A DNA stretch of 40,295 bases. Origin: Deltaproteobacteria bacterium. Lineage in GTDB: Bacteria > Desulfobacterota > Syntrophia > Syntrophales > JACQWR01. Position 1 is the stretch's first letter. Each line of letters starts with the position of its first letter. The stretch spans positions 1 through 40,295 of the forward strand of contig JAPLJV010000035.1 of the NCBI GenBank assembly GCA_026388415.1, in the 5' to 3' direction. Below the pieces are notes generated by a model that saw only the letters and a program-made list of their open reading frames with translations, was not told where the DNA came from and made no database searches. Positions 1-40,295 of this stretch are shown piece by piece. The position numbers and the translations under genes are program-made.

Positions 1-54
1 GAACGCCTTCCCCAGAATTTTTCCTTCGCTATCCCTTGGATCGCAGATTTCCAT
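1..54 (-). CDS. Possible 5' end of a gene leaving the window
   Basis: The minus strand is open from an ATG at 54 to the left edge, giving 18 residues beginning MEICDPRDSEGK. No ribosome-binding site is obvious upstream, and the frame is also open a few codons further up before a TAG. It is too short to identify. It may be the start of a real gene whose body lies outside the window, or chance coding. Confidence 0.22.
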   Translation of the reverse strand, partial: MEICDPRDSEGKILGKAF

Positions 55-283
55 AACGTGATAATGTTGAAATGAATACTATTAATCTACAGACTATAGT
101 GTGCTTCTCTCATTTTTTTGATTATGATCAAGAAGGGTACTCCATTTTCTCCTCTTCATGCTCCTGAGTCAAGGAGAGGGTCGTTGAGCCGCTTTTACGA
201 AGTCGTCAATGTCGGAGGGAAAGCATCCTTTGTCATGATTCCACGGTATCCCACAGGTGTCCCTTTCGTGTTGAAAATTTTTC

Positions 284-338
284 TGTCAAGAGCAAATAGA
301 ATTGTCCGGTTTTGTAGCAAATGAGTTGTCCGCTTTTT
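284..338 (+). repeat. Left terminal inverted repeat of the insertion sequence
   Basis: It begins TGTCAAGAGCAAATAG and contains TGTCCGG at about 303 and TGTCCGC at about 327. It aligns with the reverse complement of 1623-1675 with a few mismatches and two one-base gaps. The doubled TGTCCG motif is probably a transposase-binding subrepeat. Confidence 0.75.
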
Positions 339-422
339 CTGTTCTTCAAAAGGGATCTATTTTGAGAGCAGGAGGTGAGCGGCGGATGTTCGCTTTCCTC
401 GCCAGTTATTTTTGTGCAGGAG

Positions 423-1598
423 TTATGCCGCCTTTTTAGTTGTTATTTCCATGAGTTTCCCTTGTTTGTCATAATCGGCCAGTTTTCGCGGGCCGTGGAA
501 GATGGATAGGGATCCATCCGGATACCGATGGATCACCACCCTGACCCTGACGTAATGACAGCGGTATTGGTTCGCTGGAATCTGGAGTTTCATTCCTTTA
601 AAACTGACGCAGTTGTCGGCACTGACCGTCCGTTCATCTTGTTCACAGAGGATGTCATCAAGATTTTCCCCCTTCCAAGGGACAAACGCTGACCCGTCTT
701 CAAGGGGCGGCTGTATGAACTCGGCGTTGAACGCGGGGAGATACACCTTGGTCAAATAAATGTTGGCGGCATTTATGTCTGTGATTCCATGAAAATCCAA
801 CTCCTTGACAAGCCGGTCTTGATGAGTCTCAAAAGCCCTCTCGCTACGGCCTCGCGCCTCAGGAGAATAGGCCGCGATCATTTGAATCCCCAAGTGTTTC
901 ATGGCACGGCCAAACTGAGTCAGCTGCGTTTTGCTGACCTTCCCCCCTTCCTTGGGCGTGTACCAGTAATGACTCCCCCGGTCCGTGTACAGGGAACTGA
1001 ACAAGCCCTTTTGAACAATCACATCCCGAGCCCCTTGAAAACTGCTATCCGTCCCTTCCTCCTCAACAAAAAACATCGAGTAATGCTCGCTGGTCGCGTC
1101 ATCCATCGTCACGATCAGATCCCATTTTTTCCCAGGTACCCATTCATGCGTGCTCCCATCCTGATGCAGCATCATGCCAGACAGGGGGGCTCGTTCCCGC
1201 CGCTTACGATGTGCTCCCCGCTTGGCCGATATAGAAACCAAACCTCGCGACTGAAGCGTGTTTTTAACCCATGTGTAACTGCGCACGCCTCCATCACGTC
1301 GATACCAACTGTAAAAATGCTTCACATTCCAACCCCGGTGCCGGCTCGCGTAATGCTCCGCGACGGCCATCACTTCATCTACAGGGGCGCGATGAAATGA
1401 TGCCTGCGTCAGGCGCTTGTCCGACAAACCCGATATCCCGGCCTCTTCGTACCGATCAATGTACCGACGAAACGTCCGATCACATACCCCCAAAATCCGA
1501 GCCGCTTCTTCCTGGTTCAAACGACTCTCACTCCATCCTAAATAAACCTCCTCAAATCGCATCTTCCGGATCTCCTGTAGCACCTCTGTCCGTCGCAT
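423..1598 (-). CDS. DDE transposase, ISNCY/IS481-like integrase fold
   Basis: This 391-aa protein would cut and join the ends of the surrounding insertion sequence. The N-terminal 60 residues form a helix-turn-helix of the kind in which a transposase reads its ends (NQEEAARILGVCDRTFRRYI). The central part carries the acidic catalytic triad of an RNase H-like integrase: Asp in MLHQDGSTHEW, Asp in LYTDRGSHY and Glu in SPEARGRSERAFE. A C-terminal beta-rich domain follows, as in IS481/ISNCY relatives. Length and triad spacing are normal and no frameshift is seen, so the enzyme is probably active. The frame stays open upstream only to the terminal repeat. The ISNCY assignment is less certain than the transposase call. 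Confidence 0.9.
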   Translation of the reverse strand: MRRTEVLQEIRKMRFEEVYLGWSESRLNQEEAARILGVCDRTFRRYIDRYEEAGISGLSDKRLTQASFHRAPVDEVMAVAEHYASRHRGWNVKHFYSWYRRDGGVRSYTWVKNTLQSRGLVSISAKRGAHRKRRERAPLSGMMLHQDGSTHEWVPGKKWDLIVTMDDATSEHYSMFFVEEEGTDSSFQGARDVIVQKGLFSSLYTDRGSHYWYTPKEGGKVSKTQLTQFGRAMKHLGIQMIAAYSPEARGRSERAFETHQDRLVKELDFHGITDINAANIYLTKVYLPAFNAEFIQPPLEDGSAFVPWKGENLDDILCEQDERTVSADNCVSFKGMKLQIPANQYRCHYVRVRVVIHRYPDGSLSIFHGPRKLADYDKQGKLMEITTKKAA

Positions 1599-1622
1599 CC
1601 GTCACCTCCAGCGGTGACCATA

Positions 1623-1675
1623 ACAAACCGGACAGATTGTGTGCTACAAACCGGACATATCATTTGCTCCTGACA
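1623..1675 (-). repeat. Right terminal inverted repeat of the insertion sequence
   Basis: Read on the minus strand it begins TGTCAGGAGCAAATGA and carries two TGTCCGGTTTGT subrepeats. It pairs with the left end at 284-338. It lies just upstream of the transposase start, so it probably also holds the transposase promoter. Confidence 0.75.
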
Positions 1676-1867
1676 TTTTGTGTTTTTTTGTTGACCGCTT
1701 GACTGAAAGTGCTAGACTGAACATGGATGCATAGAATTCATGTGAGAAAAAACGCTCCGGATGCTGGGCATGGTTGTTTGAAGAAGGCGGCCAAGGCAAT
1801 AGACGCAAAGCTCTTCGCCAAAGCCCTGGAAACTGATTATCGAGTGTTTCTGTAAAATAATTTATTT

Positions 1868-1879
1868 GGGAAGTGTCCC
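1868..1879. repeat. Short dispersed palindromic repeat, copy 1
   Basis: GGGAAGTGTCCC followed by GGATTTC. The same core recurs at 2490-2501, flanking the sixA-like gene, and both copies follow an AT-rich ATTTA/ATTAAT stretch. This looks like a small intergenic repeat family (REP-like or the edge of a lost mobile element). Confidence 0.5.
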
Positions 1880-1928
1880 GGATTTCATCAACAGGAATAT
1901 CAGATAGGGGTGACGACGATCAAGGAGT

Positions 1929-2426
1929 ATGGGCTGGAATCGGAGATATGCAACTTTGAAAACGATATATCTTTTACGGCACGCCAAGGCAAATGCCGGC
2001 TTGAATGATCTGGAGCGGGATCTCTCGGCCAAGGGCCGCAGACAGGCAGAATGTATCGGCCAGTGGATGGGGGAAAACGGGATCATGCCGGACCGGATTG
2101 TCAGCTCGTCAGCGAAACGAACCACGGAGACGGCCAAGATATGCGCTGAGCAGGCCGGTTATCAAGGAAAAATCCGTTTTGCAGACGATCTCTACGACGC
2201 CCACAGCGACACCTATATTGATTTAATTGCCGGCCTCAACAACAAACATGATTCCATCATGGTCGTCGGGCATAACCCGGAAATATCCGCCGTGGTCACA
2301 GTATTAACCGGCAAACCGCTGACGATGCCGCCAGGCACGCTGGTCTGCATTGAGATTACGTCTGATCAATGGGTTGCCGCCAAAGATGGCAATGCCAGTT
2401 TGAAATGGGTTCAGCACCCTTTATAG
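1929..2426 (+). CDS. sixA: SixA-like phosphohistidine phosphatase (histidine phosphatase family)
   Basis: Members of this family remove phosphate from phosphohistidine, classically on the HPt domain of a phosphorelay kinase, in the cytoplasm. The LLRHAKA motif near the N-terminus gives the catalytic RH pair. SSSAKRTTETA carries the second arginine and VVGHNPE the second histidine. The size, 156-165 aa, fits the short SixA type rather than phosphoglycerate mutases. The ATG at 1929 has GGAG only one base upstream, too close. A TTG at 1956, with GGAG at 1942-1945 and a 10-base spacer, gives the usual N-terminus (LKTIYLLRHA) and may be the true start. The gene stands alone between two short repeats. 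No partner kinase is visible. Confidence 0.85.
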   Translation: MGWNRRYATLKTIYLLRHAKANAGLNDLERDLSAKGRRQAECIGQWMGENGIMPDRIVSSSAKRTTETAKICAEQAGYQGKIRFADDLYDAHSDTYIDLIAGLNNKHDSIMVVGHNPEISAVVTVLTGKPLTMPPGTLVCIEITSDQWVAAKDGNASLKWVQHPL

Positions 2427-2489
2427 AGGAAGTCCCCGGAATATCCCAGACAAGCAGCAGAATCGTCAAGAAGGCCGACTAATTAATCT

Positions 2490-2501
2490 GGGAAGTGTCC
2501 C
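2490..2501. repeat. Short dispersed palindromic repeat, copy 2
   Basis: Second copy of GGGAAGTGTCCC, followed by TGGTTTTTTCCC. See 1868-1879 for the first copy. The two copies bracket the sixA-like gene. Confidence 0.5.
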
Positions 2502-2523
2502 TGGTTTTTTCCCGGCATCAATT

Positions 2524-2607
2524 ATGAGCAAGGTGTATGACATTCTCGATGAACGACTGGGGAAAATTACGGGAGAGTTTATGGAAACATTCTGTGAAGG
2601 GAAATAG
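2524..2607 (+). CDS. 27-codon ORF or gene remnant
   Basis: A short frame starting MSKVYDILDERLGK and ending CEGK, with a good amino-acid composition but no clear ribosome-binding site. It lies directly after the second GGGAAGTGTCCC repeat. It resembles the beginning of a normal helical protein that has lost its 3' part, so a remnant is as likely as a real small protein. I do not recognise a family. Confidence 0.25.
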   Translation: MSKVYDILDERLGKITGEFMETFCEGK

Positions 2608-2671
2608 CTGAACAAAATGTTTCAATTGACGACTATTTGCCTTAATATAACGAGGTTCGAACAATCCGACT

Positions 2672-4039
2672 ATGCAGGCGAAAAAGCACAACTCGTGGAG
2701 CTACACAGCGCACCATCAGGTCCTGATCCGAAGGATGAGGGATCGTGGCTGGAGCGGCCGCCCTCCCTCACCCAACCGGTTCGATTCACTGGCACCATGG
2801 ATTGTAATCTTGGCTGGTGTGGCGGCAGCCTTACATGTTGGCAAATTGCCGCCGGCACTGCCTTTTTTGAAGGATGCGCTTGGCGTGACACTGATCCAAG
2901 CCGGATTCTTATTGTCCATGGTGCAGTTTGCCGGCATGACTTTGGGGCTTTGTGTAGGCTTAGCGGCAGATACTTTAGGGCGTAAGCGCAGCATGCTTTC
3001 TGGTTTGGCGGTGCTGAGTGTGGCGAGTACGTTGGGCAGTATGGCACAAAGTCCGCGGATGTTGCTTGTCCTGCGTGGGGCAGAAGGTTTGGGGTTTTTG
3101 CTTGTCATATTGCCCGCACCTGCATTGCTTCGTCAATTGGTAACAACCAATCAATTGAGCACGATGCTGGGCGTCTGGAGTGCTTACATGCCAATGGGAA
3201 CGGCAACGGCTCTGCTCGTTGGTTCTTTATGGATCCCTGCTTTCGGGTGGCCGAGTTGGTGGATCTTATTTGCGTTGTTATCGGCCGTTATGGCTCTATG
3301 GATCGAACGGGTTGTGCCCTCTGATGAGCAACGTACACGGTGTGTGGCTTCGGTTCTGCCGACAGACACTGAGCCTGCGATCTTTTTGACTTGGTCACAG
3401 CGCCTCAAGGAAACTTTGGCAGCGCCTGGACCATGGCTGGTCTCATTGACGTTTGCTGTGTATGCCAGTCAGTGGTGGTCGGTAGTTGGATTCTTACCAT
3501 ACATTTACACCCAGGCAGGATTTTCAGGGGGTTTGGTGGGCATACTCACCGCATTTGCAGCCGCTGTCAATATTGTTGGCAACACTGCCTCAGGAAACTT
3601 GCTCAAACGCGGTGTTTCACCGATAACTTTGCTGATCTGCGGTTTTATGGCCATGACTGTGGGCAGCGTGTTGGCTTACGGTGCGTTTACATCAGATCAA
3701 CCAATTTGGCGCTACGCCGGAGTGGTTTTATTTTCCATGTTTGGCGGCTTGGTTCCTGGCACTTTATTCTCTCTTGCAGTACTTTTATCTCCTCATGAGC
3801 ACGACGTCTCCACGACAGTGGGTTGGATGCAGCAATGGTCCGCGATAGGCTCCTTTGCGGGTCCACCGGTAGTGGCTTGGGTGGGTGCTTGGGCCGGCAG
3901 TTGGCAGTGGACGTGGGTATTTACAGGCATTTGCAGTGCGGTGGGAATCGGCTTATCTTGCAAGATTGCGAATGTAATTCGGTCCAAGGTAACTGATGGC
4001 AACAGCCATCTCTATTATTGCGCCGGCAAGAACTCATGA
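2672..4039 (+). CDS. Major facilitator superfamily permease (CynX/NimT-like)
   Basis: An inner-membrane transporter of up to 455 aa with about 12 hydrophobic segments. The inter-helix 2-3 loop shows the MFS signature GLAADTLGRKRSML. A second, weaker copy of the motif region follows the central loop (GNLLKRGVSP). The overall look is that of the cyanate/nitroimidazole-type permeases, but the substrate cannot be read from sequence. The start is uncertain: neither the ATG at 2672 nor the one at 2735 has a good ribosome-binding site, and the first 40 residues (basic, Ser/Pro-rich) are unlike a usual MFS N-terminus and may be untranslated. It has no operon partner and sits in a region rich in remnants, consistent with horizontal acquisition. 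Confidence 0.75.
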   Translation: MQAKKHNSWSYTAHHQVLIRRMRDRGWSGRPPSPNRFDSLAPWIVILAGVAAALHVGKLPPALPFLKDALGVTLIQAGFLLSMVQFAGMTLGLCVGLAADTLGRKRSMLSGLAVLSVASTLGSMAQSPRMLLVLRGAEGLGFLLVILPAPALLRQLVTTNQLSTMLGVWSAYMPMGTATALLVGSLWIPAFGWPSWWILFALLSAVMALWIERVVPSDEQRTRCVASVLPTDTEPAIFLTWSQRLKETLAAPGPWLVSLTFAVYASQWWSVVGFLPYIYTQAGFSGGLVGILTAFAAAVNIVGNTASGNLLKRGVSPITLLICGFMAMTVGSVLAYGAFTSDQPIWRYAGVVLFSMFGGLVPGTLFSLAVLLSPHEHDVSTTVGWMQQWSAIGSFAGPPVVAWVGAWAGSWQWTWVFTGICSAVGIGLSCKIANVIRSKVTDGNSHLYYCAGKNS

Positions 4040-4501
4040 CCGAACACAGGCGCTGAGCGCCTTGAAATTGATGATCATTATGTGCGGCCAGATCTGAGGA
4101 AGCTGCTGAAGAGGGGCGATATACCGGTGGCCACCGGGAATTGAAGCGAGCAAAGTAATCCGGGCCAATCCGAACTGAATATCCACGCCACGCAGATTGG
4201 TAAGAAGCCGGTTCTAACCAGCGGGGAATTATGACGAAAATATAGTTCTGTTTTCAGCATATTTTGGCACACTTTATATTGGCGGTTGATATCTCAAATC
4301 AGGGGAGATGTAAGCCATTAGATTCACATGATATAACTTATAACTTATTGATAATATATAATATTACCGCTTGCTCAATGATTGCGCAATCCGGTAATAA
4401 TTGACCTGTTTTCAATGGTTAGCATTTTTTTCAACAGAGTTATCAACAGTGGTTTCAACATTACTGTTGATACGCAAATTACCAATACTTGATAGCCGGA
4501 A
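4040..4501. other. AT-rich convergent intergenic region
   Basis: There is no convincing gene between the MFS permease and the DUF1284 gene, which point toward each other. The first 150 bases carry a short open stretch (…DDHYVRPDLRKLLKR…, stop near 4143) that may be a remnant. The rest is strongly AT-rich. It includes a GATTGCGCAATC palindrome set inside TTACCG…CGGTAA (about 4365-4400) and the hairpin at 4441-4472. Confidence 0.5.
4441..4472. terminator. Perfect 10-bp stem-loop between convergent genes
   Basis: TATCAACAGT and its exact complement ACTGTTGATA are separated by a 12-base loop. It lies where transcription from both sides should stop, but the stem is AT-rich and has no T-run, so it is a weak intrinsic terminator at best. 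A protein-binding palindrome is the alternative. Confidence 0.35.
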
Positions 4502-4897
4502 TTAAGGCAATTCAGAGGCAGCACAGCGTAATTTCCAGGGGCATTTTGTTTTACAGATGTTCAGTGGCACTTTTTCCCTAATCAGCATCAACCAATCGCC
4601 GGCCTTTTTAATCTCACCATAGCCTATTCCCAGGCCCTTCAAGATAATGCCATCCCATTTTCTTACCGCCTCTTCATTCCCCTCCGGGTTTTGGCAGCGT
4701 TCGTTCCGGCAATCCGGGCAAAATTGACAAACCTGGTCAACTCCTTCGATTACTTCCACCAAGGCATCAGGTTGACAAGTGAAGATGTCCTTCGCCTTTT
4801 GAGATTCATGATTATATTCCTCACCTCTGTGCGGGAATTTTACCTTCATAAATCTCCCGCAGAATATGTGATGAGGCCGATATCTTAATTTTTCCAT
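4502..4897 (-). CDS. DUF1284 domain protein (cysteine-rich, possible Fe-S protein)
   Basis: A 131-aa cytoplasmic protein. The N-terminus RYRPHHIFCGRF is the family hallmark. Two cysteine clusters follow, CQFCPDCRNERC at mid-protein and CKTKCPWKLRC near the C-terminus, enough to bind an iron-sulfur cluster or zinc. The function of DUF1284 is not established; members occur mainly in anaerobes. The start at 4897 is supported by GAAGG about four bases upstream. It appears to be a single-gene unit. Confidence 0.8.
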   Translation of the reverse strand: MEKLRYRPHHIFCGRFMKVKFPHRGEEYNHESQKAKDIFTCQPDALVEVIEGVDQVCQFCPDCRNERCQNPEGNEEAVRKWDGIILKGLGIGYGEIKKAGDWLMLIREKVPLNICKTKCPWKLRCAASELP

Positions 4898-4925
4898 AAA
4901 ACCTTCAGCAATCGTATTGAAATCT

Positions 4926-4984
4926 GAAATCTGGTGACGCCATACCAGTTATTTTCGGAAACCAGTATGGTTTCCCCAGATTTC
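4926..4984. repeat. Nested inverted repeat
   Basis: Outer arms GAAATCTGG (4926-4934) and CCAGATTTC (4976-4984) enclose inner arms CCATAC (4940-4945) and GTATGG (4965-4970). It lies between the broken DUF1566 gene and the DUF1284 gene, both on the minus strand. It could be a transcript-end structure or an intergenic repeat unit. Confidence 0.45.
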
Positions 4985-5018
4985 CAGATTTAAAAAACAG
5001 GTGCGCCAATTTCGTAGC

Positions 5019-5034
5019 AAAAAGGGCTCCGCCC
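5019..5034 (-). terminator. Hairpin with T-run downstream of the DUF1566 gene
   Basis: On the minus strand GGGC-GGA-GCCC is followed directly by five T residues. It lies about 48 bases beyond the stop codon. It reads as a small intrinsic terminator. In diversity-generating retroelement targets a hairpin also sits shortly downstream of the variable region, so it could have that role. Confidence 0.5.
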
Positions 5035-5081
5035 TGTACCCGATAAAAGAAAATGATCAAAGAACCAAATGGCCAAATAGT

Positions 5082-5609
5082 CTATTTGCCAGAACGCACC
5101 GGGAGAGCCCGGTCTAAGTTGTCGCGAAACTGGCGAAGCCAACTCCTGTCGCCATTGAAGAAATTGAAGAATGCAGCCTCGGAACCGCGTGTTTCAGAAG
5201 CCCAATGACCAGTACAAGTTAGACGAATCAAATCCGTTAAATGAACGTCATATCCACATGCAGGCTTATAAGTTTTAGCCTCATCATGCAACCCAGCCAG
5301 TTCGTCCTGAGTCGGCATCCGCCAGTCCGTATAACCGCCGCCACGGTAATTCTAGCAATGGTGCTTGGCACCTTGCCAGTTAATTTGCGATCCGTTGTCC
5401 TTCGCTGCCCACATCAGACCTGTCCGTGTGTCTATGACCGTCCCGTCGTCATAAGTGGTAAAGCGGCCGTCTTTGCCGATTTCCTTTCTGGCCAGCAATC
5501 TTGCCGCCATCTTGCTTGCTTCCTTGGCCGCTGCCTCTTCTTGCTGGAATTTCGTAAACTGAGCAATCTCAGTAAATATTTTTGGCTGCTCAAGACCAAA
5601 TTCCCGCAT
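5082..5609 (-). pseudogene. DUF1566 (Lcl C-terminal fold) protein interrupted by in-frame TAG
   Basis: Two open pieces lie in the same frame: 5609-5352 (starting MREFGLEQPK) and 5351-5082. The first ends WQGAKHHC then TAG. The second continues NYRGGGYTDWRMPTQDEL, exactly the conserved course of the DUF1566 domain, so one base change made the stop. Further down, WASETRG and the terminal RALPVRSGK complete the C-type-lectin-like fold. The frame is also open upstream to about 5697 (…HHERTLESAGLIRAG…) without a usable start, so the N-terminus is probably lost as well. Such domains are generally extracellular or ligand-binding. Translation restarting at the ATG at 5318 would give only a 78-aa tail. 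Confidence 0.7.
5085..5183 (-). other. Candidate variable region of a DUF1566 protein
   Basis: The last 33 codons before the stop combine a conserved frame (GSEAA, NG, RALPVRSGK) with a block of mostly NNY codons (ttc, aat, gac, agt, ctt, cgc, ttt, gac, aac). This is the pattern left when adenines of AAC/AAT template codons are randomised by a diversity-generating retroelement. One codon (tta) does not fit. A T-rich tract with ATTTGG-type units follows the stop. No template is in the window, so this is an inference. Confidence 0.4.
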
Positions 5610-5779
5610 TTCCTTCGTCCCCGCTCTAATAAGTCCAGCACTCTCAAGTGTTCTTTCGTGGTGTGATTGTACAACAGGGGCTGAAATAAATCATCTTTTT
5701 ATTTAAGCTCACCGCAGGTCACGTTATGAACGATAGATACCTGACCCCATCTCTATGGAAAGAAAGGGGAAGGAGAATA

Positions 5780-5797
5780 ATGGCAAATATGCTATAA
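5780..5797 (+). promoter_or_regulatory. Five-codon leader ORF before the export operon
   Basis: A strong ribosome-binding site (AAGGAG) precedes ATG GCA AAT ATG CTA TAA. The next gene starts 43 bases further on with nearly the same bases (ATGGCAAAC). This is either a tiny leader peptide or a duplicated start region. Confidence 0.25.
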
Positions 5798-5839
5798 GGC
5801 TACACGACATTATCAAACCGATCTCAGCAAAGGGCATAT

Positions 5840-7057
5840 ATGGCAAACGAAGATATCGCGAAACTGAAGATTGACAAGTCCGCAGCTTCAATCCGCCCCC
5901 GGCGGCGGGGGAAGCTGGTCCGCTGGCTGGGGGCGGCACTGGTTATCGCTGCGGTGGGATTTCTGTATCTTACGGGGGTTCTTGCCCCTGCCGTGCAGGT
6001 GGAAGTTGCCACGGTATCATCGGTGTATCCTTCCCAGACCTTTACCCTCCTGAATGCCAGCGGCTATGTGGTTGCCCAGCGCAAGGCCTCGGTTTCCTCG
6101 AAGATTACGGGGCGTCTGATCTCTCTGATGGCGGAAGAGGGAAGCAGGGTGAAAAAGGGGGCCGTGATTGCCCGCCTGGAAGGTGAAGACATGGTTGCGG
6201 TTCGCGACCAGGCGGCCGCCAATCTGAATGTCGCCCGCTTTACCCTCGATCAGGCCGGTGCCGAGTTGCTCGATGCGACACGCTCCTATAATCGCAGCAA
6301 GGAATTGTTGGATAAGGGGTTTATTGCCAAGGCTGATTTTGAAGTAGCCGACGCACGGCAAAAGCGTGCTGCGGCCGCCGTAGCAGGAGCGGAAGCGGCC
6401 ATCAAGGCCAATGCCGCCGCGCTCAGGAACGCCGAGATCCAAATGGATAATACGCTGCTCCGGGCGCCCTTCGATGCCGTGGTTTTGACCAAGAACGCCG
6501 ATGTGGGTGATATCGTTACTCCTCTGGGGTCGGCTGTCAGCGCCCAGGCTTCCGTCTTTACCATCGCCGACATGGGCTCGCTCATGGCCGAGGTTGATGT
6601 CTCGGAGGCCAATATCGAACGGATAAAGGTGAGCCAACCCTGCGAGGTCGTGCTCGATGCACTGCCGGAGACCCGGTTCCGGGGGGTTGTCCACATGGTG
6701 GTGCCGACGGCGAACCGGTCCAAGGCGACGGTCCTCGTGAAGGTGCGCTTTTTGAACCCGGATAGCCGTATCCTGCCGGAGATGAGTGCGCGGGTGGCCT
6801 TCCTCTCCCGGGAGGTGAAGGCGGCCGAGCAGAAACCGCGGTTGGCGCTGAATCCGGCGGCCGTTATAAACCGTCAGGGCAAGGATACGGTTTTTGTCAT
6901 CCGGGACAGCCATGCCGTCGAAACCCCCGTGCAACTGGGAGGCCGGATCGGCGAGGTGACAGAAGTAATGACCGGTCTCAAGGCCGGCGATAAGGTAGCT
7001 GTTAAGCCTTTAGGCAAGCTGAAGAACGGAATCAAGATCAAGATAGCCGAGCCATAA
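5840..7057 (+). CDS. MacA/HlyD-type periplasmic adaptor protein
   Basis: A 405-aa membrane-fusion protein that should link the inner-membrane ABC exporter encoded downstream to the periplasm or an outer-membrane channel. A basic stretch (RPRRRGKLVRW) and one hydrophobic segment at about residues 29-52 anchor it in the inner membrane. A biotin/lipoyl-like half-motif (KITGRLISLMAEEGSRVKKGAVIARL) at about 85-115 pairs with a second half (LLRAPFDAVVLTKNADVGDIV) after an Ala-rich coiled coil at about 125-205. Beta-barrel and membrane-proximal domains follow. It starts an operon; the ATPase gene begins at the base after its stop. AAAGGG lies upstream of the ATG at a good distance. No TolC partner is in this operon, though one is encoded at 20.1 kb for another pump. 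Confidence 0.88.
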   Translation: MANEDIAKLKIDKSAASIRPRRRGKLVRWLGAALVIAAVGFLYLTGVLAPAVQVEVATVSSVYPSQTFTLLNASGYVVAQRKASVSSKITGRLISLMAEEGSRVKKGAVIARLEGEDMVAVRDQAAANLNVARFTLDQAGAELLDATRSYNRSKELLDKGFIAKADFEVADARQKRAAAAVAGAEAAIKANAAALRNAEIQMDNTLLRAPFDAVVLTKNADVGDIVTPLGSAVSAQASVFTIADMGSLMAEVDVSEANIERIKVSQPCEVVLDALPETRFRGVVHMVVPTANRSKATVLVKVRFLNPDSRILPEMSARVAFLSREVKAAEQKPRLALNPAAVINRQGKDTVFVIRDSHAVETPVQLGGRIGEVTEVMTGLKAGDKVAVKPLGKLKNGIKIKIAEP

Positions 7058-7753
7058 ATGGAAAATGCCACTCCTCCCCTAGTCGTGATCAAAGACCTGA
7101 TCAAATCCTATCATCGCGGCAGCCAGATTATCCCGGTACTTAACAATATCAGCCTGTCCATCGCAGAGGGAGAATTTTTGGCCCTCATGGGCCCCTCGGG
7201 CTCGGGCAAGAGCACGCTCCTCAATCTCGTTGCCGGTCTCGACAAGCCTGATTCCGGCAGCATCGTCATCGGCGGGGTGGATATCACCTTGCTCACGGAG
7301 GCCGAACTGGCCCGGTGGCGCGCCGCGAGCGTCGGTTTTATCTTCCAGTTTTATAATCTTATCCCCGTTTTGACGGCTTTCGAAAATGTCGAACTTCCCC
7401 TGCTGCTGACCTCGCTATCGCGCCGGGAAAGAAAAGAACATACCGAGATGGCCCTCGAAGTCGTCAATCTGACCGACCGGATGGATCATTACCCGGGCCA
7501 GCTTTCGGGAGGCCAGCAGCAACGGGTCGCCATCGCACGTGCTATCGTGCCGGACCCGACAATTCTCGTGGCGGATGAGCCGACGGGCGATCTGGACAAG
7601 ATTTCCGCACTGGAGATCCTGGCGCTGATGGAGCGGTTAGTGCAGGAACTGGGCAAGACCATCATCATGGTGACCCATGACCCCCGCGCCGCCGAAAAAG
7701 CCCATGTAATCAGAGAGTTGGAAAAGGGCGTTTTGAACAATGTTCATCCTTAA
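7058..7753 (+). CDS. ABC exporter ATPase, MacB/LolD type
   Basis: A 231-aa nucleotide-binding subunit. The Walker A motif GPSGSGKST is at residues 45-53. The Q-loop is in FIFQFYNLIP, the ABC signature is LSGGQQQR and the Walker B is ILVADEPTGDLD, followed by the switch histidine in MVTHDPRAAEKA. FQFYNLIPVLTAFENVELPL is diagnostic of the LolD/MacB/FtsE branch, which powers mechanotransmission-type exporters rather than import. The start codon abuts the adaptor's stop (TAAATG), so translation is probably coupled. Its end overlaps the next gene by 14 bases. It works with the two permeases that follow. Confidence 0.93.
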   Translation: MENATPPLVVIKDLIKSYHRGSQIIPVLNNISLSIAEGEFLALMGPSGSGKSTLLNLVAGLDKPDSGSIVIGGVDITLLTEAELARWRAASVGFIFQFYNLIPVLTAFENVELPLLLTSLSRRERKEHTEMALEVVNLTDRMDHYPGQLSGGQQQRVAIARAIVPDPTILVADEPTGDLDKISALEILALMERLVQELGKTIIMVTHDPRAAEKAHVIRELEKGVLNNVHP

Positions 7754-8897
7754 GATCCTCCTGCGGAATGCCTTCCGCCACAAACTGCGCACCACTCTCA
7801 CCATCATCGGCGTTGCGGTCGCCATCACCGCCTTCGGCCTGCTCCGCAGCCTCGTGGAACTCTGGTACCTGGGTGCCGAACGCTCTTCCGCGACACGCCT
7901 GATAACGCGCAATGCCATTTCCCTCGTCTTCCCCATGCCGATCTCATACGGCGAAAGAATCCGTCAGGTGCCGGGGATCAAGGAGGTGTCTTACGGAAAC
8001 TGGTTCGGGGGAATTTATATAGACGAAAAACACTTCTTCGCCAACTATGCGGTAAACCCCAAAACCTACCTCCGTCTCTATCCGGAATTCATACTGCCTC
8101 CCGATCAGAAGGCCGCCTTTATCCGCGACCGGAAGGCCTGCATCGCGGGGCGAAAGCTGGCAAACCTTTATGGCTGGAAGATCGGTGATACGATCTCGCT
8201 GCGGGGGACGATATTCCCGGGTCAATGGGAATTTGTGCTGCGCGGCATCTACCGGGGCGCAGAGAAGAGTACGGAGGAGCGCGTCCTGATGTTTCAGTGG
8301 GACTATCTGAACGAGACTTTGAAACACACCGTACCGCAGCGGGCAGACCAGGTGGGATTTTTCCTGATCGGCGTGACCCGTCCCGATCTGGCTGCGGAGG
8401 TGGCAGTGGCGGTGGACGGCATGTTCAAGAACTCATTGGCCGAGACGCTGACGGAGACCGAGCGGGCCTTCAACCTGGGATTTATTGCCATGACCGAAGC
8501 CATCCTGATTGCCATCCAGATCGTCTCCTACATGATAATCGTGATCATTATGATCGTGGCCGCCAACACCATGGCCATGACGGCGCGGGAGCGGATGACC
8601 GAGTACGCCACGCTGAAGACCCTGGGATTCGGGGCCTCTTACATAGCGGCCATCGTGTTCGGCGAATCGCTGGTCATTGCGCTGACCGGGGGCGTGATCG
8701 GGGTGCTGCTCACCTTCCCCGGCGCCCACTGGATCGAAAGTGAGCTGAGCCAGTTTTTCCCCGCCTTCATCGTCTCGCGGCTCACCGTATCCATCGAGTT
8801 TTTAGCTGCTGTTATCATCGGAACGGTGGCCGCGATCTTTCCGACCTGGCGGGCCGCGACTATCGGCATCAGCGAGGGTCTGCGGAGGGTCGGGTAA
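7740..8897 (+). CDS. ABC transporter permease, FtsX/MacB family (first)
   Basis: A 385-aa inner-membrane subunit with the MacB/FtsX layout. One N-terminal membrane helix (KLRTTLTIIGVAVAITAFGLL) is followed by a large periplasmic domain of about 200 residues and three C-terminal helices with an FtsX domain at about 255-385. In this domain, MTARERMTEYATLKTLGF is the coupling segment that contacts the ATPase. The periplasmic part includes GRKLANLYGWKIGDTISLRG, typical of the MacB_PCD domain. The start overlaps the ATPase gene. Having two distinct permease genes suggests a heterodimer, as in LolC/LolE. The cargo is unknown: a lipid, lipoprotein, peptide or drug. Confidence 0.88.
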   Translation: MFILKILLRNAFRHKLRTTLTIIGVAVAITAFGLLRSLVELWYLGAERSSATRLITRNAISLVFPMPISYGERIRQVPGIKEVSYGNWFGGIYIDEKHFFANYAVNPKTYLRLYPEFILPPDQKAAFIRDRKACIAGRKLANLYGWKIGDTISLRGTIFPGQWEFVLRGIYRGAEKSTEERVLMFQWDYLNETLKHTVPQRADQVGFFLIGVTRPDLAAEVAVAVDGMFKNSLAETLTETERAFNLGFIAMTEAILIAIQIVSYMIIVIIMIVAANTMAMTARERMTEYATLKTLGFGASYIAAIVFGESLVIALTGGVIGVLLTFPGAHWIESELSQFFPAFIVSRLTVSIEFLAAVIIGTVAAIFPTWRAATIGISEGLRRVG

Positions 8898-10064
8898 ATG
8901 GGCATCCCCTATTCCTACAGTTTGAGGAATCTCTGGACCCGGCGGCTGACAACAGTTCTGACAGCTTCAGGCATGGCGCTTGTTGTATTTGTCTTTGCCG
9001 CCACCCTAATGCTGGCGGAGGGGCTCCGGAAAACGCTGGTTGCCACTGGTTCCTCCGACAACGCCGTCGTGATTCGCAAATCCTCCAATGCCGAAGTCCA
9101 AAGCGCCGTTGAGCGCTTGCAGGCATCTATCATCGAGAGTCAGCCGGAAGTTGCCATATCCGATGACGGGCAGCCGTTACTCGCGAAGGAACTGGTCGTG
9201 CTCATTAATCTGCCCAAGCGAGCCAACAATAAACCGGCGAATGTGGTGATCCGGGGCATATCGTCGCGCTCCCTCCTGCTCCGGCCGCAGGTAAAATTGA
9301 GCGCCGGACGTATGCCCCGGTCAGGTTCCGCCGAGGTGATATCGGGGAAGAGCATCGCCCAGCGCTTCCAGGGCGGTGGAATCGGCGAGACGGTGCGCTT
9401 TGGCATGCGCAACTGGACTGTGGTAGGAACATTCGACGCGGGCAATACTGGTTTCAGTTCGGAAATCTGGGGGGACGTGGAGCAACTGATGCAGGCCTTC
9501 CGGCGGCCGGTCTATTCATCGGTGATTTTCAAATTGCGTGATCCGCAGGAATTTGAAAAATTCAAAACCCGTGTAGAAAGCGACCCCCGGCTCACCGTGG
9601 AAGTGAAGCGGGAGAAAACATTTTATGAGGAGCAGTCCGAGGTAATGGCGAAATTCCTGCGCATTCTGGGCCTTACTCTGACCATCACCTTCTCCTTAGG
9701 AGCAGTCATCGGCGCCATGATTACGATGTATGCCGCCGTGGCCCAGCGGGTGATGGAGATCGGCACGCTGCGGGCCATCGGTTTCCAGAGGCGGAGCATC
9801 TTGTCGGCCTTTGTGCTCGAATCTCTCTTCCTCGGCCTGATCGGCGGCGGTGTCGGTCTCTTGCTGGCGTCTTTCCTGCAACTGATCACGGTCTCCACAA
9901 TGAACTGGCAGACCTTCGCCGAACTCGCCTTCAGCTTTACCCTCACAGCGAATATCGCCGCGAAGTCTCTGGCCTTCGCACTTGTAATGGGGCTTATCGG
10001 CGGTTTCCTGCCCGCAGTCCGTGCCGCCAGAATGAATATTATAGACGCCTTGCGGGCGAGTTGA
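8898..10064 (+). CDS. ABC transporter permease, FtsX/MacB family (second)
   Basis: A 388-aa protein with the same four-helix plan as its neighbour: helix 1 near residues 17-40, a periplasmic MacB_PCD-like domain (GRMPRSGSAEVISGKSIAQRF…IGETVRFG), and an FtsX domain from about residue 255. Its coupling segment (VAQRVMEIGTLRAIGFQRR) closely parallels the first permease, so the pair presumably arose by duplication. The ATG follows the preceding stop directly (TAAATG). It is the last gene of the export operon. A toxin-antitoxin pair on the other strand converges on it 20 bases downstream with no clear terminator. Confidence 0.88.
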   Translation: MGIPYSYSLRNLWTRRLTTVLTASGMALVVFVFAATLMLAEGLRKTLVATGSSDNAVVIRKSSNAEVQSAVERLQASIIESQPEVAISDDGQPLLAKELVVLINLPKRANNKPANVVIRGISSRSLLLRPQVKLSAGRMPRSGSAEVISGKSIAQRFQGGGIGETVRFGMRNWTVVGTFDAGNTGFSSEIWGDVEQLMQAFRRPVYSSVIFKLRDPQEFEKFKTRVESDPRLTVEVKREKTFYEEQSEVMAKFLRILGLTLTITFSLGAVIGAMITMYAAVAQRVMEIGTLRAIGFQRRSILSAFVLESLFLGLIGGGVGLLLASFLQLITVSTMNWQTFAELAFSFTLTANIAAKSLAFALVMGLIGGFLPAVRAARMNIIDALRAS

Positions 10065-10084
10065 CCTGCCTGCCTCAACCGGGG

Positions 10085-10360
10085 CTACCGATAGACCTCG
10101 TCATGACTGCCTACATCAAGCAGGATAATTTCCCGGTCGGAAACCAGAATGGTCAGGGTAATGCGGTAGTTGTAGGTGATGCTGACGGCCTGAACGCCTT
10201 TAATATTGCCCTTGAGCTGGTGATATTTCAGGTGCGGCGGGAATGGATCATTTTCGAGATCGCGAAGTATCGCGGCAAACTTATCCCGCAAATCAGGATG
10301 GCTTTTAGTGAATTTTTCGGCCGAGCGGGTGAAACCGGCAGTCCAAACGAGGGTATACAT
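10085..10360 (-). CDS. RelE/YafQ-type toxin
   Basis: A 91-aa protein of the RelE/ParE superfamily, whose members cut mRNA on the ribosome (RelE) or poison gyrase (ParE). It has the compact fold signature: TAGFTRSAEKFTKSHPDLRDKFAAIL (two helices), then HQLKGNIKGVQAVSI, YRITLTILV and a C-terminal strand IILLDVGSHDEVYR. The histidine near the C-terminus in GSHDEVY fits the YafQ/RelE mRNA-interferase branch rather than ParE. It lies three bases downstream of the antitoxin gene, the usual order. Its target is inferred from the family. Confidence 0.85.
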   Translation of the reverse strand: MYTLVWTAGFTRSAEKFTKSHPDLRDKFAAILRDLENDPFPPHLKYHQLKGNIKGVQAVSITYNYRITLTILVSDREIILLDVGSHDEVYR

Positions 10361-10363
10361 AGG

Positions 10364-10627
10364 CTAATCTTCCAACTTCAGTTCCTTAATCAGATCATCT
10401 GCCGTACCACGCTTGACCCTTCCGGCCTTGAGGTCCTCAAGTGATGCACGGACCCTGTTATAATAGGCATCCTGCTCCGCCACAATCAACTCCTGATAGC
10501 GCTCCTCTGATAGCACCACATACTGTGGCTGATTGTTGCGGATAACATGGATATCACCTTTGGCAATGAGATCATCCACCGCAGCAATACCTCGCCGCTT
10601 GATCTCCTGAGCTGGTATGGCATTCAT
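10364..10627 (-). CDS. Phd/YefM-like antitoxin
   Basis: An 87-aa protein that should neutralise the adjacent toxin and repress the pair's promoter. The N-terminal part (IPAQEIKRRGIAAVDDLIAKGDIHVIRNNQPQYVVLSEERYQEL) matches the Phd/YefM plan of a short DNA-binding domain with the VIRNNxPxYVVLS strand. The acidic, probably disordered C-terminus (ADDLIKELKLED) is the toxin-wrapping segment. AGGAG lies nine bases before the ATG, and a promoter with a possible operator is recognisable just upstream. Confidence 0.85.
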   Translation of the reverse strand: MNAIPAQEIKRRGIAAVDDLIAKGDIHVIRNNQPQYVVLSEERYQELIVAEQDAYYNRVRASLEDLKAGRVKRGTADDLIKELKLED

Positions 10628-10644
10628 ACTTGGACTCCTTTTGA

Positions 10645-10658
10645 TACTTTAATCAGTA
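10645..10658. promoter_or_regulatory. Possible operator of the toxin-antitoxin pair
   Basis: TACT-TTAATC-AGTA, an inverted repeat with a six-base spacer, lies where transcription of the antitoxin gene should begin. Antitoxins of this family usually bind such sites to repress their own operon. The arms are short, so this is tentative. Confidence 0.3.
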
Positions 10659-10663
10659 CGTAA

Positions 10664-10692
10664 ATGCTACCATACCAAGCACCGATTGACAA
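10664..10692 (-). promoter_or_regulatory. Sigma-70-like promoter for the toxin-antitoxin operon
   Basis: On the minus strand a TTGTCA -35 box and a TAGCAT -10 box are separated by 17 bases. This would start transcription at about 10657, some 30 bases before the antitoxin ATG. Confidence 0.5.
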
Positions 10693-10750
10693 GCAATGAA
10701 TAGCACCACACTGTAAATAAACAATAGACATGTCAATACGATTGATGTAG

Positions 10751-10766
10751 ATTTCGAATCCGAAAT
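10751..10766. promoter_or_regulatory. Inverted repeat upstream of the caspase-FGE gene
   Basis: ATTTCG-AATC-CGAAAT lies 29 bases before the start codon of the caspase-like gene. It could be a repressor site or a short leader hairpin. A smaller palindrome, GACATGTC, is at 10727-10734. Confidence 0.3.
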
Positions 10767-10795
10767 GAGGAACGAATTCGTGTGGGAGGTAACCC

Positions 10796-12601
10796 ATGAA
10801 GAATCGCTTACTGATAGCCGTTATATGTTTTACGGCCTTGATGTTTCTCACCAGCACGGCGTTTGCCGCCGAGAAGCGCCGGGTGGAGGTTAAAGCCAAA
10901 AGCGCTTCCCAATCCGCCGAGCACCGGATCGCGCTGGTCATCGGCAACGCGAACTACCGCATCGGCGCCCTGCGGAATGCTGCCAATGACGCCCGTGCCA
11001 TCGCGGCGGCCCTCCGGGAACTGGATTTCGAGGTGGATGAGCAGATCAATCTGAGTTATCAGGAGATGGGCCGGGCGGTCAACCGCTTCGGGCAGGGCAT
11101 CCGCAAGGACAGCGTCGCCCTCTTCTACTATGCGGGGCATGGCCTCCAGGTACAAGGGAGCAACTACCTCGTGCCGGTGGATATGGAAATCCAGAACGAA
11201 GGCGAGGTGCAGTCAAACACGGTCAATGCGGGGCAGGTGCTCGCCAAGATGGGAGAGGCGAAAAACCCCGTAAACATCGTCATTCTCGATGCCTGCCGGG
11301 ACAACCCCTATGTGCGCGGCTTCAAACGGTCGTCGGGCAATCGCGGTTTAGCGCCGATGAATGCACCGGTGGGTTCTTTCGTAGCCTACGCCGCCACGCC
11401 CGGCAAAACGGCCGGCGACGGCAAGGGGAAAAACAGCCTCTATACGGAATCCCTTATCCGGCAGATAAGAACGCCGGGAATGAAGATCGAAGACGTCTTC
11501 AAGCGGGTGCGCACGGAGGTGCGCAGCAAGAGCAAGGGCGGCCAGGTGCCTTCGGAGCGGTCGTCGCTGGAGGGGGATTTCTATTTTGCCAGAGGTAGTA
11601 TGGTTGCAAAAGGGACTCCCGCTCCATCAGCAGTTAAAGAAACAGCGTCGGGAATGCTGACCGTCAAGAGCAATGTGAGCGGCGCCAAGGTCTATATTAA
11701 CGGCGCTTATGAAGGCGATACGCCGCATACTGCCACCTTGAAACCCGGCGCCTATGCTATCATCCTGAAGAAGGCGGGCTATCCCGACGCCGCCGAAGAA
11801 GGAGTGCGCGTCGAGGCGGGCGGCGCCAATACGATCAGCATCGTCATGGAAAAACCCGCTCCGCCGTCGGCAGAGGCCCGAACGTTCACGAGTCCCACTT
11901 TGGGAGCAACATTTGCGCTGATACCCGCAGGGACGTTTACGATGGGATCGCCGGCCGGAGAGCCGGGCCGGTATGATAATGAGACGCAGCACCAGGTGAC
12001 GATCAGCCGGCCTTTTTATCTGCAAACAACGGAGGTAACGCAGGGTCAGTGGCAACAGGTTATGGGGAATAATCCCTCTTATTTCAAGAAATGCGGCGCT
12101 GACTGCCCCGTAGAAAAGGTATCCTGGAACGATGTTCAGGAATTCATCCGGAAGCTAAATAGTATGGAGGGAACGGACAAATACCGTTTGCCCACGGAGG
12201 CCCAGTGGGAATATGCGGCCCGGGCGGGGACGCAAACACCTTTCAGTACGGGTGTCTGTCTTGCTACCGGCGAGGCCAATTACAATGGGAATTACCCTTT
12301 AGAGGGCTGCACCAAAGGAGAGTATCGCCAGAAGACGATGCGGGGGGGCAGCTTTGCACCCAATGCCTGGGGCTTGTATGACATGCACGGGAATGTCTTG
12401 GAGTGGGTTCATGACTGGTATGGTAATTACCCATCGGGCAGTGTAACCGATCCGGAAGGTCCCTCATCGGGTTCGGGCCGCGTCGGTCGCGGTGGCTCCT
12501 GGTTCTACAGCGCCAGGAATATCCGCTCCGCGTATCGCGACCGCGACTTTCCGGGCTACTCCTACAGCTTCCTGGGGTTTCGTCTCCTCAGAACACGTTA
12601 G
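10796..12601 (+). CDS. Secreted caspase-like / PEGA / FGE-sulfatase domain protein
   Basis: A 601-aa multidomain protein. A signal peptide covers residues 1-24 (…STAFA-AE). A caspase-like peptidase (C14) domain spans about 43-265, with both catalytic residues: His115 in FYYAGHG and Cys167 in ILDACRDNP. A PEGA domain (about 285-350; SGAKVYINGAYEGDTP) should act as a beta-sandwich spacer. A formylglycine-generating-enzyme-like domain (about 370-600) shows TMGSPAGE, EVTQGQWQQVMGNNPSYF, YRLPTEAQWEYAARAG, GNVLEWVHDWYG and a C-terminal RGGSW…GFRLLRT. Such domains usually bind ligands through the C-type-lectin fold rather than oxidise cysteine. The C-terminal 35 residues resemble a diversified region. 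GGGAGG precedes the ATG by six bases. An NTF2-like and a DUF4384 gene follow. Confidence 0.9.
   Translation: MKNRLLIAVICFTALMFLTSTAFAAEKRRVEVKAKSASQSAEHRIALVIGNANYRIGALRNAANDARAIAAALRELDFEVDEQINLSYQEMGRAVNRFGQGIRKDSVALFYYAGHGLQVQGSNYLVPVDMEIQNEGEVQSNTVNAGQVLAKMGEAKNPVNIVILDACRDNPYVRGFKRSSGNRGLAPMNAPVGSFVAYAATPGKTAGDGKGKNSLYTESLIRQIRTPGMKIEDVFKRVRTEVRSKSKGGQVPSERSSLEGDFYFARGSMVAKGTPAPSAVKETASGMLTVKSNVSGAKVYINGAYEGDTPHTATLKPGAYAIILKKAGYPDAAEEGVRVEAGGANTISIVMEKPAPPSAEARTFTSPTLGATFALIPAGTFTMGSPAGEPGRYDNETQHQVTISRPFYLQTTEVTQGQWQQVMGNNPSYFKKCGADCPVEKVSWNDVQEFIRKLNSMEGTDKYRLPTEAQWEYAARAGTQTPFSTGVCLATGEANYNGNYPLEGCTKGEYRQKTMRGGSFAPNAWGLYDMHGNVLEWVHDWYGNYPSGSVTDPEGPSSGSGRVGRGGSWFYSARNIRSAYRDRDFPGYSYSFLGFRLLRTR
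12482..12598 (+). other. Candidate variable region at the end of the FGE domain
   Basis: Within the conserved frame RGGSW…ARNIRSA.R.R…P…LGFRLLRTR, the residues usually diversified by retroelements are all encoded by NNY codons here (ttc, tac, agc, tat, gac, gac, ttt, ggc, tac, tcc, tac, agc, ttc), as expected from AAC/AAT template codons with randomised adenines. Caveat: F, Y, D and N have only NNY codons and are also common here in non-diversified family members. No template repeat or reverse transcriptase is in the window. Confidence 0.45.
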
Positions 12602-12640
12602 TTTTTGGTTTTTCACCTTTTTACTTTTTGGAAGGGGGTA

Positions 12641-12660
12641 TGGGGGGACTTTTGCCCCCA
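12641..12660 (+). other. GC hairpin after a T-rich tract, downstream of the FGE gene
   Basis: TGGGGG and CCCCCA are separated by an eight-base loop, 40 bases after the stop codon. A tract made of spaced T-runs (12602-12629) comes before it. There is no T-run directly after the stem, so it is a poor terminator. A hairpin in this position is typical downstream of retroelement target regions, where it aids retrohoming. Confidence 0.45.
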
Positions 12661-12683
12661 GCGGCGACATTTTTTTAATGAAC

Positions 12684-12701
12684 GGTGCGTTGCAACGCAC
12701 C
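12684..12701. repeat. Perfect 18-bp palindrome, REP-like
   Basis: GGTGCGTTGCAACGCACC reads the same on both strands and is followed by CTGCATC. Closely similar GGTGCGT…ACGCACC palindromes are a common dispersed intergenic repeat in many bacteria. It lies between the FGE gene and the NTF2-like gene. Confidence 0.55.
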
Positions 12702-12760
12702 CTGCATCTCTGCGTATCAATGTGGTAACGCACTGCAACCTGATTGGAAGGAGAAAATTA

Positions 12761-13111
12761 ATGGAAACAAAACAGGTTATTACCAACTACCATAACGCTT
12801 GGACAAGCGGTGACATGAAAGCGGCACGCGCCTTCTTGGCCGATGATCTGGATTTTCAGGGAAGCATCGAAAGGTTTCAACGGGCTGACGACTTTGTCGG
12901 TGCACTGGCGATGTTCCAAAAGATGACCCGCCGGGTGAAAATGATCCATGCCTTTTATTCTGCCGGCGAAGCTGCATTACTCTATGATTGCGACACTATG
13001 AGTCCCGCCGGGGTGATCAGAACAGCCGAGTTCTTCACGGTTTCCGATGGCAAAATTACCTCCATCAAGCTCGTTTTTGATGCCACGGAACTGCGAAAAC
13101 TTATGGGGTGA
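12761..13111 (+). CDS. NTF2-like / SnoaL-like fold protein
   Basis: A 116-aa cytoplasmic protein with no signal peptide. The N-terminal helix (VITNYHNAWTSGDMKAARAFLADDLDFQG) and the later strands (ALLYDCDT, AEFFTVSDGKITSIKLVFD) give the cone-shaped NTF2/SnoaL fold, whose members bind small molecules or act as isomerases and accessory subunits. The specific role is unknown. AAGGAG is eight bases before the ATG, which fixes the start. It lies between the caspase-FGE gene and a DUF4384 gene and may be co-transcribed with both. Confidence 0.8.
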   Translation: METKQVITNYHNAWTSGDMKAARAFLADDLDFQGSIERFQRADDFVGALAMFQKMTRRVKMIHAFYSAGEAALLYDCDTMSPAGVIRTAEFFTVSDGKITSIKLVFDATELRKLMG

Positions 13112-13142
13112 TGCAACCCCGAAGGGAGGATACTATTTAACC

Positions 13143-14021
13143 ATGAAAAAACTCCACCAAACCATCATCATCGCGGCCCTTGTTTTTTCAGCCCTTCACA
13201 TTACTGCCGGCGCGCCTTATGCAGCCCAATCTTCGCTTACCGAGGCCGACGGCTATGCCTGCATGGGTGACGACAAATCGCGGAAGCAGACGGAACAGGC
13301 GGCGCTGGCTGAGGCGAAGAAGAATGCCGTGGACAAGACGGCGACCTACATCAAGAGCGAGTCAAAAGTAGAGGATTTTGTCCTCCAGAAGGATCTCGTG
13401 GAGGCCTACCAGAATGCCACCGTGAAGATCTTGCAGGAAGTCGCGAAGAGCTGGTACAAGGACGCCGCCACCGGGGATTGCTACAAGGTGAAGATCAAGG
13501 CCGAGGTCATCCCCGATGAGAAGGCCATGCAAAAAGCCTCTCAGGCAAAGAGTGTCACGGATAATCCCGCCGCGCCTTTGAAAGTGCAGCTCTGGGCGGA
13601 TAAGCAGGCGTACCAGCAGCGTGAAAAGGTAAAAATTTACCTCAAGGGCAACAAGCCCTTCTACGCCCGTGTCCTCTACAAGGATGCATCGGGCAATCTC
13701 CTGCAGCTTCTTCCCAATCCTTTCCGGAGGGATAATTATTTTAACGGCGGGGTCGTCTATGAAATCCCCTCCGGCAATGACCGTTTCGAACTGGAGGTGA
13801 CGCCGCCCTTCGGTCAGGAAGACATCGTCCTGTATGCCGGCACTGCGCCCTTGGGGGATATCAGCCTGGAAACTCAAGGGGATGTGTATCGCGTGGTGTC
13901 AAAACCGACCGATCTGCCGCTGTTGTCGCGAGGATTGAAGATTCAGACAAAAGATGGTGCAAAACAAACCGGCCCCGCGGAGTTTTCCGAAGAGAAATTG
14001 TCAATCAGGACGGGGAAATAA
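13143..14021 (+). CDS. Exported DUF4384 domain protein
   Basis: A 292-aa protein. Residues 1-24 form a signal peptide (IIIAALVFSALHITAGAPYAA). The region up to about 130 is helical, with residues such as TEADGYACMGDDKSRKQTEQAALAEAKKNAVD that resemble the LPP20-like segment of envelope proteins. From about 145 comes the DUF4384 domain (VQLWADKQAYQQREKVKIYLKGNKPFYARVLYKDASGNLLQLLPNPFR). DUF4384 proteins are often encoded next to caspase-like proteins in bacteria, which fits the gene two positions upstream. I chose the ATG at 13143 because it begins the signal peptide and has GGGAGG upstream, though the spacing is rather long. The gene ends at a strong terminator. Confidence 0.82.
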   Translation: MKKLHQTIIIAALVFSALHITAGAPYAAQSSLTEADGYACMGDDKSRKQTEQAALAEAKKNAVDKTATYIKSESKVEDFVLQKDLVEAYQNATVKILQEVAKSWYKDAATGDCYKVKIKAEVIPDEKAMQKASQAKSVTDNPAAPLKVQLWADKQAYQQREKVKIYLKGNKPFYARVLYKDASGNLLQLLPNPFRRDNYFNGGVVYEIPSGNDRFELEVTPPFGQEDIVLYAGTAPLGDISLETQGDVYRVVSKPTDLPLLSRGLKIQTKDGAKQTGPAEFSEEKLSIRTGK

Positions 14022-14033
14022 AGAAGTAGCAGT

Positions 14034-14063
14034 GGCAGGCAGGTTATTTTCTGCCTGCCTTTT
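14034..14063. terminator. Strong intrinsic terminator between convergent genes
   Basis: A perfect 9-bp stem (GGCAGGCAG / CTGCCTGCC) with an eight-base loop is followed by TTTT on the plus strand. On the minus strand the stem is preceded by GGAAAA and overlaps the end of the lipoprotein gene, so it may stop transcription from both sides. Confidence 0.85.
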
Positions 14064-14478
14064 CCAATTCTTCGTTGATGAACCATACTTTGATTTTATA
14101 GTAGCCGCAGAGACGAATTACATACTTCAGCTTTTCTTTATCCTCGTCTCTCTGCTCCTCCATAAATATAGCAATTGCGGGCTTTTTACCGGTTTCCTTC
14201 GCGTAGTGCAGGGCCTGGCCGATGGCTTCGTGAAACTTTTCCAGCCTGTCCACTTCAACGACGTATTCATCGGTTAAAAGATCAATCCGTCCGTATTTGA
14301 CGGAAACCTCCATCTTGGCCCGGCCATGAAAATAGGCGTCGTTGAACGCAATTTGATAATCTTTTTCCGTCCGCAATGTTTGCTGTTGCGGCGCAGCGCA
14401 GGCAAAAATCAACAACAGCAGGGAAAGCATGCCCGCCGGGAAAAAGAATTTCATGATTGCGAATGTTTTACGAATCAT
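14044..14478 (-). CDS. Lipoprotein with PD-(D/E)XK nuclease-like core
   Basis: A 144-aa protein. The N-terminus is a lipoprotein signal (MLSLLLLIFACAAP), with the lipobox cysteine at about residue 27. The mature part has RIDLLTDEYVVEVDRLEKFHEAIGQALHYAKETGKKPAIAIF, which has the D…(E/V)xD…QALHYA pattern of restriction-endonuclease-like folds. Whether it cuts nucleic acid is unclear, because a membrane lipoprotein is an odd place for a nuclease. The ATG overlaps the stop of the upstream acetoacetyl-CoA synthetase gene by four bases (ATGA), indicating translational coupling. An internal ATG at 14454 would also retain the signal sequence. Confidence 0.65.
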   Translation of the reverse strand: MIRKTFAIMKFFFPAGMLSLLLLIFACAAPQQQTLRTEKDYQIAFNDAYFHGRAKMEVSVKYGRIDLLTDEYVVEVDRLEKFHEAIGQALHYAKETGKKPAIAIFMEEQRDEDKEKLKYVIRLCGYYKIKVWFINEELEKAGRK

Positions 14479-16421
14479 AAAAGTTCCTGACGGTTTTTGA
14501 AGTTATCGAGAGAATCAGGATTGGCCAGGGCGTCCATATTTTTTACTTCCTGCCCGTGGATGATTTTTTTCACGGCCATTTCTACTTTCTCCCCGCTTAA
14601 TGTATAGGGTATATCGGCGGTTTCCAGGATCACGGCCGGTACGTGCCGCGGGCTGCAATCGCCCCTTATTTGCTGATTAATCTTCCGCTTTAACTCTTCC
14701 GTCAACGCCTGATTGGCCGCCAATTTAACAAACAGGATAATCCGTTCATCGCCCTCGTATTGCTGCCCGACAGCCACGGAATCGCTGATTTCTTCCAGAC
14801 TCTCGACAACCGGGTAAATCTCGGCGGTGCCGATACGGACTCCACTGGGATTCAAGGTTGCATCCGACCGTCCCAAAATGGCGATGCCGCCCTGCCGGCT
14901 GATCCGGATATAATCTCCGTGATGCCAAATACCGGGAAATGTCTCAAAATATGCATCATGATATTTTTTGCCGTCCGGATCATTCCAGAAATAAATCGGC
15001 ATGGAGGGGAAAGCGGACTTGCAGACCAGCTCGCCCTGCCGATCAATGAGGGGATGGCCGCTTTCGTCAAAACAGTCCACGTCCATTCCGAGACCCTTGC
15101 ATTGAATTTCTCCCCGATAAACGGGCAGGGTCGGGCTTCCCAGAACAAAACAAGAGATGATATCCGACCCGCCGGAAATGGAGGAAAGCTGGACATCGCG
15201 CTTCCATTTTTCATAGACGTAATCGAAGCTCTCATCGGCTAGAGTTGAGCCGGTGGAGGTTATGAGCTTCAACGCCGGGTAGGATGATATCTGGTTTGGA
15301 ATTACCTCGATATCTTCCAGCGTGGCGATATATTTTGCACTGGTGCCGAAAATGGTAACACCAAGATCATCGGCCATCTTCAGCAGCGCATCCGACGTGG
15401 GATAGAAAGGATTGCCGTCGTAGCAGACGAACGTCGCCCCCACGGCAAGACTGCTGACTAACCAATTCCACATCATCCATCCGCAAGTGGTATAATAAAA
15501 AATGGTGTCCGCAGGCGTCAGGTTACAATGCAGCCGCAGTTCCTTTAAATGCTGAATCAGCGTGCCTCCGGCGGAGTGAACAATACTTTTCGGCAGGCCG
15601 GTCGTTCCCGATGAATACAGGATGTACAAGGGGTGGTCAAAGGGAAGCTGCTCAAAGCCCAGCGGTTCTTCCGTGGCCTGTGCCAGGTCTTCCCAGCTCA
15701 GGCATTTCGGCAGGGTGGAAATAGCCGCCGTTCCCGTGTAGCTGATAACGATAACATGTTCAATGGAGGGGAGCTTATCAATAATGCCGGCAAGTTTTTC
15801 CTGCGTATTTAAGATTTTACCTCTAAAATAATATCCGTCGGCAGCAAAAATTATCTTGGGCTCGATCTGACTGAAGCGGTCCAGCACGCCCTTGATGCCC
15901 AAATCAGGCGAATTGGATGACCATATCGCCCCTATTGAAGCTGCTGCCAGCATGGCGATAATGGCCTCCGGCATGTTGGGTATAAAGCCGGCTACGCGGT
16001 CGCCTTTTTTTACACCCAGTCTCTTCAATCCGGCCGCAATCAGGCGCACCTGATCGAAAAGTTCTGCGTAAGAGAGGCTTCTTCTCACCTTATTCTCACC
16101 CCAGAAGATGATGGCGGTATAATCGTCCCGACGCTGGAGGAGGTTTTCAGCAAAATTCAGACGCGCCTCTGCAAACCACTTAGCCCCGGGCATTTTGGCG
16201 GGATCATCCACAACTTGCTTGAATCCCGTGGAATGAATGATATCAGCATATTCCCAGAACTCACCCCAAAATTCGGGGATGTGATCAACCGTCCATTTAT
16301 GTAAATCGTGATATTCCTGGAAATTGCATCCGAATTTTTTATTGATCCGCTGCATGAAATCGAACATCTGCGATTGCTGGGCAAGTATCTTTTGGGGTTG
16401 CCAAAGGATTTTGGATTGCAT
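14475..16421 (-). CDS. aacS: Acetoacetate-CoA ligase (acetoacetyl-CoA synthetase)
   Basis: A 648-aa acyl-adenylate-forming enzyme that converts acetoacetate, ATP and CoA to acetoacetyl-CoA in the cytoplasm. The N-terminal WQPQKILAQQSQMFDFM and the ACS-type cap region (WTVDHIPEFWGEFWEY) are typical of AacS. The AMP-binding P-loop-like motif is LYSSGTTGLPKSIVHSAGG. GDYIRI, GRSDATLNPSGVRIGTAEIY and the C-terminal lysine region (YTLSGEKVEMAVKKI) complete the family signature. The frame is open 27 codons further upstream, but the start at 16421 has AGAGGA at a good distance and matches the family's N-terminus. It may serve ketone-body or polyhydroxybutyrate catabolism. It is divergent from a semialdehyde dehydrogenase and coupled to a small lipoprotein gene. 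Confidence 0.93.
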   Translation of the reverse strand: MQSKILWQPQKILAQQSQMFDFMQRINKKFGCNFQEYHDLHKWTVDHIPEFWGEFWEYADIIHSTGFKQVVDDPAKMPGAKWFAEARLNFAENLLQRRDDYTAIIFWGENKVRRSLSYAELFDQVRLIAAGLKRLGVKKGDRVAGFIPNMPEAIIAMLAAASIGAIWSSNSPDLGIKGVLDRFSQIEPKIIFAADGYYFRGKILNTQEKLAGIIDKLPSIEHVIVISYTGTAAISTLPKCLSWEDLAQATEEPLGFEQLPFDHPLYILYSSGTTGLPKSIVHSAGGTLIQHLKELRLHCNLTPADTIFYYTTCGWMMWNWLVSSLAVGATFVCYDGNPFYPTSDALLKMADDLGVTIFGTSAKYIATLEDIEVIPNQISSYPALKLITSTGSTLADESFDYVYEKWKRDVQLSSISGGSDIISCFVLGSPTLPVYRGEIQCKGLGMDVDCFDESGHPLIDRQGELVCKSAFPSMPIYFWNDPDGKKYHDAYFETFPGIWHHGDYIRISRQGGIAILGRSDATLNPSGVRIGTAEIYPVVESLEEISDSVAVGQQYEGDERIILFVKLAANQALTEELKRKINQQIRGDCSPRHVPAVILETADIPYTLSGEKVEMAVKKIIHGQEVKNMDALANPDSLDNFKNRQELL

Positions 16422-16473
16422 AGATATTTCCTCTCGTCGTAAGTTGAAAATCACTGTATGTATTTTAAGAGTT

Positions 16474-16502
16474 TGTATTGCATAACTCACAAAATCAGTC
16501 AA
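16474..16502 (-). promoter_or_regulatory. Possible promoter for acetoacetyl-CoA synthetase
   Basis: On the minus strand TTGACT and AATACA are 17 bases apart, about 50 bases before the chosen start codon. The -10 box is weak. Its place inside the extended reading frame agrees with the internal start at 16421. Confidence 0.3.
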
Positions 16503-16528
16503 TCATTGAGTAGAGCCGTTGGGAATTC

Positions 16529-16557
16529 TTGACAATGTTCTTCATTATTGGCATGAT
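16529..16557 (+). promoter_or_regulatory. Sigma-70-like promoter for the semialdehyde dehydrogenase
   Basis: A perfect -35 box, TTGACA, and a CATGAT -10 box are separated by 17 bases. Transcription would start near 16564, giving a leader of about 38 bases that contains the AAAGGAG ribosome-binding site. Confidence 0.55.
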
Positions 16558-16601
16558 CCCACCGCTTGAATAGTTACCAATACCTTCAAAGGAGAAAACT
16601 G

Positions 16602-18122
16602 ATGAATGGACCAAAACGGTTGAGATATTGTGTGAACAATGAGTGGTGTGAGTCCAAGACTACGAAGTACATGCCGGTGACGAACTCCAGTACGGGGGAG
16701 GTGATGGCGGAGGCGCCCTGCTGTACGGTGGATGAGGTCGAAAGCGCCGTGGCGGCGGCAAAGGCGGCCTTTCCGGGGTGGTCTTCTACCCCGATCCAGG
16801 ACCGGATGGGAGTGATGTTCCGGTTCAGGGGACTTCTGGAATCCCATATGGATGAGTTGACGCTCTCCGTGGCGACGGAGTTGGGCAAGAATCTGGAGGA
16901 GGCCCGGGGGGACGTGATCAAATCAATGGAGGTGGTGGAGATGGCCTGCGGCGCCCCGATCCTGATGCAGGGCGACGCACTGATGAACATTTCCACCGGC
17001 CATGATACGGTAATGTACCGGGAACCCGTGGGGGTGTTTGCCGGGATCGTCCCTTTCAACTTTCCGGCCATGATCCCCTTCGGCTGGATGATCCCGCTGT
17101 GCATCACGCTGGGCAATACCTTTGTGCTGAAGGCGGCCAGCCTGACGCCGCAGACGGCCATGCGGGTCCTGAAGCTGCTCATTGAGGCAGGCATACCCAA
17201 AGGCGTCGTGAACCTGGTCACATGCAGCCGCAACGAGGCGGAACTGCTGCTGAAACATCCCGACATCCGGGGGATCTCCTATGTCGGCTCCACCTCGGTG
17301 GGGCTCCATATCTACGCCACCGCCGCGGCCCATGGCAAGCGTGTCCAGGCGCTCTGCGAGGCAAAGAATCATGGTCTGGTCCTGCGCGACGCCGCCCTGG
17401 AGCGGGCCGCCCTGGGAATCATCAACTCGACGTTCGGCTGCGCCGGGATGCGCTGCATGGCGCTGCCGTCGCTCTGTGTCGAGGATGCCTGCGCCGATGA
17501 GTTTCTCTCCTACCTGCTGAAGTTTGCCCGGCAGCGCAAAGTGGGTTGCGCCTACCATCCGGAGACGGAGCTGGGCCCCGTCGTTTCGGCGGAGCACAAG
17601 GAGTCCGTCATCAACTGGATTAACAAGGGTGTCGCGGAGGGGGCCGAATTGATTCTGGACGGTCGGAACGTCGTCGTACCCGGTTTTGAGAACGGTCACT
17701 TCATCGGTCCGACGATCTTCGACCATGTAAAACCAGGAATGTCTGTCGGGGACTCTGAAATCTTCGGTCCCGTGACCTGCATCAAGCGGGTGAAGGATTT
17801 TGAGGAAGGAATGGCCATCATGAACGGCAGCCGGTTCGCCAACGGCTCCTGCATCTTTACTCAGAACGGCTATTACGCCCGTGAGTTCGTACGGCGGACC
17901 CATGGCGGGATGGTGGGAGTGAACGTGGGCATTCCCGTGCCCGTTTCCTACTTTCCTTTCGCTGGACACAAAGACTCCTTTCTCGGCGATCTCCATGTGA
18001 TGGGACGGGACGTGGTCGCCTTCTACACGGAATCGAAGTGTGTGACCAGCCGCTGGTTCAGTGAAGAGGACAAGAAGGAGACGAAGATAAGCACCTGGGA
18101 GGGCACCATCACGAGGAAGTGA
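16602..18122 (+). CDS. mmsA: CoA-acylating methylmalonate-semialdehyde dehydrogenase
   Basis: A 506-aa NAD-dependent aldehyde dehydrogenase. The family converts methylmalonate semialdehyde to propionyl-CoA (or malonate semialdehyde to acetyl-CoA) in valine, beta-alanine or inositol breakdown. The cofactor-binding PFNFPAMIPFGWMIP and VGSTSVG segments are seen. The catalytic cysteine lies in FGCAGMRCMALPS, and EAKNHGLV replaces the glutamate-containing motif of hydrolytic ALDHs, marking the CoA-acylating branch. The ATG at 16602 has AAAGGAG seven bases upstream; a longer TTG-initiated frame is unlikely. The C-terminal 25 residues (after TSRWF) extend beyond the usual end. It is divergent from the acetoacetyl-CoA synthetase gene, suggesting a linked role in CoA-thioester metabolism. 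Confidence 0.9.
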   Translation: MNGPKRLRYCVNNEWCESKTTKYMPVTNSSTGEVMAEAPCCTVDEVESAVAAAKAAFPGWSSTPIQDRMGVMFRFRGLLESHMDELTLSVATELGKNLEEARGDVIKSMEVVEMACGAPILMQGDALMNISTGHDTVMYREPVGVFAGIVPFNFPAMIPFGWMIPLCITLGNTFVLKAASLTPQTAMRVLKLLIEAGIPKGVVNLVTCSRNEAELLLKHPDIRGISYVGSTSVGLHIYATAAAHGKRVQALCEAKNHGLVLRDAALERAALGIINSTFGCAGMRCMALPSLCVEDACADEFLSYLLKFARQRKVGCAYHPETELGPVVSAEHKESVINWINKGVAEGAELILDGRNVVVPGFENGHFIGPTIFDHVKPGMSVGDSEIFGPVTCIKRVKDFEEGMAIMNGSRFANGSCIFTQNGYYAREFVRRTHGGMVGVNVGIPVPVSYFPFAGHKDSFLGDLHVMGRDVVAFYTESKCVTSRWFSEEDKKETKISTWEGTITRK

Positions 18123-18153
18123 TCCCGTGTATGCCACCGTTAGATTTTTCTTT

Positions 18154-19497
18154 TTACTGCGGGATGCTAACTGCCCCTGTATGCGGAGCAGCAGGGCGAC
18201 GTCTGCGTCGCCTCTTTCTCAGCCGTTTTGCCGGGGCTTCATCGGCGGGCGGTTCTGAACTGATTGCGGAAGGTACCTCTGAAAGGAAGGCGTCCCACCA
18301 TTCCAGGGCGGCTCGATTTTCCCCTCTTGCCTCCGCAGCAAGGCGCAGGTATGCCAGGGCGTCTGCAAACCCGGGTCTGTTGACCATGACAGAGGGACGA
18401 CGCGGTGGCTTTCTGTGCAGTGAGGGCTGCATGGCGAGGATACCGCGCAGTTGATTGCCGACCCGTCCGGGGATGCTCACAATCTGGCAGAACTCTTCCA
18501 TGGCAACGGTGCATGCGGCATCCAAGGCCTGCTGGCGGGGGATACCGTCCCGGTGGTGGGCAAGCACTGCTTCTTCCAGGCTGGGACCGAAGAATGCGGC
18601 GCAGAAAAGCGCTGGAGATGGCGGTGTCCCGCATTGGCATAGCCGGTCGAGGCCTTCAAGATTTGCGTGCATGATGGTCAGGTGACGGCTGCTCCCACTG
18701 AGCCACTGACTGAGCCTGGGGAAAAGGGCCGCAAGAAGTCCACTATTGTCCAGGAGGCTGAAAACCGGTCGCGCAGCGCCAAGCAGGAAAAGTTTCAGTA
18801 TCTCTTCGTAGAGCCTTCCCGGTGCAGCACGAGAAATAGTGGAGGACAGCTCACCAAGGATCTCCCACGTGGCCGGTTCGATGACGAGGTTGTGAGATGC
18901 GGCAAAACGAACGGCGCGGAGCATGCGCACCGGATCTTCCGTAAAGCGCACATAGGGGTCGCCGATGGGACGGATGAGCCGCTCGTGGAGGTCGTTCAGT
19001 CCGGTCGAGTAGTCAATTAGCGAAAAATCGGCGACATTATAGGCAAGGGCATTGATCGTGAAGTCACGGCGGACGGCATCCTCTTCCGGCGTGCCAAAGA
19101 CGTTGTCTCGCAGAACCATTCCGTTCCAGTCCTTGAGGTGACGGGGCGGGCCGTTATTGGGACCTGGCTCTTCCAGGTCCGCTTCATCGGAGGGGGCGGC
19201 AGCCCGAAACGTAGAAACTTCCACGATTTCGTCCTGAAAGTGGAGATGAGCCAACCTGAAACGGCGGCCCACAAGACGGCAGTTGCGGAAGAGCCGTTTG
19301 ATCTGACCGGGTGTGGCATCGGTGGCGATGTCGAAGTCCTTGGGGGTTCGTTCCAGGAGCAGGTCGCGGACACATCCCCCGACCAGGTAAGCAATGAAGC
19401 CGTGGTCACGGAGTCGGTAGAGGGTGCGCAGTACATTCGGGCTGATCTGCTTGCGGGAGATCCGGTGTTCCTGCCGGGGAATAATTCGAGGTTGCAT
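18154..19497 (-). CDS. pcnB: Poly(A) polymerase / CCA tRNA nucleotidyltransferase family (PcnB-like)
   Basis: A 447-aa class II nucleotidyltransferase that adds poly(A) tails to RNA, or CCA to tRNA; the two activities are hard to tell apart by sequence. The catalytic head has LVGGCVRDLLL and KDFDIATDATP, with the two metal-binding aspartates. RRDFTINALAYN and GDPYVRFTEDPVRMLRAVRFA are the following conserved blocks. The tail is strongly basic (KRLRKRRRRRRPAA), as in PcnB, and probably binds RNA. The frame is open to 19623, but MQPRIIPRQEHRISRKQISP at 19497 is the typical N-terminus and has GGAG just upstream. It converges with the semialdehyde dehydrogenase gene and is divergent from the metal-efflux operon. 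Confidence 0.9.
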   Translation of the reverse strand: MQPRIIPRQEHRISRKQISPNVLRTLYRLRDHGFIAYLVGGCVRDLLLERTPKDFDIATDATPGQIKRLFRNCRLVGRRFRLAHLHFQDEIVEVSTFRAAAPSDEADLEEPGPNNGPPRHLKDWNGMVLRDNVFGTPEEDAVRRDFTINALAYNVADFSLIDYSTGLNDLHERLIRPIGDPYVRFTEDPVRMLRAVRFAASHNLVIEPATWEILGELSSTISRAAPGRLYEEILKLFLLGAARPVFSLLDNSGLLAALFPRLSQWLSGSSRHLTIMHANLEGLDRLCQCGTPPSPALFCAAFFGPSLEEAVLAHHRDGIPRQQALDAACTVAMEEFCQIVSIPGRVGNQLRGILAMQPSLHRKPPRRPSVMVNRPGFADALAYLRLAAEARGENRAALEWWDAFLSEVPSAISSEPPADEAPAKRLRKRRRRRRPAAPHTGAVSIPQ

Positions 19498-19585
19498 GGT
19501 CTCCACCATAGCACACCCGGTGGAAAAAGCAAAATACCGTCGGCAGGAATTGGAAACCATGCCGGAGGCCTCTTGCGCCGCCTGA

Positions 19586-19614
19586 TTGACGCAGTCAAAA
19601 AAAAAGGCTAGAAT
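19586..19614 (+). promoter_or_regulatory. Near-consensus sigma-70 promoter of the metal-efflux operon
   Basis: TTGACG and TAGAAT are separated by 17 bases that include a run of nine A residues. Transcription should begin near 19621, leaving a leader of about 100 bases before the first gene. Confidence 0.7.
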
Positions 19615-19619
19615 AGCCT
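19605..19619. promoter_or_regulatory. Palindrome over the -10 box, likely operator
   Basis: AGGCTA-GAA-TAGCCT is a perfect inverted repeat covering the -10 box of the efflux promoter, the right place for a repressor. No regulator gene is adjacent, so the binding protein is unknown. Confidence 0.5.
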
Positions 19620-19631
19620 GCATGATTCAGC

Positions 19632-19670
19632 CACCCCTGTTGCCGGTACTTTCTCCGGCAGTCTGGGGTG
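19632..19670 (+). promoter_or_regulatory. Leader hairpin of the metal-efflux operon
   Basis: A two-part stem: CACCCC (19632-19637) pairs with GGGGTG (19665-19670), and TGCCGG (19641-19646) with CCGGCA (19655-19660), with an eight-base loop and a small internal loop. It lies in the 5' leader, 54 bases before the first start codon. It may stabilise the message or act as an attenuator-like control. Confidence 0.45.
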
Positions 19671-19723
19671 CGGCGGCTGCTCCTCTTCAGGATTTTAAAT
19701 CAAGCAGACAAAGGAGAAAGAAT

Positions 19724-20113
19724 ATGAAAAGAGTGATTTTAGCAGGGATAATGTTTTTGTTGGTGGCCGGTGTCGCTGTGGCCAAGGACTTTGAGGTGAC
19801 GAAGAAGGCAGGCGATTTCACCGTAATTGTAAAAATTGACAAGAATCCTCCAGTTACCGGTGAAAACAACATTTCTGTCGCCCTTAAGGATGCCGGTGGC
19901 GCCAATGTCAAAGATGCCAAAGTTAATATTGAATATTCGATGCCGGCTATGCCGGGGATGCCGGCCATGAGATACACGACCGATGGAGTGCCGAAGGGTG
20001 GCGTGTACCAGGCAAAACTGAACTTTTCCATGTCCGGGGCCTGGGATGTGGCCTTACGGATCACTCAAGGAGCGAAGAAAGCCCAGGCCAAGTTCAATAT
20101 TGATGTGAGGTAG
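19724..20113 (+). CDS. YtkA/FixH-like exported small protein
   Basis: A 129-aa protein with a signal peptide (MKRVILAGIMFLLVAGVAVA-KD). The mature beta-sandwich has the YtkA-like pattern: FTVIVKIDKNPPVTGENNISVALKDAGGANVKDAKVNIEYSMPAMPGMPAM, then GVYQAKLNFSMSGAWDVALRI. The Met/Pro-rich loop MPAMPGMPAM could bind Cu(I) or Ag(I), which fits its place as the first gene of a Cus-type operon. AAAGGAG lies eight bases before the ATG at 19724; longer frames upstream run through the promoter and leader and are not real. It probably acts as a periplasmic metal chaperone, by inference from position and methionines. Confidence 0.8.
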   Translation: MKRVILAGIMFLLVAGVAVAKDFEVTKKAGDFTVIVKIDKNPPVTGENNISVALKDAGGANVKDAKVNIEYSMPAMPGMPAMRYTTDGVPKGGVYQAKLNFSMSGAWDVALRITQGAKKAQAKFNIDVR

Positions 20114-20117
20114 AAAA

Positions 20118-21449
20118 ATGTCGAAAGGATGGGATGGTACGGCTTCAGTGCCGATCAGGGGGGTAGCGGCATCAGCATCCCTTTGGTTCTGTTTATTAAT
20201 TATTGCAGTCGTGTCGTCCTTTGCCGAAGAGGGTACTGTAAGACTCCCTGATTTGATCCGGGAGGCGGTGAAAAACAATCCGGAAATTCACATCTCCGCG
20301 GCAAGAACGCAGGCCGCTGAGCACAGGATTCCCCAGGCCACAAGTCTGGCCGACCCCATGTTCATGATCGGCTACGAGAATGAAGGGACGAGCAACCCCT
20401 ATACGTTCAACAGAGACGTAAACGGTATGCCTGCCGACTCCCGGTGGATGTTCTCTTATTCCCAGCAGCTTCCCTATCCGGGGAAACGTGCCTTAAAGGG
20501 AGAGATGGCCGCCCGGGATGCGGAAAATTTGAAGATATTGATTAATGCCGCCCGGTTGAACACCATCGTCCGGGTTAAGGAGCTCTACTACGATCTCTCC
20601 CTCGCCCATACCACGATTGACCTGCTGCGGGACAAAACAGCGCTTTTTTCCCGGGCTGAGGATGCAGCCCTGGCCCGATACGCCTCCGGGATGGCGCCAC
20701 AGCAGGAGGTGCTGATGGCCCAGACGGAAAAGTACATGCTGCTGGAACGGGAAGAGATGGAGAAGCAAAAGATCAAGTCTCTGGAGGCGATGCTTAATGC
20801 CTCCCTGGGCCGTGATGGCAGCATCCCTCTCGGTGGCCGGCCCGAAAAAGCCATCGCTGTACTTTCTCCGAACAGTCTGGAAGAACTGATAAAAATGTCC
20901 TATGACCAGAACCCCCTGATAAAATCCAGGGAAAAGATGACCGCCGGAGCCGAGGCCAAAGTGCGGATGGCCAAGAAGGAGTACTATCCAGATTTCACAC
21001 TCGGCGGCGCCTATTTTGGCAGAGGGGAGCAGTTCCCGGACATGTGGAATCTTACGGCAACTGTCAATTTGCCTATATATTACAAAAAGAAGCAGGAACA
21101 GGGTGTTCTGGAGGCGGAGGCATCTTTGCTAGAGACGAAGAGGGATGTGGAGGCAACGAAGCTGATGGTTGCATCTTCCCTGCGGGACAACCATGCCATG
21201 GTCAAGACGGCGGAGAAATTAATGGCTCTGTATAAAGACGGCTTGATTCCCAGGGCCTACCAGGATTTTGAACTGGCCCTGACCGGATATACAACGGGCA
21301 AGGTGGAAGCAATCACTGTCATCACGAGATTGAAGGCGCTTATTGATTACGAGCTGTTATATCAATTGCAATTCGTCCAGAGAGAAAAGGGCATCGCCAG
21401 GCTTGAAGCCATAGCGGGAATTATGGATTACGAAACGGGGGCAAAATGA
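20118..21449 (+). CDS. TolC-family outer-membrane efflux channel (CusC-like)
   Basis: A 443-aa outer-membrane factor. A hydrophobic N-terminal segment (LWFCLLIIAVVSSFA) serves as signal sequence. Two OEP repeats follow, each with the long coiled-coil helices of TolC: the first from about RLPDLIREAVKNNPEIHISAARTQAAEHRI, the second from about SLEELIKMSYDQNPLIKSREKMTAGAEAKV, with the strand YYPDFTLGGAYF. It would form the exit duct for the CusB/CusA pump encoded next. It starts four bases after the YtkA-like gene and overlaps cusB by four bases. There is no lipobox cysteine, so unlike E. coli CusC it is probably not lipidated. Confidence 0.9.
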   Translation: MSKGWDGTASVPIRGVAASASLWFCLLIIAVVSSFAEEGTVRLPDLIREAVKNNPEIHISAARTQAAEHRIPQATSLADPMFMIGYENEGTSNPYTFNRDVNGMPADSRWMFSYSQQLPYPGKRALKGEMAARDAENLKILINAARLNTIVRVKELYYDLSLAHTTIDLLRDKTALFSRAEDAALARYASGMAPQQEVLMAQTEKYMLLEREEMEKQKIKSLEAMLNASLGRDGSIPLGGRPEKAIAVLSPNSLEELIKMSYDQNPLIKSREKMTAGAEAKVRMAKKEYYPDFTLGGAYFGRGEQFPDMWNLTATVNLPIYYKKKQEQGVLEAEASLLETKRDVEATKLMVASSLRDNHAMVKTAEKLMALYKDGLIPRAYQDFELALTGYTTGKVEAITVITRLKALIDYELLYQLQFVQREKGIARLEAIAGIMDYETGAK

Positions 21450-22690
21450 AGCAAAGAAAAATTATTGTAATCGTAATCTGTCTGCTCGTGGCAGCCGGCG
21501 CGCTTGCTTACATTTTTAATCCCTGGTCAGGGAAAAATCTGGCGGCAAAGATCGGGATAGTCAATGGTGAAAAAGCAGCCCCGACGGCGCCATCAGGTCA
21601 TCAGCATGGGAGTACCCCAGCCCCGGCGGAGACAGAGGTAAGTGTTGCGCAAACCGCCGCAGAAGCGCCGACCGTGGAAATACCGATGGACAAGCAAAAG
21701 CTCATCGGTCTCACGACCGTGAAAGCCGTGATAAAGCCTATGCAAAAGGTGATTAGGACGGTGGGCCGCATCGAGTATGATGAAAAAAAACTGGCCACGG
21801 TCAATACCAAGATTGAAGGGTGGATCGAAAAGCTCCATGTAGATTACACGGGCCGCTACGTAAAGAAGGGGGAACCGCTGGCCGAAATTTACAGCCCAGA
21901 ACTGGTGGCAACCCAGAAAGAATTCTTAAATACCTTGCGGTGGGCGAGTCAGGGTAAAGATGTGAAAGACGAGCGGGTATCCCTGCTGATGACCAAAGAC
22001 GCCGCGGTCATCCTGGAAGCGGCGAAAGAGCGGTTGAGGCTCTGGGACATCAGTGAAGAGCAGATAAATCTGATTGAGAAAACAGGGAAGCCCGTCAGGA
22101 CGTTAGCCATCTACAGCCCCGTCAGCGGTTACGTCATTCAAAAGACGGCTGTGCAGGGAATGCGCGTGATGCCGGGGGAAAAACTATTCGATGTTGTTGA
22201 TCTTGCTACCGTTTGGATCGTTGCGGATATTTACGAATACGAATTGCCGCTGATCAAGGTGGGGCAAATGGCCCGCATCGGTTTGAGTTATTTCCCAGAC
22301 AAGGAATTTTCATCCCCGGTGGATTACATTTATCCTTCCTTGGCGGGCGATATCAGAACAGCCAAGGCGAGATTTACGATTCCCAATCCCGATGGTGTTC
22401 TGAAGCCCCAAATGTTTACCAATGTGGAAATCAAAATCAATCTAGGTAGCAGGCTGGCCATACCGACAGCGGCAGTCATTGATACGGGAGTAAGACAGAT
22501 CGTTTATGTGGACAGGGGCGAGGGGAATTTTGAACCGCGGGAGGTAGTGCCGGGCTTGCGGTCGGAGGACATGGTGGAGATTATCCGCGGTCTCAGGGCC
22601 GGAGAGAAGGTGGCGGCCTCGGCCAACTTCCTCATTGATTCGGAGGCCCAGTTGAAGGGTGTTGCACCCTTGCCCCTGAGGCGCAAATAA
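21446..22690 (+). CDS. cusB: CusB-type RND efflux periplasmic adaptor
   Basis: A 414-aa membrane-fusion protein that connects the RND pump to the outer-membrane channel. One N-terminal membrane helix (IIVIVICLLVAAGALAYIF) anchors it. A His-rich linker (GHQHGSTPAPAETE) follows and may catch metal. The barrel-sandwich region starts with IRTVGRIEYDEKKLATVNTKIEGWIEKLHVDYTGRYVKKGEPLAEIYSPEL, diagnostic of the CusB/CzcB group. A short alpha-hairpin (about 150-205) and a beta-barrel with IYEYELPLIKVGQMARI come next. ATGA overlap with the channel gene implies translational coupling. Metal choice (Cu/Ag or Zn/Co/Ni) is not fixed by this protein. Confidence 0.9.
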   Translation: MKQRKIIVIVICLLVAAGALAYIFNPWSGKNLAAKIGIVNGEKAAPTAPSGHQHGSTPAPAETEVSVAQTAAEAPTVEIPMDKQKLIGLTTVKAVIKPMQKVIRTVGRIEYDEKKLATVNTKIEGWIEKLHVDYTGRYVKKGEPLAEIYSPELVATQKEFLNTLRWASQGKDVKDERVSLLMTKDAAVILEAAKERLRLWDISEEQINLIEKTGKPVRTLAIYSPVSGYVIQKTAVQGMRVMPGEKLFDVVDLATVWIVADIYEYELPLIKVGQMARIGLSYFPDKEFSSPVDYIYPSLAGDIRTAKARFTIPNPDGVLKPQMFTNVEIKINLGSRLAIPTAAVIDTGVRQIVYVDRGEGNFEPREVVPGLRSEDMVEIIRGLRAGEKVAASANFLIDSEAQLKGVAPLPLRRK

Positions 22691-22694
22691 TAAG

Positions 22695-25600
22695 ATGATT
22701 GCAAAAATAATCGAATACAGTGCACGGAATAAATTCATCATATTCCTGCTGATTGCGTCCCTGGCCATCTGGGGATACTGGGCCTTGCAGAAAACCCCGC
22801 TGGATGCCATTCCCGACCTGAGTGATACGCAGGTCATCATCTATACGGAATGGTCAGGCCGCAGCCCCGACCTGGTGGAAGACCAGATTACCTATCCCAT
22901 CTCCTCCACGCTGCTCGCGGCGCCGAAGGTCCAGTTTGTCCGGGGGTTCTCCTTCCTCGGCAGTTCCTTCATCTATGTCATTTTCGACGAAGGCACCGAC
23001 ATCTACTGGGCCAGAAGCCGGGTGCTGGAATATCTGCAGGCCGTGAAGGCCAAGATTCCCACGGATGTCAATCCGGTGCTGGGCCCCGATGCCACGAGCG
23101 TCGGCTGGGGCTTTTCCTATGCCCTGGTTGACAAGACGGGGAACCATGACCTCTCTCAACTCCGTACCCTGCAGGACTACAACCTGAAATTGGCAATTGA
23201 AAGCGTGCCTGGGGTCTCCCAGGTCGCGAGTTTGGGAGGATTCGTCAAACAGTACCAGATCACTATTGATCCTAACCGGCTTCTTGCTTACAACATTCCG
23301 CTCATGGCGGTGCTGGAGGCCGTCAAAAAGAGCAACCGCGACGTGGAAGGCCGGGTTCTGGAATTTTCCGGCGTCGAATACATGATCAGAGGACGCGGCT
23401 ACATTAAAGGGTTGAAGGACCTGGAGGGCATTGCCGTCGGCACGAACGGCCAGGGAACTCCCGTGCTGCTGAAGGATTTGGCAACGGTGCGGCTCGGCCC
23501 GGAGATAAGACGAGGCATTGCGGAGCTGGACGGCAAGGGCGAAGTGGCGGCGGGAATCGTCGTGGTGCGGTTCGGCCAGAATGTCCTTGACGTTATCGAA
23601 CGGGTCAAGGAGCGGATCAAGAATGATATCGCCCCCAGCCTGCCCCAGGGGGTGGAGATCGTCACCACCTATGACCGCTCCGACCTGATTTCGCGGTCCG
23701 TGGATACCCTTAAGGATGAGATCATCAAGCTGACGATCGCCGTCAGTGTTGTCTGCATAGTGTTTCTCTTCCATCTGCCCAGCGCCCTCGTAGTCATTCT
23801 GACGTTGCCCATCGCGATCATCATCTCTTTCATCTGCATGTATTACCTGGGAATCACGTCCAACATCATGAGCTTGAGCGGGATTGCCATCGCCATCGGC
23901 GCCATGGTGGACGCCTCGATCATCATGGTGGAAAATGCTCATAAAAGACTGGAGGAATGGGAGGAACAGGGCAAGCCCGGCAACCGGACGGATGTTATCA
24001 TCGAGGCCGCCAAAGAGGTGGGACCGTCGCTTTTCTTTGCGCTCCTCGTCATCAGCGTTGGTTTTCTGCCTGTTTTTACCTTGCAGGGACAGGCGGGAAG
24101 GCTCTTTAAACCCCTGGCCTATACGAAGACCTTTGCCATGCTCTTCGCTTCATTTCTGGCTGTTACATTGACTCCCATGCTCATGACTCTTTTTCTGCGC
24201 GGGAAGATTCAGCCGGAGGATAAGAATCCCATCATCGTTTTCCTCGGCAAGCTCTACCGGCCTCGGGTCGCCTTTGCCCTGAAATATCCGAAAGCCGTCA
24301 TTGTCGCGGCGGTAATTATCATGGCCTTGACCGTTTATCCGATCATGAAACTGGGTTCGGAATTCATGCCGCCCCTCTACGAAGGCACGCTTTTTTACAT
24401 GCCCGTGACGGTGCCGGCTGCTTCTATCACTGAGGTGTCCCAATTACTCAAACTTCAGGACAGCATCTTGAAGAAGATCCCCGAAGTGGCCCAGGTATTC
24501 GGCAAGGGAGGGCGGGCGGAAACAGCCACCGATCCGGCGCCGCTCGAGATGTTTGAGACGGTTATTAACCTCAAGCCGGAATCGGAGTGGCGTCAGGGGA
24601 TGACCGTGGAGGCCCTGAAGAGCGAGATGAATGATGCCCTTTCCATACCCGGTGTGGCCAACTCCTTCACCATGCCGATCAAGGCGCGGATAGACATGCT
24701 CTCTACCGGCATCAGGACACCCGTGGGGATAAAGGTGCTCGGACCGCGCCTCGACGAACTGGAGAGGATCGGGAAAGATATCGAGCAAGCAGTAAAGGAT
24801 GTTCCCGGCACCCGGAGCGCCTATGCGGAACGGGTAACGACGGGATACTTCCTCGATTTCGATATCAAACGCGAGGAGATTGCCCGCTATGGCCTCTCTG
24901 TGGATACGGTGCAAGAGGTCATTCAGGCGGCCGTGGGCGGGATGAATCTGACGACTACTGTTGAGGGAAGGCAGCGCTATCCCGTGAATGTGAGGTATGC
25001 GCGGGAACTGAGAAACGATATAGATAAACTGAAGCGGGTGCTGGTGCCAGTGACGATGTCTGCCTCGCCTGCCGGTGGGGAAGGGGTGGGCGGCTCTGCT
25101 GCCGGAGCTTCCCGGGGCCTCGTCCAGGTGCCTATGGGGCAGTTGGCGGATATCAGGATCGTCAAGGGCCCGACGGCGATCAAGAGTGAGGAGGGCATGC
25201 TGTCGTCTTACGTCTATGTGGATTTTTCCGGTCGGGACATGGGCGGTTACGTGGATGAAGCCAAGAAAAAGGTGGCAACGGTGAATATACCCGACGGCTA
25301 CCGTTTGCAGTGGAGCGGCGAGTACGAGAATCTGGTGAAGACGCATGCCCGGTTAAAGGTGGTTATCCCGCTCACGGCCCTGCTGATCTTTGTGCTCATC
25401 TTTATCAACACCAATTCCATCACCAAGACGGTGATTGTCTTTCTGGCCGTCCCCTTCTCCCTCGTCGGTTCCTACTGGTTCCTCTACCTGCTAAATTACA
25501 ACATGAGCATCGCCGTCTGGGTGGGGATGATAGCCCTGGCGGGATTGGATGCCGAGACGGGGGTCATCATGCTCCTCTATCTGGACCTGGCCCACGACCA

Positions 25601-25874
25601 GTGGAAAAAAGAAGGGAGGCTGAACAATATTGAAGATTTGAAGGACGCAATTTTGCACGGGGCAGTTAAGCGGGTAAGGCCGAAGCTCATGACCGTGGGA
25701 GTCATTCTCGCCGGTCTGATTCCGATCATGTTCAGTAATGGCGCCGGTTCCGACGTGATGAAGCGGATCGCCGCGCCCATGATCGGTGGTGTCATTACCT
25801 CTGAACTCCTCGAACTGACGGTATATCCTTCCATATATCTGATTTGGAAGAGAAGAGAGTTTAAAATCAAATAA
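22695..25874 (+). CDS. cusA: CusA/CzcA heavy-metal RND efflux pump
   Basis: A 1059-aa proton-driven inner-membrane pump of the HME-RND family. It has a membrane helix at residues 13-30, then a large porter domain starting DAIPDLSDTQVIIYTEWSGRSPDLVEDQITYPI, helices 2-6 with the family motif IAIGAMVDASIIMVENAHKRLEEW, a second porter domain, and helices 8-12 ending in RVRPKLMTVGVILAGLIPIMFSNGAGSDVMKRIAAPM. The length matches CusA. Met residues in the second porter half (TMPIKARIDMLSTGIRTPVGIKV) support Cu/Ag-type export, where methionines relay the ion. A Gly/Ala-rich insertion (SASPAGGEGVGGSAAGAS) sits in the second porter domain around residue 795. It is the last gene of the efflux core. Confidence 0.94.
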   Translation: MIAKIIEYSARNKFIIFLLIASLAIWGYWALQKTPLDAIPDLSDTQVIIYTEWSGRSPDLVEDQITYPISSTLLAAPKVQFVRGFSFLGSSFIYVIFDEGTDIYWARSRVLEYLQAVKAKIPTDVNPVLGPDATSVGWGFSYALVDKTGNHDLSQLRTLQDYNLKLAIESVPGVSQVASLGGFVKQYQITIDPNRLLAYNIPLMAVLEAVKKSNRDVEGRVLEFSGVEYMIRGRGYIKGLKDLEGIAVGTNGQGTPVLLKDLATVRLGPEIRRGIAELDGKGEVAAGIVVVRFGQNVLDVIERVKERIKNDIAPSLPQGVEIVTTYDRSDLISRSVDTLKDEIIKLTIAVSVVCIVFLFHLPSALVVILTLPIAIIISFICMYYLGITSNIMSLSGIAIAIGAMVDASIIMVENAHKRLEEWEEQGKPGNRTDVIIEAAKEVGPSLFFALLVISVGFLPVFTLQGQAGRLFKPLAYTKTFAMLFASFLAVTLTPMLMTLFLRGKIQPEDKNPIIVFLGKLYRPRVAFALKYPKAVIVAAVIIMALTVYPIMKLGSEFMPPLYEGTLFYMPVTVPAASITEVSQLLKLQDSILKKIPEVAQVFGKGGRAETATDPAPLEMFETVINLKPESEWRQGMTVEALKSEMNDALSIPGVANSFTMPIKARIDMLSTGIRTPVGIKVLGPRLDELERIGKDIEQAVKDVPGTRSAYAERVTTGYFLDFDIKREEIARYGLSVDTVQEVIQAAVGGMNLTTTVEGRQRYPVNVRYARELRNDIDKLKRVLVPVTMSASPAGGEGVGGSAAGASRGLVQVPMGQLADIRIVKGPTAIKSEEGMLSSYVYVDFSGRDMGGYVDEAKKKVATVNIPDGYRLQWSGEYENLVKTHARLKVVIPLTALLIFVLIFINTNSITKTVIVFLAVPFSLVGSYWFLYLLNYNMSIAVWVGMIALAGLDAETGVIMLLYLDLAHDQWKKEGRLNNIEDLKDAILHGAVKRVRPKLMTVGVILAGLIPIMFSNGAGSDVMKRIAAPMIGGVITSELLELTVYPSIYLIWKRREFKIK

Positions 25875-25918
25875 TTAGCATTAATACACATGATTAAAAC
25901 GACAAGGAGGGCTTAGCG

Positions 25919-26644
25919 ATGGCAGACTTAACGGAATACTTTAGATGCGGGATGAAGCACCGGCATTCCCGGAAGTGGTTCGGATATCAAACGGGATATC
26001 AAATGTGGTGCGTAGTTATCGTGGCGATAATGCTGGTGGGATGCGCGCCAGCCCTGTACAGCGTTGACATGAAGTATGTCCCTACCCGGAGCTTCCCCAA
26101 GACGCAGGGGGTTACACAACCCATCGCTCTGACGGTAGCCGCTTTCCAGGACGCGCGGAAGATAGCAGACAACATGCTGATCGGCCGGGTCATTAAACCG
26201 AATGGTGAGCAGATTCGCGTCCTGCCCAAGTTTGTCAAGCCTTCCCAGGCCGTCACGGAGCCGATCAAGGAGTTTTTCCGGCAGGCCGGCTACCGGGTAG
26301 CCACGGAAAGCCCGGCGTGGGATCTCCAGGAAGCGGGCATCAATAAAGGATGGGGACCGATTATCGTCGGCGGCAGCATAGACGAACTTGATGTCGTCTG
26401 CCAGAACTCGCTTACCGTCACAAAGTACCAGGCGAAGGTGAAACTAACCATCTATTTTGCCGATACGGTCACGGGTAAAATCTTCCATACCTTTACAGCA
26501 GACAGCAGTACGTCTCTCGATCATGTCCTCTTTTCCGAGGAAATGCTGGCAAAGCAGATCAACACTGCCCTCGCGGGCGCCATCGAAAAGTTTTTCGAGG
26601 GTCGGGACATGGCGAATATTATCAACAAGAGAGGCAATAAGTAA
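25919..26644 (+). CDS. Putative lipoprotein, YajG-like
   Basis: A 241-aa protein. After an unusually long polar N-terminus (about 30 residues), a hydrophobic stretch ends in MLVGCAPALYS, a good lipobox. The mature part is mixed alpha/beta: PIALTVAAFQDARKIADNMLIGRVIKPNGEQI, then EPIKEFFRQAGYRV and a strand-rich domain ending in an amphipathic helix (AKQINTALAGAIEKFFEG). This layout resembles YajG-type envelope lipoproteins, whose function is unknown. AAGGAGG lies eight bases before the ATG, supporting the long form. It lies 44 bases after cusA and may be read from the same transcript. Confidence 0.7.
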   Translation: MADLTEYFRCGMKHRHSRKWFGYQTGYQMWCVVIVAIMLVGCAPALYSVDMKYVPTRSFPKTQGVTQPIALTVAAFQDARKIADNMLIGRVIKPNGEQIRVLPKFVKPSQAVTEPIKEFFRQAGYRVATESPAWDLQEAGINKGWGPIIVGGSIDELDVVCQNSLTVTKYQAKVKLTIYFADTVTGKIFHTFTADSSTSLDHVLFSEEMLAKQINTALAGAIEKFFEGRDMANIINKRGNK

Positions 26645-26768
26645 TTATTCCTGGTTGATTGAAACAAAAGGAATAAAAAACATTGGGAAAGAAAATGGCG
26701 GTGCTGTATATTGGACGGACTTGTTGCCGGGGAGAAATGAATAACATGAATCGGGGCGGGCATCGCTT

Positions 26769-26921
26769 ATGACAGAACCAAATGAAACATCGCATGACGA
26801 GAGCAATAATATGGACCTCAAAGGGCCTTCCGCCTGCCAGACCCTTCTGCAGTGCGGCGTGGAGAAAATCGTCCGGGGTGAGACCGACCTGATCGAGATG
26901 CTCAGCGTCTGCATAAAATGA
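26769..26921 (+). CDS. 50-aa small ORF, unrecognised
   Basis: MTEPNETSHDESNNMD… followed by a helical, Cys-containing half (ACQTLLQCGVEKIVRGETD) and LIEMLSVCIK. The second half resembles the last helices of GspE/PilB-type ATPases, but this is a loose similarity. Its ATG overlaps the stop of an even shorter frame (26695-26772) by four bases, and its own stop overlaps the ATG at 26918. It fills the only gap in this gene run, so it could be a real small protein or a remnant. Confidence 0.4.
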   Translation: MTEPNETSHDESNNMDLKGPSACQTLLQCGVEKIVRGETDLIEMLSVCIK

Positions 26922-26935
26922 AAGAGAGGTGCGGC

Positions 26936-27244
26936 ATGATTTACGTTATCGCGACGGTTGATCTGGCGGCAGGAAAGCGGGCTTTATATCTGCAAGAACT
27001 CAACAAGATTATTCCGCTGGTAAGATCTGAAAAAGGGTGTGTAGAATACGTTCCGGCAGCCGATGTAATCACGGACATACCGGTTCAGGAGCCGATCAAG
27101 GAAGACACCATTACCATTACTGAGCGCTGGTCAGATATTGACGCCTTGAAGATTCATCTGATGGCGCCCCACATGCAGAGCTATCGGGAAACGGTCAAGG
27201 ATTATGTGCAGCTTGTCAGGATAAGAGTTCTGGCGCCGCTTTAG
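26936..27244 (+). CDS. Antibiotic biosynthesis monooxygenase (ABM/YgiN-like) fold protein
   Basis: A 102-aa ferredoxin-like-fold protein. IYVIATVDLAAGKRALYLQELNKIIPLVRSEKGCVEY and TITERWSDIDALKIHLMAPHMQSYRETVKDYV give the ABM pattern. The Ala/His-containing AHMQ-like segment corresponds to the quinol-oxidase group (YgiN), though the substrate is unknown. GAGAGG lies about six bases before the ATG at 26936; an ATG at 26918 would add six residues. It lies upstream of an HD-domain gene on the same strand. Confidence 0.82.
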   Translation: MIYVIATVDLAAGKRALYLQELNKIIPLVRSEKGCVEYVPAADVITDIPVQEPIKEDTITITERWSDIDALKIHLMAPHMQSYRETVKDYVQLVRIRVLAPL

Positions 27245-27274
27245 AATCAGGCGAGGTCTCTCCGGAGAAGAAAA

Positions 27275-27826
27275 ATGACAAAGATTACGGACGACAGGAT
27301 ACCTTCCCGGGCGGAATGCGATGCACTCATGGTGCAATATTCCATGCTGCCAAACATCGTGAAGCATTCCCGGGAGGTCATGCGTGTTGCCCTGGCGATC
27401 GTGGACAATCTGAGAAGCGGTGTATCCGTAAACAGGGACTTGGTGCTTGCGGCCGCGCTCCTGCACGACATCGCCAAGACCAAGTCTCTGGAAACAAAGG
27501 AGCGTCATGATGAATCCGGCGGAGCGCTTTTGAGGGAGCTGGGATTCCGAAGCGCCGCTGAAATTGTGGAGCAGCACGTCATAATTCATAATTTTAATCT
27601 TGAGGGAAGGCTTGAGGAGCGGGAGATCGTATACTACGCCGATAAGCGCGTGCTGCACGACACTATTGTGACCATTGAGGAACGGGTGCATGACCTCATC
27701 CAGCGATACGCCGCCACAGAGGAGATACGCCACCGGATCCTCCAAAACAAAACCCAGGCGCTCGCAGTTGAACGGAAGATCGCCGGCTTCATGGCAATGG
27801 ATTTGCACCGCTTCCTTGGAAGGTAA
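27275..27826 (+). CDS. HD-domain phosphohydrolase
   Basis: A 183-aa cytoplasmic metal-dependent phosphohydrolase. The metal-binding set is visible: His31 (IVKHSREV), His64-Asp65 (ALLHDIAKTKSLE), His78 (ERHDESGG) and a later histidine pair (EQHVIIHNF). A final aspartate lies in VYYADKRVLHD, which matches the stand-alone HDIG-type group seen beside nucleotide or tRNA genes. The substrate is not predictable; cyclic or mono-nucleotides are usual. It is in line with the HesA/TusA genes downstream, but the 62-base gap leaves co-transcription open. Confidence 0.85.
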   Translation: MTKITDDRIPSRAECDALMVQYSMLPNIVKHSREVMRVALAIVDNLRSGVSVNRDLVLAAALLHDIAKTKSLETKERHDESGGALLRELGFRSAAEIVEQHVIIHNFNLEGRLEEREIVYYADKRVLHDTIVTIEERVHDLIQRYAATEEIRHRILQNKTQALAVERKIAGFMAMDLHRFLGR

Positions 27827-27888
27827 AGTGGAGCGGATTATCGAACCGGGACAGCCGGGCAGCGGAAAAGTCTGGTAATGGGTGAAAT

Positions 27889-28713
27889 ATGTTACACGAA
27901 AACGTTATGATTGATTTTACAGAAGCACAGTTGGAAAGATACAGCCGGCACATCATCTTGTCGGATATCGGCATTGAAGGGCAGCATGCAATTCAGTCAG
28001 GCAAGGTACTGATTATCGGCATGGGCGGCTTGGGATCTCCTGCCGCCCTCTATCTGGCCGCCGCCGGTGTGGGCACAATCGGGATAGCCGATGCCGACCG
28101 GGTGGAGCTTTCGAATTTGCAACGGCAGGTAATCCACTTTACCAGCGATCTCGACCGCCCGAAGGTGGAATCGGCGGCGGAAAAAATGCGGGCCATCAAT
28201 CCTGATATTACTGTCAAAACATATTGCGAATATATCCAGGCCGCCAACATAGGACCAATCATCGCCGATTACGATTTTGTCATTGACGCAGCGGATAATT
28301 TTGCCACTAAATTCCTCATCAATGATGCCTGCGTAATGGCCGGCAAACCATTTTCCCACGGGGGGATATTGCGCTTCCACGGCCAGACCATGACCTTTCT
28401 TCCCGGACAGTCGGCCTGTTACCGGTGCATCTTCCCTGTTGCACCGCCCCGCGGTTCGACGCCGAGCTGTTCGCAGGCTGGCGTGCTGGGCGTTGTGGCC
28501 GGGATACTGGGGACCATCCAAGCGGCTGAAGCTTTGAAATTCATCACCAAAACCGGCACGCTGCTGGCCGATGCCCTGCTCACCTTCGACGCCAAGACCA
28601 TGCTCTTCCGGAAAGTAGAGATCCGTCGTAATGCTCAATGTCCCGTATGCGGTGATCAGCCTGCCATCACGACCCTGATGGACGGGGAACAGGCGGTTTG
28701 TGATTTGGACTAA
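27889..28713 (+). CDS. HesA/MoeB/ThiF-family E1-like adenylyltransferase
   Basis: A 274-aa ATP-dependent enzyme that adenylates the C-terminus of a small ubiquitin-like sulfur carrier (MoaD, ThiS or similar). ERYSRHIILSDIGIEGQ starts the domain. The nucleotide loop is GMGGLGSPAALYLAAAGVG, the DADRVELSNLQRQVIH block carries the Asp and Arg residues of the active site, and two CxxC pairs (CYRC at about 177-180; CPVC near 256) bind structural zinc. A possible catalytic cysteine is in TPSCSQAG. The first ATG (27889) is kept because of GGGTGA just upstream; MIDFTEAQ at 27907 is the other candidate. A TusA-like gene follows at once, suggesting a sulfur-transfer unit. No carrier protein gene is seen nearby. 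Confidence 0.9.
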   Translation: MLHENVMIDFTEAQLERYSRHIILSDIGIEGQHAIQSGKVLIIGMGGLGSPAALYLAAAGVGTIGIADADRVELSNLQRQVIHFTSDLDRPKVESAAEKMRAINPDITVKTYCEYIQAANIGPIIADYDFVIDAADNFATKFLINDACVMAGKPFSHGGILRFHGQTMTFLPGQSACYRCIFPVAPPRGSTPSCSQAGVLGVVAGILGTIQAAEALKFITKTGTLLADALLTFDAKTMLFRKVEIRRNAQCPVCGDQPAITTLMDGEQAVCDLD

Positions 28714-28749
28714 CGGAGTTAGCATTATCCTGAATATCAAAGGGAATAA

Positions 28750-29013
28750 ATGACCATACAATTCGACACCATCAAGCCTGAGGAGCAGATTCCGGCGTTT
28801 AAGGACCTGCGCGGCGTAGTCTGCCCGATGAACTTCGTGAAGACTAAGATGGAGCTGGCCAAACTGAAAAGTGGTCAGTTGCTCCGGGTCTTTCTCGATG
28901 ACGGGGAGCCGATCGCCAATGTCCCACGCTCGGTGGCCGAAGAAGGACACCAAATTTCAGAACAAACGAGGATAGACGACTACTGGTCCGTGCTAATCGA
29001 GAAGAAGCGTTGA
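28750..29013 (+). CDS. TusA-family sulfurtransferase
   Basis: An 87-aa sulfur-relay protein. LRGVVCPMNFVKTKMELAKLKSGQLLRVFLDDGEPIANVPRSVAEEGHQI is the whole TusA fold, with the persulfide-carrying Cys25. The usual CPxP motif is CPMN here, so the second proline is lost, while the cysteine and the following helix are kept. It most likely passes sulfur in concert with the HesA-like protein 36 bases upstream; pairs like this are frequent in sulfur-cycling anaerobes. AAAGGG is the probable ribosome-binding site. It is the last gene before the defence island. Confidence 0.88.
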   Translation: MTIQFDTIKPEEQIPAFKDLRGVVCPMNFVKTKMELAKLKSGQLLRVFLDDGEPIANVPRSVAEEGHQISEQTRIDDYWSVLIEKKR

Positions 29014-29138
29014 TTATGAATAGATATTGATTAATGAAAGCTAATTTATATCTGATATGTGACCTTTCATATTTTGATTGTGTAGGAGTAGATCATCGAA
29101 TGATTATGAGATAATAGCTAAAGGGGATAGCTGAACCT

Positions 29139-32000
29139 TTGACAATCACTGACTATCAGGCAAAATATATAGCTTACGAGCTAACCCGCCGATTTCCTCC
29201 AGACAGCACGGAGAAAATTACTGCCGCTCTCGTTGATGCGCAGGTTGATCTTAATCCTCATCAGATAGATGCCGCACTCTTTGCATTCAAATCGCCGCTC
29301 TCCAAAGGCGCGTTACTTGCCGACGAAGTGGGTTTGGGTAAAACCATCGAGGCTGGCCTTGTGCTTTCGCAGAAGTGGGCCGAACATAAGCGGCGTATTC
29401 TTGTCATTACACCATCCAATTTGCGCAAGCAGTGGTATCAGGAGCTGACTGACAAATTTTTCTTGCCTTGCCGACTGCTGGAGTCCAAATCGTACAATGA
29501 TGCTGTAAAACAGGGCCGCTTCCGTCCCTTTGAGGCGCCGGAGATCATCATCTGCTCGTACCATTTTGCCAGGAACAAGGCGAGCGATGTCCATGCCATC
29601 CCCTGGGATCTGGTGGTCATTGACGAGGCGCACCGCCTGCGCAACGTCTATAAACCGTCCAATGTTATTGCCAATACGCTCAAACTGGCCCTGGCCGGTA
29701 AGGACAAACTACTCCTTACGGCCACTCCTCTGCAGAATTCACTGCTGGAGCTGTTTGGCCTGGTCAGCTTCATTGACGAACACACGTTCGGAGACCTGAA
29801 GAGTTTCCGCGAACAGTTTGCCAACCTCAATCAAGAGCAGGTATTCCAAACTCTCAAGGCACGGCTCCGGCCCGTCTGTCATCGCACTCTGCGACGCCAG
29901 GTGTTGCCGTACATCAAGTTCACCAAGCGTTTGCCCCTGGTCCAGGAGTTCACGCCGGAAGAAAGCGAAGACAACCTCTACCACCTGGTTTCGGAATATT
30001 TGCAACGCGATAATCTGCAAGCCATGCCGACAAGCCAGCGCTCCCTGATGACACTGGTTCTGCGCAAACTGCTGGCCTCTTCCACATTTGCCATTGCGGG
30101 CGCCTTGATTTCAATTTCCAATCGGCTGAAAGCCAAGCTCCGCAAAGAAGAATCGCCAGAATCGCTTGAAGAAGAGCTTGAGCAGGATTATGAAGCCCTC
30201 GACGAAACGACCGATGAATGGACCGAAGATGAACCTGAACAAACGCTCTCCAGGGAAGACCGTGCGGCTATCGAGAAGGAAATAGCCGACCTCGACGCGT
30301 TTGCCCGGCTTGCCACATCTATCCAACACAATGCCAAGGGAAAGTCTCTGTTGCAGGCGCTGGAAATTGCCTTTGCCAAGGCGACCGAGATCGGCGCTGC
30401 CCAAAAAGCCGTCATCTTCACCGAATCGCGCCGTACCCAGAGTTACCTGTTGCGCCTGCTTGCAGACAGTCCTTTTTCCGAAGGCATTGTCCTGTTCAAT
30501 GGCTCCAACTCAGACGAACGTTCCCGGCAGATTTACACCGACTGGCTTGCCCGCCACCAGGGTACAGACCGCGTCAGCGGATCACGCACCGCCGATCTGT
30601 GTTCAGCGCTGGTTGATTATTTCCGCGAGCAGGGCCGCATCATGATTGCCACCGAAGCCGGCGCCGAAGGCATCAATCTCCAGTTCAGCTCCCTCGTCGT
30701 GAACTACGATCTGCCCTGGAACCCTCAACGCGTCGAACAACGCATCGGACGCTGCCACCGTTACGGCCAGCAACACGATGTGGTAGTGGTCAACTTCCTC
30801 AATCGCAAAAACGCCGCCGATCAGCGGGTATTTCAACTTCTGTCCGAAAAATTCAAACTCTTCGAGGGGGTGTTCGGCGCCAGTGATGAGGTGCTCGGCG
30901 CCATAGAGTCTGGTGTGGATTTCGAAAAACGCATTGCCGCCATCTATCAGCGCTGCCGTAAACCCGAGGAGATTCAAAGCGCTTTCGACCAGCTGCAGCT
31001 CGAACTCAGCATGGAAATCAACGAGGCCATGACCCACACGCGCCAGGAATTGCTGGAGAACTTTGATGATGAGGTAAGAGAAAAACTCAGAATCCGCGAT
31101 GAGGCCTCCAAGGCTTTCCTTAATCATTTCGAGCGTCAGCTCATGCAGTTCACCCGGCATGAGCTGAACGGCCATGCCGAGTTTCTGGCCGATGCGGCCT
31201 TTAGACTGAAAACCCAGCCTTTTCCCGAAAAGGCAGATCAAATACCCTTAGGTCTCTATGAATTGCCGCGCCGCTCCGGGGAGGCCCGTCTGTATCGTCG
31301 AAACCACCCCCTTGCCGAGGCGCTGTTAGACCGGGCAAAAAGCCGGGAATTAAGACCCGCCGAAATTAACTTTGACTATGCTAAACATGATGGTAAGGTC
31401 TCCGTACTGGAATCCTTTATTGGCCAGACAGGTTGGCTTACGGCGTCGCTTTTCACTATCGAATCTCTTGATCAAGCGGAGGATTATCTTATAGTTTCAG
31501 CCATGACCGAGCAAGATATCATGCTGAATGAAGAAACTGCCGCTCGCCTCCTCAGCATACCTGGTCAGGTTACCGGTTATGTAGCAGAGCCATCCCGGAT
31601 TGAAATTTTGACTGACTCTACACGACAGCGCCAGTCCAATATTCAAAAAGAGATTTCCGCGCGCAATGCCCGCTTTTTCGAGGCCGAAGCGGAAAAACTC
31701 GATGGCTGGGCCGATGATCTGAAAGTCGGCCTGGAGAGGGAAATCAAGGAGCTGGACCGCCAGATCAAGGAGGCGCGCCGGGCCGCCACCGCCGCGCTGA
31801 CCCTGGAGGAGAAGTTAGCCGGGCAAAAGCAGATCAAGGCCCTGGAGGCCCAGCGCAACCAGAAGCGACGGTCGTTGTTTGACGCCCAGGACGATGTGGA
31901 TCGGCAGCGAGAGGCGCTGATTGCGCAGATTGAAGGTAAACTGCAACAAAAAGAGACGATTCAGCAACTCTTCACGATTCACTGGGCGCTAAGGTCATAG
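29139..32000 (+). CDS. SNF2/HepA-like helicase of a defence island
   Basis: A 953-aa superfamily 2 helicase or translocase. Motif I is DEVGLGKTIEAGL (about residues 62-74), motif II VVIDEAHRLRN (about 160), motif III LLLTATPLQN. The second RecA domain has IATEAGAEGINLQFSSLVVNYDLPWNPQRVEQRIGRCHRYGQ, the Swi2/Snf2 motifs V and VI. An acidic insertion (EEELEQDYEALDETTDEWTEDEPEQ) lies between the lobes. The C-terminal 250 residues end in a charged coiled coil. The frame starts at a TTG with AAGGGG upstream; no nearer ATG is suitable. Helicases of this type accompany methyltransferases and nucleases in several anti-phage systems, including DISARM (DrmD), but other DISARM genes are missing here. 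Confidence 0.88.
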   Translation: MTITDYQAKYIAYELTRRFPPDSTEKITAALVDAQVDLNPHQIDAALFAFKSPLSKGALLADEVGLGKTIEAGLVLSQKWAEHKRRILVITPSNLRKQWYQELTDKFFLPCRLLESKSYNDAVKQGRFRPFEAPEIIICSYHFARNKASDVHAIPWDLVVIDEAHRLRNVYKPSNVIANTLKLALAGKDKLLLTATPLQNSLLELFGLVSFIDEHTFGDLKSFREQFANLNQEQVFQTLKARLRPVCHRTLRRQVLPYIKFTKRLPLVQEFTPEESEDNLYHLVSEYLQRDNLQAMPTSQRSLMTLVLRKLLASSTFAIAGALISISNRLKAKLRKEESPESLEEELEQDYEALDETTDEWTEDEPEQTLSREDRAAIEKEIADLDAFARLATSIQHNAKGKSLLQALEIAFAKATEIGAAQKAVIFTESRRTQSYLLRLLADSPFSEGIVLFNGSNSDERSRQIYTDWLARHQGTDRVSGSRTADLCSALVDYFREQGRIMIATEAGAEGINLQFSSLVVNYDLPWNPQRVEQRIGRCHRYGQQHDVVVVNFLNRKNAADQRVFQLLSEKFKLFEGVFGASDEVLGAIESGVDFEKRIAAIYQRCRKPEEIQSAFDQLQLELSMEINEAMTHTRQELLENFDDEVREKLRIRDEASKAFLNHFERQLMQFTRHELNGHAEFLADAAFRLKTQPFPEKADQIPLGLYELPRRSGEARLYRRNHPLAEALLDRAKSRELRPAEINFDYAKHDGKVSVLESFIGQTGWLTASLFTIESLDQAEDYLIVSAMTEQDIMLNEETAARLLSIPGQVTGYVAEPSRIEILTDSTRQRQSNIQKEISARNARFFEAEAEKLDGWADDLKVGLEREIKELDRQIKEARRAATAALTLEEKLAGQKQIKALEAQRNQKRRSLFDAQDDVDRQREALIAQIEGKLQQKETIQQLFTIHWALRS

Positions 32001-32096
32001 AGCGCACGGTATATAGCTTTATGAAGTAGAAACAATCTGTATTTATAGAGGCTTGGAAGGTTATTCCGGTTTCAAGTGAAGTAAAGCTGAGGGCGC

Positions 32097-32133
32097 CATA
32101 AAGGGAAAACGTGAGGTCGCATAAGGGAAAACG
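32097..32133 (+). repeat. Tandem duplication holding the ribosome-binding site of the DUF3800 gene
   Basis: CATAAAGGGAAAACG at 32097-32111 is repeated as CATAAGGGAAAACG at 32120-32133, which ends at the start codon. Each copy contains a ribosome-binding-like AGGGA. A local duplication seems to have doubled the translation-start region. Confidence 0.6.
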
Positions 32134-32904
32134 ATGAAATATCGGATTTATATTGACGAAGTCGGTAATCCTGACCTGGACAGCTCGGAAAATCCTAATC
32201 ATCAATTTCTAAGTCTCACGGGCGTGATCATCGAGCTTGGATATGCCGCCTCCACGGTGCATCCGCAAATGGAGGAAATCAAACATCGATATTTTCAAGC
32301 ACACCCTGATGAACCAATTATTTTTCACCGTAAGGAAATGTTCAACAATCGACATCCCTTTGAAAGTTTGGCCGATCCTGCCATCAGGAAGGCTTTTGAC
32401 AAGGACCTCCTTCACCTTATGAGGGATTGGCAATACAAGGTGATCTCTGTCTGCCTTGACAAGAAAAAACACAAGGAAACTTATTCTGTGTGGCGTTTCG
32501 ATCCCTACCACTACTGCCTGGCTGTCCTGCTGGAGCGATTTGTATTCTTCCTGAAACGAAATGATGCATGTGGCGATGCTATGGCAGAATCACGTGGCGG
32601 CAAGGAGGATAGACGGTTGAAAGACTCCTTCGAGGGGCTTTGGGAAAATGGAACGGATTTCGTTGCTCCCGATCAGTTTCAGGCCTGCTTGACAAGCCGT
32701 CAATTGAAGGTCAAAATAAAAGCAAACAACATTGCCGGCCTTCAGCTTTGTGATTTGATTGCGCACTCCAGCCGCAATGAAATTCTGAGGGAACAGGGCT
32801 TGTTCAAGGGAAGTGTTTTCCCTTTCGGTGAAAAGGTCATCAAGATTCTTGAAAGCAAATATGACCAGGAAGGTCAGCGCTGCTTTGGAAAGAAATTTAT
32901 TTGA
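32134..32904 (+). CDS. DUF3800 domain protein
   Basis: A 256-aa protein with an RNase H-like fold by family. YIDEVGNPDLD at the N-terminus supplies the first acidic pair (Asp8, Glu9). MAESRGGKEDRRLKDSF and the late NIAGLQLCDLIAHSSRNE supply further conserved polar residues of the putative active site. DUF3800 proteins are recurrent in defence islands and beside mobile elements, and nuclease activity is suspected but not shown in general. It follows the helicase gene by 133 bases, and its start region is a tandem duplication. The end of the frame is followed by a hairpin cluster. Confidence 0.85.
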   Translation: MKYRIYIDEVGNPDLDSSENPNHQFLSLTGVIIELGYAASTVHPQMEEIKHRYFQAHPDEPIIFHRKEMFNNRHPFESLADPAIRKAFDKDLLHLMRDWQYKVISVCLDKKKHKETYSVWRFDPYHYCLAVLLERFVFFLKRNDACGDAMAESRGGKEDRRLKDSFEGLWENGTDFVAPDQFQACLTSRQLKVKIKANNIAGLQLCDLIAHSSRNEILREQGLFKGSVFPFGEKVIKILESKYDQEGQRCFGKKFI

Positions 32905-32914
32905 AGATCGCAAT

Positions 32915-32950
32915 AAAAAAGGCCCTTACGGGCCCGATGGCTTCGCCATC
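32915..32950 (-). terminator. Two tandem hairpins with a T-run on the minus strand
   Basis: GGCCC-TTAC-GGGCC (32921-32934) is followed on the minus strand by six T residues (32915-32920), a classical terminator. A second hairpin, GATGGC-TTC-GCCATC (32936-32950), lies next to it. The orientation would stop a minus-strand transcript, although no minus-strand gene is evident here. Plus-strand transcription would meet the stems without a T-run. Confidence 0.5.
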
Positions 32951-33095
32951 CACCTCCGGATGACCGGATTGATGTTATTCTGACGAATTGATTTTAGGAT
33001 GTCAAGCTTTTTCTGTCGTTATATTTTTTTCTCAAAGGCGGCATAATTTGATAGCAATTGTAAAACTGCTTGAATGCAAAGAAGAATAGCGTATT

Positions 33096-33135
33096 GCATG
33101 TCCAATCTAATACCTCCAATTTAGATTGGGCATGC
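33096..33135 (+). promoter_or_regulatory. 15-bp stem-loop with an anti-Shine-Dalgarno-like loop
   Basis: GCATGTCCAATCTAA pairs with TTAGATTGGGCATGC (one G-T wobble), enclosing the 10-base loop TACCTCCAAT. It lies 60 bases before the RloC-like gene. The CCTCC in the loop could pair with a purine-rich ribosome-binding site such as GAGG at about 33181. On the minus strand the loop would read GGAGG. It could also be an operator. Confidence 0.45.
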
Positions 33136-33194
33136 ATTTATGTCTTGAACGGAAACAGTGACATAAGCAGGACAAAAATAGCGAGGATGTCAAA

Positions 33195-35897
33195 ATGGAA
33201 GCTCTGATAAAACAAAAGCCAATCTCAGCCCTCCATGAAATTCTCAAATGGTCTGCCAGCCGACCCGAGTGGCAGCGGGATGCACTTCGACGTATAATCA
33301 TCAAAGATGCCCTGGATGCAGGTGATATCAAGGAATTGAACCAGCTCTGTCGTGCCAAGCATGGGATACTGCAGGTTACAGAATCAATTGCGAAAGCAGA
33401 AGTCCTTGACGAATCCCTCATTCCACCGAAGTCTGGCTCAGAGGCATCAGTAACACTTGTATCAATCGGCAACCTGCAAAATGTAAATCGTCTTCCATCT
33501 GATCAGACTATTCCGTTTGGAACGGGTCCAAGTTTGACACTCATATACGGAGATAATGGCACGGGCAAGTCTGGCTATGCTCGCGTTATCAAAAAGATGT
33601 GTCGCACGCGTGGAGCACTCCCGGAAATTCGTCCCAATGCGTTTGCAGCCGTACCCACCAATCCGCCATCAGGTACCGTTGTCTGCCGTATTGCGGGCAC
33701 AGATTATCCATTACTTTGGCAAGACGGAACACCGTCCGATCCTCGCCTATCCAACGTGTTCGTCTTCGATACACATACGGCAGAGCACTATCTGGAACAG
33801 GATAGCCCGGCAGTATTCACCCCTAACGGCTTAGATGTGTTGCCGAAGTTGTCCAATGTTTGTGATTCGATAAGCCAACTGATCAAGCAGGACATTGACC
33901 GCGTTAAAGCTGACATTGAAGCGGCAGCAAAAAACTGGAAGTACAATGCAACCACTTCTGTAGGAAAGCTTCTTGATGGATTGAGCGCAGATACGAAGCC
34001 AAGCCATGTAGAAGCATTATCTGGACTTGATGAACGGCAAAATAACCGTTTAAAGGATCTTGCCGAAGCACTTAAGTCAGACCCAAAGCAAAAAGCGAAA
34101 GAAACTCGTGCAGCCGCAGCACGATTAAATATCTTTGCAGGGAAGATAGCGGAAACTTATACTAACCTCTCCGTAACGCAAATATCAGACATCCACAAAC
34201 TGGTTGAGGATGCCAAGGAAGCTGAAAAAGTTGCGAAGTCATTTGCAACTGGCCATTTTGATGTGTCTTATCTTTCTGGCACTGGCGAAGAACTATGGCG
34301 CAGCTTGTGGGAGGCCGCAAGATCATTTTCGGTTTCTTCGGCATACAAAAACCAAGCTTTCCCTGTAACTGCCGATGGAGCACGGTGTGTCCTTTGTCAA
34401 CAAAATCTTGAGCCACCTGCCATTGATCGCCTTCAAGCATTTGATGCTTTCTGCAAAGATCAGAGTCAGAAACTTGCAGAACAGGCTCGAAGAAGATTGA
34501 AAGAAGCCTTTGAAAAGATTCAGAAGATGGAGGTTCTCGATCCTGAATATATTAAGGTCCAGGCCGATTTGGTAGCAGTAACAAAAACCGAAACAAATAA
34601 CATAAGTGAGTTTGTCAAAAAAGCCGATGAATGTCTGACAACGATAAAGAACAATTTGAAAGGTGGTGTATGGGAAGAACCTGCGCTGATTCCCTTATCG
34701 CCGCCCAAAAATGTTGAGGGCATCCCACTACGTGCGGACGCAGAGGTGGCATTGCCGCGTCCAGGACTGGCAGATGATATCACTGCGATAGCAACCAGTC
34801 TGGAAGAACGTGCAAATACAGAGGAATCGGCTGAAGATCCCGAAATTCGCAAAAAGCTGGTAACAGAACGCGATGAATTAGCGGCCCACGATTGGCTTTC
34901 GGGTGTGAAAACCGATGTACTCACTCAAATTGATAGATACAAACAAGTCGTAAAATTAGGAACGTGCCAAAGAGACACTTTAACCACCCAAATAACAACA
35001 AAAAATAGCGATTTGACCAAGCAGATCGTGACGGATACCTTTTGCCAGCGGTTCAAGGATGAAGCCAAGGAATTAGGACTGAGCACGATATCCGTGAAGC
35101 TTGAGGAAATCAAAGGAAAAAAGGGAGAGATGAGATTTGGCGTACGGCTTGATTCTAATGCAACTTGCACTGTCAGGGATATTGCCAGCGAGGGAGAAAA
35201 TCGCTGTATAGCTCTTGCCGCGTTCTTAGCCGAGTTGTCACAGGCTTCGCATCAATCTGCACTTGTATTTGACGACCCCGTTTCGTCATTTGACCATCGG
35301 TACCGCGAGAAGACTGCAGCACGTCTTGTTAAAGAAGGTAAGGTCAGGCAGGTTATTGTATTTACGCATGATGTAGTTTTTTTGAATGATTTAAAGATTT
35401 ATGCAAATGATAACGAGGTTCCCTTGGAGCCCTTCTACCTCGAATGGAATAGTGGCAGACCAGGGCAGTGTATCAAAGGACTGCCCTGGGACTGGAAATC
35501 GGCAGATGACCGCTTCGACAAGCTGGAAAAGGAACAAAGAGCAATTGCAAAAGATTGGAACCATGCTCCGAATGAAGACAATATCCAGTCTATCAGGCAG
35601 GCCTATAGCTGGCTTCGAGCCACTTTAGAACGAATCGTCGAGAAAGAGATCTTGGCAGATGTGGTATTTCGGTATCGGTCATACATTGATGTCAAAAAAC
35701 TTGATCGTGTGGTAGGTTTCCAAGAGAGTGAGTGCAAAGAGTTGCAGCGGCTTGTGAAGCGTTGCAATGACGTAACCGAGGCCCACGATCCAGCGGGTAA
35801 GCATGCTGCAGTTCCCTCACCAGATGACTTTAAGGCAGAGATTGATGCCACAAAACAGCTTGTGAAACAGATTCGTAACCGAAGGAAGACAGAATAA
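33195..35897 (+). CDS. RloC/PrrC-like AAA ATPase (AAA_13 family), possible anti-phage effector
   Basis: A 900-aa SMC/ABC-like ATPase. An N-terminal helical domain covers about residues 1-100. The Walker A motif is GDNGTGKSGYARVIKK (119-134), the form seen in PrrC and RloC. Long coiled coils flank a CVLCQQNL hook at about 397-404, which could bind zinc as in RloC and Rad50. The ABC-like signature is SEGENRCIALAAFLAEL (about 665) and the Walker B is LVFDDPVSSFDHR (about 689), followed by VIVFTHDVVFLNDL. RloC and PrrC cut tRNA anticodon loops when restriction fails. I cannot prove that nuclease here, though the C-terminal 170 residues contain Arg, Glu and His in conserved-looking settings. The island also holds a restriction-modification pair, the typical partner. 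Confidence 0.78.
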   Translation: MEALIKQKPISALHEILKWSASRPEWQRDALRRIIIKDALDAGDIKELNQLCRAKHGILQVTESIAKAEVLDESLIPPKSGSEASVTLVSIGNLQNVNRLPSDQTIPFGTGPSLTLIYGDNGTGKSGYARVIKKMCRTRGALPEIRPNAFAAVPTNPPSGTVVCRIAGTDYPLLWQDGTPSDPRLSNVFVFDTHTAEHYLEQDSPAVFTPNGLDVLPKLSNVCDSISQLIKQDIDRVKADIEAAAKNWKYNATTSVGKLLDGLSADTKPSHVEALSGLDERQNNRLKDLAEALKSDPKQKAKETRAAAARLNIFAGKIAETYTNLSVTQISDIHKLVEDAKEAEKVAKSFATGHFDVSYLSGTGEELWRSLWEAARSFSVSSAYKNQAFPVTADGARCVLCQQNLEPPAIDRLQAFDAFCKDQSQKLAEQARRRLKEAFEKIQKMEVLDPEYIKVQADLVAVTKTETNNISEFVKKADECLTTIKNNLKGGVWEEPALIPLSPPKNVEGIPLRADAEVALPRPGLADDITAIATSLEERANTEESAEDPEIRKKLVTERDELAAHDWLSGVKTDVLTQIDRYKQVVKLGTCQRDTLTTQITTKNSDLTKQIVTDTFCQRFKDEAKELGLSTISVKLEEIKGKKGEMRFGVRLDSNATCTVRDIASEGENRCIALAAFLAELSQASHQSALVFDDPVSSFDHRYREKTAARLVKEGKVRQVIVFTHDVVFLNDLKIYANDNEVPLEPFYLEWNSGRPGQCIKGLPWDWKSADDRFDKLEKEQRAIAKDWNHAPNEDNIQSIRQAYSWLRATLERIVEKEILADVVFRYRSYIDVKKLDRVVGFQESECKELQRLVKRCNDVTEAHDPAGKHAAVPSPDDFKAEIDATKQLVKQIRNRRKTE

Positions 35898-35977
35898 TTA
35901 ACCGCAGGTTCGGGGGTAGCCGACGAGTGTCTCATCCGTAGAAAGGCAGCATAGACGTAAGGTGTCTCGTAGGAAAT

Positions 35978-36673
35978 ATGCCAGAAATAAAGGATAGATT
36001 CACTAAATCAGCCAAATTATGTTTGGAGAATAGCCAACGGCTTCTTAATGAGGCTGAACTTTTGGAATTTGAAGATCCACCATCAACAAGATATTTTCTA
36101 TCCATGATCGCTCAAGAGGAGTGTGCCAAAGGATTTATGTTATTTTTAGTATCTATAAAAGTAATTCCTTGGAATCCTCTAATTTTTCGAGCAACACGTG
36201 ATCACAGATGTAAACAATTATTGTGCGTTGTAATTGACTTTCTTACGGATGATAATGAATTCATAAATAGAATTAACAGTTTTATATTAGAAAACAAACG
36301 GTTGGATATTCCAGCAAGAGTAAATGATTCTATGTTTATCCTCCGCCATGAAAAGATTGGACGATGGGAATCAAATACATGGGTATGGGCGGAAGATCCA
36401 AGTTATGAAGAGACGGCCTTAAGCGTTTCTGAAGGAAGGCAGGACCGAGTGAAGCAGCGGTCTTTATATGTTGAATTGGGAAAAACTGGAGAGGTACATG
36501 CCACACCCAAGGAGATAACTCAAGAGCAAGCCAATACCGAATATGAGAAGGGGCGGAGGTTCACTTCCTTCCTTAAAGACCTCGTAAGTGGGGAAATACC
36601 TACTAGTGTAGATTATGAGAACGTCGAGCAGGGGTTCCGAGCTTTGTTTTCAAAGTACGTGGAGAATGCGTAA
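35978..36673 (+). CDS. AbiV-like abortive infection protein
   Basis: A 231-aa protein. The N-terminal helical block (CLENSQRLLNEAELLEFEDPPSTRYFLSMIAQEECAKGFMLFLVSI) follows the AbiV pattern of A..L..EA.LL…A…EE..KG, and RDHRCKQ supplies the conserved basic residues. AbiV halts phage growth in lactococci by blocking translation; this link is by family resemblance only. The gene is distinctly AT-rich: one sampled 60-base stretch (36121-36180) has 28% G+C, much lower than the mod gene after it, pointing to a separate origin. TAGGAA lies close before the ATG. It lies between the RloC-like and mod genes. Confidence 0.55.
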   Translation: MPEIKDRFTKSAKLCLENSQRLLNEAELLEFEDPPSTRYFLSMIAQEECAKGFMLFLVSIKVIPWNPLIFRATRDHRCKQLLCVVIDFLTDDNEFINRINSFILENKRLDIPARVNDSMFILRHEKIGRWESNTWVWAEDPSYEETALSVSEGRQDRVKQRSLYVELGKTGEVHATPKEITQEQANTEYEKGRRFTSFLKDLVSGEIPTSVDYENVEQGFRALFSKYVENA

Positions 36674-36704
36674 AACAGGTTATTAGGAACGATAGGATAC
36701 TTAT

Positions 36705-38327
36705 ATGGTGAAATCGACAAAGCTCGAACTTACATGGATAGGCAAGGAGAATAGGCCGAGGCTGGAGCCGCGGATTCTGCTGGAGGAGCAGGAGAGGTCC
36801 TATCATGCCAAACACCGGGTAACGGGGAAGGACATTTTCGACAACCGGCTGATCTTCGGGGACAACCTGCTGGCGCTGAAAGCTTTGGAAGCGGAGTTTA
36901 CCGGCAAGGTCAAGTGCGCGTCCATCGATCCGCCCTACAACACCGGCAGCGCCTTTACCCACTATGACGACGGCCTGGAGCATTCCATCTGGCTGTCGCT
37001 GATGCGCGACCGGCTGGAGATTATTCGCAGGCTATTGGCGGAGGATGGTTCGCTGTGGATTTCAATTGATGATAATGAGGCCCATTACTTAAAGGTGCTT
37101 TGTGATGAAATTTTTGGGAGAAAGAACTTTATTAACACTGTAATCTGGCAGAAGGGATTTACAATAAAGGGTACTGCAAAGTTCTTTTCCACAGATCACG
37201 ACTATATTTCTGTCTATGCTAAAGATGCTGACAAGTTGAAAATAAATCCTTTACCAAGGACTCAAAAGCAGGACGCTGATTACAAGAATCCTGATAATGA
37301 TCCTCGTGGCCCATGGCAGTCAGTTGCAATATCTGCAAGAAATTATTACAGTAAAGGGATGTATTCAATAACCTGCCCAAGTGGCAGAATAATTGAAGGA
37401 CCTCCAAAGGGACTATACTGGTCTATAGCTTATGAAAAGCTTAAAGAACTCGATATGGAGGGGAAAATTTGGTGGGGTAAAGATGGGAATGGGACACCCC
37501 GTCATAAGAGATTTTTAACAGACGTATTCCAGTTTCGGATTCCGCAAACGATTTGGAATTATGATGACGTAGGGCATACACAAGAAGCAAAAAAAGAAGT
37601 TATGAAATTTAACTCTGAGGACGTGTTTGCAACACCTAAACCTGAAAGACTCATTCATAGAGTGATTCATATCGCTACCAACCCCGGCGATCTCGTCCTC
37701 GACTCCTTTGCCGGTTCCGGTACGACCGGCGCAGTGGCGCACAAGATGGGGAGACGATGGATTATGGTGGAACTGGGCGCGCATTGCCATACGCATATCA
37801 TTCCTCGCTTAAAGAAGGTGATCGATGGTGAGGACCCCGGCGGCATAACGAAAAGCGTCAACTGGAAGGGCGGCGGCGGTTTCCGCTACTACCACCTTGC
37901 GCCGTCACTGCTGGAAAAGGACAAGTGGGACAACTGGGTCATCAACAAGACCTACAATGCCGCCATGCTGACGGAGGCGCTCTGCAAACTGGAGGGCTTC
38001 ACCTATGCGCCCAGCGATTCGGTCTATTGGCAGCACGGCCGCTCAACGGAGCGGGATTTCATCTATGTGACGACAGCCAAATTGACCCATGAGCAGCTTC
38101 AGCAACTATCCGACGAGGTTGGGCCGGACCGCTCGCTCCTGGTCCTCTGCACCGCTTTCCGCGGTCGGGGGGATTACCCGAGTCTGACGGTAAAGAAGAT
38201 CCCCCGGCAGGTTCTTTCCCGTTGCGAGTGGGGCCATGACGATTATTCGCTGAGGGTGGAGAATCTACCGGCTGCACCGCCCAAACTTGGGCAACAGGAA
38301 CTTTTCGAGGAGGAGGGTGGGGAATGA
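36705..38327 (+). CDS. mod: Type III-like adenine-specific DNA methyltransferase (Mod)
   Basis: A 540-aa beta-class N6-adenine or N4-cytosine methyltransferase. Motif IV, DPPYNTGSAF (about residues 75-84), precedes motif I, DSFAGSGTTG (about 328-337), the order of the beta class and of type III Mod subunits. DPPY favours adenine as target. The section between motifs IV and I, which reads the target sequence, is AT-rich (about 32% G+C in sampled lines) whereas the 5' part reaches 65%, so the gene is a mosaic. The C-terminus after motif I carries a conserved accessory domain (KSVNWKGGGGFRYYHLAPSLLEKD). Its stop overlaps the res gene by four bases (ATGA), as in type III operons. Confidence 0.9.
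   Translation: MVKSTKLELTWIGKENRPRLEPRILLEEQERSYHAKHRVTGKDIFDNRLIFGDNLLALKALEAEFTGKVKCASIDPPYNTGSAFTHYDDGLEHSIWLSLMRDRLEIIRRLLAEDGSLWISIDDNEAHYLKVLCDEIFGRKNFINTVIWQKGFTIKGTAKFFSTDHDYISVYAKDADKLKINPLPRTQKQDADYKNPDNDPRGPWQSVAISARNYYSKGMYSITCPSGRIIEGPPKGLYWSIAYEKLKELDMEGKIWWGKDGNGTPRHKRFLTDVFQFRIPQTIWNYDDVGHTQEAKKEVMKFNSEDVFATPKPERLIHRVIHIATNPGDLVLDSFAGSGTTGAVAHKMGRRWIMVELGAHCHTHIIPRLKKVIDGEDPGGITKSVNWKGGGGFRYYHLAPSLLEKDKWDNWVINKTYNAAMLTEALCKLEGFTYAPSDSVYWQHGRSTERDFIYVTTAKLTHEQLQQLSDEVGPDRSLLVLCTAFRGRGDYPSLTVKKIPRQVLSRCEWGHDDYSLRVENLPAAPPKLGQQELFEEEGGE
37045..37675 (+). other. AT-rich central block of mod (exchanged specificity region)
   Basis: Base composition falls sharply at about 37045 and returns to the flanking level at about 37675. 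Sampled 60-base lines give 32-33% G+C inside, against 65% at 36901-36960 and 52% at 37741-37800. The block covers the segment that decides the DNA target in this enzyme class. Recombination of this module between strains would change specificity while leaving the catalytic motifs untouched. Confidence 0.6.
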
Positions 38328-40237
38328 ACCGTCACGTAAACGCCATTGCCGGCAGGTTGAGCCTGCGCCCACCGCAGCGCCGGTCCCTGGAAATTCTTGA
38401 CCGCATTACGGAAATTGCACCACCAGGCAAGAACACAGATACGGCTGACCAGCTTGCGGCTATTCAAAGCGAGTTCCCGTCAGTGGTAGATTTTGAGCGA
38501 GAGTTTCCGTCGCTGTGCTTTGCTCTCGCTACTGGCGTGGGGAAGACACGGCTCATGGGTGCCTTCATCAGCTACCTGCACCTGGCCCACGGCGTCAACA
38601 ACTTCTTTGTCCTGGCGCCGAACCTGACCATTTACAACAAGCTTATTGCCGATTTCACGCCCAACACACCGAAATACGTGTTCAAGGGAATCGCGGAGTT
38701 TGCGACGGATGCTCCGGAGATCATCACCGGTGATACCTATGAATTGCGGGCGCGGACGCTGTTTGACGAACTCATCCGCTGCAAGATCAATATCTTCAAC
38801 ATCTCCAAGATCAACTCCGAGGTACGCGGCGGCAAATCGCCCCGCATCAAGCGCCTTTCTGAATATATCGGGCAGAGCTATTTCGATTACCTTTCGGGCC
38901 TGCCGGACCTGGTGCTGCTCATGGACGAATCGCACCGCTACCGGGCCAGCGCCGGGGTGCGGGCCATCAACGAGCTGAAGCCGATTCTGGGCTTGGAATT
39001 GACCGCCACGCCCTTTGTGGAGACGAACCGCGGGCCGGTACAGTTCAAGAACGTGATCTACGACTACCCGCTGGGCAGGGCGATGGCCGACGGCTTCGTC
39101 AAGGAACCAGCCGTAGTAACCCGCAAGAATTTCAACCCCGCAGGCATGTCTCATGAGGAAATCGAACGTCTGAAGTTAGAGGACGGTGTCCGGCTGCATG
39201 AGAGCGTGAAGGTGGAACTTGAAACATACGCCAGGGAAAGCGGCAACCCGATCGTAAAGCCTTTCCTGCTCGTAATCGCCCGCGACACGACCCATGCGGG
39301 TCAGTTGATGCAATTGATCAAGTCAGACGCTTTCTTTGCGGGGGGATACCGGGACAAGGTCATTCAAGTAGATTCAAGCAGAACCGGTAGCGAAGAGGAA
39401 GAAATGATCGAACGCCTGCTCAAGGTTGAAGCGACTTCCGAGCCGACGGAGATTGTCATTCACGTCAACATGCTCAAGGAAGGCTGGGACGTTACCAACC
39501 TCTATACCATCGTGCCTCTCCGGGCGGCCAATGCCCGCACCCTCATCGAGCAGTCCATCGGCCGGGGGCTTCGCCTGCCCTACGGCAAGCGAACCGGTGT
39601 CATGGCCGTTGACCGCCTTAACATCGTTGCCCATGACAAGTTCCAGGAGATCATTGATGAGGCCAATCGGCCCGATTCGGCGATCCGGTTGCAGGCGGTC
39701 GTGCTGGACGAGGCAGAGCTGGGCCAGAAGATGGTCACGGTGGTGTCGCAGACGCACCTGGCGACGCAATTGGGAGTTAAGCCGCAGCAGGTGACGGGCA
39801 GCACAAAGATGGCCGGGCAAGACCAGGCGCCTGTTTTCACGAAGCCGGAAGAGCAGCAAGTGGCGAATATTGCCTGGGATGTTATTCGCAAGCTGGAAAG
39901 CCAGCCGCAAATGCTGCCAGACATGAACCATCTGAAGAAGCCGGAGATTCAGGCGGCCATTGTCAAAGCGGTGGAGGAACAACGTCAGCCAGCGCAACTG
40001 GAATTGGAGGGGGTGACGGAGAAGCCGGACATTGCCGCCGTGGTGGCCAAGACGGTGGAATTGATCACCGAGCAGTCCATCACCATCCCGCGTATTCTTG
40101 TGACGCCGAAAGGAGAGGTGAAGTCGGGATTCAAACCCTTTACGCTGTCCTTGGAGACGCTGAAATATCCGGCAGTCTCCGACGAGTTATGGATTCACAA
40201 CACCTCCGGACCCATCAATTGGAAGTGCTGGCGCTGA
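38324..40237 (+). CDS. res: Type III-like restriction subunit (Res helicase), frameshifted near its 3' end
   Basis: The helicase/nuclease partner of the Mod protein; 637 aa are readable in one frame. Motif I is ATGVGKTRLMGAF, motif II is LMDESHRYRASAG, motif III is LELTATPF, and motif VI is EQSIGRGLRLPYGKRTG. After SDELWI (about 40193) the frame runs HNTSGPINWKCWR and stops. The other frame from 40198 reads QHLRTHQLEVLALSRGGIEE and goes on to the window end, as homologues should. A two-base insertion (an extra CA at about 40196) explains this. The C-terminal nuclease domain would lie beyond the window, so whether the unit still cuts DNA is unknown. Translation is coupled to mod. Confidence 0.88.
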   Translation: MNRHVNAIAGRLSLRPPQRRSLEILDRITEIAPPGKNTDTADQLAAIQSEFPSVVDFEREFPSLCFALATGVGKTRLMGAFISYLHLAHGVNNFFVLAPNLTIYNKLIADFTPNTPKYVFKGIAEFATDAPEIITGDTYELRARTLFDELIRCKINIFNISKINSEVRGGKSPRIKRLSEYIGQSYFDYLSGLPDLVLLMDESHRYRASAGVRAINELKPILGLELTATPFVETNRGPVQFKNVIYDYPLGRAMADGFVKEPAVVTRKNFNPAGMSHEEIERLKLEDGVRLHESVKVELETYARESGNPIVKPFLLVIARDTTHAGQLMQLIKSDAFFAGGYRDKVIQVDSSRTGSEEEEMIERLLKVEATSEPTEIVIHVNMLKEGWDVTNLYTIVPLRAANARTLIEQSIGRGLRLPYGKRTGVMAVDRLNIVAHDKFQEIIDEANRPDSAIRLQAVVLDEAELGQKMVTVVSQTHLATQLGVKPQQVTGSTKMAGQDQAPVFTKPEEQQVANIAWDVIRKLESQPQMLPDMNHLKKPEIQAAIVKAVEEQRQPAQLELEGVTEKPDIAAVVAKTVELITEQSITIPRILVTPKGEVKSGFKPFTLSLETLKYPAVSDELWIHNTSGPINWKCWR

Positions 40238-40295
40238 GCCGTGGCGGTATTGAGGAATCACGTTTAGAGGACTATGTAGTGAGCGGCCTGGTTGA
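40198..40295 (+). pseudogene. Out-of-frame continuation of res, leaving the window
   Basis: This segment continues the restriction subunit in a shifted frame: QHLRTHQLEVLAL, SRGGIEES, RLEDYVVSGLVD, with no stop before the window end. It is the natural sequel to DELWI in this family, so the frameshift is either a recent mutation or a sequencing/assembly error. Confidence 0.65.

Follow-up and report, generated by a model that had tools for sequence, protein, structure and literature searches.

Remains of a diversity-generating retroelement target in a broken DUF1566/Lcl_C gene of a deltaproteobacterium, with variable tails that appear frozen among its relatives

DUF1566 is among the commonest target domains of diversity-generating retroelements (DGRs), and several variable regions (VRs) per element are common, according to the relevant sections of surveys of human microbiomes and genomes (PMC4159848, PMC6642488). 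Orthocaspase-lectin targets are known from cyanobacteria, and the cyanobacterial gene all3226 is described as a target paralog that keeps remnant homology between template repeat (TR) and VR with no reverse transcriptase (RT) nearby (PMC7517822). The part of the DiGReF survey that deals with inactivated DGRs reports RTs broken by a stop, an insertion or a frameshift (PMC3521204), and other DGRs are reported, in the passages we cite, to act in trans on remote targets (PMC10907252). Our literature search returned no paper joining DGRs with Syntrophaceae or Syntrophus. The locus described here lies in a stretch of 40,295 nucleotides from a deltaproteobacterial genome, which we call the window, and its features are collected in Table 1.

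Table 1. Features of the window that bear on the two candidate variable regions
Feature	Coordinates	Strand	Basis
VR of a DGR	5080..5188	(-)	Encloses the earlier 5085-5183; DNA match to TR locus L129 79%; adenine-specific differences, 15/27 against 7/44
DUF1566/Lcl_C target-gene remnant	5082..5609	(-)	Two ORFs, 5352-5609 and 5082-5318, with a stop between
In-frame TAG inside the Lcl_C domain	5352..5354	(-)	Translation; sense codon at the same place in L002 and L003
T-rich tract with ATTTGG, common to many relatives	5036..5081	(-)	22/46 tails carry ATTTGG at most 40 nt past the stop
Hairpin AGGGC(GGA)GCCCT, 3' of the VR, a candidate for either a terminator or the target hairpin of a DGR	5023..5035	(-)
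Probable VR belonging to another DGR, of the FGE type	12478..12596	(+)	3' end of the caspase-PEGA-FGE gene 10796-12601

Read on the minus strand, the tail of the window gene is GSEAAFFNFFNGDRSWLRQFRDNLDRALPVRSGK followed by a stop, and by translation the VR reaches the stop codon. The source genome (2.79 Mb in 66 contigs, a draft that is 98.1% complete) has four tails of the Lcl_C type, namely, that in the window, L002, L003 and L007, all with common fixed residues and variable codons in between. L002 on contig C63 and L003 on contig C32, which is a caspase-Lcl_C fusion, are intact Lcl_C genes, while L007 on contig C43 is a tail fragment that was detected by DNA only and is separated by a stop from the preceding lipoprotein-like ORF. 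One scan of named genomes with the alignment of three own copies as the query gave 45 loci, mostly from MAGs of Syntrophaceae and other deltaproteobacteria. In their tails WASETRG, F.F, G.R.W and RALPVRSGK are mostly retained, and the variation falls on the same codons. That GSEAA and RALPVRSGK are largely fixed and that the codons between them mostly end in C or T, as the preliminary description had observed, was thus confirmed among the relatives. The variable codons mostly end in the same pyrimidine, place by place, and therefore the template is predicted to carry AAC or AAT there. Six loci (L216, L204, L184, L213, L214 and L210) each have a pair of VR-like tails spaced by 500-580 bp, in tandem domains or tandem genes, and L053 apparently has two within one ORF. 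In L049 (5290-5419) the VR is not terminal, and the ORF runs about 42 residues further into a lysine-alanine-rich tail. The search for plasmid relatives of the L002 domain gave no match; in viral contigs the TR pattern had 0 matches and no match of the target alignment was confirmed.

A TR that matches the window VR was found in two of the 34 genomes covered by the TR search, G076 and G081. In both the order is target, Avd gene, TR and RT, with the TR directly upstream of the start of a DGR RT and downstream of Avd. The Avd proteins match PF22296 (2e-12 and 1e-13) and phrog_3206, an Avd protein of DGRs (2e-21), and the RT matches phrog_1423 (5e-64). The RT of G081 is open up to the contig end and has the motif LPIGNYTSQ, of the IG..SQ type, while similarity in the RT of G076 ceases after about 55 codons, ahead of that motif. 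This break lies in L143 (4301-5083), and the ORF that follows it, from 4523, looks by inspection like a small transposase. The target L077, which stands beside its own TR, has a 1-base shift in its VR. Thus, the DGRs of G076 and G081 look damaged too. Further DNA matches (L172-L219) gave no TR outside these two genomes; G073 has another, DUF1566-like TR that adjoins an RT. RVT_1 is present in 26 of the 60 closest relatives. Of the 30 RT loci that were inspected by motif, as read by a script, most are of the QG...SP class, which marks group II intron-like or other RTs, and two (L031 and L032) are DGR-like. The related RT found 71 records among phages, all below 60% identity, and so phage DGRs are merely distant relatives.

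The comparison of the window tail with these templates showed changes at 15/27 adenines and 7/44 other bases of TR_L129 (p = 6e-4), and at 14/26 adenines and 7/45 others of TR_L134 (p = 9e-4). The window sequence upstream of the tail, used as a control, has no adenine bias (25/80 adenine against 57/212 other, p = 0.27). Against TR_L129, the other own copies differ at 17/27 adenines and 5/44 other bases (L003), 25/27 and 8/44 (L002), and 18/27 and 8/44 (L007). Targets beside their own TR gave 17/27 and 1/44 (L066) and 14/26 and 1/45 (L077). The window tail also differs from its paralogs mainly at template-adenine sites: 16/26 of these and 7/40 others for L003, 18/26 and 8/40 for L007, and 19/26 and 11/40 for L002, with p from 8e-5 to 3e-4. 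Of the 48 tails examined, all except L089 (p = 0.09) and L090 (p = 0.44) had changes concentrated at adenines; L092, at 34% identity, is outside the tail set. Pooled over the 28 tails that align with TR_L129 without gaps (20 of 48 being left out), the changes were A 475/756, C 109/588, G 40/336 and T 57/308, and in the upstream control of 46 rows the fractions changed were A.28, C.34, G.22 and T.26. At the ten AAY template codons of the same 28 tails, positions 1 and 2 were changed in 376/560 cases and the third base was that of the template in 223/280. This is the reverse of ordinary upstream divergence, which favours third positions (151, 152 and 528 of 1482 for codon positions 1, 2 and 3, with 7 of 47 rows excluded). 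Aligning the tails and looking for shared flanks with variation at template adenines, as the preliminary description had proposed, therefore came out strongly in favour of its reading; neither a match to undiversified relatives nor one ordinary substitution pattern, which it had named as grounds for giving that reading up, was found. The window tail is almost certainly a VR of DGR origin. The TR is a foreign one, from other MAGs. The seven non-adenine differences from it are more than an active VR has, and we read them as template drift and decay.

In the source genome, RVT_1 had 0 matches in a search that was positive in 3 of 14 control genomes, and the related RT had no match at E<=0.1. DNA and pattern searches of this genome for the TR returned only VR copies or chance-level matches, and at E<=1e-8 the TR as a query found only the VRs of the window and C32. 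A search with bAvd, in which no control genome was positive, had 0 matches, and tblastn of the genome stretches beside the four own copies for RT and Avd remnants gave chance-level matches only (E>=1). The preliminary description had inferred from the window a genome with a multi-target retroelement, which these searches do not support. A target family in several copies, four tails with that of the window as a VR, does exist, but no RVT_1, close RT, TR or Avd was found to go with it. As for the window gene, Pfam Lcl_C (PF07603, the DUF1566 family) matches it at 5130-5444 with one TAG within, and its homology to the relative L048 is confined to 5063-5623, whereas L002, an intact paralog, is 488 amino acids long; the N-terminal part is absent from the window gene. 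The interruption of the reading frame upstream of the tail and the truncation of the gene go beyond what had been described. Because of the in-frame TAG and the homology that ends near 5623, the window copy is most likely a fragment with a stop, that is, a pseudogene. An error of assembly may account for the TAG, though not for the missing N-terminus.

Comparison of orthologous tails gave a different picture from that of paralogs. Between paralogs within one genome 13/26 to 24/26 adenine sites differ (50-92%). Among the orthologs L002, L048 and L049, the differences at template-adenine sites are 1/26 (L002/L048), 1/26 (L002/L049) and 0/26 (L048/L049), with 6/40, 6/40 and 2/40 at other sites. 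For L068/L070 they are 0/26 and 2/40, and for L058/L069 1/26 and 5/40. The 22-codon VR core has 1-3 amino-acid changes in these ortholog pairs. The neighbourhood is conserved over 6.6 kb at 91% for L068/L070 and over 3.6 kb at 88% for L058/L069; L002, L048 and L049 have little in common beyond the gene itself, so that transfer is possible there. Since orthologs are nearly identical at former adenine sites, these genes have seen no DGR activity from the time that the copies separated. These VRs thus appear, from the alignments, to have been diversified once and then frozen, and the few pairs at hand suggest that selection may maintain the residues of the frozen VRs.

The explanation that best fits these results, and one that we hold with considerable confidence, is that the window tail is a DGR VR whose retroelement has been lost from the lineage or is missing from the assembly, the window copy being a pseudogene and the VRs of two intact copies being fixed. 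Going by published accounts of how DGRs work and by the cassettes of the relatives, an error-prone RT with Avd would have copied a noncoding TR into several DUF1566 genes in an ancestor, and random bases placed where the TR has adenine would have varied the binding face of the C-type-lectin-like domain. The retroelement would then have been lost, or at least is absent from the assembly; the window copy would have lost its N-terminal part and gained the in-frame TAG, while L002 and the caspase fusion L003 would have stayed whole, with tails that no longer vary. A tail of this kind could in principle arise without any retroelement, through ordinary divergence or through diversifying selection that acts on a loop of the lectin, and variation is expected in a region that sits in a C-type-lectin-like fold. 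This is extremely improbable because the comparison with the TR contradicts it: the changes track, base by base, a noncoding template beside an RT, and they spare third codon bases and alter first and second ones, unlike the upstream pattern. It is also improbable, though less so, that the locus is not a pseudogene and that a short standalone product, a small lectin-like piece from 5318 or 5609, is functional. In its favour, the last 78 codons form an open frame that begins with an ATG, and the VR is well preserved, but the TAG cuts the Lcl_C domain and neither ORF contains a complete one.

The alternative that deserves more weight is that a DGR is still working, with its RT and TR in the unassembled part of the genome and acting in trans on dispersed targets that include the intact copies. 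An unassembled RT could so act because the genome is a draft of 66 contigs and the cassettes of related MAGs are on short contigs, the RT being at or near the contig end in G076, G081 and G062; other DGRs have been reported to reach distant targets in trans (PMC10907252). Thus, it is possible that the DGR cassette was lost to assembly. On the other hand, no RT was found in the genome and no relative of RT or Avd around the four own copies, two of these copies are broken, and the VR of L002 is nearly unchanged at template-adenine sites among three genomes. We therefore consider a working DGR unlikely, and it is very probable that the source genome holds a fossil rather than a live element that was not assembled.

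The preliminary description had linked the DUF1566 tail with another candidate in the window about 7 kb away, the tail of an FGE gene, as targets of a single element. This is not supported, since the FGE tail fits a TR in G067 (L149) that belongs to a DGR of the FGE type, and it differs from that TR at 17/31 adenines and 23/88 other bases (p = 0.004). The FGE tail was probably diversified as well, from a different TR than the DUF1566 tail, and one element serving both candidates was dropped as an explanation. The two candidates are better read as the remains of two DGRs.

The T-rich ATTTGG tract and the hairpin after the window tail are present as first described. Of 46 tails, 22 have ATTTGG no more than 40 nt past the stop (mean 0.9 and maximum 4 in mononucleotide shuffles), and 9 have a GC-rich hairpin inside 90 nt (mean 0.6 and maximum 3 in the same kind of shuffles), so both recur more often than by chance. 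The stem AGGGC/GCCCT is identical in L053, L063, L064, L066, L077 and L083. Target hairpins of phage DGRs are described, in the relevant part of PMC3240598, with a stem of 7-10 bp and a 4-nt GRNA loop, 4-34 bp from the VR; that of the window has a stem of 5 bp and a loop of 3 nt, lies some 45 nt away from where the VR ends, and scores as a terminator too. In L053, L066 and L077 no T run follows the hairpin, and this favours a target hairpin in the DNA over a terminator. As to the fold, the AlphaFold2 model of the L003 domain (pLDDT 95.5) is nearest in the PDB to the C-terminal domain of Legionella Lcl (8q4e, Z 12.7, rmsd 2.5, 111 aligned, VIA-align), and its structural matches also include two DGR proteins, Mtd (1yu0-1yu4) with Z about 9 and TvpA (2y3c) with Z 8.7. 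When PDB sequences were searched with the domain alignment, nothing was returned at E<=0.001. The VR domain of the intact paralog L003 is thus predicted to have the C-type-lectin-like fold that had been ascribed to DUF1566/Lcl_C; in the window the ORF is broken.

In a survey of the order, a DNA match to TR/VR was found in 23 of 155 genomes and a close RT (E<=1e-80) in three (G138, G125 and G167); of the 23, two have such an RT and 21 do not, and since no more than five candidates were scored per genome these absences are not firm. The matches of G138 and G167 are identical to those of G081 and G062, at the same coordinates. In G062 (L217, 436-2472) and G125 (L261) a target VR is joined straight to the start of an RT, without Avd and TR, and the RT of G125 has an in-frame TGA and a start that does not align as ATG. 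VR-TR recombination or a collapsed assembly could explain these junctions. We tentatively suggest, as a view that is more doubtful than our main reading, that the DUF1566 DGR may be largely extinct across the order and may have left a frozen repertoire that was randomised once and then fixed, with selection preserving the formerly variable residues. VR-TR recombination that removes Avd and TR might be one way of loss, for which G062 would be an example and G125 another, there with an RT that has decayed. The system itself is of a known kind and the freezing is the interesting part: DGRs have mostly been studied while running, and the fate of a diversified protein after loss of the machinery is rarely documented in the literature that we consulted. 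Frozen orthologous tails make it testable whether a binding surface that was found at random is later kept by selection. As 21 of 23 genomes had no close RT, surveys that take the RT as their starting point may well overlook genomes that retain diversified proteins.

The closest DGRs are those of the related MAGs Loclat_bin-13126 and K_DeepCast_150m, which have the same target family and a TR that matches the window VR (79% at the DNA level for L129); TR and RT sequence are present in both of them, whereas neither was found in the source genome. The DUF1566-target DGRs of the surveys were called from TR/VR or from RT, in the sections cited (PMC4159848, PMC6642488), whereas the VRs of the source genome are orphaned. 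The inactivated DGRs in the DiGReF section have intact TR/VR pairs and were inactivated recently (PMC3521204), whereas the source genome has neither RT nor TR in its assembly and its VRs have gathered changes at non-adenine sites. The section on all3226 contains no comparison of frozen VRs between species, and that gene and the window gene, from different clades, are alike in being target remnants with no RT nearby (PMC7517822).
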